From Aminobacter carboxidus (GTDB lineage Bacteria; Pseudomonadota; Alphaproteobacteria; Rhizobiales; Rhizobiaceae): 64,000 nucleotides of DNA. The stretch's first letter is position 1. Every line of letters starts with the position of its first letter. Position numbers and translations under genes: made by a program. The notes below the pieces were generated by a model. It was not told the origin of the DNA, ran no database searches, and was given only the letters and a program-made list of their open reading frames with translations. The stretch lies in contig NZ_JACZEP010000001.1 of assembly GCF_014863355.1 (NCBI RefSeq), positions 434,001 to 498,000 of the forward strand, written 5' to 3'. Shown here in pieces: positions 1 to 64,000 of the stretch.

Positions 1-622
1 CCGCCACGGTCTGGCGGGGTGCGGCCGGCGTCATCATCGCGCGCAGCTTGCGACGGACATTCTCGGCGAGCTGGCCGGGAACGGGATCATTGGACACGTC
101 GGGCGCGACCGTCACGGTCGCTTGCGATGCGACTGTTGCCGGCTCGTCCTGCTTGGCGCCTTCAGGATAAACCAGGCGCGGGCGCTCAAGCACCCGGATC
201 AGGTCGGCGATGGTCTTGTGCAGGTTCGGGCGGCGGGCGATGGCGCGCGCGTGCGGCAGGCCGTGGCGGCCGATCAATGAGATGAGGGTGACGTCGGACA
301 GGATCGGCGAACGGACAAGCAGCGGGGCTGCAATGTCGACGGGTTCGTCGCAGAGTTTGCGGACCAGACCGAACGGGGCGTATTCGCTTTCTGAAAGTGC
401 TGCGGCGACGTACCGGCGGGCTTCCACCGATACCTTGTCGAACAGCGGCAGTGTGAGGTCTTCCAGTTGGCCGATCTCGCGGCGCGAAGGCCGGGGCAGA
501 GCGCAGAATGCCGACACCGCCGCCCGGAACAGCCGTTCTGGCTTTCCGGTTTCGCGTCCAATGGCAATTTGCCTGAAGTCCGATGCTGACACGAACGGGT
601 ACGCCTGACAAAAACTCGACAC
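1..622 (-). CDS. DUF2336 domain protein, 3' part missing
   Basis: The reading frame is open from a GTG at 622 to the window edge, giving about 207 residues; the C-terminus lies outside the window. The translation has the alternating helices of the rhizobial DUF2336 family, with recognisable stretches such as EARRYVAAALSESEYAPFGL and SDVTLISLIGRHGLPHARAI (about residues 60-130). That is a HEAT-like, probably soluble protein family of unknown function. The start is my choice: an in-frame stop lies about 50 bases upstream, and GTG at 622 with GAGG just before it is the only good start before the conserved region. No signal peptide is visible. It is transcribed in the same direction as the DUF1254 and DUF1214 genes but is separated from them by 600 bases that hold a plus-strand small gene. 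Family assignment is fairly secure; function is unknown. Confidence 0.75.
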   Translation of the reverse strand, partial: MSSFCQAYPFVSASDFRQIAIGRETGKPERLFRAAVSAFCALPRPSRREIGQLEDLTLPLFDKVSVEARRYVAAALSESEYAPFGLVRKLCDEPVDIAAPLLVRSPILSDVTLISLIGRHGLPHARAIARRPNLHKTIADLIRVLERPRLVYPEGAKQDEPATVASQATVTVAPDVSNDPVPGQLAENVRRKLRAMMTPAAPRQTVA

Positions 623-987
623 TGCCTCGGAAGCGGTCGAACGCGGATACGTCTTGGCTTCCTAAGGTGAACATAAACTTAGCGAGGATTTGTTAGCGCA
701 CTGTTAACTTTGGCGTTAAGGAATACGTTTGTTACCAATTGGTTACGGCGATTTTCTATCGCGTGTCGTCAGAGACGCATGGTGATCGTTTCGGCATCGG
801 CAATGCTGCTGCTTTCACGCGCTTCTAACGGCACTCGGCTATCAAGGTGGTGTCAAGGACGCAGTGGCAACGCCAAGAGTTGAATCAAATCTTTGGCAGT
901 AACGGACTGTTAACCTCTCTGCTGGCCTTATCGAGGCGGAGGCGTTGCGTGCTTACTCCGGTCGAACCGAGAGGGAAATCGCGAACC
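623..987. other. Intergenic region, no gene seen
   Basis: This spacer lies upstream of both the minus-strand DUF2336 gene and the plus-strand small gene at 988, so it should hold both promoters. It is locally AT-rich around 660-760. The only symmetrical element I noticed is a 10-bp palindrome ACCAATTGGT at 734-743. No ORF in it looks protein-like. Confidence 0.4.
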
Positions 988-1176
988 ATGGGCAGCGTTG
1001 TGTCATTCATGCCGCGTCGTGCGGCCATCCGCCGGTCTCCCCGGACAGCGGAAACTTCGGCATCCATCATCATCTTTCCAGGCGTGCGCTACGAGCGAAC
1101 CAAGGGCGCGGCTTCGAGTGCTGGCGATCTGCGAAACGATGCGCCCCGCCGCAACGATCCGCTGCCGCGTCACTGA
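988..1176 (+). CDS. Small conserved protein with SIIIFPGVRYER-type motif
   Basis: The 62-residue product has a basic N-terminus and the segment SIIIFPGVRYER at about residues 25-37. Many small rhizobial hypothetical proteins carry a closely similar IxxFxGVRYER block near the C-terminus, and that is the only reason I believe this ORF over its overlapping competitors. ATG 988 is preceded by GAGAGGG about 12 bases upstream. There is no signal peptide or membrane segment. The function is unknown; the aromatic-basic motif could be a peptide or nucleic-acid binding patch, but that is a guess. The ORF can be extended upstream to 847, but the extension looks non-coding. The antisense ORF at 885-1073 is judged a shadow. 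Confidence 0.55.
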   Translation: MGSVVSFMPRRAAIRRSPRTAETSASIIIFPGVRYERTKGAASSAGDLRNDAPRRNDPLPRH

Positions 1177-1227
1177 CGGCGACTGGCGGATTGCGAGGCT
1201 TGGATTGCACGCCTGATTGGGCGTGGG

Positions 1228-1770
1228 CTACTGGATGTCGCAGTTGATGCCGTCGAGGAAGCGGTCGACCGTCGGCTTCCAGCTGTCGTCGGGAACGAAG
1301 GCGCGGACGACGACGATGCCTTCATCGATAGGCGTTTCGACAAAAATCGATTTCTCGAACTCGGTTGGAAGTTCCTTGCGCAGGTCGATCATCTGCGCCG
1401 GCGTGAGCACGACGAAATCGAGATTGCCGTCGGTCGCGGTGCGGTCGTTGAAGCTGTAGATGTTCTGCCCGCTCCGGTCATAGACCGAGGCCGACCAGTA
1501 GGGCACCTTGCCTGCGTTGTCGATGCGGACGACGCCTTCGGTGAGATCGAAGCGGCAGGCGGCTTCAAAGAAGGATGGATCTAGCGCCTTCACCACCGGC
1601 GTGCCGCCTATCTCCTGGTCGAGGCGGACAACCTTGTTGGGCCCGGCCACCATGGCCAAGCGCGACCAGGCATCGCGCTCGGAGAAACTGGGTACCAGAA
1701 GCAGAATAACGATGTGGGCGATGCCCGCGCCGATCAGGCCGATCGCCAGGGCATGAAGCAGCCTACGCAT
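1228..1770 (-). CDS. DUF1254-type membrane-anchored protein
   Basis: A 180-residue protein with an N-terminal hydrophobic segment (about residues 5-27) followed by a soluble region assigned to the DUF1254 family, including VKALDPSFFEAACRFDL and VYDRSGQNIYSFNDR. It is much shorter than full DUF1254-DUF1214 proteins, and its neighbour supplies the DUF1214 half, so the pair corresponds to a split version of the usual two-domain protein. Its ATG overlaps the last 8 bases of the DUF1214 gene, so the two are translationally coupled. The biochemical role is unknown; most of the protein is expected on the periplasmic side of the inner membrane. Confidence 0.75.
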   Translation of the reverse strand: MRRLLHALAIGLIGAGIAHIVILLLVPSFSERDAWSRLAMVAGPNKVVRLDQEIGGTPVVKALDPSFFEAACRFDLTEGVVRIDNAGKVPYWSASVYDRSGQNIYSFNDRTATDGNLDFVVLTPAQMIDLRKELPTEFEKSIFVETPIDEGIVVVRAFVPDDSWKPTVDRFLDGINCDIQ

Positions 1771-2347
1771 TGCACTGAACCCTGACGATGCGCGGCATTT
1801 CGATGCCGGACAGGCCGGTACTGCTGGCTATGGGTGTGTCGTAGAAGGTCAATACGAGGTTCATGGCGCCGACGCCGCCGACGGCAAGCCAGTTGCCCGG
1901 TTCCGGCCGCGCGCCGACCAAAACGCTGATGGAATTGTCAGCTTGGCGCAGCACCTCCAGCGAATGCATCGACGCATCGCGGCGTATCCCCGACTTGAGC
2001 GCAATGTGTGCCCTGTCAGTCGCATAAAGCGTCCAGAACCTGGCAACCGGCAGTGATCCTTCAACGCGATAGTTGCATTCGCTCTTCAAGGTGACGCCAG
2101 TGGAGTCACGATCGGCGACAAAGCTGAGGCCCTCGGCGCGGCCAAGAGCGAGAACGCCGTCGCGCGCGACGCGTGCCTTTGAGTAGGGATCGGCTTCCGG
2201 AGTGCCGATATCGGGAAATGCGGTCCACGGACCTACCGATACGGCACCGATGCCCTCTTGTGAGTTCAGCACCATGCCGACGCTGGCGGCACCGCCGCCG
2301 ACGGCGACGGCGAGGGCGAGAACTATCAGGAGCGATTGTTTCAGCAT
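1763..2347 (-). CDS. DUF1214-type membrane-anchored protein
   Basis: A 194-residue protein starting at ATG 2347 (MLKQSLLIV), with an N-terminal hydrophobic anchor (about residues 4-26) and a DUF1214-like beta-rich body ending in LVLTFYDTPI and a Cys near the C-terminus. A longer frame runs upstream to 2620 but overlaps the end of the penicillin-binding protein gene and has no protein-like character, so I start at the hydrophobic segment. It overlaps the DUF1254 gene by 8 bases and follows the penicillin-binding protein gene by 124 bases on the same strand. Function unknown; probably works with its DUF1254 partner at the cell envelope. Confidence 0.75.
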   Translation of the reverse strand: MLKQSLLIVLALAVAVGGGAASVGMVLNSQEGIGAVSVGPWTAFPDIGTPEADPYSKARVARDGVLALGRAEGLSFVADRDSTGVTLKSECNYRVEGSLPVARFWTLYATDRAHIALKSGIRRDASMHSLEVLRQADNSISVLVGARPEPGNWLAVGGVGAMNLVLTFYDTPIASSTGLSGIEMPRIVRVQCNA

Positions 2348-2471
2348 GAGCCGCCGGAGAATGGAGTTGGCGGAGAAATATCCTGCCCTTTGACAGGAAG
2401 GCAAGCCGGCAGCGGCTGCAACCGGTGGGTGAACATGTGCTGGCCTGATCTTTGCCCCGATCTTTGCGTTG

Positions 2472-4625
2472 TCACAGCGCCGACAGCGTCTCAGGTTCGG
2501 GCGGCGCGGCGATCGCCGGCGCCTTGTGGAAGACGTCGGCGATATCGCGCAGGGCGCGCGTTGTCGTGCTGGAAAGGACCGGAGGACGATCGGAGTTGTC
2601 CACGGCCTGCTGGGTGCCATTCTTGACGGCTTCCTCAGCCTTGGCGATTGCTGCCGGATCGACGAACGGGGCCTTGATGCCAGGGATCGGCTTCAGATCG
2701 ATGTTCTGGTGGGCGTAGGCCATGAAGCGCTGCCACACCATGGCCGGCAGCGAGCCGCCGGTCATGTTGTTGGTGGTCGAGAAGTCGTCGTTACCGAGCC
2801 ACACAGCGGCGGTGTAGTTGCCGGTAAAGCCAATGTACCAGGCGTCACGATAGGACTGCGTGGTTCCCGTCTTGCCGGCGGAGCGGATGTTGGGGAGGGC
2901 CGCCTTGCGCGCCGTGCCGGCCTCGGGGATCTGCACCATGATCGAGTTCATCGAGGCGACCGCCTGCTCGGACAAAACGCGGTGGGGCGGTGGCGCATCC
3001 TTGCTGTAGTCGTAGATGAGTTGGCCTGAATGGGTGACGAGTTGGGTGATGCCATGACGGGTGCCGACCATGCCGTCCTGGGCCAGCACGCTGTAGCCGG
3101 TCGCCTGATCCATCACCGTCAAGCCGGATGTGCCGAGCACCATCGTCTTGTGTGAACTGACCGGAGATTCGACGCCCATCGCCTCGGCCATCGCCTTGAT
3201 CGGCGGGATGGAAAGGTGATCTTTGGCCAGCCGCACGGGCACGGTGTTGATCGACTTGATCAATGCGGTCGAGAGCGTCATGCGGCCGGAATAGCCACGG
3301 GTATAGTTCTTCGGCGACCAGGCACCCCAACTGATCGGCCCATCGGAGATGACCGATTCAGGGGTGAAGCCATTCTCCATGGCGGTGGCATAGACATATG
3401 GCTTGAACGACGAGCCGGTCTGGCGCTGTGCCCTGGTGGCGCGGTTGAACTGGCTGGCACCATAGTCGCGGCCGCCGACGATGGCGCGGACAGCCCCGTT
3501 CGTCTCGATGACGACCACCGCACCTTCGGTGACGTGATATTCCTTGCCGAACTGGCGCAGGTGGAACTCGACCGACTCTTCGGCCGCTTTCTGGATATTC
3601 ATATCGATGGTGGTGCGGGCGACCAGCGAGTGGATGCCGGACTTCGCCGCGATCTTCTTGACCTCGTCGAAGGCCCAGTCGAGGAAGTAGTCTGGGCTCT
3701 TGCGGTCACCGCGGTCGACGATGTCGGCGGGACGCAGCCGTGCTGACAGCACCTGGCCCTCGGTCATGAAGCCTGCCTGCACGAGGTTGCTGAGCACGAC
3801 GTTGGCGCGGGCACGTGCGGCCGGAAGATTGATGTGGGGGGCATATTTGGTCGGTGCCTTGAACAGGCCGGCGAGCATCGCGGCCTCTGCAAGGTTGAGA
3901 TCCTTGACCTGCTTGCCGAAATAGAAGTCGGCTGCCGCCGCAATGCCGAACGTGCCGCCACCCATATAGGCGCGGTCGAGGTAGAGCTGCAGGATCTCTT
4001 TCTTCGACAGGTTCGATTCGAGCCAGATCGACAGGAACGCTTCCTTGACCTTGCGCTCGACAGTGCGCTCGTTGGTGAGGAACAGGTTCTTGGCCAACTG
4101 CTGGGTGAGGCTCGAACCGCCCTGGACGACCGAGTTGGCCCGCACATTTTCCGACATGGCGCGTATCAGGCCAAGGAAATCGATGCCGTAGTGCTCGAAG
4201 AAACGCCGGTCTTCGGTTGCCAGCACGGCCTTGATGACGTGGTCGGGCATTTCGTCGACCGGAACCGAGTCGCGCTGGATGATGCCGCGCTGGCCGATCT
4301 CGTTGCCGTAGCGGTCCAGGAAGGTGACAGCGAAGTCGTCCTGGTTGCGCCAGTTGCCCGTGGTTTCCTGGAAGGCCGGCATGGCGAGCGCCAGCATCAC
4401 CACCGAACCGCCGGCAGCCATGGTGAAGGATTCGCTCAGGACCTCGATGACACCGCGGCGCCAGCCTTTGACGCGGAAGCGGCGGAAGAAGATGGTGGAG
4501 CTCTCCCAGAACTGCTGTGCCCGGAAGCGCAGTTCATAGAGCGATGAGTCGAGCCAGGCATCAAACGCCAGCAGGCCGGCCGCGATGCGGCCCCTCTTCT
4601 TGCGTGGTGGGATGGGATTTTCCAT
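2472..4625 (-). CDS. Class A penicillin-binding protein (PBP1A/1C-type)
   Basis: A bifunctional peptidoglycan synthase of 717 residues. A cytoplasmic N-terminus precedes one membrane segment (about residues 67-85). The glycosyltransferase domain carries the catalytic motif TEDRRFFEH with Glu about 138, then GGSSLTQQLAKN. The transpeptidase domain shows SSFK (acylated Ser), the KSIN box and KTGTT. It polymerises lipid II glycan strands and cross-links stem peptides in the periplasm. ATG 4625 is chosen; a GTG at 4643 adds six residues and cannot be excluded, because neither start has a strong ribosome-binding site. The C-terminal tail after about residue 650 is low in conservation. It may be cotranscribed with the DUF1214/DUF1254 genes. 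The subclass (mrcA-like or other) is not certain. Confidence 0.92.
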   Translation of the reverse strand: MENPIPPRKKRGRIAAGLLAFDAWLDSSLYELRFRAQQFWESSTIFFRRFRVKGWRRGVIEVLSESFTMAAGGSVVMLALAMPAFQETTGNWRNQDDFAVTFLDRYGNEIGQRGIIQRDSVPVDEMPDHVIKAVLATEDRRFFEHYGIDFLGLIRAMSENVRANSVVQGGSSLTQQLAKNLFLTNERTVERKVKEAFLSIWLESNLSKKEILQLYLDRAYMGGGTFGIAAAADFYFGKQVKDLNLAEAAMLAGLFKAPTKYAPHINLPAARARANVVLSNLVQAGFMTEGQVLSARLRPADIVDRGDRKSPDYFLDWAFDEVKKIAAKSGIHSLVARTTIDMNIQKAAEESVEFHLRQFGKEYHVTEGAVVVIETNGAVRAIVGGRDYGASQFNRATRAQRQTGSSFKPYVYATAMENGFTPESVISDGPISWGAWSPKNYTRGYSGRMTLSTALIKSINTVPVRLAKDHLSIPPIKAMAEAMGVESPVSSHKTMVLGTSGLTVMDQATGYSVLAQDGMVGTRHGITQLVTHSGQLIYDYSKDAPPPHRVLSEQAVASMNSIMVQIPEAGTARKAALPNIRSAGKTGTTQSYRDAWYIGFTGNYTAAVWLGNDDFSTTNNMTGGSLPAMVWQRFMAYAHQNIDLKPIPGIKAPFVDPAAIAKAEEAVKNGTQQAVDNSDRPPVLSSTTTRALRDIADVFHKAPAIAAPPEPETLSAL

Positions 4626-5182
4626 TCGAGACGAGCCCGGCACGTGACTGCAGCCTACACCAAAACACTTTTGCTGGCGAATTCAGGGCACGCGTCCCTC
4701 GGCCCAGCTTCGACTTGTCCCCGATTTTTGTTGCCGCGACAAGAGCTAGTTGGACACACTTTGGCGATTAGAATTTTGCCTTGCACTAGGAATATATTCT
4801 TGGTAGCGTGACTGTGCTTCGATAGTATCTGGCTATCGTCAAGGAAGTGTAGCCGACAGCGCCGCACGGACAGGCAACCCCCTGAGATCATGAACATGGA
4901 GATTTCATTGGTCGTGTAAGCGAACGAGCGATGGCAGGCCTTGCGCGCGATTTTTAGAGGCGGCGGGCAGCTTGCCGGCGTGCCTGTCTACGGCATCGAC
5001 AATTCGGCGTTGACCGATACGTTGCTGCAGGCGATCACTACGCTTTCTGGGCTGATTGCAATCTTCGGTCGAGTGACGGCCAAGCAGCGGATCGGCAACA
5101 ACTAGCGGGCTTGCGATGAGGGGTGTTTGCGTGAATTCATTGTTCATTCCACGTTCAGCACTGCTGTATTAGAAATCCTGTC
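4626..5182. other. Long intergenic region with a degenerate coding remnant
   Basis: This 557-base stretch separates the divergent penicillin-binding protein and feuN genes. It has a lower GC content than its surroundings around 4740-4830. The only coding-like content is the holin-like remnant annotated at 4920-5105. The minus-strand ORFs at 4655-4897 and 4905-5147 look non-coding. No terminator or RNA gene was recognised. Confidence 0.4.
4920..5105 (+). pseudogene. Holin-like small membrane protein remnant
   Basis: Reading from just after an in-frame stop at 4917, the frame gives a Gly-rich stretch, then AGVPVYGIDNSALTDTL, then a hydrophobic helix (LLQAITTLSGLIAIFGRV) and the end TAKQRIGNN before TAG 5103-5105. 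This order (Gly/Ala helix, a 'GVP-V' link, 'LTDxLLQ', hydrophobic helix, basic tail) is typical of the second half of small phage-type holins in rhizobial genomes. There is no ATG or GTG in frame and the first membrane helix is absent, so it looks like a 5'-truncated relic. A TTG at 4941 could start a 54-residue peptide. No lysis gene or phage gene is near. Confidence 0.45.
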
Positions 5183-5479
5183 ATGAAAACGCTTCGCTCC
5201 ATATTCCGGCCTGCCATGACTGGGCTTTGCGCGGCTGGCCTGCTTGCCACTTCGGCGGCAGCAGCGCCCTTGCCCTCCGCGGAAGGTGGCGAGTTCATGG
5301 TGGCGGCTGCGGATTGCTATTCGATTGGCCAACAGGTGGCCGACCAGCACGGCGGCACATTGGCGCGGGCGTCCGAATCCAATCAGGGCGGACAGTCGGT
5401 CTGCGTGATCGTGGTGCTGGTGCCCGCCAAGGATGGCCAGCGTCCGCGTCGTGTCGAGGTTGTCGTGCCGGCCAACTAG
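5183..5479 (+). CDS. feuN: Small periplasmic protein, probable FeuN (inhibitor of FeuQ)
   Basis: A 98-residue protein with a signal peptide (about residues 1-28, ending SAAAA) and a short mature part with two Cys and a Val-rich C-terminus (VCVIVVLVPAKDGQ, RRVEVVVPAN), reminiscent of a PepSY-like fold. It ends 66 bases upstream of the response regulator gene. In Sinorhizobium meliloti the small periplasmic protein FeuN is encoded just ahead of feuP and feuQ and restrains the FeuQ kinase. Position, size and export signal match that arrangement; I cannot align the sequences here. Alternatively it is an unrelated small periplasmic protein that happens to precede the pair. Confidence 0.65.
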   Translation: MKTLRSIFRPAMTGLCAAGLLATSAAAAPLPSAEGGEFMVAAADCYSIGQQVADQHGGTLARASESNQGGQSVCVIVVLVPAKDGQRPRRVEVVVPAN

Positions 5480-5545
5480 CCTGGATTTCCCGCAAGTCCG
5501 GAATCGCCTATATCTCCGTCATCTTTCCACTGGTCGCAAAAACGC

Positions 5546-6211
5546 ATGCGCATACTCGTCGTCGAAGATGACAAGGATCTGAACCGCCAGATATCAGAGG
5601 CGCTGGCCGACGCCGGCTATGTCGTCGACAAGGCCTTTGACGGCGAGGAAGGGCATTTCCTCGGCGATACCGAACCATATGACGCCATCGTGCTCGACAT
5701 CGGCCTGCCGCAGATGGACGGAATCAGTGTCGTCGAACGCTGGCGTCGCGAAGGCCGCAAGATGCCGGTGCTGATGCTGACGGCGCGCGACCGCTGGAGC
5801 GACAAGGTTGCCGGCATCGATGCCGGCGCCGACGATTACGTGACCAAGCCGTTCCATATCGAAGAAGTGCTGGCGCGGGTGAGGGCGCTGATCCGCCGCT
5901 CTGCCGGTCACGCATCGTCTGAACTGTCCTGCGGGCCGCTGCGACTCGATACCAAGGCCTCCAAGGCCGACGTCAACGGTGTGCCGCTGAAGCTGACCTC
6001 GCACGAGTTCCGCCTGCTGGCCTATCTCATGCACCACATGGGTGAGGTGGTATCCCGCACGGAACTGGTCGAGCATCTCTACGACCAGGATTTCGACAGG
6101 GATTCCAACACCATCGAGGTGTTTGTCGGTCGTCTTCGCAAAAAGATGGGCATCGACATGATCGAAACCGTCCGCGGTATGGGTTACCGCATGCGCGAGC
6201 CGGAGGCGTAA
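5546..6211 (+). CDS. feuP: OmpR/PhoP-family response regulator, probable FeuP
   Basis: A 221-residue regulator with an N-terminal receiver domain (acidic pair Asp8-Asp9, phosphoacceptor Asp51 in IVLDIGLP, Lys in YVTKPF) and a C-terminal winged-helix DNA-binding domain (about residues 127-219, with LTSHEFRLLAYLM and the recognition helix RDSNTIEVFVGRLRKKM). It is the cytoplasmic output of the sensor kinase encoded immediately downstream. The MRILVVEDDKDLNRQ start and the neighbourhood fit FeuP, which in rhizobia controls cyclic glucan export and other envelope genes. The target genes are not evident in this window. Family assignment is certain; the FeuP name rests on similarity and context. 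Confidence 0.85.
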   Translation: MRILVVEDDKDLNRQISEALADAGYVVDKAFDGEEGHFLGDTEPYDAIVLDIGLPQMDGISVVERWRREGRKMPVLMLTARDRWSDKVAGIDAGADDYVTKPFHIEEVLARVRALIRRSAGHASSELSCGPLRLDTKASKADVNGVPLKLTSHEFRLLAYLMHHMGEVVSRTELVEHLYDQDFDRDSNTIEVFVGRLRKKMGIDMIETVRGMGYRMREPEA

Positions 6212-6221
6212 GGCGGAAAAG

Positions 6222-7634
6222 CTGGACAAACGACTGGGGCGCTGGAAGCGTTACGCGCTGGGGCTCGGACCACGGTCGCTGGCGTTTCGCGTCATCGCGT
6301 TTTCGACGCTTTGGGCGATCCTCGCCTTTGCCTTGATCTTCACCGTCATCAGTTCGCTCTACCGCCAGACCAGCGAACGCGGTTTCGACAGCCTGTTGTC
6401 GGCGCACCTGTTCAACCTGATTGGCTCGGTCGGTGTGTCGGACAGCGGAACGCTGACCGGCGGGCCCGATCTGGGCGACCTTCGCTTCTCCGAGCCTGAA
6501 TCGGGCTGGTACTGGTCTGTCGAACCGGTCTCCAAGGGCCTTGTCGGGCAACTCAGGTCATCGTCGATGACCGAGCCGGTCGCATCGGCGGGTGTCGAAG
6601 ACGTGCCGTTCAACGACGAGTTCCAGCGTCACTATCGGGTAGCCGGCATCGGCGGCGAGGAACTCGAGGTCTTCGAGACCGAATTCGTGCTCGATTCGCA
6701 AAATCGCATCGCGCGGTTTCGCGTCATGGGCAACCGCACCGAACTCGAAGATGAGATCAGCGGTTTCGAATGGCGCCTGTTCACCTATCTCTCGCTGTTC
6801 GGCATCGGCATGATCGCAATCAATGCGATCGCCATCCTGCTTGGCCTGCAACCGCTGGCGCGCGTGCGCAATGCGCTGGCCATGGTGCGCGAGGGCACCG
6901 CACAGCGCCTGACCGGCCGTTTTCCGGCCGAAATCCAGCCGCTTGCCAACGAAACCAATGCGCTGATCGAAAACAATCGCCGCATCGTCGAGCGGTCGCG
7001 AACCCAGGTCGGCAACCTGGCGCATTCGCTGAAAACACCACTGGCGGTCATGCTGAACGAGGGACGCGCATTGGGCGGGCCCAAGGGGCAGCTCATTGCC
7101 GATCATGCGACGGCGATGCAGAAGCAGATCGACCACTACCTGCAGCGCGCGCGGGTGGCGGCGCAACGCGAAAGCGTGGTCTACCGTACCCCTGTCGGGC
7201 CGCTGCTGCAGCGCATGGTGCGGGTGATGGAAAAGCTGTCGCGCGGTGCGACGTTCTCGCTGAACTTGCCGGCGACCGAGGTGGTATTCGCGGGCGAACG
7301 CGAAGATCTCGAAGAGGTCGTCGGCAATCTGCTCGAAAACGCGATGAAATGGGCGCACAGTGCCGTGAAGGTTTCTGTCGAGACGGCGGCGCCGGTGGCA
7401 GAGGAGCCACCCCGGTTTTCGATCCTGATCGAAGATGACGGGCCGGGAATTCCGGAGGACAAGGCGCGCGAGGCGTTGCAGCGAGGCAAGCGCCTCGATG
7501 AGACCAAGCCGGGTACCGGCCTTGGGCTCGCCATCGTCGCCGATCTGGTGAAGGAGTATGGCGGCACGCTTCGACTTGAGCGCTCGACCATGGGGGGATT
7601 GAAGGCCGCCGTGGAGTTGCGCGGCGTGCAATAG
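6222..7634 (+). CDS. feuQ: Membrane sensor histidine kinase, probable FeuQ
   Basis: Order of parts: membrane helix (SLAFRVIAFSTLWAILAFAL), periplasmic sensor region, second helix, HAMP-like linker, phosphoacceptor His in LAHSLKTPLAVML, N box NLLENAMKWA, G boxes EDDGPGIPED and GTGLGLAIVADL. It autophosphorylates and passes phosphate to the regulator encoded upstream. The start is the problem: no ATG or GTG lies in frame before the first helix. TTG 6333 would delete most of that helix. I place the start at CTG 6222, which follows AAGGCGG by six bases and keeps the whole helix; this gives 470 residues. The gene begins 10 bases after feuP, so the two are cotranscribed. Confidence 0.8.
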   Translation: MDKRLGRWKRYALGLGPRSLAFRVIAFSTLWAILAFALIFTVISSLYRQTSERGFDSLLSAHLFNLIGSVGVSDSGTLTGGPDLGDLRFSEPESGWYWSVEPVSKGLVGQLRSSSMTEPVASAGVEDVPFNDEFQRHYRVAGIGGEELEVFETEFVLDSQNRIARFRVMGNRTELEDEISGFEWRLFTYLSLFGIGMIAINAIAILLGLQPLARVRNALAMVREGTAQRLTGRFPAEIQPLANETNALIENNRRIVERSRTQVGNLAHSLKTPLAVMLNEGRALGGPKGQLIADHATAMQKQIDHYLQRARVAAQRESVVYRTPVGPLLQRMVRVMEKLSRGATFSLNLPATEVVFAGEREDLEEVVGNLLENAMKWAHSAVKVSVETAAPVAEEPPRFSILIEDDGPGIPEDKAREALQRGKRLDETKPGTGLGLAIVADLVKEYGGTLRLERSTMGGLKAAVELRGVQ

Positions 7635-7651
7635 CGACAGCTGGAGAAATG

Positions 7652-7679
7652 GCTGGCCGAATCGGCCCCATTTCGGCCA
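7652..7679 (+). other. Hairpin after feuQ
   Basis: TGGCCGAA at 7654-7661 pairs with TTCGGCCA at 7672-7679 across a 10-base loop. No T-run follows, so it is not a standard terminator; it may protect the 3' end of the feu transcript. Confidence 0.35.
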
Positions 7680-7738
7680 AAGATGCAATCTAACGCGGCG
7701 CCAAGCCCTTGTAAGCGGACGCAAATTCGGGACCGGTG

Positions 7739-8185
7739 ATGAGCAAGAGACTTCAAGTGGCACTGGTTGCGGGACTGCTAGCCGGCTCAGGCTGCACGAC
7801 CACTGGCCTGGGCAGCGGCAGCGGCGTTGTACCATCGCTTGGCGGTGGCGACGACGGCGCCTCGAGCGGTAAGGTTGCTGCGCGCATCATCAATGCCATG
7901 GATGGTGGACTGATCGGCGGCTCGATCGGCGGCGGCTTGAACGATGGCGACCGGCGCAAGGCGCTGGAAGCCGAGTATCGTGCGCTCGAATATGGCCAGG
8001 GCGGACAGGCCGTTGCCTGGAAGGGCGAAGGCCGTTCCGGCGAAGTCGTTGCCGCGCAGCCATATCGTGTCGGCTCCCAGGATTGCCGCCAGTATTCGCA
8101 GACCGTCTTCACCACGGGAACACCGCTGGTTGCGCGTGGAACGGCCTGCCGTAATGCAGATGGAAGCTGGACGCCGCTGACGTAG
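7739..8185 (+). CDS. 17-kDa surface antigen-type outer-membrane lipoprotein
   Basis: A 148-residue lipoprotein precursor. The signal peptide ends in a lipobox (LLAGSGC) that places the acylated Cys at about residue 19. The mature part has a Gly-rich membrane-spanning motif (GGLIGGSIGGGLNDGDRRKALEAEYRAL split across about residues 55-85) typical of glycine-zipper proteins, and a C-terminal SH3-like region ending in RGTACRNADGSWTPL. This architecture matches the RT0821/Lpp0805 surface protein family. GTG 7736 directly precedes ATG 7739; I use ATG. It stands alone between the feu genes and the cytochrome c maturation operon. The role is probably structural in the outer membrane. Confidence 0.82.
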   Translation: MSKRLQVALVAGLLAGSGCTTTGLGSGSGVVPSLGGGDDGASSGKVAARIINAMDGGLIGGSIGGGLNDGDRRKALEAEYRALEYGQGGQAVAWKGEGRSGEVVAAQPYRVGSQDCRQYSQTVFTTGTPLVARGTACRNADGSWTPLT

Positions 8186-8284
8186 ATACTCACGCGTTGT
8201 TGCTTTGGCAAAGACGCCTGAACCGTCAATAAGCCGCAGCACGGAGATGTTGGCAGCCTGGTGGCTGCTGGCTATTTAGGTGAC

Positions 8285-9421
8285 ATGCTGTTCTGGGTCA
8301 TAGCCGCCGTTCTGACGCTTGGTGCGAGCCTTGCGGTCTTGTTGCCGCTCACGCGACGAGCCGAGGGCGAAGCTGACGCCAGCCATGACCTGGAAGTCTA
8401 TCGCGATCAGCTTGGAGAAGTCGACCGTGATGCGGCACGCGGATTGATTGCCCCCTCCGACGCTGAGCTAGCGCGCGCCGAGATCGCGCGCCGCATCATC
8501 AAGCTTGATGCGGAGAGTGCACGGCAATCCAAAAAGACATCCCAGCTTGCGCCACGCCAGGTAGGCGTCCTTGCCGTGCTTGCAGTTCCGCTGCTGAGCT
8601 GGGGCATCTATGCCGCGATCGGCTCGCCGAGCGTTCCCTCACAGCCACTGAGCGCGCGCTTGTCGCAAAAGCCGGCGGACAGTTCCGTCGACGAACTGAT
8701 CGCTCGTGCCGAGGCGCATCTCGTTGCAAACCCTTCCGACGGCCGCGGCTGGGACGTGCTGGCGCCCGTCTATCTCAGGATCGGGCGCGCCAACGACGCC
8801 GTCACCGCCTATCGCAACGCAATCCGCATCCTCGGCTCGACGACTGCACGCCAGGCCGGCCTCGGCGAAGCCATCGCCGGTTCAGCGGGCGGGATCGTTA
8901 CATCTGACGCACGCGTCGCCTTCGAAGCCGCGCTGAAGCTTGAGCCCGCTGATCCCAAGGCCCGTTACTTCCTGGCGCTGGCGTTTGCCCAGGAAGGCAA
9001 GATTGCCGACGCGGCTACAGCCTGGCGGTTGTTGGCCGAAAGCCTGCCTGTCGACTCGCCCTGGCGTGCGGCAACGGATCAGGCGATAGCCCAGGCCGAG
9101 GCGCGCGCGGCGCCGTCCAAGGAGACGGCTGGCGCGCCGGCTCCAAGCCAGGATGATATCGATGCTGCTGCTTCCATGTCGTCGGGCGACCGAACGGCAA
9201 TGATCGAGGGCATGGTGGCGACGCTTGACGAGAAGCTGCGGCAGAACCCGCGCGATCCGGAAGGCTGGCTGCGGCTGGTGCGTTCATATCAGGTGCTCGG
9301 CAAGACCGACCTGGCGCAGGCTGCGCTTGGCCGCGCCTACGCCGCACTCGGCCGCGACAGCGAGGACGGGCGCAAGCTGACGGAACTTGCTGGGTCGCTT
9401 GGCCTGAAGGTCACGGAGTAG
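8285..9421 (+). CDS. ccmI: Cytochrome c maturation protein CcmI (CycH)
   Basis: A 378-residue apocytochrome c chaperone. The N-terminus is a membrane helix (MLFWVIAAVLTLGASLAVLL) followed by the conserved LEVYRDQLGEVDRD block, a cytoplasmic loop, a second membrane helix (about residues 95-115), and a periplasmic domain with TPR repeats (for example NPSDGRGWDVLAPVYLRIGR and NPRDPEGWLRLVRSYQVLGK). It binds the C-terminus of apocytochromes and presents them to the haem lyase CcmF-CcmH. It is the first of four tightly packed ccm genes. A GTG at 8261 would add eight residues; ATG 8285 fits the usual family start. Confidence 0.93.
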   Translation: MLFWVIAAVLTLGASLAVLLPLTRRAEGEADASHDLEVYRDQLGEVDRDAARGLIAPSDAELARAEIARRIIKLDAESARQSKKTSQLAPRQVGVLAVLAVPLLSWGIYAAIGSPSVPSQPLSARLSQKPADSSVDELIARAEAHLVANPSDGRGWDVLAPVYLRIGRANDAVTAYRNAIRILGSTTARQAGLGEAIAGSAGGIVTSDARVAFEAALKLEPADPKARYFLALAFAQEGKIADAATAWRLLAESLPVDSPWRAATDQAIAQAEARAAPSKETAGAPAPSQDDIDAAASMSSGDRTAMIEGMVATLDEKLRQNPRDPEGWLRLVRSYQVLGKTDLAQAALGRAYAALGRDSEDGRKLTELAGSLGLKVTE

Positions 9422-9424
9422 ACG

Positions 9425-9865
9425 ATGACGCGCAAGCAAAAGCGGCTTTCGGTGATAGCTGGCGCGCTGGCCTTTCTGGGGGCTGCAACCGCGCTGACCT
9501 TCTATGCGCTCGGCCAGAAGGCTTCCTATTTCTACATGCCTGCGGATCTGCAGACCGCGACCCTGCAGCCCGGCCAGCGCATTCGCCTCGGCGGCCTGGT
9601 CGAAGGCGGCAGCATCGTGCGCGGGCAGGGCACCCAGGTCGAATTCAGCGTCACCGATTCCGAGAAGACGGTGAAAGTGCGCTATACCGGCATCCTGCCC
9701 GACCTGTTTCGCGAAGGCCAGGGCGTGATCACCGAGGGCAGCTTCGGGCCTGACAACGAGTTCATCGCCGACAGTGTGCTGGCCAAGCATGACGAGAATT
9801 ACATGCCCAAGGAAGTCGCCGACAGCCTGAAGGCGAAGGGCGTATGGCAGGAAACCACCCAATGA
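9425..9865 (+). CDS. ccmE: Haem chaperone CcmE (CycJ)
   Basis: A 146-residue protein with an N-terminal membrane anchor (about residues 8-30) and a periplasmic OB-fold. The covalent haem-binding residue is His122 in the [10 protein letters not shown] motif, followed by the Tyr at 126 that co-ordinates the haem iron. It receives haem from the CcmABCD complex and carries it to CcmF. It starts three bases after the ccmI stop codon. Its length is typical for the family. Confidence 0.95.
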
Positions 9866-9881
9866 ATGGCGGGCAGCGCTG

Positions 9882-11870
9882 ATGGTTGAGACAGGTCACT
9901 TCGCGCTAATCCTTGCGCTCGTCCTGTCGCTGGTCCAGTCTTTGGTGCCGCTCTACGGCGCGCACAAGGGTGACGCTAGGCTGATGGCGGTCGGCGGGCC
10001 GGTCACCGTCACCGGCTTTGCCATGATCGCGCTGTCCTTCGCCGCGCTGACGGTGGCCTATGTTCAGTCGGATTTCTCGGTCACCAATGTCTGGGAAAAT
10101 TCCCACTCGCTGCAGCCGCTGATCTACAAGTTCACCGGAACATGGGGAAACCACGAGGGCTCGATGCTTCTGTGGGTGCTGATCCTCAGCTTTTTCGGCG
10201 CCCTGGTCGCGGCGTTCGGCGGAAATCTGCCGGCTACCTTGCGTGCCAACGTGCTTGCCGTCCAGGGCTGGATCGGCACGGCCTTCCTGCTTTTCATCCT
10301 GATCACCTCGAACCCGTTTGCCCGCCTTGTGCCGGCACCGATCGAGGGCAAGGACCTCAATCCGATCCTCCAGGACATTGGCCTCGCCGTCCATCCGCCG
10401 CTGCTCTATCTCGGTTACGTCGGCTTTTCGGTCTGCTTCTCCTTTGCTGTGGCGGCCCTGATCGAGGGGCGCATCGACGCGGCCTGGGCACGCTGGGTGC
10501 GGCCATGGACGCTTGCCGCCTGGGTGTTTCTCACCGGTGGCATCGCCATGGGCTCGTACTGGGCCTACTACGAGCTTGGCTGGGGCGGATTCTGGTTCTG
10601 GGATCCGGTCGAAAACGCATCGTTCATGCCCTGGCTTTCAGGCACTGCACTGCTCCATTCGGCCATCGTCATGGAAAAGCGCTCGGCGCTGAAGATCTGG
10701 ACGCTACTGCTCGCAATCCTGACGTTTTCGCTGTCCTTGCTCGGCACATTCCTCGTGCGTTCGGGCGTGCTGACCTCGGTCCATTCCTTCGCCAGCGATC
10801 CGAGCCGCGGCGTGTTCATCCTGTGCATCCTGACGCTGTTCATCGGCGGCTCGCTGGCGCTGTTTGCGTTGCGGGCGTCGTCGCTGACCGCAGGTGGCAT
10901 CTTCCACCCGATCTCGCGCGAAGGCGCGCTGGTGCTCAACAACTTGTTCCTGACCACCGCGACGGCGACAGTGCTGATCGGCACGCTCTATCCGCTGATA
11001 GTCGAAGCGATGTTCGGCGACAAGATTTCCGTCGGCGAGCCCTTCTTCAACCTCACCTTTGGCCCGTTGATGATTCCGCTGCTTGTGGTCGTGCCGTTCG
11101 GGCCGCTGCTGGCCTGGAAGCGCGGCGACGTCTTTGCAGTCGCGCAGCGGCTGATGTTTGCCTTTGGCGCGGCCCTGCTGGCGGTGTTGGTGACCTATCT
11201 GTTCATCGATGGTGCCTCGGTGTTCGCCGCACTCGGTGCGGGTCTTGCGGCCTGGCTCGTGCTTGGCGCGCTCACCGATCTCGCGCTCAAGGCCGGCATC
11301 GGCAACGTAGCGCCTGACGTGGCGCTGCGCCGCTTCCTTGGCCTGCCGCGCTCGGTCTTCGGTACGGCCATAGCCCATCTCGGTCTTGGGTTGACGCTGC
11401 TCGGCATCGTTGGGGTGCTGTCTTTTGAAAAGGAAGCGATCCTGGTCATGAAGCCGGGGCAGGTGATGGAAATCTCCGGCCATAGCCTTCGCTTCGACGG
11501 GCTTACCCCCGTGCGCGGGCCGAACTTCACCGAGGAGCAGGGGAATTTCTCCCTGCTCGACGCCGGCGGGCAGCCAAGCGCAGTGATCATGTCGTCCAAG
11601 CGCTTCTATCCGGTACGCCAAATGCCGACGACGGAAGCCGGCATCAAGACGATGTGGCTCAGCCAGCTCTACATCTCGCTCGGCGATGAGGCCGGCGACG
11701 GCTCGGTGGTGGTGCGTGTCTGGTGGAAGCCGCTGGTCACGCTGATATGGGGCGGATCGCTGGTGATGATGCTGGGTGGTTTCGTGTCGCTGCTCGACCG
11801 CCGCCTGCGGGTCGGCGCGCCGGCGCGGCGCAAGTCTGCGCAAGCAAAGACAAGTCCGGTCACGCCATGA
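9882..11870 (+). CDS. ccmF: Haem lyase subunit CcmF (CycK)
   Basis: A 662-residue multi-spanning inner membrane protein. The tryptophan-rich WWD motif ([20 protein letters not shown], about residues 232-251) binds haem on the periplasmic side, and conserved His residues flank it. It attaches haem to the CXXCH cysteines of apocytochrome c together with CcmH. About 13-15 membrane helices are apparent, with a soluble periplasmic loop near the C-terminus ([17 protein letters not shown]). It begins 16 bases after ccmE and its stop overlaps the ccmH start (ATGA). Confidence 0.95.
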
Positions 11871-12334
11871 AGACGAAACTGCTGGCAATTGCAGGTTTTG
11901 TCGCTGCTTCTCTCTTCGCGGGCGCCGCCTTTGCGGTGAAGCCGAGCGAAATGCTCGCCGATCCGAAACTCGAAGCCCGCGCCCGTCTTCTGTCGGAAGA
12001 GCTGCGCTGCATGGTCTGCCAGAACCAGTCCATCGACGAGTCCGATGCAGAACTGGCTGGCGATCTGCGCGTGCTGTTGCGCGAACGGCTGCTTGCCGGC
12101 GACAGCGACGAGCAGGTGATGGACTACATCGTTTCGCGCTATGGCGAGTTCGTGCTGCTCAAGCCGCAGTTCAACCTGCGCAACGCCCTGCTGTGGGGCA
12201 CACCAGTGCTGCTGTTGCTCGGCGGCGGTATCTTCGTTTTCCTGTCCGCTCGCGCACGGCGCAGGCAGGAGCCAGCCGCCTTGAGCAAGGACGAGCAGGA
12301 AGCGCTCGAGGCGATCCTGCGCAAAGACGCCTGA
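11867..12334 (+). CDS. ccmH: Cytochrome c maturation thiol protein CcmH (CycL)
   Basis: A 155-residue protein with a signal peptide (ending AGAAFA), the redox motif [11 protein letters not shown] (about residues 43-53) and one C-terminal membrane helix ([19 protein letters not shown]). The two Cys reduce apocytochrome c cysteines before haem ligation, working with CcmF and CcmI. ATG 11867 overlaps the ccmF stop, a classic coupled start; longer frames upstream are shadows. This completes ccmIEFH; the ccmABCDG genes are elsewhere. Confidence 0.94.
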
Positions 12335-12452
12335 ACAACACCAACATTACGAAAGTTTCATGCATCGGAAATGGTGCCGTAATGTGAGCCTCTCTATCTC
12401 TTGATCCAACGGATGCGAATCCAAGGCATCCCGTTCAAGAGGATCAGAGACA

Positions 12453-13985
12453 ATGAGCACCAACTCCCTTTCGCGTTCGCGCAAGCGTCTCATGGCTGCC
12501 GCCGCATCTGTCGCCCTGGCCGGCGCGATCGGTCTCGGCGCCGTCACCAGCGGAACCGCCCCTGTCTATGCCGAGGCCGTGCGTGTCGAAGCGCCCCAGG
12601 CACCGGGCTTCGCCGACGTCGTCGAGCATGTGTCGCCGGCAGTCGTCAGCGTGCAGGTCAAGGCAAGGATCGACCCGGCCGCCGATCGCGGCATGTCGCC
12701 CTTCTCCGACCAGCAGGGCTTCGACAATCTCCCCGACAATCATCCGCTGAAGCGCTTCTTCCGCCAGTTTGGCCAGGACGGCTATGGCGACCAGAATCGC
12801 AACCCGCGCTTCAACCGCCGCGACGGCAACCAGAAGCCTCGGCCGGTGGCCCAGGGGTCTGGGTTCTTCATCTCCGAGGACGGCTACCTCGTCACCAACA
12901 ACCACGTTGTCTCAGACGGAACCGCCTATACGGTGGTAACAGACGACGGCAAGGAACATGACGCCAAGCTGATCGGCACCGATCCGCGCACCGACCTCGC
13001 CGTGCTTAAGGTCGATGCCCCCACCAAGTTCACCTATGTCGGTTTCGCCGATGATGCCAAGGTTCGCGTTGGCGACTGGGTCGTCGCCGTCGGCAACCCC
13101 TTCGGCCTCGGCGGAACGGTCACTGCCGGCATCGTCTCGGCGCGTGGCCGCGACATCGGTGCGGGTCCTTATGATGATTTCCTGCAGATCGACGCGGCGG
13201 TGAACCGCGGCAACTCGGGTGGCCCGGCCTTCAACCTGAATGGCGAAGTCGTCGGCATCAACACCGCGATATTCTCGCCGTCGGGCGGCAATGTCGGCAT
13301 CGCCTTTGCCATTCCTGCCTCGACCGCCAAGCAGGTGGTCCAGGACCTGATGAAGAGCGGCAGCGTGCAGCGCGGCTGGCTTGGCGTAGAAATCCAGCCT
13401 GTTACAGCCGATGTTGCGGAGTCGCTCGGCCTCAAGAGCGAAAAGGGCGCGCTTGTGGCGAGCGCTCAGGACAGCGGCCCGGCCAAGAAGGCGGGCATCG
13501 CTGCCGGCGACATCATCACCGGTGTCAATGGCCAGGATGTGGGCTCGCCGAAGGAGCTGTCGCGTCTGATTGCCGGCATCACTCCGGGCAAATCGGTCGA
13601 CATCACCGTCTGGCGCAACGGCAAGGCTGAAACCTTGAAGGTTGACCTTGGCGAGATTCCCGGCGGCGACAAGATCGCGTCGGCAGACCAGCCCGCGTCC
13701 CCCGCCGAGCCGAGCACGCTGGCCAATCTCGGCCTGACCGTGACCCGTTCCGAGGACGGCAAGGGCCTCGTCATCACCGATGTAGATCCCTCCAGCGATG
13801 CCGCTGATCGCGGCATCCAGGCAGGCGACGTGATCACCACGGTGAATGCCGTCGAGGTCCAGTCTGCTGCCGACGTCACCAAGGCGCTCGACCAAGCGGA
13901 GAAGGCGGGCCGCAAGGCCGTCCTGTTCCAGATCAGCCGCGATGACTCCAACCGGTTCGTCGCCCTGCCGCTCAACCAGGGTTGA
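12453..13985 (+). CDS. degP: Periplasmic serine protease DegP/HtrA (Do family)
   Basis: A 510-residue protein with a signal peptide (cleavage near residue 40, PVYA-EA), a trypsin-like domain with triad His151 (TNNHVVSDG), Asp181 (RTDLAVLK) and Ser255 (RGNSGGPAF), and two PDZ domains (about residues 290-385 and 400-495). A Gln/Asn/Arg-rich insertion (about residues 85-130) lies before the His motif, in the LA loop. It degrades misfolded envelope proteins and can act as a chaperone. ATG 12453 is preceded by AGAGGATCAGAG. It sits just upstream of a two-component pair, suggesting envelope-stress control, but no binding site was identified. Confidence 0.95.
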   Translation: MSTNSLSRSRKRLMAAAASVALAGAIGLGAVTSGTAPVYAEAVRVEAPQAPGFADVVEHVSPAVVSVQVKARIDPAADRGMSPFSDQQGFDNLPDNHPLKRFFRQFGQDGYGDQNRNPRFNRRDGNQKPRPVAQGSGFFISEDGYLVTNNHVVSDGTAYTVVTDDGKEHDAKLIGTDPRTDLAVLKVDAPTKFTYVGFADDAKVRVGDWVVAVGNPFGLGGTVTAGIVSARGRDIGAGPYDDFLQIDAAVNRGNSGGPAFNLNGEVVGINTAIFSPSGGNVGIAFAIPASTAKQVVQDLMKSGSVQRGWLGVEIQPVTADVAESLGLKSEKGALVASAQDSGPAKKAGIAAGDIITGVNGQDVGSPKELSRLIAGITPGKSVDITVWRNGKAETLKVDLGEIPGGDKIASADQPASPAEPSTLANLGLTVTRSEDGKGLVITDVDPSSDAADRGIQAGDVITTVNAVEVQSAADVTKALDQAEKAGRKAVLFQISRDDSNRFVALPLNQG

Positions 13986-14088
13986 CCGTTCGCTCCCGTC
14001 GGGTGGCTTCATCACCCCCAGCCGCACGGCGGGAGCTTACGGCGCCGGATAGTTTGTCAGTCTTCGATTCCGGCTCCGGTGGCAGCGG

Positions 14089-14109
14089 GCTCCCATCGCT
14101 CGCTGCCAC
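14089..14109 (+). other. Hairpin between degP and the response regulator gene
   Basis: GTGGCAGCG at 14089-14097 and CGCTGCCAC at 14101-14109 form a tight stem with a very short loop. No T-run follows. It could reduce read-through from degP or stabilise its transcript; the response regulator gene starts 65 bases later. Confidence 0.35.
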
Positions 14110-14173
14110 TTCCACGTTGGGAGCAAACCACATGTCGCCTCTGACATCCCACAAAATCGCGTATAACGACGGC

Positions 14174-14848
14174 ATGAAGATTCTCGTCATCGAAGATGAC
14201 CGCGAGGCCGCCGACTACATGCAGAAGGCATTCGCGGAGGCCGGTCATACCGCCCATGTCGCGGGCGACGGCGATTCAGGTTTCGCGCTTGCCGATGCTG
14301 CCGAGTACGATGTCCTGGTTGTTGACCGCATGCTGCCAAGACGCGATGGTCTTTCGGTGATTGCCGGCCTGCGCTCGCGCGGCAATACAACGCCGGTTCT
14401 CATCTTGTCGGCACTCGGCGAGGTCGACGACCGGGTCACCGGCCTGCGTGCCGGCGGTGACGACTATCTCACCAAGCCCTATGCCTTCTCCGAACTGCTC
14501 GCACGCGTCGAAGTGCTCAACCGGCGCGCGCCGGCGCGCGAATCCGAGATGCTCTACCGGGTCGGCGATCTCGAAATCGACCGGCTGTCGCACACGGTGC
14601 GCCGCGCCTCGCAGGAGATCGTGCTGCAGCCGCGCGAATATCGCCTGCTCGAATATCTGATGCGCCACGCCGGCCAGGTGGTGACGCGCACCATGCTGCT
14701 CGAAAACGTCTGGGATTACCATTTCGATCCCCAGACAAACGTCATTGACGTCCACATTTCCCGGCTGCGCGGCAAGATCGAAAAGGGCTTCGAAAAGCCG
14801 ATCTTGCACACCATCCGTGGCGCCGGCTACATGCTCAAGGCGGGCTGA
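14174..14848 (+). CDS. OmpR-family response regulator next to degP
   Basis: A 224-residue winged-helix regulator: receiver domain with Asp8-Asp9 and phosphoacceptor Asp51 (VLVVDRMLP), Lys in DDYLTKPY, then an effector domain with LQPREYRLLEYLMRHAG and the recognition helix region PQTNVIDVHISRLRGKI. The start is the ATG beginning MKILVIEDD; a longer frame from 13982 reads through the intergenic hairpin and is rejected. The stop codon overlaps the ATG of the kinase gene by one base, so the two are translated together. The degP-regulator-kinase-glnE order is conserved in rhizobia as I remember it. Confidence 0.9.
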   Translation: MKILVIEDDREAADYMQKAFAEAGHTAHVAGDGDSGFALADAAEYDVLVVDRMLPRRDGLSVIAGLRSRGNTTPVLILSALGEVDDRVTGLRAGGDDYLTKPYAFSELLARVEVLNRRAPARESEMLYRVGDLEIDRLSHTVRRASQEIVLQPREYRLLEYLMRHAGQVVTRTMLLENVWDYHFDPQTNVIDVHISRLRGKIEKGFEKPILHTIRGAGYMLKAG

Positions 14849-16302
14849 TGGCATTCAGGCTGCCGGCCATCATGAAAACCACTGCGGCGCGCCTTTCGGC
14901 GCTCTACTTGCTGCTTTTTACGCTGTGCGCGTTGCTTCTGGTCTTCTACATGACGTCGCTTTCGGCGCGCATGCTGCTGGCGCAGACCCAGGAAACCATC
15001 AACGAAGAGGTTCAGGGCCTTGCCCGCGGCTATCAGCGCGGCGGCATCCCGGTCCTCGTGCGGGTGGTCGAACAGCGCTCGCGCCAGCCCGGTGCCAACC
15101 TCTACCTGCTCGCCGATCCCAACGGCCAGATCCTGTCGGGCAATGTCGAGAGCATTCAGCCTGGTGTGCTGCAACGCGAGGGCTGGACGGAGCTGCCGTT
15201 TTCCTACGAGCGCTATGGCGAGGCTTCCGGCAGGCGCGGTGCGCCGGCCGCCAGTGAGCAGGCCGAGACGGAAGCGCGCACCGAGGTCGGGCACAACGCA
15301 ATCGCGGTGGTGCTGCGCCTGCCCAACCAGATGATCCTCATGGTCGGTCGCGACCTCGGCGAACCGGAGCGTTTCCGTAGTGTCATCCAGCGGTCGCTGA
15401 TGCTGGCGCTTGCCATGATGGGCTTTGGCGGCCTGTTGATCTGGTACTTCGTCGGCCGCCGCGCCTTGAAACACATCGACAGCGTGTCGGTGGCCAGCCG
15501 GCGCATCATGGCCGGCGACCTCAGCGGTCGCCTGCCGGTCACTGGCGCAGGCGACGAATTCGACCGGCTTTCCGAAAACCTCAACATCATGCTCGCCCGC
15601 ATCGCCCACCTCAATGATGGGCTGAAGCAGGTCTCAGACAACATCGCGCATGATCTCAAGACACCGCTGACGCGCCTGCGCAACCGCGCCGAGGCGGCGT
15701 TGTCGGGCAAGAAGACCGGCGCCGACTACCGTGAGGCGCTGGAAGGCACGATTGCCGAATCCGACCAGCTCATCCGCACCTTCAACGCGATCCTGATGAT
15801 CTCGCGGCTCGAGGCCGGCTACTCCGCCGAATCGACAGACAAGGTCGATCTCGCTGCCGTCGTCCACGACGTCGTCGAGCTTTACGAGCCCGTCGCCGAG
15901 GAACTCGGCGTCGGCTTCGAGGCGACCGTCGCCGGTCCTGTCGTCGTCAACGGCAACCGTGAGCTGATAGCTCAGGCGCTTTCGAACATCATCGACAACG
16001 CGATCAAATATTCCGCCGGTTCGGTCGAAAAGCCTCATGTCGGCGTCACCTTGCAGCGCGAGGGCGACGAAATCCGGCTCCAGGTATCGGACAACGGCCT
16101 GGGCATATCAGACGAAGGCGATCGGGCGCGCGCCACCGAGCGCTTCGTGCGGCTCGAAAAGAGCCGTTCGCAGCCGGGTTCCGGCCTCGGGCTCAGCCTC
16201 GCCAAGGCCGTGATGACGTTTCACAACGGCCGACTTGATCTTCTGCCCGGCAATCCCGGATTATCGGTCCTGATGGGTTTCCCCGGATCGAAGGACGAAT
16301 AG
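14848..16302 (+). CDS. HAMP-containing sensor histidine kinase
   Basis: A 484-residue kinase: membrane helix (about residues 15-38), periplasmic domain (about 40-185), second helix (about 188-208), HAMP domain (SRRIMAGDLSGRLPV), phosphoacceptor His in DNIAHDLKTPLTRLR, N box NIIDNAIKYS, and G boxes SDNGLGISDEG and GSGLGLSLAKAV. It pairs with the regulator gene it overlaps. Membrane position next to degP suggests it monitors the envelope; the signal is unknown. The next gene, glnE, begins at the base after its stop codon, so glnE may be cotranscribed. Confidence 0.9.
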   Translation: MAFRLPAIMKTTAARLSALYLLLFTLCALLLVFYMTSLSARMLLAQTQETINEEVQGLARGYQRGGIPVLVRVVEQRSRQPGANLYLLADPNGQILSGNVESIQPGVLQREGWTELPFSYERYGEASGRRGAPAASEQAETEARTEVGHNAIAVVLRLPNQMILMVGRDLGEPERFRSVIQRSLMLALAMMGFGGLLIWYFVGRRALKHIDSVSVASRRIMAGDLSGRLPVTGAGDEFDRLSENLNIMLARIAHLNDGLKQVSDNIAHDLKTPLTRLRNRAEAALSGKKTGADYREALEGTIAESDQLIRTFNAILMISRLEAGYSAESTDKVDLAAVVHDVVELYEPVAEELGVGFEATVAGPVVVNGNRELIAQALSNIIDNAIKYSAGSVEKPHVGVTLQREGDEIRLQVSDNGLGISDEGDRARATERFVRLEKSRSQPGSGLGLSLAKAVMTFHNGRLDLLPGNPGLSVLMGFPGSKDE

Positions 16303-19266
16303 ATGAAAACTGTGGCCGCCAGGAAGAATGCGACCGAGTGGCGTCTGGAGCCCACGGCCAATGTCTCGCCGCTCGATCCGGAGCGTGCGCGGCGCGAGCT
16401 TGCCGAGCTTGCCGTGGTCGCCAAGGAGGAGGGGCTCGATCGCCTCGCCGCATTCCTCAAGGCCAAGGGGCCGGCGCAGGACTTCCTTGCCGCCGTCTTC
16501 GATCTCTCGGAGTTCATGCGCCACAGCGCACGGCGCCAGCCGGAAGTGCTCGAAAGACTGTTCGACCAGACCATCGAGGAGCGGCTTCAGGCGATTGGCG
16601 AGTCCATTGCCGCCGCCCCGCGCGAGCAAGGCGTCGTCGAGAATACGCTGATGATGCGTTTGCGCAGGTTGAAGGCCGAGGCGCATTTTCTCATTGCACT
16701 TGCCGATCTCTCCGGCGCGGCGAATGCATCGGACAGTGTGCGCCGGCTGAGCGACCTGGCCGACCAATGCACCAGTGCGGCGGTGAATTTCCTGCTCAGG
16801 GACGCGCACGACCAGGGCAAGCTCAAGCTGCCCGATCCCGAGAACCCGACCGTCGGTTCCGGCTGGATACTGCTCGGCATGGGCAAGCTCGGCGCGCATG
16901 AGCTGAACTTCTCCTCCGACATCGACCTGGTCGTGTTCTTCGATCCCGAGGCACCGGCGATCCCAGACCCTTATGAAGCAACGGAGCTGTTCGCCCGGCT
17001 GACGCGGCGGCTTGTCCGCATCATGCAGGACCGGACCGAACATGGGTACGTCTTCCGCACAGACCTGCGGCTGCGTCCCGATCCGGGCTCGACGCCGTTG
17101 GCGATCCCGATCCTCGCGGCACTGCACTATTACGAAAGCCGCGGCCAGAACTGGGAACGGGCCGCGATGATCAAGGCGCGCCCGGTGGCCGGCGATATCG
17201 CCGCCGGCGAGGCTTTCCTGAAGGAGCTCCAGCCTTATGTCTGGCGCAAATACATGGACTACGCGGCGATTGCCGACGTCCACTCGATCAAGCGCCAGAT
17301 CCACGCCCACAAGGGCCATGGCGAGGTTGCGGTCAAGGGCCACAACGTCAAGCTCGGCCGTGGCGGTATCCGCGAGATCGAGTTTTTCGTCCAGACACAG
17401 CAACTGATTGCCGGCGGCAGGTTCCCCGAGCTGCGCGGCCGGGCAACCGTGCCGATGCTGACCCAGCTTGCCCTGCGCGGCTGGATCACCGGTGAGGCAC
17501 GCGACGCGCTTGAACGGCAATACTGGTTCCTGCGCAGTGTCGAGCATGCCATCCAGATGGTCGCCGACGAGCAGACCCACATTCTGCCGGAAGACGATGA
17601 AGGTCTCCAGCGCATTGCCCATATGCTCGGCTTTGCCGACGCCGAAGCCTTCGCCAAGACATTCCGCGCCTCGCTGCAGGAGGTCGAGCGTCACTATGCG
17701 GCGCTGTTTGAGGCAGCGCCCGAGCTGTCATCAGGCGTCGGAAATTTGGTCTTTACCGGCGACGTCGACGATCCCGACACGCTGCATACGCTGCACCAGC
17801 TCGGCTTCCAGCGCCCCTCCGATATCTGCCGCGTCATCCGCAGCTGGCATTTCGGCCGCTACCGCGCCACGCAATCAGCCGAGGCGCGCGAGCGCCTGAC
17901 CGAACTGACGCCGGCACTGCTCGAAGCCTTCGGCAAGACCCGCCGCGCCGACGAGGCGTTGATGCGTTTCGACGAGTTCCTCGCCGGTCTGCCTGCCGGG
18001 ATTCAGCTGTTTTCGCTGCTCCAGTCCAATCCGGCGCTGCTCAAGCTTCTAGCCACCATCATGGGGGCTGCGCCGCGCCTTGCCGGCATCATCACGCGCC
18101 GGCCGCATGTCTTTGACGGTTTGCTCGACCCCGCTTTGCTGTCGGAGTTGCCCGACCGCGCCTACCTTGCCGCTCGTCTTGCGGCCTTCCTCGAAAACAC
18201 CAGGCTCTACGAGGAGGTGCTCGACCGGCTGCGCATCTTCGCCGCCGAACAGAAATTCCTCATCGGCGTGCGTCTGCTTGCCGGTGCGATCGACCCGGCG
18301 CGCGCCGGCAAGGCCTTTTCCGATCTCGCCGATCTGACGGTCGGGGCGGCGCTCGAGGCCGTCGAGGCCGAGTTTGCCCGCCGGCACGGCAAGGTCGCGG
18401 GCGGCAGGGTCGCGATCCTCGGCATGGGCAAGCTTGGCAGCCGCGAGCTGACCGCCGGCTCCGATGTCGACCTGATCCTGCTTTACGACCACGACGAAAA
18501 CGCCGAGGAATCAGATGGCGAGAAGCCGATGGCGCCCTCGCACTATTTCTCGCGCATGACCCAGCGGCTGATCGCGGCGGTCTCGGCACCCACCGCCGAA
18601 GGCGTACTTTACGAACTCGATCTCAGGCTGCGCCCGTCTGGCAACAAGGGGCCGGTCGCGACCCATATCGACTCGTTCCGCAAATATCAGCGCGGCGAAG
18701 CCTGGACGTGGGAACACATGGCATTGACCCGCGCCCGTCCGATCGCCGGCGATGCTTCGCTCTGCACCGAGGTCGAGGCCGAGGTCTTGGCGATCATCGC
18801 CCTGCCGCGCGATGCCGAAAAGGTTGTGACCGAGGCGCGCGACATGCGCCAGATGATCGAAGACGAGAAGCCGCCACACGACCTGTGGGACATCAAGCTG
18901 GTTCCAGGCGGGCTGATCGATCTGGAGTTCATCGCTCAGGTGGCGGTGTTGACCAGCAGGATCGAAGGGCAGGGGCATGCGACAGGCACCGCCGACACGC
19001 TGCACCGCCTGGCGCCAGAATTCGCCGATGCGCAGGCGCGCCAGGATCTTGTCGACGCCTACACGCTCTATTCGGCCATCACACAAATGACGAGGCTGTG
19101 TCTCACCGGCGCATTTGAGCGGAATGATGTTCCGCCGGGACTGTCGGATTTGCTGCTTGCGGCAACCGATCTTCCCGATTTCGCCGTGCTCGAGGCGCAT
19201 CTTAAGGAGACGTCGCAAAAGGTCAGGTTCCACTTTGACCATTTGCTCCGTGCGAAGCGCAAGTGA
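16303..19266 (+). CDS. glnE: Bifunctional glutamine synthetase adenylyltransferase/adenylyl-removing enzyme
   Basis: A 987-residue two-domain enzyme. Each half has a nucleotidyltransferase motif: GMGKLGAHELNFSSDIDLVV near residue 191 (adenylyl-removing half) and GMGKLGSRELTAGSDVDLIL near residue 706 (adenylylating half), each followed by a helical GlnD_UR-type region. It adds or removes AMP on the active-site Tyr loop of glutamine synthetase in response to PII and glutamine, and so sets ammonium assimilation. It follows the kinase gene with no gap. Length is typical for the family and both Asp-X-Asp metal sites are intact. Confidence 0.96.
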   Translation: MKTVAARKNATEWRLEPTANVSPLDPERARRELAELAVVAKEEGLDRLAAFLKAKGPAQDFLAAVFDLSEFMRHSARRQPEVLERLFDQTIEERLQAIGESIAAAPREQGVVENTLMMRLRRLKAEAHFLIALADLSGAANASDSVRRLSDLADQCTSAAVNFLLRDAHDQGKLKLPDPENPTVGSGWILLGMGKLGAHELNFSSDIDLVVFFDPEAPAIPDPYEATELFARLTRRLVRIMQDRTEHGYVFRTDLRLRPDPGSTPLAIPILAALHYYESRGQNWERAAMIKARPVAGDIAAGEAFLKELQPYVWRKYMDYAAIADVHSIKRQIHAHKGHGEVAVKGHNVKLGRGGIREIEFFVQTQQLIAGGRFPELRGRATVPMLTQLALRGWITGEARDALERQYWFLRSVEHAIQMVADEQTHILPEDDEGLQRIAHMLGFADAEAFAKTFRASLQEVERHYAALFEAAPELSSGVGNLVFTGDVDDPDTLHTLHQLGFQRPSDICRVIRSWHFGRYRATQSAEARERLTELTPALLEAFGKTRRADEALMRFDEFLAGLPAGIQLFSLLQSNPALLKLLATIMGAAPRLAGIITRRPHVFDGLLDPALLSELPDRAYLAARLAAFLENTRLYEEVLDRLRIFAAEQKFLIGVRLLAGAIDPARAGKAFSDLADLTVGAALEAVEAEFARRHGKVAGGRVAILGMGKLGSRELTAGSDVDLILLYDHDENAEESDGEKPMAPSHYFSRMTQRLIAAVSAPTAEGVLYELDLRLRPSGNKGPVATHIDSFRKYQRGEAWTWEHMALTRARPIAGDASLCTEVEAEVLAIIALPRDAEKVVTEARDMRQMIEDEKPPHDLWDIKLVPGGLIDLEFIAQVAVLTSRIEGQGHATGTADTLHRLAPEFADAQARQDLVDAYTLYSAITQMTRLCLTGAFERNDVPPGLSDLLLAATDLPDFAVLEAHLKETSQKVRFHFDHLLRAKRK

Positions 19267-19332
19267 GGCGATGGGACGCCGTATTTGAGCTTCGATCAGC
19301 ATCGGGGGTGTCGATGCAACAGGAGAAACCCC

Positions 19333-19785
19333 ATGAACACGTCAACCAGGATCGCCATCGCCTTTCTCGCCCTCGCGGGCACGGCCGGAACTTCCGCTTT
19401 TGCCGCGAACGGGCAAGGGCCACGCGGTCAGAACATGAAGCCGCAGATGCGCTTCGAACGCGCCGACGCCGACAAGAGCGGCGATGTTACCTTCGAGGAG
19501 TTCACCGCGGCCATGAACACCCGGCTTCTGGACGCCGATGGAAACACCGACGGCAAGATCACCGTTGCAGAGGTGGCCGACCAGATCCAGCGCATGCGCG
19601 CCGAACGCATGGCCGAGCGTCTCATCAAGCGTTTCGACGCCAATGGTGACGGCGAACTGACCAAGGCGGAGGTAGAATCCCGCCAGAAGAAGCTGTTCGC
19701 GCTGCTCGACCGCAACGACGACGGCAAGATCGTCAAGGAAGAGATGCCGAACCGTCATTGGCGTGGCGGCGACGGCAAGCGTTAG
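19333..19785 (+). CDS. Secreted EF-hand calcium-binding protein
   Basis: A 150-residue protein with a signal peptide (ending SAFA-AN) and four EF-hand loops: DADKSGDVTFEEF, DADGNTDGKITV (one insertion in the loop), DANGDGELTKAEV and DRNDDGKIVKEEM. It would bind calcium in the periplasm. The ATG has AGGAG ten bases upstream. A strong terminator follows its stop. The role is unknown; similar small EF-hand proteins are common in Rhizobiales and are usually uncharacterised. Confidence 0.88.
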   Translation: MNTSTRIAIAFLALAGTAGTSAFAANGQGPRGQNMKPQMRFERADADKSGDVTFEEFTAAMNTRLLDADGNTDGKITVAEVADQIQRMRAERMAERLIKRFDANGDGELTKAEVESRQKKLFALLDRNDDGKIVKEEMPNRHWRGGDGKR

Positions 19786-19799
19786 CCACCTGACCTCGA

Positions 19800-19838
19800 A
19801 AGCCTCCCGAAGATCAGCTCTCCGGGAGGCTTTTGTTT
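19800..19838 (+). terminator. Intrinsic terminator after the EF-hand gene
   Basis: GCCTCCCG at 19802-19809 pairs with CGGGAGGC at 19823-19830 and is followed by TTTTGTTTT. Confidence 0.88.
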
Positions 19839-19915
19839 TGTCCGGACATGACCTCGCGCAACCTTGCCGCAATGCAGCTGGCTCTTGCTCGCCTCCGACA
19901 AAGGAGTGCCGCCAT

Positions 19916-20256
19916 GAGCTGTTGCCATGGCGCGGGACCTCCGCCGACGGCGGCTATTCGACCGTCGGCGACCTTTGGCGCTTCGCCGAGGCGCTGCAGC
20001 CCGGTAAGCTCGTCTCGAAACGATGCTCGACCAGGCGATCAGCACCCAGTTCCAGATGTTCGGATTTGGCTTTGTCGTTGCCGGGGAGGGCAACTGGAAA
20101 GGCTTTGGCCATAATGGCGGCGCGCCGGGCATGAGCGGCGACCTGCATGTCTTCCCAAGGCTGGGCTACGTGCTGGTGTCGCTTTCGAACCTCGATCCGC
20201 CTGCCAGCACGCGGTCGCTGGAGTTCATCGAGGCACGGCTGCCGGAAGCGCCTTGA
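19916..20256 (+). pseudogene. Broken beta-lactamase-family serine hydrolase (C-terminal remnant)
   Basis: Two frames carry consecutive pieces of the C-terminal half of a class C beta-lactamase-related serine hydrolase. The first gives ADGGYSTVGDLWRFAEALQ and ends near PGKLVSK at about 20020. The second, from 20023, gives FGFGFVV, GFGHNGGAPGMSGDL and GYVLVSLSNLDPPAS to a stop at 20256. GHNGGxPG is the family's conserved third active-site motif (HXG type). The SXXK and YXN motifs and the whole N-terminal half are missing, and a frameshift or small deletion joins the two pieces near 20020. A functional enzyme is not possible. It ends three bases before the convergent kinase gene. Confidence 0.8.
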
Positions 20257-20259
20257 TGT

Positions 20260-22590
20260 TCAGGCGGCCTTGGCCAGGCGCTCGACCTTCTTCACCGGAA
20301 TGCGCACCGACACGATGGTGCCGACACCTTCGGTCGAGCGGATCTTCAACGCGCCACCATGCAGTTCGGCCAGAGAGCGCGAGATGGCGAGGCCGAGGCC
20401 AGAGCCGGCATGGTTTTTGGAAAACTGGTTCTGCACCTGCTCGAACGGCCGGCCAAGCTTGCCAAGCGCGTCCTTGGGGATGCCGCAGCCATTGTCTTCG
20501 ATCGACAGCGTCAGCGCGCCCGATGCATTGCGCGCCCGCACCGAAATGCGTCCGCCTTCGCCGGTGAACTTCACCGCGTTGGACAACAGGTTGATGACGA
20601 TCTGCTTGACCGCGCGACGGTCGGCGAACAATGTCATGAAGTCGGCGATCTGCGTCTCCACCGTGATCGACTTCTGCGCCGCCTGCAGCGAAACCACTCT
20701 GACTGTCTCGCGGATCAGTGGGCAGAGGTCGATCTCCTCGCGGTCCATCGAGAACTGGCCGGCCTCGATCTTCGACATGTCGAGGATGTCGTTGATGACG
20801 CCCAAAAGGTACTTGCCGCTGGAGTTGATGTCGCGGGCATACTCCTCGTAGCGCGGCGAACCCATCGGGCCGAACAGGCGACCTTCCATCAGCTCGGAGA
20901 AGCCGATCACCGCATTGAGAGGGGTGCGCAGCTCGTGCGACATGTTGGCGAGGAACTCCGACTTCGCCCGGTTGGCAGCCTCGGCGCGCTCGGTTTCCTT
21001 CATGTATTTGCGGTTGAGTTCGACCAGCTCGTGCGAGCGTTCTTCCTCCGAGCGCCGCGCCAGGCTGAGATCGTGGATCGTCGCCATCAGCCGGCGCTCG
21101 CTCTCCATCAGCTTGTCCTGGTGCTGCTTGATCTGGGTGATGTCGGAGCCGACCGACACCATGCCGCCGTCGCGCGTGGTCAGTTCGTTGACCTGCAGCC
21201 AGCGGCCGTCCGCCAGCTGGCGCTCGTAGGTCGCACCGCCGCGGGGGCCGTTGGCATTGGCCAGCCGCCGCTCGGAGGCGAAGGCGACCATGCGCTCTTC
21301 GATCTCCTCGCGCGCCGTGCCTGGCAGCACGTCACGGTCGGCGAGCCCATTGTCGTGCTGGTACTTCGAATTGCACATCACCAAGCGTCCATTGGCATCC
21401 CACAGTACGAAGGACTCGGTGATGTTTTCGATCGCCGCCCGGAGCCGCTGGTCGGCGGCTTCCGAGCGCAGGGCGAGGTGGCGCTGCTCGGTGATGTCGA
21501 CGGCAATGCCGGTCATCTGGATCTCGGGTGCTTCCGGATCCACCACCTGGGCGCGGGCGCGCATCCAGACCCAGCGGCCGTCGGCGTGGCGCATGCGGAA
21601 CACCCGGTCGATATGGTCGACCTCGCGCGTGATCACCTGGTTGGCCAACTCGAACAGGTCGCCGTCTTCAGGGTGGATGATGCGGGCGACCTCGCCGAAC
21701 GACAGCATCGCCTCGCAGGCCTCGTAGCCGAGCAGTTCATACATCGAGCGCGACCAGTACATCTTGCCGCGCACCATGTCCCAGTCCCACAGCCCGCACT
21801 TGCCGCGCACCAGCGCCAGGTCGATGCGTTCATGCGCCTGCAGATAGATGCCGTCGGCGGCCTGGGCGCGTGCCGCCTGGCTGAAATAGGCAAAGAGGAT
21901 GACAATCAGCATGCCGGCGGTCATCACGAACAGGGCGACGTTGAGCGACACGGTTTTGCGCCATTCGGCGAACACCGCGTCTAGCGGCACTATGGCAGCC
22001 GCGGCCGCGCGCTTGTCATCGGTTATGCTTATGGCCGCCAGCCAGTCCTTGCCGCCGATACGCACCTCCATCACGCCGGCGCGCTCGCCGAACATGAACA
22101 GTGGTTGCCCGCCCGAGACGATGCCGTCGAGCGCCTGTCCTTCCCAGCCCGTGGATTGCGGGCTGACCGCAACGATGCGGAAGTTCTGGTCGGTCAGCGC
22201 AATGACGTGGCTGCGGCTCAGCGTGCCTTGCTGGCTGGTACGTTCGAGCAGGTCCTGGCTTGCGGCGGCAAGCGGCCGCTCGGCAGTGGCGCCGATCATC
22301 AGTGCATTGACCAGTTCGCCGGCCGAGAGTGCCAGGATCGCCTTGGCGTTGCGCTCGACATCGTCGCGCTGCGCCATCAGTGACAGGAAACGCGTGCCGG
22401 CGACCACAATCAGGAAGATGACGATCAGCGTCGGGATCGAACGGCGGAGCAGGGGCTCGGCGGCCAGCAGCCGACGGTATGCGGGTTCGGCGATGAGACG
22501 TGCATTGCCCGACAGACCAGCGCTGCGCGCCTGCCTGCGACGGCCAAAAGCAGTCTCATCGGGCGCGCCCCACGCGTCCGCCTTGGCCAT
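20260..22590 (-). CDS. pleC: PAS-containing sensor histidine kinase, probable cell-cycle kinase PleC
   Basis: A 776-residue kinase: two membrane helices (about residues 48-70 and 215-237) flank a periplasmic sensor domain; then two PAS domains (first about 255-375, with WDWDMVRGKMYWSRSMYELL; second about 378-490), a coiled linker, the DivJ/PleC/PdhS-type phosphoacceptor box FLANMSHELRTPLNAVIGFS, the N box INLLSNAVKFT, and G boxes EDNGCGIPKD and GSGLGLAISRSLA. In Sinorhizobium, as I recall, the kinase encoded next to glnE is PleC, which acts on DivK-type regulators in cell-cycle polarity. Domain order and synteny agree here. Other PdhS-family kinases share the same His box, so the name is probable rather than certain. 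Confidence 0.78.
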   Translation of the reverse strand: MAKADAWGAPDETAFGRRRQARSAGLSGNARLIAEPAYRRLLAAEPLLRRSIPTLIVIFLIVVAGTRFLSLMAQRDDVERNAKAILALSAGELVNALMIGATAERPLAAASQDLLERTSQQGTLSRSHVIALTDQNFRIVAVSPQSTGWEGQALDGIVSGGQPLFMFGERAGVMEVRIGGKDWLAAISITDDKRAAAAAIVPLDAVFAEWRKTVSLNVALFVMTAGMLIVILFAYFSQAARAQAADGIYLQAHERIDLALVRGKCGLWDWDMVRGKMYWSRSMYELLGYEACEAMLSFGEVARIIHPEDGDLFELANQVITREVDHIDRVFRMRHADGRWVWMRARAQVVDPEAPEIQMTGIAVDITEQRHLALRSEAADQRLRAAIENITESFVLWDANGRLVMCNSKYQHDNGLADRDVLPGTAREEIEERMVAFASERRLANANGPRGGATYERQLADGRWLQVNELTTRDGGMVSVGSDITQIKQHQDKLMESERRLMATIHDLSLARRSEEERSHELVELNRKYMKETERAEAANRAKSEFLANMSHELRTPLNAVIGFSELMEGRLFGPMGSPRYEEYARDINSSGKYLLGVINDILDMSKIEAGQFSMDREEIDLCPLIRETVRVVSLQAAQKSITVETQIADFMTLFADRRAVKQIVINLLSNAVKFTGEGGRISVRARNASGALTLSIEDNGCGIPKDALGKLGRPFEQVQNQFSKNHAGSGLGLAISRSLAELHGGALKIRSTEGVGTIVSVRIPVKKVERLAKAA

Positions 22591-22706
22591 AAATGGCTCC
22601 CCAAATCCCGTTTCCTGGTAGGTCGATCCGGCATACGCCGAACATCCGAATCGTCACTAAAGAATCAAAGCTGATTCGCCTTGTCCAGTGGGGCGGACGA
22701 AAAAGA

Positions 22707-22721
22707 TTAAAGTTCGGCTAA
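22707..22721 (-). promoter_or_regulatory. Possible CtrA-type half-sites upstream of pleC
   Basis: TTAA at 22707-22710 and CTAA at 22718-22721 are seven bases apart, one mismatch from the CtrA consensus TTAA-N7-TTAA. They lie about 117 bases upstream of the pleC start. A single near-match in AT-rich promoter DNA can occur by chance. Confidence 0.3.
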
Positions 22722-22760
22722 AAGTCTGCCTATTCGGCTGCGGCGTATCGCGCGTCATGC

Positions 22761-22796
22761 AAAAGCGGCAGTGCCCTGCATTTCAGGTGCTGCCGC
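22761..22796 (-). terminator. Terminator downstream of pepN
   Basis: On the minus strand GCGGCAG (22796-22790) pairs with CTGCCGC (22771-22765), with an inner CCTG/CAGG pairing, followed by TTTTGC. It lies 40 bases after the pepN stop and separates pepN from pleC. Confidence 0.72.
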
Positions 22797-22836
22797 CTAT
22801 TGGATGACATGTCGTGGCCGGGTCAGGCCGGCTCGA

Positions 22837-25482
22837 TCAGGCCAGCGTGCGTTCGATGATGTCGCGCAGGTCGGCAGACAGGCCTTCCTTGGCCTGCATC
22901 GTCAGCAACGCATCACGCGCCTTGGCCTGGCGTTTCGGCTCAAGCGACCGCCACGACCGGAGTGCGGTGGCGAGCCGTGCCGCGACTTGCGGATTCCGCT
23001 TTTCCACCGTCAGCACCGTCTCGGTGAAGAAGGTGTAGCCGGCGCCATCGGCGCGATGGAAGCCGGTCTGGTTGGCGCTGGCAAAGCCGCCGATCAGCGA
23101 ACGCACCCGGTTGGGGTTGGCGATCGAGAAGGCCGGGTGCTCGGTCAGCGCCCGCACCGCATCCACCGCTCCCGTTCCTGGCGCCGTCGCCTGGATCATG
23201 AACCACTTGTCCATGACCAGCGGGTCGCTGCGGTAACGCTTGTCGAATTCGGCGAGCGCGGCCTTCGCTTCTTCGCTTCCGGCATGGCGATGCGCCAGAA
23301 CGGCAAGGGCCGCGGCGCGGTCGGTCATGTTGGTGGCAGAAGCGAAATGCGCTGCCGCGCGCTGCGCACCATCAGGCAGCATCGCGAGATAGTCGAGCAG
23401 CGTGTTGCGCAGCGCCCTCCGTCCGGCACTCGCGGCATCAGGCGAGAACGGCCCGGACATCAGCAAATCGTCGTAAAGCTGCGCAAAGACTCCGCCATTG
23501 GCCTCAGCGATGGAGCGCGCCAGTGCCTCGCGCCCGGCGAAGATGGCGTCGGGGTCGATGTTCTTGCCGATCTCGCGGGCAACATCGGCTTCGCCAGGCA
23601 GGGCGAGCGCCAGTGCGCGGAACGCATGCTCGAGCGTGGCGTCGACGGCAATGCGTCCGGTCAGTCGCGTCAGATCAGTGCCGAATGCCGGCTGCTTGCC
23701 GCCGAGGATGTTCCTGAACGCCGCGATGATGGCGTCGGTCAAAAGCGTGTTGAAAGCCTGCCAGCGCGAGAATGCGTCGCTGTCATGGGAGGCAAGGAAG
23801 ATCTGGTCTTCCGGCCGCTGCTCGATGCTCAGCGTGATCGGGGCGGAGAAGCCGCGATTGAGCGACAGCACCGGCCGCTCAGTGACGCCTGAGAACGTCA
23901 CCACATGCTTGCGCTTGCGGACGTGGATCACGCCGTCCTCGACAGTCGCGCCCTCGGCGCCTTCGAACCCCATGTCCTTGCCGTCCGCACCGACAAGGCC
24001 GAAGGCGAGCGGGATGTGCATCAGCCGCTTGCGGCTTTCCGACGGCGTCGGCGGCACCGACTGCTCGACCTCGATGATGAATTCGGCGGTCGCGGGGCTG
24101 TGCCGTGTCGTCACGCTCAGATTGGGCGTTCCGGCCTGATGGTACCAGAGCGCGAATTGCGACAGGTCGCGGTCCGAAACCTCCTCGAACACCTTGACGA
24201 AATCCTCGATTGTCGCGGCATCACCGTCATGGCGCTCGAGATACAGATCCATGCCACGTCGGAACGTCTCCGCGCCCAGGATGGTGCGGATCATGCGCAC
24301 CACCTCCGAACCCTTTTCGTAGACGGTCGGCGTGTAGAAGTTGTTGATCTCGCGATAGCGCCTGGGGCGGACCGGATGGGCAAGCGGCCCCTGGTCCTCG
24401 GGGAACTGATGCGCTCGCAACGTGCGCACCTCGGCGATACGCTTGACCGGCCGCGAACGCTGGTCGGCGGAGAATTCATGGTCGCGGAAAACCGTCAGCC
24501 CTTCCTTGAGGCAGAGCTGGAACCAGTCGCGGCAAGTGATTCTGTTGCCAGTCCAATTGTGGAAATACTCATGCGCGATGATCGCCTCGATATTGGCAAA
24601 ATCGGCATCCGTCGCGGTCTCTTCATCAGCAAGCACGTACTTGTCGTTGAAGATGTTGAGACCTTTGTTCTCCATCGCCCCCATGTTGAAATCGGACACC
24701 GCGACGATGTTGAACACGTCGAGGTCGTATTCGCAGCCGAACACCTCCTCGTCCCACTTCATCGAACGGCGTAGCGAGTCCATGGCGTAGCCGGCCTGGT
24801 TTTCCTTGCCATGCTCGACATAGATCCCCAGTTCCACCTCCTTGCCCGAGGCGGTGACGAAACGGTCCTTGATGCAGCCGAGATCGCCGGCGACCAGTGC
24901 AAACAGATAGGACGGCTTGGGGAAGGGGTCGTGCCAGACGGCGTAATGCCAGCCGTCTTCGAGGTCGCCATGCTCGACCGGGTTGCCGTTGGAGAGCAGC
25001 AGCGGCGCCTCGGTGCGCAGCGCCTCCATTCGTACCGTGTAGACCGACAAGACATCGGGTCTGTCGAGGAAATAGGTGATGCGGCGGAAGCCCTCGGCCT
25101 CGCATTGCGTGCAGTAGACATTGCTGGAACGGTAGAGGCCCATCAGCGCCTCGTTGCGCGAGGGCGCCAGCTCGGTTTCGATCAGAAGCGTGAAGCGGCC
25201 CGACGCTGGTGGCGTGTGGATGACCAACCGGTCAGGCGTCGCGTCGAAGTCGGCTGCGTCGAGTGCTTCGCCATCGACCTCGATGCGGCGCATCGTCAGG
25301 CCGTCGCCATCGAGCTCGAGCTGCACTGGCTTGTCGACACCGGCGCGCCGCTCGATCGTCAGCCGCGCCACCACCTTGGTGCTGTCTTCGCCGAGCCGGA
25401 AGTCGAGTTCGGTTCTCGGGATCAGGTAGTCGCTGGGCCGGTAGTCTTCGAGACGAAACACCTGTCCAGTGTCAGTGCGCAT
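22837..25482 (-). CDS. pepN: Aminopeptidase N (M1 family zinc metallopeptidase)
   Basis: An 881-residue enzyme that removes N-terminal residues from peptides in the cytoplasm. The exopeptidase motif GAMEN is at about residues 268-272; the zinc site is HEYFHNW (His304, Glu305, His308) with the third ligand Glu327 in LKEGLTVFRDHEF. The N-terminal beta domain and the long C-terminal helical domain give the usual bacterial PepN length. The start is ATG 25482 (MRTDTGQVF); a frame extending to 25638 crosses the divergent promoter region and is rejected. A terminator follows at 22761-22796. Confidence 0.95.
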   Translation of the reverse strand: MRTDTGQVFRLEDYRPSDYLIPRTELDFRLGEDSTKVVARLTIERRAGVDKPVQLELDGDGLTMRRIEVDGEALDAADFDATPDRLVIHTPPASGRFTLLIETELAPSRNEALMGLYRSSNVYCTQCEAEGFRRITYFLDRPDVLSVYTVRMEALRTEAPLLLSNGNPVEHGDLEDGWHYAVWHDPFPKPSYLFALVAGDLGCIKDRFVTASGKEVELGIYVEHGKENQAGYAMDSLRRSMKWDEEVFGCEYDLDVFNIVAVSDFNMGAMENKGLNIFNDKYVLADEETATDADFANIEAIIAHEYFHNWTGNRITCRDWFQLCLKEGLTVFRDHEFSADQRSRPVKRIAEVRTLRAHQFPEDQGPLAHPVRPRRYREINNFYTPTVYEKGSEVVRMIRTILGAETFRRGMDLYLERHDGDAATIEDFVKVFEEVSDRDLSQFALWYHQAGTPNLSVTTRHSPATAEFIIEVEQSVPPTPSESRKRLMHIPLAFGLVGADGKDMGFEGAEGATVEDGVIHVRKRKHVVTFSGVTERPVLSLNRGFSAPITLSIEQRPEDQIFLASHDSDAFSRWQAFNTLLTDAIIAAFRNILGGKQPAFGTDLTRLTGRIAVDATLEHAFRALALALPGEADVAREIGKNIDPDAIFAGREALARSIAEANGGVFAQLYDDLLMSGPFSPDAASAGRRALRNTLLDYLAMLPDGAQRAAAHFASATNMTDRAAALAVLAHRHAGSEEAKAALAEFDKRYRSDPLVMDKWFMIQATAPGTGAVDAVRALTEHPAFSIANPNRVRSLIGGFASANQTGFHRADGAGYTFFTETVLTVEKRNPQVAARLATALRSWRSLEPKRQAKARDALLTMQAKEGLSADLRDIIERTLA

Positions 25483-25631
25483 GTGATGGCCTTCCTGTCG
25501 ACTTCCGGATGCTGGCCGCAGGCTGGTAGAATAAATATGCGGCCGCTGCTCTTTACACGAAACGCCCCCTCGGCAAAACTGTTCAGGACCGCACATTCGC
25601 TGCGCTCCCCACCAATCCTCACGAGGCAGAT

Positions 25632-27941
25632 ATGACAATCGTCACGCCGAAATTCGGAATGGGCGCGTCCGTATTGCGCGTCGAGGACGGTGCCTTCATC
25701 ACCGGCACGGGCCGCTACACCGACGACATCGCAGCCGCCTCGCAGCTCCACGGCTTTGTCTTGCGCTCGCCCGTCGCCAAGGCCAGCTTCGAGATCGGCT
25801 CCCTCGATGATGCCCGCGCAGCACCAGGCGTGCGGCTGGTGCTCTCAGGTGCCGACGTCGCTCATCTCGGCGATCTCAAGTCGACGGTCATGCAGAAGCA
25901 GCCGGACGGCACGCGTGCGCCGACCCGCGACATTCCGATCTTGTGCCGTGACCGGGTCCACTATGTCGGCGATGCCGTTGCCTTCGTCGTCGCCGACAGC
26001 CGCGCGCTGGCTCAGGACGCCGCCGAACTGATCGAGGTCGACTATGACGGCGAGGACGCCGCCGCCAATACCGCGACCGCGCTCGACGACGCGGCACCGC
26101 TGGTGTGGCCGGAACTCGGCACCAACCGCGCCTTCACCTATCATCTCGGCGACAAGGCGAAGACCGACAGCGCCTTTGCCAAGGCCGATCACGTCACCCG
26201 CGTCGAGTTCATCAACAACCGCCTGATCTGCAACTACATGGAGCCGCGCTCGGCGATAGGCGAGTGGCGCAATGACGAAGACCGTTTCGTGCTGACCACC
26301 GGCTCGCAAGGCGTGCATTCGATGCGCACCGTGCTGACCGGCCAGGTCTTTGGCGTCAGTGCCGACAAGCTGCGCGTCATCACGCCCGACGTCGGTGGCG
26401 GCTTTGGCACCAAGGCCTTCGTCTACCGCGAACACGCGCTGGTGCTGGAGGCCGCCAAGCGGCTTGGCCAGCCGGTCAAATGGGCCAGTGACCGCACCGA
26501 GCATTTCCTCACCGATGCCCAAGGGCGTGACAATGTCGTCACGGCCGAGATGGCGATGGACAAGAACGGCCGGTTTTTGGGCCTGCGCGTCGAACTGATC
26601 TCCAATCTTGGCGCCTATGTCTCGCAATATGGCCCCGCCATCGCCCATATCGGCGCCAGCATGTCGACCGGCGTCTATGACATCCAGGCACTCGATGTGA
26701 CGATCCTGGGCGCCTACACCAACACCTGTCCTGTCGATGCCTACCGTGGCGCGGGGCGACCGGAAGCAGCCCTTTTGGTCGAGAAGCTGGCCGATGCCTG
26801 CGCCCGCGACCTCGGCCTGTCGGTCGACGAAATCCGCCGCCGCAACTTCATTCGCCCCGAACAGTTCCCGTACCGCACTCAGACAGGTCGGCTCTACGAT
26901 GTCGGTGAGTTCCAGGCCCATATGGATCTGTCGATGGAACGTGCCGGCTGGACGAGCTTTCCCGACCGCCTTGTGGAGGCGAAGACGAGGGGAAAAATCC
27001 GCGGCATCGGCATGGCGACCTATATCGAAGCCTGCGCCTTTGCCGGCTCCGAGCCGGCGCGGGTCGAACTCAATGCCGACGGTACCGTCTCGGTGTTCAT
27101 CGGCACCCAGTCCAACGGCCAGGGCCATGCGACGGCCTACGCCCAGTTCGTCTCGGAAAAGCTCAATCTCGACATCGCCAGCATCAGTGTCCACCAGGGC
27201 GACACCGACCAGCTTGCCAAGGGCGGCGGTACCGGCGGGTCGCGCTCGATCCCGCTCGGTGGCGTCTCTGCCTCTCGCGCGGGTGCCGCCCTTGCCGACA
27301 AGCTGAAGAAGATCGCAGCCGACGAACTTGAGGCCGCCGCCGCCGACATCGAACTCGGCAATGGCGAGGCGCGCATCGTCGGCACTGACCGCGCGATGAC
27401 TTTCGCCGACCTCCATGCGGCGGCGAAAAATCCTGATGATCTCAAGGCGATGGGCGAATTTGTTCAGGACGAAGCGACCTATCCCAACGGCACCCACATC
27501 TGCGAAGTCGAGATCGACCCGGAGACCGGCACGACAGAGGTGATCGCCTACACCATCGTCGACGATTTCGGCGCGACCGTGAACCCGATCCTGCTTGCCG
27601 GCCAGGTTCATGGCGGTGTCGTGCAGGGCATCGGCCAGGCGTTGCAGGAAGAGGCGGTCTATAGCGAGGACGGCCAGCTGCTGACGGCGAGCTTCATGGA
27701 CTACACCATGCCGCGCGCCGACAGCGTGCCGTCCTTTCATTTCGAGACGCGCAACGTGCCCTCGACCACCAATGCCATGGGCATGAAGGGCGCGGGCGAG
27801 GCGGGCACCATCGGCGCGACGCCGGCGGCGCTTAACGCGGTGACCGACGCGCTTTACCGCGCCTACGGCATCACCCACATTGAAATGCCCGCGACGCCGT
27901 TGCGCATCTGGGCAGCGATAGAGGCGGCACGGCAGCAGTGA
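25632..27941 (+). CDS. Xanthine dehydrogenase-family large subunit (form II CO dehydrogenase-like)
   Basis: A 769-residue molybdopterin-binding subunit. The N-terminal aldehyde oxidase a/b hammerhead (about residues 15-130) precedes two molybdenum cofactor-binding domains. The active-site loop reads AYRGAGR near residue 369. That is the form II signature; true form I CO dehydrogenases have AYXCSFR, so carbon monoxide is an unlikely substrate. The catalytic Glu is in MKGAGEAGTIGA near residue 721. The usual partners (FAD subunit and 2Fe-2S subunit) are not encoded in the neighbourhood, so it is a solitary large subunit that must borrow partners from elsewhere. Its stop overlaps the GTG of the transporter gene, so the two are coupled. 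The substrate is unknown. Confidence 0.9.
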   Translation: MTIVTPKFGMGASVLRVEDGAFITGTGRYTDDIAAASQLHGFVLRSPVAKASFEIGSLDDARAAPGVRLVLSGADVAHLGDLKSTVMQKQPDGTRAPTRDIPILCRDRVHYVGDAVAFVVADSRALAQDAAELIEVDYDGEDAAANTATALDDAAPLVWPELGTNRAFTYHLGDKAKTDSAFAKADHVTRVEFINNRLICNYMEPRSAIGEWRNDEDRFVLTTGSQGVHSMRTVLTGQVFGVSADKLRVITPDVGGGFGTKAFVYREHALVLEAAKRLGQPVKWASDRTEHFLTDAQGRDNVVTAEMAMDKNGRFLGLRVELISNLGAYVSQYGPAIAHIGASMSTGVYDIQALDVTILGAYTNTCPVDAYRGAGRPEAALLVEKLADACARDLGLSVDEIRRRNFIRPEQFPYRTQTGRLYDVGEFQAHMDLSMERAGWTSFPDRLVEAKTRGKIRGIGMATYIEACAFAGSEPARVELNADGTVSVFIGTQSNGQGHATAYAQFVSEKLNLDIASISVHQGDTDQLAKGGGTGGSRSIPLGGVSASRAGAALADKLKKIAADELEAAAADIELGNGEARIVGTDRAMTFADLHAAAKNPDDLKAMGEFVQDEATYPNGTHICEVEIDPETGTTEVIAYTIVDDFGATVNPILLAGQVHGGVVQGIGQALQEEAVYSEDGQLLTASFMDYTMPRADSVPSFHFETRNVPSTTNAMGMKGAGEAGTIGATPAALNAVTDALYRAYGITHIEMPATPLRIWAAIEAARQQ

Positions 27942-28885
27942 AGCAAAACGTGGTTCAGGCGGCTTCGTCGCCGCTTACGGGTATCGCGCTCAAGGTCATA
28001 TCAGTGGCGATCTTCGTCGGCATGTCGACGGCCATCAAGCTGGCCGGTCAGGTGCCCGCCGGCCAGATCGTGTTCTACCGGTCCTTCTTTGCCATCTTTC
28101 CGATCCTCGTCTTCCTCGCCGTCCGCGGTGAGTTGCGCACGGCGGTCGTCACCACGCGGCCGTTCGGGCACATCATGCGCGGGCTTGCCGGCGTCACGGC
28201 CATGGGCTTCGGCTTCTTTGCGCTGACGCAGCTGCCGCTGCCCGAGGCGATCACGCTGAATTATGCCCAGCCGCTGCTTGTCGTCGTCTTCAGCGCCATC
28301 TTCCTTGGCGAGAATGTCCGCTCCTACAGGTGGACGGCGGTCGCCGTCGGCCTCCTGGGCGTACTCATCGTTTCCTGGCCGAACCTCACCTTGTTCACTT
28401 CGGGCGCAGGCATGAGCGACAGGGCGGCGATGGGCGTGGTAGCTGCCCTGGCCGGTGCCGCACTTTCGGCTGTCGCCATGCTCCTGGTGCGCAACCTCGT
28501 CCATACGGAACGCACTGCGACGATTGTGCTGTGGTTTTCGCTGACCGCAAGTGTCATGTCCCTCATCAGCATCCCATTCGGCTGGCAGTCGCTGACGTGG
28601 GAGCAGACGGCGCTGCTCGTCACCGGTGGTTTCTGCGGCGGCATCGCCCAGCTGTTCATGACCGAGGCATACCGCCATGCCGAGGCGTCGACAGTCGCGC
28701 CCTTCGAATATACCTCCTTGCTCCTAGGTATCGTCGTCGGCTATCTCGTCTTCGGTGATCTGCCGACGATCCACACGCTCATCGGCGGTGCCATCGTCAT
28801 CGGCGCCGGCATTTTCATTATCTGGCGCGAACAGCGCCTTGGCCTGGAAATCCAGGCCGCCAAGAAGGCATCGTCACCGCAATAG
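27938..28885 (+). CDS. EamA/DMT-family transporter
   Basis: A 315-residue inner membrane protein with ten predicted helices in two EamA repeats (about residues 15-145 and 165-300), including AITLNYAQPLLVVVFSAIFLG at the end of the first repeat. The family exports metabolites such as amino acids, purines or other small molecules. The GTG start at 27938 overlaps the stop of the molybdenum enzyme gene, which suggests the transporter moves a substrate or product of that enzyme, but this is inference. Confidence 0.88.
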   Translation: MKQNVVQAASSPLTGIALKVISVAIFVGMSTAIKLAGQVPAGQIVFYRSFFAIFPILVFLAVRGELRTAVVTTRPFGHIMRGLAGVTAMGFGFFALTQLPLPEAITLNYAQPLLVVVFSAIFLGENVRSYRWTAVAVGLLGVLIVSWPNLTLFTSGAGMSDRAAMGVVAALAGAALSAVAMLLVRNLVHTERTATIVLWFSLTASVMSLISIPFGWQSLTWEQTALLVTGGFCGGIAQLFMTEAYRHAEASTVAPFEYTSLLLGIVVGYLVFGDLPTIHTLIGGAIVIGAGIFIIWREQRLGLEIQAAKKASSPQ

Positions 28886-28971
28886 GCGACTGTGGCCGTG
28901 CATCTGGAGCCTGCCCGCTCCTCAAAATGATCTGAGGCGACCGGTTTTCGGTCGAAGGGCGAGGCATTGTC

Positions 28972-29973
28972 TTGAGCGAATTTTCCGACCCGATCGATGT
29001 CGTCATGCCGTGGGTCGACGGCAGCGACCCTGCCCATCGCGACAGCCTGTTGCGCCGCTGGCCGAGGCTGCCCTGGCTCAGGCCCGCACCCTATCGATTT
29101 CGCGAGAACGGCGAGCTGCGTTATGCGCTGCGTTCGATCCATTTCCACATGCCGTGGGTCCGGACCATCCACCTGGTCACCAACGGCCAGGTGCCGCCAT
29201 GGCTCGATCTGGATCATCCCAGCATCAATCTCGTCAGGCATGCGGATTTCTTCGCTGATCCTTCAAGCCTGCCGGTCTTCAGTTCCAGCGCCATCGAAGC
29301 CAATCTTCACAGGATCGGCAGAGTAGGTGTCGCCAGCCGCTTTTTGCTGTTCAACGACGACTTCTTCGTTGGCCAGACGGTGGCCCGGGAAGAATTCATC
29401 ACGCCCGATGGCAATCCCCGCCTTCATGTCATGTCGGCAAGGCTGCCAAGGTTTCGGCTGCGGGCCGACCGCTACAGGCATACGCTTGCCTTCAACAATC
29501 TGCTGCTGTGTTGCGCGTTTCGCCGCCGGCGATGGTCCTATCCGCCGCATCTGCCGCTGTTGCTGGAGCTCGACAGACTGGCCTGGCTGAACGCCAAATT
29601 TGGCTTCTGGCTGCATCGTACGGCGCGGCATCGTTTTCGCCAGCGAACGGACGCGCTGGCGCGGGTGCTCTACATCAATGCCGTTCCCGAGCGTGATCGC
29701 GGCCGACCAGATGGCGCGCTGCAAGTGAAACTCACCTGCGAACATGTCATTGCCGTCAGGGACGACGATGCGTTCAGCCGGTCGCTGGCACAACTGGTCA
29801 GGCAGCCGCCAGCCTTCTTCTGCCTCAATGACGAGATCGACGACGATGCACGCGCTGCGGTGAGGGCTTTGGAGATGCAGGCGGCCCTGGGGGCGATCTT
29901 TCCAGAGCCGGCGCCGTTCGAAAAGGATCGTCGCGCGATCGGGCTTGAACCTACTGAACGGCCAGGCACCTGA
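28972..29973 (+). CDS. Stealth-family sugar-phosphate transferase
   Basis: A 333-residue protein with all four conserved regions of the Stealth family: CR1 IDVVMPWVDGSDP (about residues 7-19), CR2 FRENGELRYALRSIHFHMPW through VTNGQVPPWL, CR3 AIEANLHRI then FLLFNDDFFVG, and CR4 FFCLNDEIDDD near residue 280. Family members transfer hexose-1-phosphates when making phosphate-linked surface polysaccharides. The start is a TTG with GCGAGG nine bases upstream. No other polysaccharide gene is near, so its acceptor is unclear. The 3' end overlaps the convergent XRE regulator gene by 23 bases. Confidence 0.85.
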   Translation: MSEFSDPIDVVMPWVDGSDPAHRDSLLRRWPRLPWLRPAPYRFRENGELRYALRSIHFHMPWVRTIHLVTNGQVPPWLDLDHPSINLVRHADFFADPSSLPVFSSSAIEANLHRIGRVGVASRFLLFNDDFFVGQTVAREEFITPDGNPRLHVMSARLPRFRLRADRYRHTLAFNNLLLCCAFRRRRWSYPPHLPLLLELDRLAWLNAKFGFWLHRTARHRFRQRTDALARVLYINAVPERDRGRPDGALQVKLTCEHVIAVRDDDAFSRSLAQLVRQPPAFFCLNDEIDDDARAAVRALEMQAALGAIFPEPAPFEKDRRAIGLEPTERPGT

Positions 29974-30745
29974 GCCGTGCTGCCGTCTCTTCGTCGGCCG
30001 GGAAAAACGACTCGATGGCGATTTCCGACAAGGTCACGTCGAGCGGCGTGCCGAACACGGTGATCGTGCTGATGAAGGACAGCACATCATCACCCACGCG
30101 CAGCCGCAGCGGATGGGCGATTGCCAGCGGGTCGGCCTGCATCGGGCGCCCGGTTCGCGGCCCGTCGGGATAGCTCAGCAACTCCTGCTCCAGTGCCTTC
30201 AGCACCGGATCGCCTGCCGTGTCGTTCTGGTGTTTCAGCCGCTCGAGCAGATGCGAGCGCCATTCATGAAGGTTGACGATGCGTGGCGCCACGCCCTTGG
30301 GATGCAGGCTGAGCCTGAGCACATTGACCGGCGGCTCGAGCAACGAGGCATCCACCCCGGTGAGCATGGGGCCGAGTGCCGCGTTGCCCTCGATCAGGTT
30401 CCAGTGCCGGTCGACCGCGATCGCGGGGTAGGGCTCATGCCCCTTGAGCACCATCCGCACCGCCTCCATGGCCGGCGCGAGCGAGGGGTGGTCGAGCGGC
30501 TTTTCGCTGAAGCTCGGCGCGTATCCGGCGGCCAGCAGCATCTGGTTGCGCTGGCGCAGCGGGATCTCCAGCTGCTCGGCGAGATGAAGCACCATGTCGC
30601 GCGAAGGTGCCGAGCGCCCGCTCTCCATGAAACTCAGGTGCCGCTGCGAGATTTCGGCTTCCATGGCGAGATCGAGCTGGCTCATGCGGCGTCTGGTGCG
30701 CCATTCGCGGATGAGGTCGCCTACCGAATTTTGTGTCGTTGTCAT
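29951..30745 (-). CDS. XRE-family regulator with MmyB-like ligand-binding domain
   Basis: A 264-residue regulator: an N-terminal helix-turn-helix of the XRE type (about residues 7-65, MSQLDLAMEAEISQRHLSFME) and a C-terminal PAS-like MmyB domain (about 95-260, with YPAIAVDRHWNLIEGN and LRLSLHPKG). Such regulators often control a divergently transcribed gene and respond to a small or fatty-acid-like ligand. Here the divergent gene encodes a small membrane protein starting 137 bases away. An inverted repeat in the gap is a possible operator. Confidence 0.88.
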   Translation of the reverse strand: MTTTQNSVGDLIREWRTRRRMSQLDLAMEAEISQRHLSFMESGRSAPSRDMVLHLAEQLEIPLRQRNQMLLAAGYAPSFSEKPLDHPSLAPAMEAVRMVLKGHEPYPAIAVDRHWNLIEGNAALGPMLTGVDASLLEPPVNVLRLSLHPKGVAPRIVNLHEWRSHLLERLKHQNDTAGDPVLKALEQELLSYPDGPRTGRPMQADPLAIAHPLRLRVGDDVLSFISTITVFGTPLDVTLSEIAIESFFPADEETAARLRCLAVQ

Positions 30746-30779
30746 GCAGTTACATTATGCGGGCGGAGCTCTGATTGCT

Positions 30780-30796
30780 ATTACCTCCAGCGTAAT
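30780..30796. promoter_or_regulatory. Inverted repeat between the XRE gene and the divergent membrane protein gene
   Basis: ATTAC at 30780-30784 and GTAAT at 30792-30796 are separated by seven bases. The site is 35 bases upstream of the XRE start and 86 bases upstream of the divergent gene, a plausible operator for the XRE regulator. Confidence 0.4.
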
Positions 30797-30881
30797 CGCT
30801 TTGGCCCAAGCGTGGTGTGATGTTCGGTTTCAGGAAGGCGGTTGCAGACTGCCTCCAGCAACCGAACCAGGAGCTTCAGTC

Positions 30882-31286
30882 ATGTCCATCGCCGTCACCC
30901 CCTTCGTCCGCAACGTTCTCAACGCCGATGCGCTGATCAGCGGCGCGGCTGGCATCTTGATGATGCTCGGCGCGCCACTGCTCTCGCCGCTGCTCGAACT
31001 GCCGGCTGAACTGCTGTTCTGGGCTGGCCTGGCTTTGGTGCCCTTCGTCGCCATGCTGGTGGTCATCGCCCGGCGTCCGAGCGTGTCGAAGCTGATGATG
31101 ATCGACATCATTGCCATCAACGTTGTGTGGGTCATCGGCAGCTTCGGCCTGCTGCTCAGTGGCGTGGTCGCGCCGAATGCGCTCGGCATCGCCTTCGTCG
31201 CAGCCCAGGCACTGGCGGTCGCGGTCTTCGCAGAGTTGCAGTTCATCGCCATCCGCCGCGCCGCCTCCGTGGCATCCGCGGCCTGA
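30882..31286 (+). CDS. Small four-helix membrane protein
   Basis: A 134-residue hydrophobic protein with about four membrane helices (near residues 17-35, 42-62, 72-92 and 100-122) and little else. The ATG has AGGAG nine bases upstream. It is transcribed away from the XRE regulator gene and is the likely target of that regulator. I do not recognise a characterised family; similar small proteins next to MmyB-type regulators are common in Rhizobiales. Confidence 0.75.
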   Translation: MSIAVTPFVRNVLNADALISGAAGILMMLGAPLLSPLLELPAELLFWAGLALVPFVAMLVVIARRPSVSKLMMIDIIAINVVWVIGSFGLLLSGVVAPNALGIAFVAAQALAVAVFAELQFIAIRRAASVASAA

Positions 31287-31297
31287 GCGACGCTGGG

Positions 31298-32170
31298 CTA
31301 GATACTGCCCAGTTCCCGCAGCTTCGCCTTGACCTCCAGGAAGTCCCGCCACGCAAGTTTCTTGTGGGCGGGATTTCTCAGCAGATACGCCGGATGCAGC
31401 GTCGGCATCACCGGAATGACCGTGCCGTCCGCTGTCACATGGCTCTTCCAACTGCCGCGCAGCCTTAGAATTCCATCCTGCGAGCCGACAAGCAGTTTGG
31501 CCGAGGGCCCACCGAGCGTCACCAGCACCTTGGGTTTGGCCAGCGCGATCTGACGTTCGACGAAGGGCCGGCAGATTTCCGTTTCATGCGGTGTCGGTGT
31601 GCGGTTGCCAGGCGGGCGCCACGGAATCACGTTGGCGATGTAGGCCGACTTCCGGTCGAGACCGATGGCCGCAAGGATGCGGTCGAGCAACTGGCCGGAG
31701 CGGCCGACAAATGGCAACCCTTCGAGGTCCTCGTCACGGCCTGGCGCTTCGCCCACCAGCATCAGGTCGGCCTCCGGGTTGCCGTCGGCAAAGACCATGC
31801 TCTTGGCCGTGGCCTTGAGGTTGCAGCCGTCGAACCCTTCCATGATTTGCTTGAGTTCGTCGAGTGACGTTGCCTTGGATGCAAGCTCGCGTGCCGCTGC
31901 TGCCTGGACCTCGTCGGGCACGGCGGCAACTGCCGCGGGACGTGGTGGAGCAGCCGGGGCCGACCTGTCCGCACCGGCGCGCGGTGCCTCTCCAGCCGAT
32001 GCGGCCTGCTGTGCCGGTGCCGCCTGCCGTTGCGCGCTTTCGGCAAACCGGTCGATCGGATCATCGACAAGCGCGTCGTCGACGCCCGCCGCCGCATAGA
32101 AGGCGAGCAGATCGCGCAGATCCGGAAATTCGTTTCCCGAAATGGAGGCGTTTCCCGAAATTGAGGCCAT
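31298..32170 (-). CDS. Uracil-DNA glycosylase, family 4-like
   Basis: A 290-residue enzyme that removes uracil from DNA. Motif A is GEAPGRDEDLEG, motif B is MPTLHPAYLLRNP near residue 262; NVIPWRPPGNRTPTPHE lies between. The N-terminal 95 residues are Ala/Pro-rich linker sequence and begin with a short direct repeat (ISGNASISGN). Only two Cys are present (in GFDGCNLKAT and EICRPF). Typical family 4 enzymes hold a 4Fe-4S cluster with four Cys, so the cluster is probably absent or incomplete. The start at 32170 lacks a strong ribosome-binding site. Confidence 0.85.
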   Translation of the reverse strand: MASISGNASISGNEFPDLRDLLAFYAAAGVDDALVDDPIDRFAESAQRQAAPAQQAASAGEAPRAGADRSAPAAPPRPAAVAAVPDEVQAAAARELASKATSLDELKQIMEGFDGCNLKATAKSMVFADGNPEADLMLVGEAPGRDEDLEGLPFVGRSGQLLDRILAAIGLDRKSAYIANVIPWRPPGNRTPTPHETEICRPFVERQIALAKPKVLVTLGGPSAKLLVGSQDGILRLRGSWKSHVTADGTVIPVMPTLHPAYLLRNPAHKKLAWRDFLEVKAKLRELGSI

Positions 32171-32206
32171 GCCGCAGTTTCGGCGTTACGCCGTCGATTT
32201 GCAAGT

Positions 32207-32860
32207 TCACGAGGAGGGAATGCGCGGGTCCTGCACCAGATAAAAGCGCCAGCGTGGTGTGTAGTCGGTGACCAGGAAGTTGAAACCCGTCATGGCGAGC
32301 GGGTCGACCTTGCCGTCGATGTAGCGCAGCCGGTCATAGGGTTCGAAGTCGCGGCTGTACTGCGCGAAGTTGCTGGAGGAAATGTTGACGTTGTCGGTGC
32401 GGCGTTGGTCGAAGGATAGCCCGTCGCCGAACACGCTGGCCTGGCCCTCTTGCTCCTGCAATTCGAACTCGAACTCGACCCAGGCCTGGCCGCTGTTGTT
32501 CAGCGCCTCGATGCGCATGAACATGATGCCATTGGCGTAAAGCCCCGAATTGTCGAAGGGGCGGATCGGCCGGATCGTGCGAATGGTCAGTGTCACCGGC
32601 GTCGCCGATTCCAGCTCCTCCTTGACCACGAAGGGGTCGTCCCTCGTGCCGGTTCCCGAAACGCCGGTGATTTTGAAGCCGCCGAGTTCGTCGGAAAACG
32701 AGTAGGCGCCGGCATTCCAGACCTTTTGATCGGCCTCAGTCTCCTGCGAGCGACCTTCGCTGACAAGGCATGTCGCAATAAGAAGGGCAGCCCCAGCCAG
32801 GATGTGGCGTTTGGGGTGAAAGCGCTCCAGTCCGGTCCTGCAAGGCACGTGTTGGCGCAT
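32207..32860 (-). CDS. Conserved secreted protein of unknown function
   Basis: A 217-residue protein with an extended N-terminal signal sequence (hydrophobic core HILAGAALLIATCLV, about residues 19-33) and a beta-rich mature part with repeated acidic and aromatic patches (VWNAGAYSFSDELGGF, LRYIDGKVDPLAMTGFNFLV). Close relatives are annotated only as hypothetical proteins in Mesorhizobium, as far as I recall. Probably periplasmic. It stands alone, upstream of and divergent from ETF-QO. Confidence 0.7.
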   Translation of the reverse strand: MRQHVPCRTGLERFHPKRHILAGAALLIATCLVSEGRSQETEADQKVWNAGAYSFSDELGGFKITGVSGTGTRDDPFVVKEELESATPVTLTIRTIRPIRPFDNSGLYANGIMFMRIEALNNSGQAWVEFEFELQEQEGQASVFGDGLSFDQRRTDNVNISSSNFAQYSRDFEPYDRLRYIDGKVDPLAMTGFNFLVTDYTPRWRFYLVQDPRIPSS

Positions 32861-32946
32861 GTAGAATCAATGGACGAATAGGTTGTTGAACAACACCTGT
32901 TTTGTGACAGTACGGGCCATAACGCACAGCTGAAAGGTGAAATCTT

Positions 32947-32975
32947 TTGACCTTTACGTTAACGTAAGATAATTC
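32947..32975 (+). promoter_or_regulatory. Candidate promoter with embedded perfect palindrome upstream of ETF-QO
   Basis: TTGACC at 32947-32952 resembles a -35 box and TAATTC at 32970-32975 could be a weak -10 box at 17-bp spacing. The spacer holds a perfect 14-bp palindrome TTACGTTAACGTAA (32954-32967), placed where a repressor or MerR-type activator would sit. It resembles, from memory, operators of the MerR-family regulator LiuR for branched-chain amino acid catabolism. The ETF-QO start is 139 bases downstream. Confidence 0.5.
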
Positions 32976-33113
32976 ATTGCTTGGAGGAGCATCATTAGAC
33001 CAAACAGCCGATGTGCGGATTGGTCCGTTTGACGTTTGCCAACGATGCGCTATGCAGCGCCTAGCTAGCTACAGATTGCCCTTGGGACAGGGCCAGCCAA
33101 CGCGGAGGGATTG

Positions 33114-34796
33114 ATGAGCGATATCGAACGCGAGAGCATGGAATTCGACGTTGTGATCGTCGGCGCCGGCCCGGCAGGTCTGGCTGCGGCGATCCGGCTC
33201 AAGCAGGTCAATCCTGAACTCTCCGTCGTCGTGCTCGAAAAGGGCGGCGAGGTCGGCGCCCACATCCTTTCAGGCGCGGTCGTCGATCCGATCGGTATCG
33301 ACCGCCTGCTGCCCGACTGGCGCGCGGACAGCGATCATCCGTTCAAGACGCCCGTCACCGACGATCATTTCCTGATCCTCGGCCCGGCAGGTTCCGTCAA
33401 GCTGCCCAACTTCGCCATGCCGCCGTTGATGAGCAACCACGGCAACTACATCGTCTCGCTCGGCAATGTCTGCCGCTGGCTGGCGACGAAGGCCGAAGCG
33501 CTTGGCGTAGAGATCTATCCCGGCTTCGCCGCCGCCGGCCTCATCTACAATGATGAAGGTGCTGTCACCGGCGTCTACACCGGCGACATGGGCGTCGAGC
33601 GCGATGGCTCGCATGGTCCGTCCTTCGCGCCCGGCATGGCGCTGATGGGCAAGTATGTGCTGATCGGCGAGGGCGCGCGCGGCTCGCTCGCCAAGCAACT
33701 GATCGCCAAATACGATCTCGGCGCCGGCAAGGAGCCGCAGAAGTTCGGCATCGGCCTCAAGGAACTGTGGCAGGTCGCGCCAGAACATCACAAGCCTGGC
33801 CTCGTCCAGCACTCCTTCGGCTGGCCGCTCGGCTTCAATACCGGTGGCGGATCGTTCCTCTACCACCTCGAAGACAACATGGTAGCTGTCGGCTTCGTCG
33901 TTCACCTCAACTACAAGAACCCGTATCTGGCGCCGTTCGAGGAATTCCAGCGTTTCAAGACGCATCCGGCGATCCGCCACACCTTCGACGGCGCCAAGCG
34001 CCTGTCCTACGGCGCGCGCGCCATTACCGAGGGTGGCTACCAGTCGGTGCCGAAGCTGTCGTTCCCCGGTGGCGTCTTGATGGGCTGCTCGGCCGGCCTG
34101 GTCAATGTTCCCCGCATCAAGGGTTCGCACAACGCGGTGCTGTCGGGCATGCTTGCCGCTGAGCATGTGGCTGAGGCCATCGGCGCCGGCCGCGCCAATG
34201 ACGAGCTTGCCTCCTACGAAGCCGCCTGGCGCTCGACAGATATCGGCAAGGACCTGAAGAAGGTCCGCAACGTCAAGCCGCTGTGGTCGCGCTTCGGCAC
34301 CATCCTGGGTGTCGGCCTCGGCGGCCTCGACATGTGGCTCAACACGCTGTTTGGCGTCTCGCCCTTCGGCACGCTGAAGCATGGCAAGACGGACGCCGAG
34401 TCGCTGGAGCCGGCGGCGAAGCACAAGAAGATCGACTACCCCAGGCCCGACGGCGTTTTGACCTTCGACCGCCTGTCGTCGGTGTTCCTGTCCAACACCA
34501 ACCACGAGGAAGACCAGCCGGTCCACCTCCAGGTCAAGGACATGGATCTGCAGAAGCGTTCGGAGTACGAAATCTTCGCTGGCCCGTCGTCACGCTACTG
34601 CCCGGCTGGCGTCTATGAGTGGGTCGACGCCGACGGCAATTCGATCGCCAACGATCCCGGCCATGCCGACGCGAAGTTCGTCATCAACGCGCAGAACTGC
34701 GTCCACTGCAAGACCTGCGACATCAAGGACCCCAACCAGAACATCAACTGGGTGCCGCCGCAGGGTGGCGAAGGTCCGGTCTATCCCAACATGTGA
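33114..34796 (+). CDS. Electron transfer flavoprotein-ubiquinone oxidoreductase
   Basis: A 560-residue flavoprotein that passes electrons from reduced ETF to ubiquinone. An FAD-binding GAGPAGLAAAIRL motif is near residue 18. A C-terminal ferredoxin-like domain holds the 4Fe-4S ligands: Cys in SSRYCPAGVYEW and the CVHCKTC cluster near residue 527. The protein is peripheral on the inner membrane. ATG 33114 has GGAGGGA just upstream; a TTG at 33111 directly precedes it. It would accept electrons from isovaleryl-CoA dehydrogenase, encoded at 51.3 kb, and from fatty acid oxidation. A bidirectional terminator follows. Confidence 0.95.
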   Translation: MSDIERESMEFDVVIVGAGPAGLAAAIRLKQVNPELSVVVLEKGGEVGAHILSGAVVDPIGIDRLLPDWRADSDHPFKTPVTDDHFLILGPAGSVKLPNFAMPPLMSNHGNYIVSLGNVCRWLATKAEALGVEIYPGFAAAGLIYNDEGAVTGVYTGDMGVERDGSHGPSFAPGMALMGKYVLIGEGARGSLAKQLIAKYDLGAGKEPQKFGIGLKELWQVAPEHHKPGLVQHSFGWPLGFNTGGGSFLYHLEDNMVAVGFVVHLNYKNPYLAPFEEFQRFKTHPAIRHTFDGAKRLSYGARAITEGGYQSVPKLSFPGGVLMGCSAGLVNVPRIKGSHNAVLSGMLAAEHVAEAIGAGRANDELASYEAAWRSTDIGKDLKKVRNVKPLWSRFGTILGVGLGGLDMWLNTLFGVSPFGTLKHGKTDAESLEPAAKHKKIDYPRPDGVLTFDRLSSVFLSNTNHEEDQPVHLQVKDMDLQKRSEYEIFAGPSSRYCPAGVYEWVDADGNSIANDPGHADAKFVINAQNCVHCKTCDIKDPNQNINWVPPQGGEGPVYPNM

Positions 34797-34830
34797 TCGC
34801 GGCCGTCTGGCCTCTGGCTGACAAACGAAA

Positions 34831-34865
34831 AGGCCCGGAAATCTCGTAATTTCCGGGCCTTTTTT
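34831..34865. terminator. Bidirectional terminator between convergent genes
   Basis: AGGCCCGGAAAT (34831-34842) pairs perfectly with ATTTCCGGGCCT (34849-34860). A T-run follows on the plus strand, and the minus strand has TTTTCGTTT on its far side, so it can serve both ETF-QO and the convergent gene. Confidence 0.92.
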
Positions 34866-35898
34866 AGCTGTGGGGCGCCGATGCGCTTTCGGTCGCCACC
34901 GTCTCTGTTGCGCTGTCTTCCGGGTGGGTGGCCGTGTCGCGGAACGAGAACTCGACCAGCAGCGGCCGGTGGTCAGAACCGGCGTCCTCGCCCATCGCCA
35001 CCGAATGCACCAGGACGTCGCCCTTGGCCATGACATGGTCGATTGTAAGGCCAGCGAAGCGCATGAAGTCGGGCAGCATGAAGGTCAGCCAGGTGCGTCC
35101 GGCGGCCGGCATCAGCGTCAGCCCGCCGATCCTGGTAACGCGGGCCACGGCAGCGCTCCATGGCGTGGCATTGAAGTCGCCGCCCAGGATGGCGTTCTGG
35201 CCAAGCGCTGCGAGATTGCCGCTCAGCTCGCCAATCTGCTGCGATTGCTCGAACGGCCAGGGCCAGCCCAGATGGATGGAAACGATGTCGCTGGCGCGGC
35301 CGCCGAAGTCGACCCTGGCGACGGCAAGCGCACCTTCGCCGAAACATTGCGGCTCGCTGCCTTCGGCAAATGGCCGCCGCGACAGGATCGCCACGCCGAA
35401 GATGCCGTTCGGATAGGGGCACATCATGCGGTAGGGGTAGCGTGCGAACAGCGGCTGCAGCTTGCCTTCCCACATCGCCGACACCTCCTGGAAGGTGATG
35501 ACATCGGGTTGCCAGCGCCCAACCAGCGACAGCACCTTCTCAGGCTCGGTGTTCTTGAAGCGCAGGTTCATCTGCAGCATCTTGTAGACAGGCCTGCCTT
35601 CGGCGCGCGGCTGGAACGCGGCATGCACCGGCCCGAGGCCCGGAAGCGGCAGCGAACTTGAGGTGGTGGAGAGGGCGGCGGCGCCAAATGCCAGCGCGGC
35701 AACCGCCTGCCAGCGCAGCGACGTGAGCAGCAGCGGCAGAGCTGCCAGCATCATCGCCACCGCAAGATGGACCCTGAAATGCGCGAACGAGTCGAGCGCG
35801 GGATGCCAGGCACCGAAGAACCCGGCAACCAGCGGCACCGACAAAAGCATCATCGCCAGGAAGCAGGCGATCCTGCCCAATCTGTAAGACGTCGTCAT
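34864..35898 (-). CDS. Endonuclease/exonuclease/phosphatase-family membrane protein
   Basis: A 344-residue protein with three N-terminal membrane helices (about residues 5-90) and a periplasmic EEP domain: QMNLRF, ITFQEVSAMW, SIHLGWPWPF, ILGGDFNATPWS, TIDHVMAKG and the final GSDHRPLLVEF with the catalytic His. The fold covers metal-dependent phosphodiesterases acting on phospholipids, inositol phosphates or nucleic acids; the substrate is not predictable. ATG 35898 is used; a TTG at 35919 would add seven residues. The stop codon sits in the T-run of the shared terminator. Confidence 0.86.
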   Translation of the reverse strand: MTTSYRLGRIACFLAMMLLSVPLVAGFFGAWHPALDSFAHFRVHLAVAMMLAALPLLLTSLRWQAVAALAFGAAALSTTSSSLPLPGLGPVHAAFQPRAEGRPVYKMLQMNLRFKNTEPEKVLSLVGRWQPDVITFQEVSAMWEGKLQPLFARYPYRMMCPYPNGIFGVAILSRRPFAEGSEPQCFGEGALAVARVDFGGRASDIVSIHLGWPWPFEQSQQIGELSGNLAALGQNAILGGDFNATPWSAAVARVTRIGGLTLMPAAGRTWLTFMLPDFMRFAGLTIDHVMAKGDVLVHSVAMGEDAGSDHRPLLVEFSFRDTATHPEDSATETVATESASAPHS

Positions 35899-35921
35899 TC
35901 TGCTTTCATGTAGCAACAAAT

Positions 35922-35966
35922 GCGGCCCCTTGATGATCGATCACGGGATGATCGATTATGGGCCGC
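35922..35966. other. Inverted repeat between divergent genes
   Basis: GCGGCCC at 35922-35928 and GGGCCGC at 35960-35966 flank two copies of a TGATCGAT-like word. It could be an operator or transcript hairpin for either divergent gene. Confidence 0.3.
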
Positions 35967-36124
35967 TTGCGCTTTGCTGGAAAGCTCTGTCGGCGCCGCC
36001 GTGCAGCATGGCTGCAGCCATGACCGGAGGTTGAAATGCCGCGCGACTCGTGAGACCGATGGCGCGGAAATGGGCGTGTTGCGCGCTCTTCGTGCGCAAC
36101 TGCATCGGCCTTGCGGAGTATCGA

Positions 36125-36727
36125 ATGAAATCAACCGCCCATCGTTGGCTGCGGGCATGCGCGGCACTGATCGCCATCGCCCCGCTTGCCGCGAACGCCG
36201 AAGGACAGGTCGTCGAGCAGGTCAAGACCTACGCTATCTCCGGGACCTCGGCCCCCGAGCTCTACGCCTCGATCGGTGAGCGCGGCCCCAAGGCCGGCAT
36301 CGGCCGCGCCATCGCGCACACCAACTTCAAGCTCACCTGGCAGCGCAACTACGTGCCGCAAGGCGGCACCTGCACGCTGGTCTCGGCCAAGCCAAAGCTC
36401 ATCATCACCTACACCTTGCCCAAGCCGGCCTCACGCTTGCCTGATGGGCTCAAGCAGCGCTGGGACGTCTTTTACGAGGGCGTCCGCCGCCACGAGCTGG
36501 TGCATGGCCAGATGATCAAGGACATGGTCGCGACCATCGAGCGGACCACGATCGGCCTGTCGGTGGCGGGCGATCCCGGCTGCAAGAAGATCAGGCAGGA
36601 GATGATCAAGCCACTTTCGGAGGCGTCCCTGGCACAGCGTCAGCAAAGCAGCGACTTCGACCGTGTCGAGCTCAACGACGGCGGCAACGTCCATCGCCTG
36701 ATCCTGTCCTTCGTCAACGGCCAGTAG
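36125..36727 (+). CDS. DUF922-type secreted protease-like protein
   Basis: A 200-residue protein with a signal peptide (ending PLAANA) and a DUF922-like domain. It contains HELVH (in RRHELVHGQMIKDM, about residue 122), which fits the zinc-protease HEXXH pattern; two Cys may form a disulphide. The family is described as a predicted secreted zinc-dependent protease. ATG 36125 begins the signal peptide; the frame extends upstream without coding character. It stands alone; substrate unknown. Confidence 0.75.
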   Translation: MKSTAHRWLRACAALIAIAPLAANAEGQVVEQVKTYAISGTSAPELYASIGERGPKAGIGRAIAHTNFKLTWQRNYVPQGGTCTLVSAKPKLIITYTLPKPASRLPDGLKQRWDVFYEGVRRHELVHGQMIKDMVATIERTTIGLSVAGDPGCKKIRQEMIKPLSEASLAQRQQSSDFDRVELNDGGNVHRLILSFVNGQ

Positions 36728-36855
36728 CCGGCGTCCGCAAGCGCTGGAGTTCGAGCTGAAGCAAGGGGATTTTTAACCACCGCTTGTGGTTGTGCTGGAA
36801 GTTAACCTTGCTTTTGCGGCCAAATGGCACCGTTGCCTTGACGCGAGGTGCAACC

Positions 36856-38016
36856 ATGACCGGCAGGTACACCAACAACATCCAGGCAGCGATCCTCTAC
36901 GAGGGCGGCGACGAGATCCATCCGTCACTGCATCTCAATGCGTTCCGCATGGAGATGCTCAACAAGCAACTGCCGCTCAAGGTCGTCCAGGAAGACCGCA
37001 ACTTCGTCCTGATAGCGGGGCCTGGCGAGTTCCGGATCCTGGTTACCTACTTTGCGCGTGCGGCTGATGTGGCGGTGTTCGCCCCGACCCTTGGGTCCGC
37101 CGTGACGACGCTGCTGATGCCCGACGCCAGGGAGCGCGTGCGCCGGCACACGGCGCATGTCCTTGTCGAAGTCCACCATGGCGTCATGGGAGGCGTGACC
37201 GACAAGCCCGAGATTGCAGGGTTCTTCAACCAGATCGGCATGCAGCGGCCCGGTGCGACGCTTCGCGAGTTCAACATGCGCGTCGAGATCCTCGGCGAGG
37301 TCTGCCGTCATCTGCTCAAGGTGCAGCCTGCCAGCGTCATCCACTGGACCCAGAGCAACATGCTTATTGCCGGCGAGCAGTTCACGGCGTTTCTGAACCA
37401 GCAGCAGCCAAGCATGCTGACTGTTCATCCCAAGCTTTTCGCCGGCAAGCCGGTGCCGGGTTTCAGTGAGACGCCGGCCGGCGTGCTGACCCTGGGCGGT
37501 GCCGACTATATCGGCCGTGAAATCTATGTCGCTCCCGCGCCCATTCCGTGGGTCGATCTCTACGAAGCCGTGCTGGCGTTCATGCGCGTTGCGCTGGTGC
37601 CCAACGGCTATATCGTCCCTCACGATGAGACGTTCGGGCCCGAAAACGGCGACTATTCCTATCGCGTCAGGCATCTGGCCGCTGAACAGCATCCAATCGG
37701 AATGCGCGAGCCGAGCTACGCGCTGACCCTGCGCTTCTCCCGGCAACACAGCTACACCACGATGGAACACGAGACCCGTACGCTCGTTCCCGGCGGCATG
37801 CGAAGCGTCGCCGCCTCGGTCGAGGCGGACAAGGACAGGCGGCGCGAACTTGTCGCCGACTGGGAGCAGAAGGAGCGCGCGGCGAAAGCCGTGGGCAACA
37901 GCCTGCAGCTCTATCGAAAAGGCGAGGGCGGGCCGGACGACGCGTCGCCGGGATCGCCGCCGCGCTTTGGCGGTGGGTTCACCCGCCGCAACGCCGTTTT
38001 CGGCCGCAAGCACTAG
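36856..38016 (+). CDS. Conserved hypothetical protein, possibly DUF4261-like
   Basis: A 386-residue soluble protein with no signal peptide. The C-terminal half contains GREIYVAPAPIPWVDLYEAV followed by LVPNGYIVPHDETFGP, which resembles DUF4261, a domain often found in immunity or suppressor-like proteins. The last 60 residues are charged and Gly-rich, probably disordered. ATG 36856 has GCGAGGTG upstream; the 24-residue extension from 36784 is not convincing. It is convergent with the AMP nucleosidase gene. I do not know its function, and the DUF4261 similarity is from memory. Confidence 0.6.
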   Translation: MTGRYTNNIQAAILYEGGDEIHPSLHLNAFRMEMLNKQLPLKVVQEDRNFVLIAGPGEFRILVTYFARAADVAVFAPTLGSAVTTLLMPDARERVRRHTAHVLVEVHHGVMGGVTDKPEIAGFFNQIGMQRPGATLREFNMRVEILGEVCRHLLKVQPASVIHWTQSNMLIAGEQFTAFLNQQQPSMLTVHPKLFAGKPVPGFSETPAGVLTLGGADYIGREIYVAPAPIPWVDLYEAVLAFMRVALVPNGYIVPHDETFGPENGDYSYRVRHLAAEQHPIGMREPSYALTLRFSRQHSYTTMEHETRTLVPGGMRSVAASVEADKDRRRELVADWEQKERAAKAVGNSLQLYRKGEGGPDDASPGSPPRFGGGFTRRNAVFGRKH

Positions 38017-38042
38017 CCTGAGGCCGGCCGGTCCGCCGCAGC

Positions 38043-39545
38043 TTACTGGAACGCGGTCTCGGCGAAGCTGCGCAGCTTGCGCGAATGCAGCCGCTCATTG
38101 GGCATCTCGGCGAGCTTTTCCAGCGCACGGATGCCGATGGTCAGATGCTGCGCCACCTGCCGCTTGTAGAACTCGGTCGCCATGCCAGGCAGCTTCAGTT
38201 CGCCATGCAGCGGCTTGTCGGACACGCACAGCAAGGTGCCGTAAGGCACACGGAAGCGGAAGCCGTTGGCGGCGATCGTCGCCGATTCCATGTCGAGCGC
38301 AATCGCGCGTGACTGCGACAGCCGCTGCACCGGCCCGCGCTGGTCACGCAGTTCCCAGTTGCGGTTGTCGATGGTGGCGACCGTTCCCGTGCGCATGATG
38401 CGCTTGAGGTCGTAGCCGGAAAGCCCCGTCACCTCGGCGACCGCCTCCTGCAACGCCACCTGCACCTCGGCCAGCGGCGGGATCGGAATCCACACCGGCA
38501 GGTCGTCGTCGAGCACGTGGTCTTCGCGCACATAGGCGTGGGCCAGCACATAGTCGCCGAGCGCCTGCGTGTTGCGCAGGCCGGCGCAGTGGCCAAGCAT
38601 CAGCCAGGCATGCGGCCTGAGCACGGCGATATGGTCGGTGATGGTCTTGGCGTTGGACGGGCCGACGCCGATATTGACCATGGTGATGCCGGCATGACCC
38701 GGCTTCTTCAGGTGATAGGCCGGCATCTGCGGCAAGCGTGCCGCGGGGGTGCCTTCGGACGGTGCCGTGTCGCCCGCCTTGGTCACCACGCCGCCCGGCT
38801 CGACGAACTCGGTGTAGCCGCCGCCGCCCTTGGCCATCAGGTCGCGGGCCAGCACCACGAACTCATCGATGTAGAACTGGTAGTTGGTGAACAGGACGAA
38901 GTTCTGGAAGTGATGCGGCGTGGTTGCCGTGTAATGCGCCAGCCGGTGCAGCGAATAGTCGATGCGCTGGGCGGTGAACGGCGCCAGCGGCCTCGACTCG
39001 CCCGGCATGATCTCGAACGTGCCATTGGCGATGTGGTCGTCGGTGCCATCGAGGTCCGGCACGTCGAACAGGTCGCGGATCGGCCGCTGGATGCGGTCTG
39101 CGGCGGCACCATCGACATGGGTGCCCTCGAGGAAGGCGAAATGCAGCGGGATCGGCGTCGTCGATTCCGAAACCGTCACCGGGCCGCCGTGGTTGCGCAT
39201 GATCAGCTTGAGCTGCTCGGTCAGGTAGCTCTGGAACAGGTCCGGCCGGGTGATCGTCGTCGAGAAATGTCCCGGCGTCGGCATGTGGCCGTAGGCCTGG
39301 CGGGAGTCGACCTGGGAGTAGGATGTCGTGGTGACGCCGACTTCGGGATAGAAGGCGCGGAAGCGCACATTGGTGTCGGCACCGGCCGCGAGCGAGGCGA
39401 AGGCCTCGCGCAGGAAGGCCGTGTTGCGGTCGTAAAGGGCCTGCAAGGCAGCAACCGCCTTGCCAGCATCAGTAAAGCTTTGCCGTGGAAACGGCAGCGG
39501 TGAAGAGATCGATTCGATGGGTTGAGGATAGATTCGCTTTTCCAT
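38043..39545 (-). CDS. amn: AMP nucleosidase
   Basis: A 500-residue cytoplasmic enzyme that splits AMP into adenine and ribose 5-phosphate. The N-terminal AMP nucleosidase domain (with RFRAFYPEVGVTTTSYSQVD near residue 62 and TVSESTTPIPLHFAFLEG) is followed by a phosphorylase-type catalytic domain (VNIGVGPSNAKTITDHIAVL, LMLGHCAGLRN, ALDMESATIAANGFRF). The acidic active-site residue lies in the DMES motif. Length matches the family. It balances the adenylate pool. No operon partner is apparent. Confidence 0.94.
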   Translation of the reverse strand: MEKRIYPQPIESISSPLPFPRQSFTDAGKAVAALQALYDRNTAFLREAFASLAAGADTNVRFRAFYPEVGVTTTSYSQVDSRQAYGHMPTPGHFSTTITRPDLFQSYLTEQLKLIMRNHGGPVTVSESTTPIPLHFAFLEGTHVDGAAADRIQRPIRDLFDVPDLDGTDDHIANGTFEIMPGESRPLAPFTAQRIDYSLHRLAHYTATTPHHFQNFVLFTNYQFYIDEFVVLARDLMAKGGGGYTEFVEPGGVVTKAGDTAPSEGTPAARLPQMPAYHLKKPGHAGITMVNIGVGPSNAKTITDHIAVLRPHAWLMLGHCAGLRNTQALGDYVLAHAYVREDHVLDDDLPVWIPIPPLAEVQVALQEAVAEVTGLSGYDLKRIMRTGTVATIDNRNWELRDQRGPVQRLSQSRAIALDMESATIAANGFRFRVPYGTLLCVSDKPLHGELKLPGMATEFYKRQVAQHLTIGIRALEKLAEMPNERLHSRKLRSFAETAFQ

Positions 39546-39609
39546 GACCTATTATAGAGATCAATCATGACGGCTGCGAGAGGGTCGCGCTGCGCCTCTT
39601 TCAAATCTC

Positions 39610-39804
39610 TCAGCTGCGCTGCAGGCTGACCAGGAGCACGAAGCCGACGCCGCTCTTGCGGGCGGCAGGTGCTTCGATCGTCGAACCGTTGTCGGCGCGA
39701 AGCTGCGGAACGGCCAGCACCGGAGCGGCGAGAACCATCAGGATCATGGTGGCGCGCGGCAGAAGCCGGAGCGTCTTTATGATCTGGGTTGCGGTGCGGG
39801 TCAT
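39610..39804 (-). CDS. Small secreted or membrane protein
   Basis: A 64-residue product with an N-terminal basic stretch, a hydrophobic segment (ATMILMVLAAPVLAV, about residues 18-32) and a short polar tail that ends in another hydrophobic stretch (VGFVLLVSLQRS). It looks like an exported peptide or small membrane protein. It lies 42 bases downstream of another tiny minus-strand ORF, and the two may share a transcript. No family recognised. Confidence 0.45.
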   Translation of the reverse strand: MTRTATQIIKTLRLLPRATMILMVLAAPVLAVPQLRADNGSTIEAPAARKSGVGFVLLVSLQRS

Positions 39805-39846
39805 TGGCGTTGCTTCTCTTTGGGTTTTGGGTGTTTCGTTATTTGG

Positions 39847-39972
39847 TCAGTGGCGGTTTGCAGGTTGTTCCCAGGACCGCGCCGGGCGGCTGGTCTCGGC
39901 GACCAGCGTTGCGAACATGATCCCGAACAGGGCACTCAGCAGACAGACGATGGTGAACCGGCGAGCGAGCAT
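39847..39972 (-). CDS. 41-residue single-helix membrane peptide
   Basis: The ORF runs from ATG 39972 to TGA 39849-39847. It encodes a basic start, one hydrophobic helix (FTIVCLLSALFGIMFATLVA) and a polar tail. A good ribosome-binding site (GAAGGGGAAG) precedes the ATG by about seven bases, which is the main reason to accept it. It is followed by the 64-residue small protein on the same strand. Function unknown. Confidence 0.5.
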   Translation of the reverse strand: MLARRFTIVCLLSALFGIMFATLVAETSRPARSWEQPANRH

Positions 39973-40145
39973 TGGTGTCTTCCCCTTCAATGGATCGGAC
40001 TATGCCAAGCTGCGACTGAACGGGTTCTGAGACCTCCGTTCATCTTCGGTTCAAATTTATTGACAGGCCTTAATGTGTCTTCAGGGTTGTGTTTCGCCCT
40101 GCCGCGCATATCTCCAGAGCATCGCTCACCAACGGAGACTGCGGA

Positions 40146-40868
40146 ATGACCAGTCAGACATTGCCGATCGAACTCTATTACTGGCCCACGCCCAATGGCT
40201 GGAAGATTTCGATCATGCTGGAGGAACTTGGCGTTCCCTACACGGTCAAATACATCAACATCGGCAAGGGTGAGCAGTTCGAGCCGTCATTCCTCAAGAT
40301 CGCCCCCAACAACCGCATGCCGGCGATCATCGACCCCGAAGGGCCGACATCGGACGGCAAGTGGGGCGGCGCGCCGATCTCGATCTTCGAATCCGGCGCC
40401 ATCCTGCAATATCTCGGCCGCAAGTTCGGCAAGCTTTACCCAGCCGACGAGCGTGGCCGCGCCGAGGTCGATCAGTGGCTGTTCTGGCAGGTTGGCGGCC
40501 TCGGCCCGATGGCCGGCCAGGCCCATCATTTCCGGCAGTACGCGCCGGAGAAGATCGCCTATGGCATCGACCGCTACACCAACGAGGTCAATCGGCTCTA
40601 TGGGGTGATGAACAAGCGCCTTGCCGATCGCGAGTTCCTTGCCGGCGACTATTCGATCGCCGACATCGCTTCGCTTGGCTGGGTCAAGCCCTACAAGAAC
40701 CAGGGCCAGGAGCTGGAAGACTTCCCGCATCTCAAGCGCTGGTTCGACACGCTTCTGGCCCGTCCGGCAGTCATCCGCGGCCTGTCGGTCGGCGAAGACC
40801 ATCGCCGCAATCTCGCCGACGACAAGGAAGCCCAGAAGGTGCTGTTCGGGCAACGGGCGAGGGCATAA
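40146..40868 (+). CDS. Glutathione S-transferase family protein (YfcG/YghU-like)
   Basis: A 240-residue protein: N-terminal thioredoxin fold (ELYYWPTPNGWKISIMLEEL, with the Thr-Pro-Asn active-site region of nu-class enzymes) including the cis-Pro RMPAI and ESGAIL glutathione-contact motifs, then an all-helical C-terminal domain (about residues 95-225, with LAGDYSIADIASLGWV). Nu-class members act as glutathione-dependent disulphide reductases or peroxidases in the cytoplasm. ATG 40146 is the natural start; the upstream extension is not conserved-looking. Confidence 0.9.
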   Translation: MTSQTLPIELYYWPTPNGWKISIMLEELGVPYTVKYINIGKGEQFEPSFLKIAPNNRMPAIIDPEGPTSDGKWGGAPISIFESGAILQYLGRKFGKLYPADERGRAEVDQWLFWQVGGLGPMAGQAHHFRQYAPEKIAYGIDRYTNEVNRLYGVMNKRLADREFLAGDYSIADIASLGWVKPYKNQGQELEDFPHLKRWFDTLLARPAVIRGLSVGEDHRRNLADDKEAQKVLFGQRARA

Positions 40869-40879
40869 GGCAAACGGGC

Positions 40880-40965
40880 ATAGCGAATAGCGATGAGGGG
40901 CTCTTGACCGCCAGGGTCGTTGCGAGCCGTCTATTCGCTATTCGCTATTCGCTATTCGCTATTCG
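40880..40965. repeat. Heptanucleotide tandem repeat with inverted partner
   Basis: CTATTCG is repeated five times exactly at 40931-40965. A 14-base inverted match to it occurs at 40880-40893, so the transcript can fold into a hairpin with slipped alternatives. It lies between the convergent glutathione transferase and DUF2147 genes, where it may act as a factor-independent end or simply be an unstable repeat. Confidence 0.85.
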
Positions 40966-40966
40966 C

Positions 40967-41308
40967 TTACAGCTTTTTCCAGTTCTGCGTTTTGCAGATC
41001 AGGCCGCCGAGCACGCAGCCGCTCATCTTGAGCGTCGAACCGGCCACTGAAGCCTTGCCGGTATAGGTCTTGTCATTGGCAGGGTCGGTGATCTTGCCGG
41101 CATAGGTGCCGCCATTGGCATTGAATGTGCCGATCTTCTTGCCGGCGTGCTTGCCGTCCTTCAGCGTGATGCAGAAGCTGCCGCCGCAGGTTGTGATCGC
41201 GGCGGTCGAGCCGGCTTCTGTCTTCCAGTTGCCCTCGATCGGATCGGCATAAGCAGCGCCGGCCATCATCAGGGTGGCCGCGATGGCCAGGCTCATCTTG
41301 CGAAGCAT
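40967..41308 (-). CDS. DUF2147 secreted small protein
   Basis: A 113-residue protein with a signal peptide (ending GAAYA-DP) and the DUF2147 pattern: PIEGNWKTEAG, TCGGSFCITLKDGKHAGKKI, GTYAGKITDPANDKTYTGKA and the C-terminal CVLGGLICKTQNWKKL. Four Cys could form disulphides in the periplasm. ATG 41308 has GGGAGGA upstream; the long frame to 41569 includes non-coding DNA. Its function is unknown; the family is a small lipocalin-like beta structure. Confidence 0.87.
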   Translation of the reverse strand: MLRKMSLAIAATLMMAGAAYADPIEGNWKTEAGSTAAITTCGGSFCITLKDGKHAGKKIGTFNANGGTYAGKITDPANDKTYTGKASVAGSTLKMSGCVLGGLICKTQNWKKL

Positions 41309-41360
41309 TGAAGTCCTCCCGGTTGAAACGTTGGTCACAGGCACTCTCCCTGCCTGACGT

Positions 41361-41374
41361 TTACGCAAACGTAA
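41361..41374 (-). promoter_or_regulatory. Palindromic site upstream of the DUF2147 gene
   Basis: TTACGCAAACGTAA matches the palindrome in front of ETF-QO (TTACGTTAACGTAA) at 12 of 14 positions and keeps both TTACG/CGTAA arms. It is 53 bases upstream of the DUF2147 start, a plausible operator position. Confidence 0.4.
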
Positions 41375-41746
41375 GCGTAATGCAGCTGCCGGCAAAACGA
41401 AAGTGGTGCCGCCAGGGAAGTTTTCAGCCTTTTTAAGACCCTCAAGACGCGCCATCGGAGCGGCAAAGTTCATCTGTCGCAGTCGGTCAATGCTTCGCGT
41501 GGTTATCAAAGACTTATCTCCCGACAGTAGAATTTTCATCGCATTTTCTTGAAATCCCAGCCGGCCCAAGGACTCCTATCCTTAATGAATTCCGAGCTTT
41601 ACCCTTTGTTTTCAGTTTGTTTTCTTCGAGTTAAGCACACCGTTTAACGACGGATTCAAGGCTCCACGGCATCCTCGGAAGCATCGAAAGAGCAGCTCCG
41701 GGACACCAGCGGAGCGGCTCTCAGGAGACAGGCAGGGGATAAGAAA
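41375..41746. other. Intergenic region, no gene seen
   Basis: This spacer lies between the divergent DUF2147 and Sel1-type genes. It is AT-rich around 41510-41640. Several short ORFs overlap it but none has protein-like composition. It presumably contains the promoter of the gene at 41747, whose ribosome-binding site is AGGGGATAAGAAA. Confidence 0.35.
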
Positions 41747-42013
41747 ATGGCACGTTTCGAAATCTTTGACGCTGGCTTCGGCGCGATGGGAACCACCGCT
41801 CAGGCCGACATTCTTCTCGAGTTGGGCATGATGTATGCGACCGGCCGCGATTGCGAAGTCGACGTCGTTGCCGCGCACAAGTGGTTCAACATCGCTGCGA
41901 TCAAGGGTTCGGCCCGCGCCGCGGCACTGCGCTCGGAGCTCTCCGGCACGATGTCCAAGCTCGACATCGTCAAGGCACTGCGCGAAGCGCGCGAATGGAT
42001 GACGATGCACTGA
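41747..42013 (+). CDS. Small Sel1-repeat protein
   Basis: An 88-residue protein with a single Sel1-like repeat: ADILLELGMMYATGRDCEVDVVAAHKWFNIAAIKGSARA (about residues 19-57), followed by a charged helix. Sel1 repeats mediate protein contacts; the family in rhizobia is a short cytoplasmic protein of unknown role. The start is clear (purine-rich site just upstream), and a palindromic repeat followed by a terminator lies downstream. Confidence 0.8.
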   Translation: MARFEIFDAGFGAMGTTAQADILLELGMMYATGRDCEVDVVAAHKWFNIAAIKGSARAAALRSELSGTMSKLDIVKALREAREWMTMH

Positions 42014-42060
42014 GTGCATGACCCCGAAAATCGTTTTGGATTTTCGGAAAGGATCATGCG
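42014..42060. repeat. Palindromic intergenic repeat (CCCGAAAATCG family)
   Basis: GTGCATGACCCCGAAAATCG and GGATTTTCGGAAAGGATCAT form an imperfect palindrome right after the Sel1 gene. Copies of the same unit are at 58991-59040 and 59056-59104, and the core recurs at 46318-46351. Its placement directly after a stop codon suggests a transcript 3' end role. Confidence 0.85.
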
Positions 42061-42260
42061 CCACCACAAGAACTGCTTCCGGGGCAAGACCGAGGACGCC
42101 GGCACGGAAGCCTCCAACAATAACAACGCGACGGTTTGAAGGACAAGCCAGGCGCGACAAGGACATGGCCTCCAGCATGTCCCCTGAACGAGACAGACCG
42201 AGTTAGACAGGGCAGGCGAATGTCCGACGGGCCGAAGATGCTCGCGGTGTTTTCCATGAC

Positions 42261-42304
42261 AAAAGCCGCGACCGATCACCATAAGATCGGCGCGGCTTTT
42301 TCGT
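42261..42304 (+). terminator. Intrinsic terminator downstream of the Sel1 gene
   Basis: AAAGCCGCG-A-CCGATC pairs with GATCGG-CGCGGCTTT around an eight-base loop, followed by further Ts. It ends 56 bases before the next gene. Confidence 0.82.
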
Positions 42305-42359
42305 CTTTGCTGAAGCATGCTATCTTTGCTTGGCAAAATCCGAAAATTGGGGGGGTGGC

Positions 42360-43502
42360 ATGCGCAGATATTTGCTTCGCAGTTCGACTACGCTCATACT
42401 CTTGCTTGCAGCCGATATGTCGTGGGCTCAGGACTATTATGGCGAATTCGCCGATCTTCCCATCGCATTGGAAAATCGGACCGATGCCTCGCCCAAGCCA
42501 TTCAGGATCATCAAGGCGCTGAATTTCAAGGATCCCAACGGCCTTGTCTGGAGCGTGCCGGCGGGAAGCTACACGGATGGTGCTTCCATTCCCTGGCTGT
42601 TCGAGCTCATCGTCGGCGACAATTATGACGGGCCATACTTTCCGGGGTCGATCGTCCATGACTATTTCTGTTGCGTGCAGACGCGGACAGCGCACGACAC
42701 GCACCGCAATTTCTACTACGCGATGCTGGCCAATGGCACGCCACCCTGGCAGGCTATGCTGATGTATTCAGCCGTCAGGATCGGTGGTCCCGATTGGACT
42801 CTGACACAGCAATCCCTGGCAAACGACGGCACCAACTGCTTCGATGAGATCGGCTCCCTGTTCGCGCCGCCAGCCAGCAGCGAGGCAAGCCCGGCCGCCG
42901 CGCCCGAACCCAGGATCTCTTCTCCGTCCCGCAAGTTCGATATCTTCATCAAATCCGCCGCGCGGGCGCAGAACCAACGCGAGACGTTCCTGGTCAGCAA
43001 GCTGATGGCGGTCGCCAAGACCCTGCAGGATACGGATGGCAAGGTTATCGATCTGACGGCAACCGGCGAAATCCCGGCCACCTTCGAAGGCGTCGAACAG
43101 CTCAAGGCCATGGTGGACGGGGCAACGACTTTCGCTGGCTACAGCCCGACGGAAGGACGCGCCAATTTCACCGACTTTGGATTGCTGGTGCCGATCGAAG
43201 GCAGTTCCCAGCAGGTCGTGGCCAGCGTCAAGGCAGAGGGCGGGCTGGTCAAGACGGGAGGCGGCTGGAGCGCTGTCGAACTCGGCAATATCGGCATTGC
43301 CCAGGCGAAGCTGCCGAAGATGCTACCGGATAGCTACCTGGTCGAGGCGTCCCAGATCAACGGTCTCAAGGGCACGGGCATTGAGTGGGCCGCCACCAAG
43401 TCTGTGGCCGAGCGTGCCGAATGGAACAAGATCATCGAAGCCGACCGAAGCTATCAGAACTGGCTGACCTCGCCTAATGTGCTCATGCCGCAAGGTGGCT
43501 GA
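42360..43502 (+). CDS. Secreted DUF1353-domain protein with an unknown C-terminal half
   Basis: A 380-residue protein with a signal peptide (ending MSWAQ). Residues about 25-150 match DUF1353: WSVPAGSYTDGASIPWLF, GSIVHDYFCC and NFYYAMLANG. DUF1353 is best known from phage and tail-associated proteins but also occurs in stand-alone bacterial proteins with a putative metal-binding His-Asp pair. The C-terminal half (about 200-380) has no family I recognise. It is preceded by a terminator and stands alone; no phage gene is near. Confidence 0.72.
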   Translation: MRRYLLRSSTTLILLLAADMSWAQDYYGEFADLPIALENRTDASPKPFRIIKALNFKDPNGLVWSVPAGSYTDGASIPWLFELIVGDNYDGPYFPGSIVHDYFCCVQTRTAHDTHRNFYYAMLANGTPPWQAMLMYSAVRIGGPDWTLTQQSLANDGTNCFDEIGSLFAPPASSEASPAAAPEPRISSPSRKFDIFIKSAARAQNQRETFLVSKLMAVAKTLQDTDGKVIDLTATGEIPATFEGVEQLKAMVDGATTFAGYSPTEGRANFTDFGLLVPIEGSSQQVVASVKAEGGLVKTGGGWSAVELGNIGIAQAKLPKMLPDSYLVEASQINGLKGTGIEWAATKSVAERAEWNKIIEADRSYQNWLTSPNVLMPQGG

Positions 43503-43669
43503 CGCTCGACGTAACCATTCTCCGCACCAGGTGATTGTGTCAGGCGGCACAGGCACAATATCCTGACGCCGATGCGCCAAGACAAGTCGCAGCTCTGGTG
43601 AAAGGTTTCCGGCGCGTTGCACGTAGAACGCGAATCCGGCATGCCAAGCGTGCTCAAGGGGAGGAACAC

Positions 43670-44788
43670 ATGCACTTGAAAAGTTCTATCGGCGCGTTGC
43701 TCGCGCTGTCGCTCAGCGCCGGCGCTGCCTATGCGCAGGACATCGGCATTGCCGTTGCGGGCCCGATGACCGGCCAGCTCGCCAACATCGGCGACCAGTT
43801 CAAGCAGGGTGCCGAAGCCGCCGTCAAGGCGATCAATGAAAAGGGCGGCGTCATGGGACGCCAGCTCAAGCTGTCGATCGAAGACGACGTCTGCGATCCC
43901 AAGCAGGCGGTTTCGGTTGCCAACCGCATCGTTGCCAATGGCATCAAGTTCATCGACGGCCATGCCTGCTCGGGCTCGAGCATTCCGGCGTCCGCCGTCT
44001 ATGCGGAAGCCGGCGTGCTGATGATGTCGCCCGCATCCTCGAACCCGGTGCTGACAGACGATGCCGCCAAGAAGGGCTGGCCGACGATCATGCGGCTTTA
44101 CACGCGTGACGACGCCCAAGGCGCCTTCATCGGCCCCTGGATCGCCGAGAAATACAAGGGCAAGAACGTCGTCGTGCTGCACGACAAGAGCGCCTACGGC
44201 CAGGGCGTGGCCGACGCCGTCAAGGCGACGATGAATGCCGGTGGCCTGACTGAACTGCTCTACGAAGGCATCAATGCCGGCGAAAAGGACTATTCGGCAC
44301 TTGTCACCAAGCTCAAGGAACTGAAGGCCGACGTTGTCTATTTCGGCGGCTATCACCCCGAAGCCGGCCTCATCTTGCGCCAGTCGGCGGAGCAGAACTT
44401 CAAGTACCAGCTGATCATGCCCGACTCGATCGCCTCGCCTGAGTTCTGGCAGATCGCCGGTCCGGCCGGCGAAGGAACGATGTTCGTATTCCCGTCCGAT
44501 CCGCAGGCCAAGCCCGAGGCCAAGGAAGCGGTCGAGAAGATCAAGGCCGGCGGTTTCGTGCCGGAAGGCTTCACGCTGTTCTCCTACGCCACCGTCCAGG
44601 CTTTCGCGCAGGGCATCGAGCGCGCCGGCACCGATGATCCGATGAAGGTCGCCGAGGCGCTCAAGGACGGCGAGCCGATCAGCACCGTCGTTGGCGACGT
44701 CGTCTTCGACGAGAAGGGCGACCTCAAGAACGCCAGCTACGACATCAACCAGTGGCATGACGGCAAATACGCGCCGATCAAGCAGTAA
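43670..44788 (+). CDS. Branched-chain amino acid ABC transporter substrate-binding protein
   Basis: A 372-residue periplasmic binding protein with a signal peptide (ending GAAYA-QD) and the two-lobed LivK-type fold: PMTGQLANIGDQFKQGAEAA, DDVCDPKQAVSVANRIV, the SPASSNPVLTD ligand segment near residue 120, and AYGQGVADAVK. Two Cys (DDVCDP and HACSG) form the disulphide typical of this family. It delivers Leu/Ile/Val or related amino acids to a permease not encoded here. ATG 43670 is preceded by GAGGAA. A terminator follows. The ligand could differ, because many solitary copies bind other amino acids or aromatic acids. Confidence 0.92.
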   Translation: MHLKSSIGALLALSLSAGAAYAQDIGIAVAGPMTGQLANIGDQFKQGAEAAVKAINEKGGVMGRQLKLSIEDDVCDPKQAVSVANRIVANGIKFIDGHACSGSSIPASAVYAEAGVLMMSPASSNPVLTDDAAKKGWPTIMRLYTRDDAQGAFIGPWIAEKYKGKNVVVLHDKSAYGQGVADAVKATMNAGGLTELLYEGINAGEKDYSALVTKLKELKADVVYFGGYHPEAGLILRQSAEQNFKYQLIMPDSIASPEFWQIAGPAGEGTMFVFPSDPQAKPEAKEAVEKIKAGGFVPEGFTLFSYATVQAFAQGIERAGTDDPMKVAEALKDGEPISTVVGDVVFDEKGDLKNASYDINQWHDGKYAPIKQ

Positions 44789-44805
44789 GCCTCATCGATG
44801 CGTTC

Positions 44806-44838
44806 AATGGCCGGGCATGTCCCGGCCATTGTCGTTTT
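44806..44838 (+). terminator. Intrinsic terminator after the binding-protein gene
   Basis: AATGGCCGGG (44806-44815) pairs with CCCGGCCATT (44821-44830), followed by GTCGTTTT. Confidence 0.8.
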
Positions 44839-44938
44839 CACAAGCTTGGCGCAAAATGAGATTTTCGCACACGGACGCCAAAATCAGGCCGTTCTGGCCG
44901 GCGCCAGCCGTGGGCTTCGCATTCAGGAGGAAGCGACC

Positions 44939-45601
44939 ATGAGCCTTCGCATCAATGACACCGCCCCGGATTTCAAGGCCGACACCACGGAAGGCCCGAT
45001 CAACTTCCATGACTGGATCGGCGACGGCTATGCCGTCCTGTTTTCGCACCCCAAGGACTTCACCCCGGTCTGCACCACCGAACTCGGCTACATGGCCGGG
45101 CTGAAGGCGGATTTTGCCAAGCGCAATGCCAAGATGATCGGCATTTCGGTCGATCCGGTCGAAAACCACCACAAATGGAAGGCCGACATCGAAACGCTGT
45201 CGGGCAACAAGGTCGACTATCCGATGATCGGCGATCCGACGCTGGCCGTCGCCAAGCTCTATGACATGCTGCCGGCCACCGCCGGCGACAGCTCGGAAGG
45301 GCGCACGCCCGCCGACAACGCCACCGTGCGTTCAGTGTTCGTCATCGGCCCCGACAAGAAGGTCAAGCTGACGCTGACCTACCCGATGTCGACCGGCCGC
45401 AACTTCGATGAGATCCTGCGCGCGCTGGATTCGATCCAGCTGACCGCCAAGTACCAGGTGGCAACGCCGGTGCAGTGGAAGCAGGGCGACGACGTCATCG
45501 TCACCGCCGCTGTCTCGGACGAGGATGCGATCAAGCGCTTCGGTTCGTTCGAGCGCGTGCTGCCCTATCTGCGCAAGACCAAGCAGCCGACTGCCGGCTG
45601 A
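44939..45601 (+). CDS. 1-Cys peroxiredoxin (Prx6 family)
   Basis: A 220-residue thiol peroxidase that reduces hydrogen peroxide and organic peroxides. The peroxidatic Cys is in HPKDFTPVCTTELGY near residue 47; the C-terminal arm characteristic of Prx6 (VQWKQGDDVIVTAAVSDEDA) is present and no resolving Cys is seen. It is cytoplasmic. ATG 44939 has AGGAGG eight bases upstream; a longer frame from 44798 is not supported. A strong terminator follows. Confidence 0.94.
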   Translation: MSLRINDTAPDFKADTTEGPINFHDWIGDGYAVLFSHPKDFTPVCTTELGYMAGLKADFAKRNAKMIGISVDPVENHHKWKADIETLSGNKVDYPMIGDPTLAVAKLYDMLPATAGDSSEGRTPADNATVRSVFVIGPDKKVKLTLTYPMSTGRNFDEILRALDSIQLTAKYQVATPVQWKQGDDVIVTAAVSDEDAIKRFGSFERVLPYLRKTKQPTAG

Positions 45602-45621
45602 TCGATCGGAAGCGCATGCGA

Positions 45622-45650
45622 AAAGGCCGCGCCATTGGCGCGGCTTTTTC
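45622..45650. terminator. Terminator between peroxiredoxin and YitT-like genes
   Basis: GCCGCGCC (45626-45633), loop ATT, GGCGCGGC (45637-45644), then TTTTT. The opposite strand has an A/T-rich flank too, so it may also end the convergent membrane protein gene. Confidence 0.9.
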
Positions 45651-45653
45651 GTT

Positions 45654-46274
45654 TCAGCTCATGCCGACATAGCGGCCGGGGCGGTGGTTGATCGCGATGA
45701 TCAGGTTGAGCACGGCGGCACCCAGGACCGACAGCGCGACCTTGTCGAGCTCGATGTAAAACAGCGATACGACCAGAATGACCAGGTCGACAGCCAGCTG
45801 AAAATAGCCGGCGCGGATGCCGTAATTGTCCTGCAGGTACAGCGCCAGGATGTTGAAGCCGCCAAGGCCGGCGCGGTGGCGGAACAGCACCAGCAGCCCC
45901 ATACCCATCAGTCCGCCGCCGGCAATCGCCGCGTAGAACGGGTTCAGATGCTCGATGCCGATCCAGTCGGGCGTCAGCTGCGACAGAACCGAAATCAGCG
46001 CCACCGCAACGAAGGTGCGCAACGCGAACGGCCAGCCCAGACGCTTCACAGCGAGATAGTAGAAGGGCAGGTTGATGACGAAGAAGACGACGCCGAAGCC
46101 ATAGCCGGTGGCGTACTGGACAAGCAGCGCCAGTCCGGCCGAACTGCCGGTGATCAGCCCAGCACTGGTGTAGAGCACCAATCCGAGCGCCACCAGCATC
46201 GTACCGGTGAGCAGGGCCAGTAGGTCCTCGTACTGACGATGCGGTAGGGCATCCCTGTTGCTGATGTTGGTCAC
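45654..46274 (-). CDS. YitT/DUF161-family membrane protein
   Basis: A 206-residue inner membrane protein with about six helices: LLALLTGTMLVALGLVLYTS, SAGLALLVQY, GFGVVFFVINLPFYYLAV and others, with a central GGGLMGMGLLVLFRHRAGLGG loop. The family is a predicted transporter of unknown substrate, formerly DUF161. I place the start at GTG 46274 (MTNISNRDALPHRQYEDL) because it follows GGCGAG; a TTG at 46310 would add 12 residues. Confidence 0.8.
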   Translation of the reverse strand: MTNISNRDALPHRQYEDLLALLTGTMLVALGLVLYTSAGLITGSSAGLALLVQYATGYGFGVVFFVINLPFYYLAVKRLGWPFALRTFVAVALISVLSQLTPDWIGIEHLNPFYAAIAGGGLMGMGLLVLFRHRAGLGGFNILALYLQDNYGIRAGYFQLAVDLVILVVSLFYIELDKVALSVLGAAVLNLIIAINHRPGRYVGMS

Positions 46275-46317
46275 TGCGCTCGCCTGTCGATGTTTGCTGC
46301 ATTGCAGCAATACGGTA

Positions 46318-46351
46318 CCAGCCCGAAAATCGATACAGATTTTCGGGCTGG
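46318..46351. repeat. Palindromic element with CCCGAAAATC arms
   Basis: CCAGCCCGAAAATC and GATTTTCGGGCTGG are perfect 14-base arms around a six-base loop. The inner core matches the repeat family seen at 42014, 58991 and 59056. It lies between the YitT-like gene and the end of the carboxylase alpha gene and could act as the 3' end of the latter. Confidence 0.8.
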
Positions 46352-46382
46352 GCTGGCATGCGCAAATCGCAATGGTCGTGCG

Positions 46383-48338
46383 TCAGTCCTCGAAGCGCAC
46401 CAGCACCGTTCCGTCGGTGACCTGCGAGCCCTCAATGGCGATCTCGCTGATCACCCCGTCATGGGTGGCGGTAATGGTGTGTTCCATCTTCATCGCTTCG
46501 AGCACCAAAAGTGGCTGGCCCTTGGTCACCTTGTCGCCCTTGGCGGCGCGCACCAGCTTGACCAGGCCCGGCATCGGCGCGCGCATGCTCGACGTGCCTT
46601 CGCCGATCTCGGCGGCGCGGGCGAACGGATCGCTGATGGCGAAGTCGAACGAGCGGCCGTTTTCGAACACCGTGACATGGCCGGGCCACGCCGCGACGGT
46701 CGCACCGGCATCGCTCGCACCCGCTGCAAGCACGAAAGCCTCGCCGCCTTCCGGCCTGACGTCGAAACGCCCGTCCGGCCGCGCCGTTATGTGGGCGACG
46801 ATATCGGCGCCGCCAAACGACAGCGTTGCCCGCCGGGCCAGCGCATTGAAATGGGCGTAGCCGGCGAGGCTAGACCACGGATCATCCGAGGCAACCGGTG
46901 CTGTTGCCCCTGTGGCCGCCAGCGCGGCAAGCGCGATGGCCCGGCTGCTCGGCGGCGGTGCAGCAGTCAGTTCATCCTGCTTGCGCCCGATCAGGCCGGT
47001 GTCGACATCGCCTGATGCAAAGTCAGGGTCACGGGCGAGTGCTGCCAGGAACGCCGCATTGGTCGTCGACCCCGCCACTTCGGTGCGGGTGACGGCGTCG
47101 GCCAGCGCGTCGAGCGCGGTGGCACGATCCGGTCCATGGGTCACCACCTTGGCGATCATCGGATCGTAGAACGGCGAGATCGCATCGCCCTGGCGCACGC
47201 CGGTTTCAACCCGGATTTCGGTGCCCGGAGCGGCTTCGCTAGGGAAGCTGAGATGATGCAGCGTGCCGATCGCCGGCAAAAAGCCCTTGGCCGGGTCCTC
47301 GGCATAAAGCCTTGCCTCGAAGGCATGGCCGGAAAGCGTAATGTCTTCCTGCGCCAGCGGAACCTGCTCGCCCGAAGCGACCCGAAGCTGCCATTCGACC
47401 AGATCGACGCCCGATATCATCTCGGTCACCGGATGCTCGACCTGCAATCGCGTGTTCATTTCCATGAACCAGAATCGATCCGGCTTCAGCCCATCCGAGG
47501 CGTCGACGATGAATTCGATGGTGCCAGCGCCGGAATATTTGATCGCCTTGGCCGCCTTCACCGCGGCGTCGGTCATCGCCGCGCGCAATTCTGCCGTCAT
47601 GCCGGGGGCAGGAGCTTCCTCGATCACCTTCTGGTGGCGGCGCTGCGCCGAGCAGTCGCGCTCGAACAGGTGCACAGCATTGCCAAAATTGTCGCCGAAC
47701 ACCTGCACTTCGATGTGGCGCGGCTTGTCGACATATTTTTCGACCAGCACCCGGTCGTCGCCGAAGGCGGCCTTGGCCTCGCGCCGCGCGCCGGACAGCG
47801 CATCGGCGAAATCGTCAGGGTGGTCGACGCGGCGCATACCCTTGCCGCCGCCGCCGGCCCGCGCCTTGATCAGCACGGGGTAACCGATCTCGCGCGCCTT
47901 GCTGGCGAGGATGACGATCTCCTGCGCTTCGCCATGATAGCCTGGAACCACCGGAACGCCGGCCTTTTCCATCAGCCTCTTGGCCGCGTCCTTGAGCCCC
48001 ATGGCGCGGATCGAATCCGCCGACGGGCCGATGAAGACGAGGCCCGCCTGCGTCACCTGATCGACGAAGCCTGGGTTTTCCGACAGGAAGCCGTAGCCCG
48101 GATGGATCGCATCGGCGCCCGTCGCTTTGGCTGCCGCAATGATGACGTCGCCGCGCAGATAGCTCTCGGACACCGGCGAGCCGCCAATATGCACGGCCTC
48201 GTCGGCCATGGCGACATGCAGCGCGCGCGCATCGGCGTCCGAATAGACCGCAACCGTCTTCACACCCATCTTGCGGGCGGTGCGGATGACGCGGCAGGCG
48301 ATTTCGCCGCGATTGGCGATGAGGATTTTTGAGAACAT
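46383..48338 (-). CDS. mccA: Methylcrotonyl-CoA carboxylase, biotin-containing alpha subunit
   Basis: A 651-residue enzyme of leucine breakdown. The biotin carboxylase part starts SKILIANRGEIACRVIRTA, has the ATP-grasp GGGGKGMR loop and EMNTRLQVEHPVTE; the C-terminal biotin carrier domain has the biotinylated Lys in EAMKMEH near residue 617. It carboxylates biotin and works with the beta subunit to convert 3-methylcrotonyl-CoA to 3-methylglutaconyl-CoA. The start is ATG 48338, 14 bases after the beta gene; the longer frame to 48689 lies inside that gene and is rejected. Other biotin-dependent acyl-CoA carboxylases look similar; the ivd context favours methylcrotonyl-CoA. Confidence 0.93.
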   Translation of the reverse strand: MFSKILIANRGEIACRVIRTARKMGVKTVAVYSDADARALHVAMADEAVHIGGSPVSESYLRGDVIIAAAKATGADAIHPGYGFLSENPGFVDQVTQAGLVFIGPSADSIRAMGLKDAAKRLMEKAGVPVVPGYHGEAQEIVILASKAREIGYPVLIKARAGGGGKGMRRVDHPDDFADALSGARREAKAAFGDDRVLVEKYVDKPRHIEVQVFGDNFGNAVHLFERDCSAQRRHQKVIEEAPAPGMTAELRAAMTDAAVKAAKAIKYSGAGTIEFIVDASDGLKPDRFWFMEMNTRLQVEHPVTEMISGVDLVEWQLRVASGEQVPLAQEDITLSGHAFEARLYAEDPAKGFLPAIGTLHHLSFPSEAAPGTEIRVETGVRQGDAISPFYDPMIAKVVTHGPDRATALDALADAVTRTEVAGSTTNAAFLAALARDPDFASGDVDTGLIGRKQDELTAAPPPSSRAIALAALAATGATAPVASDDPWSSLAGYAHFNALARRATLSFGGADIVAHITARPDGRFDVRPEGGEAFVLAAGASDAGATVAAWPGHVTVFENGRSFDFAISDPFARAAEIGEGTSSMRAPMPGLVKLVRAAKGDKVTKGQPLLVLEAMKMEHTITATHDGVISEIAIEGSQVTDGTVLVRFED

Positions 48339-48352
48339 TGCTTGATCCCCCA

Positions 48353-49960
48353 TCACATCCTGAACACGCCGAATTTGGTATCTGATATCGGCGCGTTGAG
48401 CGCAGCCGACAGGCTGAGCGCCAGCACCTCGCGCGTCTTCGCCGGGTCGATGATGCCGTCGTCCCACAGCCTGGCCGACGAGTAGAGCGGGTGCCCCTCG
48501 CGCTCGTATTTCTCGAGGATCGGCGCGCGGAACTCGGCCTCTTCTTCCTTGCTCCAGGTGCCGCCCTTGCGCTCGATGCCCTCGCGCTTGACCATGGCGA
48601 GCACGGTGGCCGCCTGTTCGCCGCCCATTACCGAGATGCGGGCGTTGGGCCACATCCAGAGGAAGCGTGGCGAGTAGGCGCGGCCGCACATGCCGTAGTT
48701 GCCGGCACCGAACGAACCGCCGATGATGATCGTCACCTTCGGCACCTGTGCGGTCGCTACCGCCGTCACCAGCTTGGCGCCGTCCTTGGCGATGCCTCCT
48801 GCCTCATATTTGGCCCCCACCATGAAGCCGGTGATGTTCTGCAGGAACACCAGCGGGATCTTGCGTTGGCAGCACAGCTCGATGAAATGCGCGCCCTTCA
48901 ATGCGCTCTCGGAAAACAGCACGCCATTGTTGGCGATGATGCCGACCGGCATGCCGTGGACATGGGCAAAGCCGGTGACAAGCGTCGTGCCGTAGTTTTG
49001 CTTGAACTCGTCGAACTCGGAGGCGTCGACAACGCGCGCGATAACTTCGCGCACATCATAGGGCTGGCGCAGGTCGGCGGGGATCACGCCATAAACCTCT
49101 TCCGGCGCATGAACAGGCGGAATCGATTTCTTCAGGACCAGCCCGATGTCTTTCTTCCGATTCAGGTTTTTGACGATGCGCCGGACAATCGCCAAAGCGT
49201 GTTCGTCGTCGACGGCATAGTGATCGGCCACGCCCGACACCCGCGTGTGCAGGTCAGCACCGCCCAGTTCCTCAGCACTCACATCCTCGCCTGTCGCCGC
49301 CTTCACCAGTGGCGGGCCGGCGAGAAAGATGGTCGCCTGGTTGCGGACCATGACGGTTTCGTCCGACATCGCCGGCACATAGGCGCCGCCAGCCGTGCAC
49401 GAACCCATGACGCAGGCGATCTGCGGAATGCCCGCCGCCGACATGTTGGCCTGGTTGAAGAAGATGCGGCCGAAATGATCGCGGTCGGGAAAGACCTCGT
49501 CCTGGTTGGGCAGGTTGGCACCACCGGAATCGACGAGATAGATGCAGGGCAGATTGTTCTGCAGCGCGATCTCCTGCGCCCTGAGGTGCTTCTTCACCGT
49601 CAGCGGATAATAGGTGCCGCCCTTCACCGTGGCATCGTTGACCACCACCATCACCTCGGTGCCTTCGACCCGGCCGATGCCGGCGATCAAACCCGCCGAA
49701 GCGATGTCGCCGCCATAGAGGCCGAAGGCGGCGAACTGGCCGATCTCGAGGAAAGGCGAGCCGGCGTCGAGCAGTTGCGCCAGCCTTTCGCGCGGCAGGA
49801 GCTTGCCGCGCGAGGTGTGCCGCTTGCGCGCATCCTCCGAACCGCCACGCTCCACCGTCACTGCCTTGTCGCTGATGTCAGCCACCAGCGTTCGCAGGCG
49901 CGCGGCATTGGCCTTGAAGCTTTCGGAGGAGGGGGAGAGTTGGGAATGAAGCGTCGGCAT
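48353..49960 (-). CDS. mccB: Methylcrotonyl-CoA carboxylase, carboxyltransferase beta subunit
   Basis: A 535-residue carboxyltransferase that moves the carboxyl group from biotin to 3-methylcrotonyl-CoA. It shows the crotonase-fold signatures [37 protein letters not shown] and [19 protein letters not shown]. The N- and C-terminal halves each form a crotonase-like domain. ATG 49960 with AGAGGA upstream is chosen over 49984. It is followed by the alpha subunit gene in the same operon. The intervening DNA to ivd contains a toxin-antitoxin pair. Confidence 0.94.
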
Positions 49961-50078
49961 TTTTCCTCTTGGAGTGATACCCATGCGCTGCCGCGCCCAG
50001 GGCGCGAAGCAGTCATGGTGGGTGGCGAATCTAACGCACTAGCCTCGTATTTTCGGCGAAGTCCAGCATCGTCTGGCT

Positions 50079-50456
50079 CTAACGTATGACCTCTATATTG
50101 CAGCCGACGTCGAGGTCGGCCCATTTCCTGTCGGCGGTAACAGCGGTTCGTTCGGTCAGTATCGCCAGCGCCAGGCAGGCGCGGTCGCCCAGCGACAGGC
50201 CTTTGTGGCGCGTCGACGCACGAAGGTGCCCGGCGACCAGCGCAAGGTGATGGTCGAACGACACCACTTCAAGATGCATGTTCTCGTACTGCTGCCGCAC
50301 GGCAACTTCGTCGTAGCCCTTGTCGATGAGCTTCGAAATGACCTCCGTGACATTGACCGCGCAAATCACGCTCTTGTCGACGAGTGCATGCACCCGGTCG
50401 GCTCCAGGCTCTTGCAGCATGGCAGCCAAGACCGCCGAAGCGTCGAGCACGATCAC
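50079..50456 (-). CDS. VapC-like PIN-domain toxin
   Basis: A 125-residue PIN-domain ribonuclease. Acidic active-site residues are visible in MIVLDASAVLA (Asp5), VNVTEVISKL (Glu38), LSLGDRACLALA (Asp about 94) and AVTADRKW (Asp about 107). It would cleave tRNA or rRNA when its antitoxin is lost. Its start overlaps the antitoxin stop by four bases (ATGA), the standard coupled layout. It sits between ivd and mccB. Confidence 0.88.
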   Translation of the reverse strand: MIVLDASAVLAAMLQEPGADRVHALVDKSVICAVNVTEVISKLIDKGYDEVAVRQQYENMHLEVVSFDHHLALVAGHLRASTRHKGLSLGDRACLALAILTERTAVTADRKWADLDVGCNIEVIR

Positions 50457-50791
50457 TCTTCACCCCACATCGCGCGGCGCTCGGCCAGGAACTCGTCAAC
50501 AACGCTCTCGCCCGGCTTCTTGTACTTGGCCATCTCCTCCTGCACCTGGGTTAGGGCCATCTGGTGCGAGATCAGCCTGAGTTCTCCGTTCTCGACGTGA
50601 GCGACGAGATCGTCACCGGGCTTGATGCCCATTTCCTCACGCATGGCAGCGGGGATGACGACGCGGCCGCCGTCGCCGACGCGCAGGCGCTCGAGCTTCG
50701 GCGGCTTGCGCAGCAATTCGTCCCTGATCCTGGAGCTGTATGGCTTCTGCGGCTCCTCGGCGAAGCCCTTGGGTGTCTCTGGCTCAGTCAT
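50453..50791 (-). CDS. AbrB/MazE-type antitoxin
   Basis: A 112-residue protein. Residues about 33-75 form a swapped-hairpin AbrB DNA-binding domain (LRVGDGGRVVIPAAMREEMGI, GDDLVAHVENGELRLIS), and the C-terminal tail (VVDEFLAERRAMWGEE) is the likely toxin-binding helix. The first 30 residues are Pro/charge-rich and longer than usual for VapB. It would neutralise the PIN toxin and repress the pair's own promoter. Confidence 0.85.
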   Translation of the reverse strand: MTEPETPKGFAEEPQKPYSSRIRDELLRKPPKLERLRVGDGGRVVIPAAMREEMGIKPGDDLVAHVENGELRLISHQMALTQVQEEMAKYKKPGESVVDEFLAERRAMWGEE

Positions 50792-50883
50792 GGCATGAAC
50801 CTCGATCTGTGGCAGAAAGCGAGATCATGCCATGAACGGCTGTTTGCGGCAAACTGCAGCCTAGGGCGTTGCGAAACCCCTGA

Positions 50884-51228
50884 TTGTTTTGGCTTGATAA
50901 CGCCACGGAATGCGTGAGTCTGCCCAGCTGCCCGGACTGGATCCTGGCCGAACTGCGTGAGCAGTTCGACTGGTTCGATGCGCATTTGCCGGTACCCGAC
51001 AGGATCAGCCGCCACTTCAAACGGCGTAACTCGATCTGGGGCATCTGCTGGTTCGCCCCGGACGCCGCCGAGGCCATCAGCCGTGCGCGCTACTGCGCCT
51101 GGCTGATCGGCGAAGGCGGCCTGCCGGTTCGGAGCATCAAGACTGCCGGCCAACGCGAGGTCATCTGGCGCGATGCCCATCAGATCGTGTCGAAGCCGAC
51201 CGACGATCTGCGAAGGGCTTTCCAGTGA
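50884..51228 (+). CDS. Conserved hypothetical protein
   Basis: A 114-residue protein with LPSCPDWILAELREQFDWFDAH split across residues about 12-35 and CAWLIGEGGLPVRSIKTA, REVIWRDAHQIVSKP near the end. I have seen similarly shaped small hypothetical proteins in Rhizobiales but know no function. The product is soluble and acidic-basic mixed. The TTG at 50884 is the annotated start here; GTG 50914 (MSLPSCPDW) is equally possible. It is transcribed opposite to the leucine genes and so interrupts them. Confidence 0.6.
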   Translation: MFWLDNATECVSLPSCPDWILAELREQFDWFDAHLPVPDRISRHFKRRNSIWGICWFAPDAAEAISRARYCAWLIGEGGLPVRSIKTAGQREVIWRDAHQIVSKPTDDLRRAFQ

Positions 51229-51269
51229 TCGGGCCAGTGACCGGGCCAGTGACCGGGCCGGAGCCGTCA

Positions 51270-52430
51270 TCAGCCTTCCGCCATGATCTCGCGGCCGATC
51301 AGCCAGCGCCTGATCTCGCTGGTGCCGGCGCCGATCTCATAGAGTTTGGCGTCGCGCAGCAGCCGTCCGGTAGGATAGTCGTTGATGTAGCCGTTGCCGC
51401 CAAGCAGCTGCAGCGCATCGAGCGCCATCTGCGTGGCCTTTTCCGCTGCGAACAAAACGCAGCCGGCTGCGTCCTTGCGCGTCGTCTGGCCGCGGTCGCA
51501 GGCGGCGGCCACCGCATAGACATAGGCGCGTGCGGCATTCATCGTCGAATACATGTCGGCAAGCTTGCCTTGCACGAGCTGGAACTCGCCGATCGGCTGG
51601 CCGAACTGCTTGCGGTCGTGCACGTAGGGCACGGCCACGTCCATGCACGCCGCCATGATGCCGATCGGCCCGCCGGCCAGGACCACGCGCTCGTAGTCGA
51701 GGCCCGACATCAGCACTTCGACGCCACGGCCTTCCTCATGCAGCACGTTTTCGAACGGCACCTCGACGTTCTCGAACACCAGTTCGCCGGTGTTTGATCC
51801 GCGCATGCCGAGCTTGTCGAGCTTCTGCGCCACCGAAAAACCCTTCATCGTCTTTTCGATGATGAAGGCGGTGATGCCGCGCGATTTCCGCTCGGGATCG
51901 GTCTTGGCATAGACCACCAGCGTGTCGGCGTCAGGGCCGTTGGTGATCCACATCTTAGAGCCATTGAGCACATAGACATCGTTGCGCTTCTCGGCGCGGA
52001 GCCTGAGCGAGACGACGTCAGAACCCGAGCCGCTTTCCGACATGGCGAGCGCGCCGACATTTTCGCCCGAACACAGCTTGGGCAGGTATTTCGCCTTCTG
52101 ATCCGGCGTGCCCCAGCGCTTGATCTGGTTGACGCACAAGTTCGAATGCGCGCCATAGGACAGGCCGACGGAGGCCGAGGCGCGGGAGATTTCCTCGACG
52201 GCGACGACATGGGCAATGTAGCCCATTTCCGAGCCGCCATACTCGCCTTCGGCGGTGATGCCGAGCAGGCCGAGCGCGCCGAGCTCCTGCCACAGATGCG
52301 CGGGGAATTCGTTCGAGCGGTCGATGTCGGCGGCGATCGGCGCAATGCGCTCCTGGGCGAAGCGCCGCACCATCTCGCGCAGGCTGTCTATGTCCTCACC
52401 GAGCCCGAAGTTCAGCGTCTTGTCGTACAT
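51270..52430 (-). CDS. ivd: Isovaleryl-CoA dehydrogenase
   Basis: A 386-residue acyl-CoA dehydrogenase that oxidises isovaleryl-CoA to 3-methylcrotonyl-CoA, with FAD as cofactor and ETF as acceptor. Signatures: [28 protein letters not shown], and the C-terminal [19 protein letters not shown]. The Glu in [16 protein letters not shown] aligns with the catalytic base position special to isovaleryl-CoA dehydrogenases (Glu254 in the human enzyme), which separates it from the short- and medium-chain enzymes. ATG 52430 starts MYDKTLNF. Its 5' end overlaps the tetR gene by 35 bases. Confidence 0.92.
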
Positions 52431-53040
52431 GGCGGTCCTCCGCATTGGTCTTGGCGCCGGTCAGGCGCATCGTCATGGCAAGGTAGGTCGCGGTCACTTC
52501 GTCGACCGACAGTCTCTCATCGGGACGAAACCACACGATGACGCCCGTGATCATCTGGATGATCGCCATTGCGGTCAGTCCGGTGTCGTCGATATCAAGC
52601 AAGCCCGCGTCAGCACCGTCGCGCAGGATTGTCCTGAGCTCCTTTTCGTAGGCCGTGCGGAGCTTGAGGATGCTGGTCAGATTATCGCGCGAAAGGCTGC
52701 GCAGTTCCATGTTCGAGACATGGGTAGCGTGGCGGCGTTCGACGTGGAAACGGATGTGGTTGGCGACAAAGCTGGTCAGCCGCGCCACCGGATCGTCATT
52801 GTCGGGGCGGGCACCTTCCCAGGTCGCGGCCAGCTCTTCCATGTGCTCGCGCATCAGCGAATGGAGCAAGTCTTCCTTGGTCGGGAAATAGCGGTACAGC
52901 GCAGCGGCCTGGACGCCGACTTCCGCCGCCAATTGGCGCATCGTCACGGCTTCATAGCCATGGCGCGCGATCAGCTGCACGGCCGCCTCGCGTATCGCCG
53001 CCTCCGTCCTGCCTCCGTCCGAACCCGCAGTTCGCGCCAT
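52396..53040 (-). CDS. TetR-family regulator of the leucine degradation genes
   Basis: A 214-residue regulator: N-terminal helix-turn-helix (about residues 12-58, [20 protein letters not shown] then [19 protein letters not shown]) and a C-terminal ligand-binding domain of the TetR_C type (about 80-200). It overlaps ivd by 35 bases and is the first gene of the transcript, so it most likely senses an acyl-CoA intermediate and controls itself and ivd. The last 20 residues are charged and overlap the ivd start. A long palindrome lies 21 bases upstream of its start. Confidence 0.88.
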
Positions 53041-53061
53041 TCAGTCATTCCTCTCGAATGG

Positions 53062-53095
53062 TTGAATTAATAAAACGAACGTTTCATTAATTCAA
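53062..53095. promoter_or_regulatory. 34-bp near-perfect palindrome, likely TetR operator
   Basis: Arms TTGAATTAAT (53062-53071) and ATTAATTCAA (53086-53095) enclose a second inverted pair AAACG (53073-53077) and CGTTT (53080-53084) around a two-base centre. Fifteen of 17 positions are symmetrical. It lies 22 bases upstream of tetR and 41 bases beyond the end of the secretion genes, so it should serve the tetR promoter. Confidence 0.75.
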
Positions 53096-53135
53096 GAGGC
53101 GACCGTCAGCTCACTGTGGACTGACCTGGTGTGGC

Positions 53136-54560
53136 TCAGTCGCTGCGGAAGGCGCGGCTGGCCTGGTCGGTCAGCGGCTTGAACAGATAGGAAAGCACCG
53201 TACGGTCGGTGGTCTTGAGGAACACCTCGGCTGGCATGCCTGGCTTGAGGTCCGGCTTGCCCGCCTGTTCCAGGCTCTTGGCCGACAGGGTGATGCGCAC
53301 GCCATAATAGGCGATGCCGGCCTTCGGATCCTCGATCATGTCGGGTGAAATACGGTCGACAGTGCCTTCTACCTCGGGCGTGGTCTGCTGGTTGAACGCC
53401 GAGAGCCTGAGCGTTGCCGGCTGGCCGATGCGGACCTGGTCGATGTCCTGCGGCGCAATTCGGGCCTCGACCACCAGGGCGTCCGCCGTCGGCACGATCT
53501 GCATGATCGCTTCGCCGGGGGCGACGACGCCGCCGACGGTGTGAATGGCCATCTGGTGGACGCGGCCCGATTGCGGCGCGCGGATGTCGATCTGCCTCAG
53601 CGACTGCTCGGCGGCGACCTGCCGTTCCCTGAGCTCGCCTGCCTTGGCGTCGATCTCGCGCAGTTCGCTCGCCACCTGGCTGCGCATATCCTGGTCGATC
53701 TGGATGATCGCCAGTTCCGTCTCGCTGATCCGGCCGCGCGTCTGCGCAGCAGATGCTGTCAACTGGCCGTCCTCGCCGTCGAGCTGCGCCTGCGCGCGCT
53801 GGCGGTCCGCCAGGCGGGAGAGGGGCACGAGCTTCTTCTTCCACAACACTTCCATGCCATCGAGTTCGACCTTGATCAGGGCGATCTCCTGCTTTTTGCT
53901 CTTCTGCTGGGCCTCGATCCCGGAGATTTCCTGGCCGAACTGGGCAATGCGCTCGCGCAACTGCGATACCTGGCCGTCACGTGCCTGCCGCCTGAGCGAA
54001 AACACCTTGTTTTCGCCTTCGATCAGCTGGGCGATTTCAGGATCGGACGCACGCGTCGTCAATTCCGCGGGATAGACGACCGTGTCGGCGCCGTCGCGCT
54101 CGGCCGTCAGCCGTGCGCGTCGCGCAGTCAGCTCGTCCAGGCCATTGTCGACGATGGCGAGATTGGCCTTGGCGACGGTGTCATCCAGCCTGACCAGCAC
54201 TTCGCCTGCCGAAACGACGCTGCCATTGTGCACGTTCAGCGCCCCGACCACACCGCCTTGCGGATGCTGCACTGCCTTGACGTTGGAATCGACGACCAGG
54301 TGACCTGCAGCGACCACTGCACCCGACAGGCTGCTCATCCCTGCCCACAGGCCAAGCCCGCCGACCAGTGCCAGCGCGGCAACGCCGCCCAGCCGCACGT
54401 TGCGCCTGATGGCATGGCGCAGCCTCAGCTGTTGCGGCGATGCGCCTTCGATAGGCTTGGCGCCTTTGTCGAGCAGCGCAAGTGCCCGGCTCTTCACGGA
54501 AGCCGCAAGATCCCGCGCGGTCTTGAGGTGTGCAGCAGAAGGGGTCGTCACAAGTGTCAT
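53136..54560 (-). CDS. prsE: Type I secretion membrane fusion protein (HlyD/PrsE family)
   Basis: A 474-residue periplasmic adaptor with a cytoplasmic N-terminus (about 55 residues), one membrane helix (LGGVAALALVGGLGLWAGM), a long coiled-coil hairpin (about residues 140-300, with repeated Gln/Glu/Arg heptads) and a lipoyl/barrel-sandwich domain ending VFLKTTDRTVLSYLFKPL. It links the ABC transporter to an outer-membrane TolC-type channel not encoded here. It starts two bases after the ABC transporter stop, so they form one operon with the CAP protein gene. Confidence 0.92.
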   Translation of the reverse strand: MTLVTTPSAAHLKTARDLAASVKSRALALLDKGAKPIEGASPQQLRLRHAIRRNVRLGGVAALALVGGLGLWAGMSSLSGAVVAAGHLVVDSNVKAVQHPQGGVVGALNVHNGSVVSAGEVLVRLDDTVAKANLAIVDNGLDELTARRARLTAERDGADTVVYPAELTTRASDPEIAQLIEGENKVFSLRRQARDGQVSQLRERIAQFGQEISGIEAQQKSKKQEIALIKVELDGMEVLWKKKLVPLSRLADRQRAQAQLDGEDGQLTASAAQTRGRISETELAIIQIDQDMRSQVASELREIDAKAGELRERQVAAEQSLRQIDIRAPQSGRVHQMAIHTVGGVVAPGEAIMQIVPTADALVVEARIAPQDIDQVRIGQPATLRLSAFNQQTTPEVEGTVDRISPDMIEDPKAGIAYYGVRITLSAKSLEQAGKPDLKPGMPAEVFLKTTDRTVLSYLFKPLTDQASRAFRSD

Positions 54561-54562
54561 GG

Positions 54563-56302
54563 TCAGCCTGCCGTCCCCACCGCATGCAGCGGCACTGGCA
54601 CCGGTTGCAGCGCCTGCCGCGCGATGTCGCTCTTCAAGCCAAAGGCCTGCTGCCTGCCGCCGCCAAGGACCAGCAGATGGTCCAGTGCCGCAAGCGCGCT
54701 CGGCCGGTGCGCCACCACGATAACGATGCCGCCGCGCGCCTTGATGCGCTCGATGGCTTGCGTCAGTGCCTGGTCGCCGGCTGCGTCGAGGTTGGAATTG
54801 GGTTCGTCGAGAACGACGAGGAACGGATCGCGGTAGAGCGCCCGCGCCAGCGCCACGCGCTGACGCTGCCCGGCTGAAAGGGCGGCGCCGCTTTCGCCGA
54901 TCTCGGTCTGATAGCCTTCAGGCAGGCGCAGGATCATGTCGTGCACGCCGGCCGCCTTCGCCGCCGCGATGATCGTCTCCGACAGCACTTCGTCCTCAAA
55001 GCGCGAGATGTTCTGGCCGACGGTTCCGGCGAACAGCTCGACATCCTGCGGCAGGTAGCCGACGTGGCGGCCGAGGGACTGCGCCGGCCATTGCTCGAGC
55101 GCTGCGCCGTCAAGCCTGATCTTGCCACGCGTCAGCGGCCATACACCGACAAGCGCGCGCGCAAGTGACGATTTTCCCGAACCACTGGGGCCGATAACGC
55201 CCATGCCGGAACCAGCCTGGAGCGAGAATTCGGCGTCCTGCACCACCAGCCGCCGGCCACCGGGCGCAACGACACTGACACCTTCCACCGCCAGTTCGGC
55301 GGTCGGTGGCGGAAGCTCCATGCCGGCTTCTTCGGCGGGCATGGCAGCGAACAGATCGTCCAGGCGGCGCCAGCTCTGGCGGGCATTGAGGAAGCCCTTC
55401 CAATGGGCAATGGCGAGTTCGATCGGCGCCAGCGCGCGCGAGGTCAGGATCGAGCTGGCAATGATGATGCCGGGCGTCGCCTGCTGGTAGATGACAAGGT
55501 AGGCGCCGAGCGCCAGCACCATCGACTGCAGCATCATGCGCAGGATGCGCGACACCGCGCCAAAACCACTGGTCAGGTCGCTGGCGCGCTCCTGCGCCTC
55601 GCGAAAATCGCTGTTGGCCTTGTTCCAGCGCGTCGCCAGCCGCTCGCTCATGCCCATCGCGGCCAGCACCTCGGCATTGCGGGCGCTCGACTGCGCAATG
55701 GCGCTTCGTCTCGTGCTGAAAGCCGACATCGCCTTGGTCGGCCCCCGCACCAGCCGGTCAGTCAGCACGGTCAGCACAACAAGCAGCACCGCGCCGACAA
55801 GCGCCGCGACGCCAATCCATGGGTGAAAGAGAAAACAGATGCCGACATAAAGCGGCATCCAGGGCAGGTCGAACAGCGCGGCGGGGCCGGGGCCTGAGAG
55901 AAAACCGCTGACCTGGTCGAGGTCGCGCAGCGCCTGCAGGCCTTCGCCGCGGTCGCGGGTGCGCAGCGGCAGGCGCACGATGCAGCTGAAGACCCGGTTG
56001 CTTATGGTTTCGTCGATACCGGCACCGATCCGCGTCAGCACCCGTGCCCGCACCGCTTCCAGCACGCCCTGGAATGCGTAGAGCACCGCCACCAGGATGA
56101 TCAGCGCCACAAGTGTCGGCACGCTGCGGCTCGGCAGCACGCGGTCATAGACCTGCAGCATGAACAGCGAGCCGGACAGCATCAGGACATTGATCAGGCC
56201 GCTGAAGCCGGCAACGGCGACGAAGGCGCCCTTGAACGAATGCAGCGCCTTGAAAAGCTCTGACGTGCGGTTCAGGTCAGTGGACGGTTGAGACAGGGTC
56301 AT
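54563..56302 (-). CDS. prsD: Type I secretion ABC transporter/permease (PrsD family)
   Basis: A 579-residue half-transporter with six membrane helices in the first 300 residues (for example FVAVAGFSGLINVLMLSGSL) and a C-terminal ATPase: Walker A GPSGSGKSSLA, signature ALSAGQRQRVALARAL, Walker B FLVVLDEPNSNLD and the switch His in VAHRP. No C39 peptidase-like domain is at the N-terminus, so substrates are not processed. It powers export of the adjacent CAP-domain protein or other substrates. The gene is 84 bases downstream of the CAP gene. Confidence 0.93.
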   Translation of the reverse strand: MTLSQPSTDLNRTSELFKALHSFKGAFVAVAGFSGLINVLMLSGSLFMLQVYDRVLPSRSVPTLVALIILVAVLYAFQGVLEAVRARVLTRIGAGIDETISNRVFSCIVRLPLRTRDRGEGLQALRDLDQVSGFLSGPGPAALFDLPWMPLYVGICFLFHPWIGVAALVGAVLLVVLTVLTDRLVRGPTKAMSAFSTRRSAIAQSSARNAEVLAAMGMSERLATRWNKANSDFREAQERASDLTSGFGAVSRILRMMLQSMVLALGAYLVIYQQATPGIIIASSILTSRALAPIELAIAHWKGFLNARQSWRRLDDLFAAMPAEEAGMELPPPTAELAVEGVSVVAPGGRRLVVQDAEFSLQAGSGMGVIGPSGSGKSSLARALVGVWPLTRGKIRLDGAALEQWPAQSLGRHVGYLPQDVELFAGTVGQNISRFEDEVLSETIIAAAKAAGVHDMILRLPEGYQTEIGESGAALSAGQRQRVALARALYRDPFLVVLDEPNSNLDAAGDQALTQAIERIKARGGIVIVVAHRPSALAALDHLLVLGGGRQQAFGLKSDIARQALQPVPVPLHAVGTAG

Positions 56303-56338
56303 TCCCCTCGATGGCGGTCAATTGATTGACTGCAATGC

Positions 56339-56371
56339 GGCGGGCCTCGCCGAAACAAAGCCCGCCTTTTT
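56339..56371 (+). terminator. Hairpin between the CAP gene and the transporter gene
   Basis: GGCGGGC (56339-56345) pairs with GCCCGCC (56360-56366), followed by TTTTT on the plus strand. No plus-strand gene ends here, so its main role is more likely on the minus-strand transcript, where it forms a hairpin between the first and second genes of the operon. That may lower transporter expression relative to the substrate. Confidence 0.45.
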
Positions 56372-56386
56372 GGCGTCGCCAGAAAA

Positions 56387-57631
56387 TCAGGCGACGACGT
56401 CGGCGTTCTGATGGCCCGAATGGGCCGCCATCTGCGCCAGGATCTTGGCGACCGCTGCCTGGGCTGCGTCGCCTGCATCTGCCACCGCGTGACCATCCGC
56501 CGGCAGATGGGCCTGCAGCGTCGCGACAACGTGGTCGATGGCCTGCTGCACATGCCTGCCATCGACGATGTCGTTGACGTGATCGGCATTCACATGTGCT
56601 GCCACCTTCGAGCTGAAGCTGAAGTGGTCGCCGTCGAGCGTCACCGACTTCTTGGCAGAAGTCTCAGTGGAGCCGGCCACCTCGCGTACGCCGCGCGTAC
56701 CCTGGTCGCCGCGCGTACCCTGGTCCTGGCCGAAGTGGTCCATCTTCTTGAAGAAGTCGGCGAGCCAGTTGTTTGCTGGGTTTGCGCCCGCATTGTTGCC
56801 GCCGGTCGTAGCGCCGCCGGTATCGGTGCTGTCGGCAACGTCGACCACCTTGGTCGGCGTCGTCGGCGCGGCCGCGCCTGCATCATCAGCCGAAGCCGTT
56901 GCTGCGAGCGTGCCCGACTTCATCACCGGATCGATCAGGTCCTTCTTGACGTTCTTGGTGCCGATCGTCGCCGTCTGAGTCGACGTCGCGATGTTGGCGC
57001 CCGAGAAGGTGACCGTGTAGGTGCCAGGCTTCAGCACCAGGTCGTAGCCGCCCGCCGCTGACGTCGTGGTCTTGAAAGTCTGGCCGGCGGCGTTCTTGGC
57101 CGTCACCGTGATCGCGCCAAGACCTTCGCCCGGGTCGTAGAAGCGGTCGCCGTCCTTGTCGTCGAAGGTGACGCCGGTCAGGAACAGGTCGGAACCTGTC
57201 TTGGCGAAATCTTCGGTGACGAAGGCTGATGAGCGGCCCTTGTAGTCGCCGACCTCGAATCCAAGCCCGACTTCGCGGAAGTTCGGGTTGAGGATGTTGG
57301 CCCGGTGACCCGAGGAATTCATCAGGTTGGTGTGAAGCAGCTTCACTTCATCGACATAGCCTGTCGGCGCGCGGGTGGTCGCCCAGGCGATGTTTTCGCC
57401 GGTTGCCCAGGAGCCGCTGAGCGTATAGCCGGCCGCCTTCATGCGTGTTGTCGGCGACGTGCCGCCGGAACCTGTGTGTGAGAAGACATCCGCCGAGAGC
57501 ATCCACTTGTCGTGGTTTTCGGCGGCTTCACTCAGGTCGTTGTCGAATGCCAGAGGCTGGGCGCCGGTCTTGGCGCGCTCCGCGTTGATGAGCTCGAGCA
57601 GATACTGCTCGTTGGCACTGTGTTGCGGCAT
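56387..57631 (-). CDS. CAP (SCP/PR-1)-domain protein, likely type I secretion substrate
   Basis: A 414-residue protein without a signal peptide. Residues about 7-142 form a CAP domain with the His/Glu/His set: His52 in DVFSHTG, Glu79 in WATGENIAW and His109 in SSGHRANILNPNF. Next is an SdrD/Cna-B-like domain (about 150-235) with a calcium-loop-like DDKDGDRFYDPGEG. A Thr/Ala/Gly-rich linker with a short tandem repeat (DQGTRGDQGTRG) follows, then a His-rich C-terminal region (about 330-414). No GGXGXD repeats are seen. Lack of a signal peptide plus an adjacent type I transporter and adaptor imply export through them. CAP proteins in bacteria may bind lipids or act as proteases; the role is unknown. 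Confidence 0.85.
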   Translation of the reverse strand: MPQHSANEQYLLELINAERAKTGAQPLAFDNDLSEAAENHDKWMLSADVFSHTGSGGTSPTTRMKAAGYTLSGSWATGENIAWATTRAPTGYVDEVKLLHTNLMNSSGHRANILNPNFREVGLGFEVGDYKGRSSAFVTEDFAKTGSDLFLTGVTFDDKDGDRFYDPGEGLGAITVTAKNAAGQTFKTTTSAAGGYDLVLKPGTYTVTFSGANIATSTQTATIGTKNVKKDLIDPVMKSGTLAATASADDAGAAAPTTPTKVVDVADSTDTGGATTGGNNAGANPANNWLADFFKKMDHFGQDQGTRGDQGTRGVREVAGSTETSAKKSVTLDGDHFSFSSKVAAHVNADHVNDIVDGRHVQQAIDHVVATLQAHLPADGHAVADAGDAAQAAVAKILAQMAAHSGHQNADVVA

Positions 57632-57826
57632 TGGGTATCCCCGATTTGGTTCTTGACTGGTGTTGAACCCCCTGTGTCCCCGTCCGCCCGACATCCGGCC
57701 TAGGCAGGAACTGTGTTGATGATGCGGCGTGGAAATGAATAAATTAGGATATACGCATATATCTTCGCGCAGGCATACACTGTAGCGATTCTGCCGCCTA
57801 CCGACGGTTGAAAATGCCTGTTGCGA

Positions 57827-58939
57827 TCAGCAGTCGCGGGCCGCAGCGATTGCCTTCGGAAGCTCCTCGGCGAAGATGTCGAGTTCGTGGTCGAGGCCGA
57901 CGCTCACCCGGATGCAGCGGTCGAGTACCGGCGCCATCGGTTTGCGGATGAACACGTCACGCTCGAGCATGTTGCGCATCACCGCCAGCGCAAACGCAGC
58001 GTCGCCGCCGCAGTCGATGGTGACGAAGTTTGTCGCCGAAGGCAGCGGCTTCAGCCCGTTGTCCCCAGCGATCCTGGCGATTCGCTTGCGTCCGGCGTCG
58101 ACCTTGGCGACGACGTCAGCGAGATAGGCCTGGTCGGCGAGCGCTTCTTCACCTGCGATCTGTGCCATGCGGCTGACGCCGTAGTGATTGCGCACCTTCT
58201 CGAAACTCGCGATCACCTCGGCGTCGCCAAAGGCATAGCCGCAACGGATGCCGGCAAGCCCATACGCCTTGGAGAAGGTGCGCATGCGCACGACATTCGG
58301 CCTGGAGATGTCGACCGGCGGCAGCGCCGAGGCGGGTGCGGTCTCGCCATAGGCTTCGTCCAGCACCAGCATCGTCGTTTCGGGCAACGCTTCGATGAAA
58401 CGCAGCACATCGTCCGCCTCCCACCAACTGCCCATCGGATTGTCGGGATTGGACAGATAGACGATAGGCGCATTCTCGCGCTTCACCGCGTCGAGCAGGC
58501 CTTGAAGATCTTCCTTGTCGTTGCGGAACGCAACCGGCACCAGCCGGGCACCGACGCTGGCGACATGGAAATTGAAGGTCGGGTAGGCGCCGAGCGAAGT
58601 CACGACAGGCGTACTCTCGGTCGCATACATGCGCACGACGAGGTTGAGCAGGCCGTCGATGCCTTCGCCGACAACGACATTGTCGACGCCGAGCCCGAGA
58701 TGGCGCGCCAGTGCGACCTTGAGATCGTAATTATCCGGATCGCAGTATTTCCACATCTCGGCCGCGGCCTCGGCCATCCGTGCGATCACGCGCGGAGAAG
58801 GTCCAAAACCGCTCTCATTGGCACCGATTCGGGCGCGAAACGGCGTGCCGCGATCGCGCTCCTGTGCCTCCGGCCCGACAAACGGCACGGTAACAGGCAG
58901 GGCGTTGATGACGGGCGTGAGGGCAGGGCGGTTGATCAT
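57827..58939 (-). CDS. Histidinol-phosphate aminotransferase-like PLP enzyme
   Basis: A 370-residue fold type I aminotransferase. The PLP Lys is in RTFSKAYGLAGIRCGYAFG near residue 223; IGANESGFGPSPRV at the start and YLSNPDNPMGSWW are typical of HisC-type enzymes. Substrates may be histidinol phosphate or an aromatic amino acid; no his genes are near, so a paralogue rather than the biosynthetic hisC is likely. The start is ATG 58939 (MINRPALTPVINAL); a 41-residue extension to 59062 is made of palindromic repeat DNA and is rejected. Confidence 0.88.
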   Translation of the reverse strand: MINRPALTPVINALPVTVPFVGPEAQERDRGTPFRARIGANESGFGPSPRVIARMAEAAAEMWKYCDPDNYDLKVALARHLGLGVDNVVVGEGIDGLLNLVVRMYATESTPVVTSLGAYPTFNFHVASVGARLVPVAFRNDKEDLQGLLDAVKRENAPIVYLSNPDNPMGSWWEADDVLRFIEALPETTMLVLDEAYGETAPASALPPVDISRPNVVRMRTFSKAYGLAGIRCGYAFGDAEVIASFEKVRNHYGVSRMAQIAGEEALADQAYLADVVAKVDAGRKRIARIAGDNGLKPLPSATNFVTIDCGGDAAFALAVMRNMLERDVFIRKPMAPVLDRCIRVSVGLDHELDIFAEELPKAIAAARDC

Positions 58940-58990
58940 GGCAGCATACTCGATGGCGTCATCCGCCCCGAACCAGGTGCGGAAATCTCT

Positions 58991-59104
58991 GGTGCATGAC
59001 CCCGAAAATCGGAATCGATTTTCGGAAAGGCTCATGCACCGTTTCAAAAATCTCTGGTGCATGACCCCGAAAATCGGAATCGATTTCGGAAAGGATCATG
59101 CACC
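58991..59104. repeat. Two tandem palindromic repeats (CCCGAAAATCG family)
   Basis: Two copies of the palindrome GGTGCATGACCCCGAAAATC...CATGCACC, at 58991-59040 and 59056-59104, lie in direct orientation and share flanks (AAATCTCT before, GTTTCAAA after). Each folds into a hairpin. The second copy has lost one base in its central T-run. They lie directly upstream of the aminotransferase gene. Confidence 0.9.
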
Positions 59105-59115
59105 GTTTCAAAGTG

Positions 59116-59159
59116 CTACAGCGTCCTTTGCGCGTCCAATTGGACGCGCGGCGCTGTAG
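59116..59159. repeat. Second type of palindromic repeat
   Basis: CTACAGCG (59116-59123) and CGCTGTAG (59152-59159) enclose CGCGTCCAATTGGACGCG (59131-59148), itself a perfect palindrome. It is a separate palindromic family adjacent to the two repeats before it, forming a repeat cluster between the aminotransferase and the integrase remnant. Confidence 0.85.
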
Positions 59160-59304
59160 AACTTCGCCTATACGACAAAACCGGCAGCGCTTGCATGCGG
59201 TTTGTGATGGCCAACCTTGTTGAAAGGCAAGGCCAACCCACGGCATGAACCTCGTGCTGGTCCCATGCCGCTCAAGTTTGCCGCAGGCTGCCGTGGCGCC
59301 AACG

Positions 59305-59372
59305 AATCGCATCTCCAGCGCCGCTTCGGTACGCCGTCGAGGCCGTTGGTCGCGAGATGCGCATAGCGCATC
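59305..59372 (-). pseudogene. Decayed copy of the integrase 3' end
   Basis: On the minus strand this DNA encodes MRYAHLATNGLDG, almost the same as the C-terminal MRYAHLATNDLDR of the adjacent integrase, and the downstream bases also match (GAATCGC-TCT-CAG-GCCGCT pattern at 59305 and 59379). Several indels separate the copies. It is the tail of a second integrase copy with no catalytic Arg or His motifs left; the Tyr-containing end is all that remains. Confidence 0.75.
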
Positions 59373-59390
59373 CGCTAGCGAATCGCGTCT

Positions 59391-60323
59391 TCAGTGCCGC
59401 TCCAGCACCACCACGCAGCGGTCGAGATCGTTTGTCGCCAAATGCGCGTAACGCATCGTCATCGACAGTGTCTGGTGCCCGAGCCACATCTGCACGCGTC
59501 GGATGTCGATGCCGCCCTGGACGAGTCGTGAAGCGCAGGTGTGGCGCAGGATATGCGGCACCACCTGGTCATCGGCGCCCAAGCCGACCTCAGCCTTGGC
59601 TTCGTTCCAGATGGCCCGGAATTGCGGCTGTGTCAGCATGGCGAACGGTCCTTTCGGACGCGGTCCACGCTCAGCCGGCCATTTGGTGGTTTCTCTGGCC
59701 CGCCCTGTCAGGGGAATCGTGCGGCTGCGCCCGGATTTGGTGATCCAGAAGCTGACGCGGGTGTCCTGGATGTCGTTCCAGATCAGCCCGATCGCCTCGC
59801 CGAGGCGGCAGCCGGTGTCGACCAGGAATACCGAAAGACGGTAGGCGTCTTCGCTCTTGGCCTTGATGGCAGCAAAAAGCCTGTCTTCTTCCTCGAGTTC
59901 GAGAAAGCGGATTCGCCCCGCCCGCTCCTTCTGGCGGCGGAACTCGGGCAGGCTATGGATATCTCCCATTTTATAGGCCTTGCGCAGTAGTTTACTCAAA
60001 GCGGCCATCTTTCGATTGATGGTCGCGTTGCTGTTACCGCGTTGGCGCAGGGAGCCTGTCAGGCCGTCGAGCGTCTCTTGGGAAAAAGCACTGAAGCGTT
60101 CGCCAAGTAGAATCTCGTCGATCTCACCAATGAAGGAGCTGACGTTGTATTTGTGCTTACCGTCGTCCCAAAGAATGTCTTTATAAGATATAAAAAGGTC
60201 TATGACCCTGAATGACTTTACTTCTTTAACGCTATTGAAATTGTACGTTACCTTGCAATTCGTCATCAGGGCGGCAGAGTGATGGCCGCTCACAATGTGG
60301 TCCTTTGAAGTTGCTTTCTTCAT
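59391..60323 (-). CDS. Tyrosine recombinase/integrase
   Basis: A 310-residue site-specific recombinase. The catalytic set is complete: Arg in DTGCRLGEAIG, Lys in TKSGRSRTIP, His-X-X-Arg in PHILRHTCASR, His in WLGHQTLSM and the nucleophile Tyr in MTMRYAHLA. The N-terminal half (about residues 30-110) is lower in conservation and would bind arm sites. The start is ATG 60323; a longer frame adds 12 residues. No phage or conjugation genes adjoin it, so the element it belonged to has largely been lost or is very small. The base composition in the first 250 bases of the gene is more AT-rich than the neighbourhood. Confidence 0.9.
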   Translation of the reverse strand: MKKATSKDHIVSGHHSAALMTNCKVTYNFNSVKEVKSFRVIDLFISYKDILWDDGKHKYNVSSFIGEIDEILLGERFSAFSQETLDGLTGSLRQRGNSNATINRKMAALSKLLRKAYKMGDIHSLPEFRRQKERAGRIRFLELEEEDRLFAAIKAKSEDAYRLSVFLVDTGCRLGEAIGLIWNDIQDTRVSFWITKSGRSRTIPLTGRARETTKWPAERGPRPKGPFAMLTQPQFRAIWNEAKAEVGLGADDQVVPHILRHTCASRLVQGGIDIRRVQMWLGHQTLSMTMRYAHLATNDLDRCVVVLERH

Positions 60324-60523
60324 GAAAATTCCGGCAACCCTGCGGCGAAAAGCAGCCAAACGCTACTCTACGACGGGGCAACCGGCAAGCTGACGGTAAA
60401 AGCTTTCGGTTCGTGACGATCAGGGCAGGGGGAAATATCAATCCTGGCCTCAGCACCACGCGCCATACACTGTCGTTGCTCGTCCTCCGTTTGGCTCGAT
60501 ATCCCAGCGCATGCGGCTGGTAG

Positions 60524-60558
60524 AAAAACGGCCCGGGTCTCTTGCGAAACCCGGGCCG
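60524..60558 (-). terminator. Terminator after the first porin gene
   Basis: On the minus strand ACCCGGGCCG-type arms (60529-60538 with 60549-60558) form a strong GC stem followed by TTTTT. Confidence 0.88.
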
Positions 60559-60583
60559 CCTTATGCCTTACGACGTCAGTCGA

Positions 60584-61642
60584 TTAGAACGAGGCGTCGA
60601 GACGGAGGAAGCCGTTGAACGAACCGTCCGTGAAGCTGTCGCCGTCGTCGTAATTGACTGCCAGCTTGGCGTTCAGGTTCTCGACGATCTTGTAGTCGAT
60701 GACCGCACCAATCGACCAATCGTCGTTGCCGACCTCGGTGGTGGTGTTGGTGATGAAGTTGCCGAAGTGGCTGTCAGCAAAGTACTGAGCGCCAGCGCCA
60801 ACAGTCAGGCGGTCGTTGACGGCATACTTCAGGTAGCCACCGACCGACCATTCGTAGCCAGCGTAGAAGTTAGCAAGACCGAACCAGGTAGCACCCGACT
60901 CGTAAGCTGCGAGCAGCTCGAGCGTCAGAGCGTCGGTTGCCTTGATCTTGGCAGTGCCCTTCAGAGCGAACTCCGAGAAGCGATCGTCATAGGCGGCGAA
61001 CAGGTCGACCGAACCCCAGCCCTGAGCGATCGAGACCTTGCCGACAACCAGCGGCACGTAGTCGAAGTTGTTGTCTTCTTCTTCGAGAGCCACCGAAACC
61101 GCGATGCCGTTGCCGGCGTCGAAGGTGTAGCGAATCGAGTTGATGAAGTCGCCGCCGCCGGCATCGAACTCACCCGAAAGGGCACCGTCCCACAGCGTGT
61201 CGTTACGGCCGACCATCAGGCCGCCGAGTTCGAAGAACGCATAACGAATGCCGAAGCTGGAAGCGTCGGAGTACGGACGGTAGCCAGTGACGGTGTTAAG
61301 AACACCAAATTCGCCACCATCGTTGGAAAAGTTCAGTTCAATGAAGCGACGGAACGTGCCGTATTCAGTCTCGGAACGAGCGTCGAGGTTCACACGAGCG
61401 GTGGTTGCCTTGCGCCAACCTTCATCCTGATCGTCGAAGTTGATCTGGTAACGAACGAGGCCGCCGATCTTGAGGCAGGTCTCGGTGCCGGGGATGTAGT
61501 AGAAGCCCGCGCCGTAAACGTCGCAGATGCGGACGTATTCCATGGGTTCCGGCTCAGCGACGACGACAGCGTCGGCCGCACGAGCGCCGGAGACTGCGAG
61601 CAGAGCCGCAGCGGAGCCGAGAAGAAGGCTCTTAATGTTCAT
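60584..61642 (-). CDS. Outer-membrane porin (rhizobial Omp family)
   Basis: A 352-residue porin with a signal peptide (cleavage after SGARA) and a mature barrel starting ADAVVVAEPEPMEYVRICDV and ending in the barrel-closing Phe of GFLRLDASF. The Cys pair in the first 40 mature residues is typical of the family (RICDVYGAGF, TETCLKIGG). It forms a diffusion channel in the outer membrane. ATG 61642 has GGAGG upstream. The first 218 bases including the ribosome-binding region match the second porin perfectly, though on the opposite strand. Confidence 0.93.
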   Translation of the reverse strand: MNIKSLLLGSAAALLAVSGARAADAVVVAEPEPMEYVRICDVYGAGFYYIPGTETCLKIGGLVRYQINFDDQDEGWRKATTARVNLDARSETEYGTFRRFIELNFSNDGGEFGVLNTVTGYRPYSDASSFGIRYAFFELGGLMVGRNDTLWDGALSGEFDAGGGDFINSIRYTFDAGNGIAVSVALEEEDNNFDYVPLVVGKVSIAQGWGSVDLFAAYDDRFSEFALKGTAKIKATDALTLELLAAYESGATWFGLANFYAGYEWSVGGYLKYAVNDRLTVGAGAQYFADSHFGNFITNTTTEVGNDDWSIGAVIDYKIVENLNAKLAVNYDDGDSFTDGSFNGFLRLDASF

Positions 61643-62093
61643 TTTCTGACCTCCAGTCAAAAGTTTCAAAAGAGGGTCTGGGTATTTTTTGCTGAAGGAC
61701 AGCGTTCCCTGCCCCATCCCCGTTTGAAAAAGATGCGCACCGCGCTCCCTCTTCGACCCCGACATTACCCATGAGCCGCCGCGGTTCAACAACCAACGCA
61801 ATCGGCAAGGCCCTCGGAACGCTCTATCGCCGGGCCATGTTGCACAAATGACACGATTTGATGCCCCCTATAAAGAAGTCATTAAGATATGGAGCCATTC
61901 GAGCGCAGCTTTTGTGCCTGGTGCGGACTGGGCTTGAGTTCTCGTGCCGCAGAATCGTGGGTGATCCGATTCCCCAAGAGCTCGGCTTCGCGGACGATTC
62001 GTTCATTGAGATCACCAGGCGACGCTTTTTCCCGCCGATATGTAGAATGACTTGTTGATTGTGCCGCGCCTTTTCTTTATCCAGCGGCGCAAC
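61643..62093. other. Intergenic region between porin 1 and tRNA-Ser
   Basis: Besides 17 bases of the shared porin repeat at the left end, it holds the porin 1 promoter region. A 66-codon plus-strand ORF at 61858-62058 has no protein-like features. I see no other element. Confidence 0.35.
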
Positions 62094-62184
62094 GGAGAGG
62101 TGGCCGAGTGGTCGAAGGCGCTCCCCTGCTAAGGGAGTAGAGGTCAAAAGCTTCTCGTGGGTTCGAATCCCATCCTCTCCGCCA
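62094..62184 (+). tRNA. tRNA-Ser (anticodon GCU)
   Basis: The acceptor arm GGAGAGG (62094-62100) pairs with CCTCTCC (62174-62180), followed by discriminator G and encoded CCA. The anticodon stem-loop is CTCCC-CTGCTAA-GGGAG, giving GCT; there is a long variable arm typical of tRNA-Ser and the T-loop GTTCGAATC is intact. It reads AGC and AGU codons. Confidence 0.97.
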
Positions 62185-62333
62185 GCCCAATTCCATCTCC
62201 TTCCAAAAACCGCTGAACCTCCAGAGATTTCAATCGCTTGCGGCATCGCCGTCGGGCTGCACGAACCGTTTAATCGCGGCTTTGCGTTCTCATTTCTCGA
62301 TCTTCAGTCGCGATTCTGACTGGAGGTCAGAAA

Positions 62334-63311
62334 ATGAACATTAAGAGCCTTCTTCTCGGCTCCGCTGCGGCTCTGCTCGCAGTCTCCGGCGCTCGTGCGG
62401 CCGACGCTGTCGTCGTCGCTGAGCCGGAACCCATGGAATACGTCCGCATCTGCGACGTTTACGGCGCGGGCTTCTACTACATCCCCGGCACCGAGACCTG
62501 CCTCAAGATCGGCGGCCTCGTTCGTTACCAGATCGACTGGACCGACAACGACGACGGCTGGAAGAAGACCACGACGGCTCGTCTGAAGCTCGATGCCCGT
62601 TCGGAGACCGAGTACGGTACGTTCAAGCGTTATATCGAGACCTCGATTTCGAACGCAGGCAGCATGACCCTGCGTTATGCCTACTTCGAACTCGGTGGCC
62701 TGATGATCGGCCGCAACGACACCCTCTTCGACGGTGCGCTGTCGGGCGAGTTCGACAAGGGCGGCGGCGACTTCATCAACCAGATCCGTTACACCTTCGA
62801 CGCCGGCAACGGCATCGCAGTGTCGGTGTCGCTCGAAGAAGCTGACACCAACTACGACTACACCCCGAACGTCGCCGGCAAGGTGTCGATCGCTCAGGGC
62901 TGGGGTAGCGTGGACCTGTTTGCTGCCTACGACGCGACCGCTGAAGAATACGCAGTGAAGGGTGTTGCCAAGTTCAAGGCAACCGACGCCCTCACTCTCG
63001 AGGCCCTGGCAAGCTACAACTCGGGCCTCAGCTTCTACGGCATCGGCTACGAGTGGTCGGTCGGCGGCTACGCCAAGTACCAGGTCAGCGAGAAGCTGGC
63101 GATCGGTGCCGGTGGTCAGTACTTCGGTGACCGCTTCGAAGACGCCGCTCCGGCTGTCGTCCTCGGCAACAACGACTGGGCCATCGGCGCAGTTGTCGAC
63201 TACACGGTCGTCGAGAACCTGACCGCCAAGCTGGCAGTCAACTACAACGACGGCGAAAGCTACGCCGACGGCGCTTTCTCGGGCTTCCTGCGTCTCGACG
63301 CTTCGTTCTAA
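62334..63311 (+). CDS. Outer-membrane porin (second copy, divergent)
   Basis: A 325-residue porin of the same family: signal peptide and the first about 66 residues are encoded by DNA that matches porin 1 exactly, and later barrel strands are similar but shorter (27 residues missing in total). It ends GFLRLDASF like porin 1, so the barrel-closing Phe is conserved. It lies 149 bases downstream of the tRNA-Ser gene and opposite to porin 1. A clear terminator follows. The outer loops, the parts that face phage and antibodies, are where the two copies differ. Confidence 0.93.
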   Translation: MNIKSLLLGSAAALLAVSGARAADAVVVAEPEPMEYVRICDVYGAGFYYIPGTETCLKIGGLVRYQIDWTDNDDGWKKTTTARLKLDARSETEYGTFKRYIETSISNAGSMTLRYAYFELGGLMIGRNDTLFDGALSGEFDKGGGDFINQIRYTFDAGNGIAVSVSLEEADTNYDYTPNVAGKVSIAQGWGSVDLFAAYDATAEEYAVKGVAKFKATDALTLEALASYNSGLSFYGIGYEWSVGGYAKYQVSEKLAIGAGGQYFGDRFEDAAPAVVLGNNDWAIGAVVDYTVVENLTAKLAVNYNDGESYADGAFSGFLRLDASF

Positions 63312-63336
63312 TCAGCTCACAAGCTGATTTAAGGAA

Positions 63337-63364
63337 AACCCGGCGGGCAACCGCCGGGTTTTTT
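63337..63364 (+). terminator. Terminator after the second porin gene
   Basis: AACCCGGCGG, loop GCAA, CCGCCGGGTT, then further Ts to 63364. Confidence 0.9.
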
Positions 63365-63513
63365 GTGCTGTCGTCTTGTATGTCAGACAACGCGGCGCAT
63401 CGCGGCTCTCAAGGCGAGCCGTTAGCAATTTGCCCAATGTGCCTTGCAATCCGTCTGCTGTCGGCAGTCTAGCTGCGAGGCCAGCCCGATCGCTGATCAG
63501 GCCGGCAAGCCGG

Positions 63514-64000
63514 TCAGGCTTTTGCGGAAAAGGCCGTCGCAGTGTCTGCTTCTCGCAGAAAGGCTGCGATCGTCGCCGGCAGGTTTCCCGTCTCCAGAAG
63601 CGGCGCGTGGCCTTGGCCTTCGACGGTGATCGCTTCGAAGCGAGGATGACGCCGGCGCATCTCTTCGAGCGTTTCCGCTGACAGCAGCCGCGAGTTGGCG
63701 CCGCGGATCGTCAGCACCGGCACGGATGCAAGCGCTTCGAACTGCGGCCAGAGATCAGGCAATGGCCGGGTGAGATCCATCGCCAGCACGGTGTTGAGCA
63801 GGGCCGGGTCGTAATCGGCGACCGGCGTGCCCGCCTCGTCGCGATAGATGGCGTGGACGAAGCGGTGCCAGTCGGCATCCGACAACGCCGGAAACGCCTC
63901 GCCATGGACGTCTTTTTGAATCCGGACAGCCTCCGTGAAGTCAGCCGGGCGAGGGGCATTCCCCAGATATGAGCTGATATGGGCAAGGCCTGCCGTCTCG
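63514..64000 (-). CDS. Alpha/beta hydrolase, 5' end outside the window
   Basis: The C-terminal 161 residues of an alpha/beta hydrolase are present. The catalytic His is in EGQGHAPLLE; the acidic residue region is VPVLTIRGANSRLLSAETL. The Ser elbow and N-terminus are beyond 64000. The cap region holds GLAHISSYLGNAP and DVHGEAFPALSDADWHRFV. The substrate is not predictable. It is convergent with the porin gene. Confidence 0.82.
   Translation of the reverse strand, partial: ETAGLAHISSYLGNAPRPADFTEAVRIQKDVHGEAFPALSDADWHRFVHAIYRDEAGTPVADYDPALLNTVLAMDLTRPLPDLWPQFEALASVPVLTIRGANSRLLSAETLEEMRRRHPRFEAITVEGQGHAPLLETGNLPATIAAFLREADTATAFSAKA

What the first reader, a model, noticed from the sequence alone, without database searches (positions are those of the whole stretch)
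53136..57631. Dedicated type I secretion locus for a CAP-domain protein without RTX repeats
The likely substrate has CAP and SdrD/Cna-B-like domains and a His-rich C-terminus but lacks a signal peptide and the GGXGXD repeats seen in most substrates of this transporter family. It is the first gene of the operon. A CAP protein as the cognate cargo of a PrsDE-type exporter would be an uncommon combination and might have a new C-terminal secretion signal.
Basis: partly seen in the sequence, partly recalled or inferred. Interest (0 to 1): 0.55.

Follow-up and report, generated by a model that had tools for sequence, protein, structure and literature searches.

The report
Exporter paired with leaderless CAP protein
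A soil bacterium carries a three-gene cluster that very probably pushes one unusual protein straight out of the cell; the pairing is real and conserved in close relatives, but exporting this kind of protein by this route is already familiar in related bacteria.

Summary
On the minus strand a leaderless 414-residue CAP protein without RTX repeats (57631-56387) is followed by a PrtD/PrsD-type ABC transporter and an HlyD-type adaptor. The genome is Aminobacter-like. CAP and transporter are adjacent in 10 of 10 named Aminobacter/Mesorhizobium loci. In 297 genomes of the family, the 7 whose transporter is at least 66% identical all have CAP directly upstream; the 49 with an ordinary PrsD (55-60%) do not. 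Best reading: a type I secretion locus with its own co-encoded cargo.

The combination is not rare: CAP proteins with RTX repeats are common in Rhodobacterales, and one is the dominant exoprotein of Ruegeria pomeroyi (published). The signal does not look new: 19 of 21 close orthologues end in aspartate plus 2-4 non-polar residues (background 43 of 751), as most RTX-bearing relatives do. Orthologues in Ensifer/Sinorhizobium and others keep this end without a neighbouring transporter.

The new part is modest: RTX-poor CAP cargo paired in cis with an exporter in three transporter groups (12 of 65 RTX-poor proteins, 0 of 57 RTX-bearing). Export itself is untested.

The parts
56387..57631 (-). Leaderless CAP protein, 414 aa: CAP domain ~1-145, transthyretin/SdrD-like domain ~148-240, low-confidence linker ~241-378, C-terminal block 379-414; likely type I cargo
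56387..56497 (-). Codons of the last 36 residues plus stop: putative C-terminal secretion signal (weakly predicted helix 382-403, end NADVVA)
   Evidence: conservation against the linker, end pattern, low-confidence helix; function inferred
56303..56386 (-). Gap with a GC-rich hairpin just after the CAP stop; no run of U
   Evidence: also present after unlinked CAP genes
54563..56302 (-). PrtD/PrsD-type ABC transporter, 579 aa, with Walker A (GPSGSGKSS) and signature (LSAGQRQR) visible in the sequence
53136..54560 (-). HlyD-type membrane-fusion adaptor, 474 aa

Best explanation
A type I secretion locus with a co-encoded RTX-less cargo. The CAP protein is made in the cytoplasm without an N-terminal signal. 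Its last ~36 residues (weak helix, then aspartate followed by non-polar residues) are recognised by the adjacent PrtD-type ABC transporter; with the HlyD-type adaptor and a TolC-family channel encoded elsewhere it is threaded unfolded across both membranes. Outside, the CAP and transthyretin/SdrD-like domains fold, perhaps helped by Ca2+ at a conserved acidic loop. Shown: gene order, its conservation, domain content, C-terminal conservation, TolC homologues in the genome. Inferred: that this cargo uses this transporter, use of TolC, Ca2+-driven folding. What the CAP domain does outside is unknown; a surface or inter-organism role is a guess.
For: Adjacent in 10 of 10 named Aminobacter/Mesorhizobium loci; 7 of 7 transporters at >=66% identity have CAP upstream against 0 of 49 genomes at 55-60%; further linked pairs in G164, G631, G450, G911 and G894. 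No RTX, no leader seen, no cysteine in 20 of 21 orthologues. C-terminal block 44% identical between groups against 19% for the linker. End of aspartate plus 2-4 non-polar residues in 19 of 21 orthologues, background 43 of 751. A relative 61% identical over the two domains carries real RTX repeats (PF00353 E 8e-20) and ends SDFLIV. TolC-family gene over cut-off in the genome.
Against: 6 of 16 named loci and 6 of 14 family genomes with this CAP have no transporter beside it. In the more distant linked proteins L126 and L127 the last 36 residues (13 of 36 identical each) are not clearly better kept than the linker (38 and 36 of 138); L126 lacks the end pattern. The pattern was chosen after seeing the sequences, and 22 of 48 RTX-poor Rhodobacterales relatives have it. 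No secretion data.
Confidence: 0.78

Rival explanations
1. The transporter is this genome's general PrsDE-like exporter and CAP is only the cargo beside it, as plyA lies beside prsDE; other cargo, such as the C15 RTX protein, uses it too.
For: No other transporter in the genome is above 36% identity. The RTX ORF on C15 has no transporter match on its contig. R. leguminosarum PrsDE is credited with at least thirteen proteins from scattered genes (PMC2275737 passages).
Against: The clade tracks CAP: 7 of 7 against 0 of 49. M. amorphae CCNWGS0123 has both this transporter (L020) and a 60% PrsD on a plasmid, so the two are not simple replacements in that strain.
Confidence: 0.4
2. An RTX-less, HasA-like case: CAP needs the chaperone SecB to stay unfolded, not Ca2+-controlled folding.
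For: HasA, which lacks RTX, needs SecB (PMC6891781 passages; PMC4648471 passages). The 579-residue transporter shows only transporter and ATPase domains, as described for HasD and PrtD (PMC8277102 passages).
Against: None direct; the conserved acidic loop and the long low-confidence linker could delay folding without a chaperone. Resemblance to HasA itself was not tested.
Confidence: 0.3
3. CAP is not the cargo: it is a cytoplasmic protein, and the neighbourhood is inherited by descent only.
For: Unlinked orthologues exist; no experiment.
Against: Same order recurs in separate transporter groups; close CAP relatives carry RTX repeats and a CAP-RTX protein without a signal peptide is abundant outside Ruegeria cells (PMC2953401 passages).
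Confidence: 0.08
4. The C-terminus is a new kind of secretion signal.
For: The C-terminal 36 residues are Ala-rich and weakly helical, whereas RTX C-termini are reported poor in helix (PMC8861453 passages).
Against: The last residues follow the same form as RTX-bearing relatives (40 of 52) and the enriched D[FL] reported for RTX proteins.
Confidence: 0.12

Closest known systems
Rhizobial PrsDE with PlyA (S. meliloti, R. leguminosarum)
   Same: Same transporter and adaptor families, about 58% identity to the S. meliloti pSymB transporter; plyA precedes prsDE and is a known cargo (PMC2275737 passages)
   Different: Separate clade; PrsDE serves many cargoes; no CAP upstream in the 49 genomes at 55-60%
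Ruegeria pomeroyi PaxA (YP_165496) and CAP-RTX proteins of Rhodobacterales
   Same: N-terminal CAP (SCP) domain, no signal peptide, exported; D-plus-non-polar ends in 40 of 52 RTX-bearing relatives (PMC2953401 passages)
   Different: Carry RTX-type repeats; no transporter beside PaxA and none directly downstream of the 52
HasA/HasDE of Serratia marcescens
   Same: RTX-less cargo; transporter without an added N-terminal domain (PMC8277102 passages)
   Different: Different, smaller, haem-binding cargo that needs SecB (PMC6891781 passages); no sequence comparison made here
Aquifex PrtD (5l22)
   Same: Best full-length solved relative of the transporter, E 3.3e-131
   Different: Cargo there are proteases, here a CAP protein

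Membership tests
Type I secretion system, PrtD/HlyD type | ABC transporter of the PrtD subfamily | tested here: met
   TIGR01842 742 bits, cut-off 510
Type I secretion system, PrtD/HlyD type | HlyD-type adaptor encoded beside it | tested here: met
   TIGR01843 386 bits, cut-off 209
Type I secretion system, PrtD/HlyD type | TolC-type outer membrane channel available | tested here: met
   TIGR01844: one match over cut-off on C1 (350 bits) and two below it on C19 and C23; none in the cluster. Use by this system not tested
Type I secretion system, PrtD/HlyD type | Cargo shown to be secreted in a transporter-dependent way | not testable with these tools
   needs a deletion and a supernatant assay
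RTX exoprotein | Ca2+-binding GGxGxD nonapeptide repeats | tested here: not met
   no motif by pattern; no PF00353 match listed up to E 1
CAP superfamily | CAP domain by profile | tested here: met
   PF00188, 63.6 bits, cut-off 21.1
CAP superfamily | CAP fold | tested here: met
   model against 4ifa Z 19.9, rmsd 1.7, 124 residues; 4d53 Z 18.7
CAP superfamily | Conserved His/Glu cavity residues | tested here: met
   H52, E79, H109 invariant and E120 nearly so in 47 relatives; their identity with the classical tetrad is recalled, not mapped
PrsD orthologue | Falls in the clade of S. meliloti PrsD | tested here: not met
   17 linked rows form their own clade (100/100), S. meliloti PrsD another of 16 rows (100/100)
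HasA-type cargo | SecB-dependent export | not testable with these tools
   needs a secB deletion

The most novel reading that the evidence does not exclude
CAP exoproteins of Alphaproteobacteria have more than once traded the RTX module for a private, cis-encoded transporter: with RTX gone, the Ca2+-binding transthyretin/SdrD-like domain and a disordered linker take over the hold-unfolded, fold-outside role, and a tailored C-terminal helix gives exclusive recognition by the partner transporter.
Probability: 0.2. Interest if true: 0.55.

Novelty: new variant of a known kind. Interest (0 to 1): 0.36.

Why it matters
RTX repeats are thought to keep type I cargo unfolded until it meets Ca2+ outside. 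A set of homologues with and without RTX, and with and without a transporter next door, sharing one C-terminal form, is a natural experiment on what RTX is needed for. It would also give an exporter to work with for the little-understood CAP proteins of plant-associated bacteria.

Tried and rejected
New C-terminal signal: not the default reading, because the end is shared with RTX-bearing relatives and with an ORF upstream of a PrsD (L082, ends NDWFI; glycanase-like by eye only). Rare combination: rejected. Mobile cassette: not favoured; by eye an aminotransferase lies upstream and an acyl-CoA dehydrogenase downstream in A. ciceronei L014 and M. amorphae L020 as in the window; the other linked loci were not checked for this. 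Known RNA element in 52000-60000: none over gathering score. Promoter scan: no site, uninformative. The first structure model, from 15 close orthologues, was poor (pLDDT 36) and was dropped; the second, from 47 relatives, was used. Hairpin after the CAP stop as a mark of the linked pair: rejected, because 7 of 7 unlinked orthologues examined have a strong one too; the hairpin alignment was not tested for covariation. The short C-terminal alignment was not used further.

Papers: PMC2275737, PMC6891781, PMC2953401, PMC7901474, PMC3933643, PMC8861453, PMC3034196, PMC8277102 and PMC4648471 were seen as found passages only; all others as search listings. PMC7901474 only lists an SCP-like outer-membrane lipoprotein, PMC3933643 has no mention of SCP, and the PMC3034196 passage found was off the question. 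That I found no paper on this locus rests on searches in the held library alone.

Full report
WHAT IS THERE. On the minus strand the window holds three genes in line: a 414-residue CAP protein (57631-56387), a 579-residue ABC transporter (56302-54563) and a 474-residue adaptor (54560-53136), with gaps of 84 and 2 bases. Pfam gives CAP at E 4e-17 and a carboxypeptidase-regulatory-like domain just over its cut-off; SdrD_B matches below its cut-off. NCBIfam names the transporter TIGR01842 (742 bits, cut-off 510) and the adaptor TIGR01843 (386 bits, cut-off 209). The best solved relative of the transporter is 5l22, which a review calls Aquifex PrtD (PMC8277102 passages). The genome has a second CAP gene, a 160-residue ORF with a lipoprotein-like N-terminus by eye. 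The window's CAP protein, by contrast, starts directly with the CAP domain, and its M1 is invariant in 15 aligned orthologues. Relatives place the genome in or near Aminobacter.

ARCHITECTURE. A model from 47 relatives has block-mean pLDDT above 80 for residues 1-240 (213 residues at 90 or more in all); 249-292 and 295-362 are below 50, and the C-terminal helices (358-375, 382-403) are of low confidence. The first domain matches CAP structures (4ifa Z 19.9, rmsd 1.7, 124 residues), the second transthyretin-like (5aq0 Z 10.8, rmsd 2.1, 80 residues) and SdrD B domains (10ps Z 10.6, rmsd 2.6, 88 residues). H52, E79 and H109 are invariant and E120 nearly so in the 47. An acidic loop (FDDKDGDRFYDPGEG) keeps D157, D158, D160, D162, D166 and E169 in all 15 close orthologues; calling it a Ca2+ site is inference. 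No RTX motif was found. Cysteine is absent in 20 of 21 orthologues.

LINKAGE IN NAMED GENOMES. A scan of genome contigs gave 16 relatives. CAP, transporter and adaptor are adjacent in the 10 Aminobacter and Mesorhizobium loci. In the other six (Ensifer, Mycoplana, Sinorhizobium, Rhizobium sp. GN54, two Azospirillum) no such transporter was found in the 11-15 kb held. A 40-kb stretch around the CAP gene of S. americanum CCGM7 has none either; in S. fredii NXT3 a 60% PrsD lies about 16 kb away on the same plasmid.

LINKAGE IN SURVEYS. Of 297 genomes of the family, 14 have the CAP protein at E<=1e-50. In 8 the transporter is next to it (G000, G051, G143, G207, G261, G086, G265, G164); in 6 it is not (G057, G100, G133, G145, G147, G263). 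Searching the 297 with the transporter finds 56 genomes at E<=1e-195, with a clean gap: 7 at 66-100% identity, each with CAP directly upstream, and 49 at 55-60%, of which only G147 has this CAP at that threshold, on another contig. G164 is a separate case: its adjacent transporter is only 48% identical. In a class-wide draw of 385 genomes 9 have a relative at E<=1e-25, G000 included; of the other eight, G631 and G450 are linked and six are not, in stretches of 14.5-17 kb.

CAP CARGO ELSEWHERE. In the order of G450, 93 of 292 genomes have a relative at E<=1e-25. Of 105 places I fetched 103; G450 and G548 had been read before. One gave no CAP ORF and two were cut by contig ends, leaving 100: 52 with three or more RTX-like motifs, 48 with fewer. 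A transporter lies directly downstream (within 1.5 kb, same strand) in 0 of the 52 and 2 of the 48. With the 22 family and class genomes added (for G051, G143 and G261 I used the matching named loci), 0 of 57 RTX-bearing and 12 of 65 RTX-poor proteins are linked (Fisher p 3.6e-4). The rows are related, so that p-value overstates the case; the fair count is three transporter groups. In Ruegeria pomeroyi DSS-3 the most abundant exoprotein, PaxA, has an SCP (CAP) domain, a repeat linker and RTX-type repeats, no signal peptide and no transporter operon beside it (PMC2953401 passages).

TRANSPORTER TREE. Among 71 transporters the 17 linked window-type rows form one clade (100/100), L121 and L078 a second (100/100), and L125 stands apart with four unlinked rows; three changes are the least that starred branches force. 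The tool warns that three changes may be one gain and two losses, and that L125 is a long branch, so repeated gain is not proved. L170 and L172 go with L125 by identity (about 56%) but were not in the tree. S. meliloti PrsD lies in a separate clade. M. amorphae CCNWGS0123 has both types.

THE C-TERMINUS. Between the Aminobacter/Mesorhizobium group (11) and the Ensifer-type group (4) identity is 88% in CAP, 86% in the second domain, 19% in the linker and 44% in the last 36 residues. The end is aspartate plus 2-4 non-polar residues in 19 of 21 orthologues (not L026, L126), 40 of 52 RTX-bearing and 22 of 48 RTX-poor Rhodobacterales relatives, and 43 of 751 background ORF ends. The pattern was set after seeing the sequences, and the background contains spurious ORFs. 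A relative 61% identical over CAP and second domain (L118) has real RTX repeats (PF00353, E 8e-20) and ends SDFLIV. A published analysis finds [FLI][VAI] at the last two positions and D[FL] enriched in RTX C-termini, and 25 of 99 verified type I proteins without RTX motifs (PMC8861453 passages); the window's own end, DVVA, resembles but does not exactly match that form. A required C-terminal four-residue motif is known for PrtG; I saw only that title in a reference list, its make-up is recalled. Against this reading, in L126 and L127 the last 36 residues (13 of 36 identical) are not clearly better kept than the linker.

OTHER PARTS OF THE MACHINE. A TolC-family gene over cut-off lies far away on C1, with two below cut-off on C19 and C23. 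The next closest transporter in the genome is 36% identical. RTX motifs occur in two ORFs, on C15 and C23. The C23 ORF looks by eye like part of a large adhesin continued on C19, next to a transporter; C15 has no transporter match. So this pair could serve more than one cargo.

VERDICT. The cluster is most likely a type I secretion locus whose co-encoded cargo is an RTX-less CAP protein. Export, signal and folding trigger are inferred. It is a new variant of a known kind: known transporter family, known kind of cargo domain, known possibility of RTX-less cargo, in a conserved pairing for which I found no description in the searches listed under Tried and rejected.

Noticed in passing
56303-56386; same place in L013-L022, L126, L127: A strong GC-rich hairpin without a U-run follows the CAP stop in 13 of 13 linked loci (-22.5 to -35.7 kcal/mol; 11 of 13 beyond the 10th percentile, -25.5, of 109 control gene ends; median -16.5). 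It also follows 7 of 7 unlinked CAP genes.
   Followed up: partly
L069 (G000:C11:52000-66000): Second type I-like transporter and adaptor (36% identity) beside large ORFs, one with Asn-Glu-Asn-Lys repeats; possibly another RTX-less cargo system.
   Followed up: no
L067 (G000:C15:1-8641): RTX ORF of at least 2879 aa open at the contig start, with no transporter match on its contig.
   Followed up: partly
L068 (G000:C23 end) and L070 (G000:C19): A large repeat-rich RTX ORF runs into the end of C23 and an adhesin-like N-terminus beside a transporter runs into the start of C19; perhaps one gene split by the assembly.
   Followed up: no
L078, L121: A second linked lineage whose CAP proteins have long acidic Pro-Thr-Asp repeats and only 1-2 RTX-like motifs, a possible intermediate in RTX loss.
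   Followed up: partly
59391-60359: Phage-integrase family recombinase gene (PF00589) near the cluster, upstream of the aminotransferase gene.
   Followed up: no
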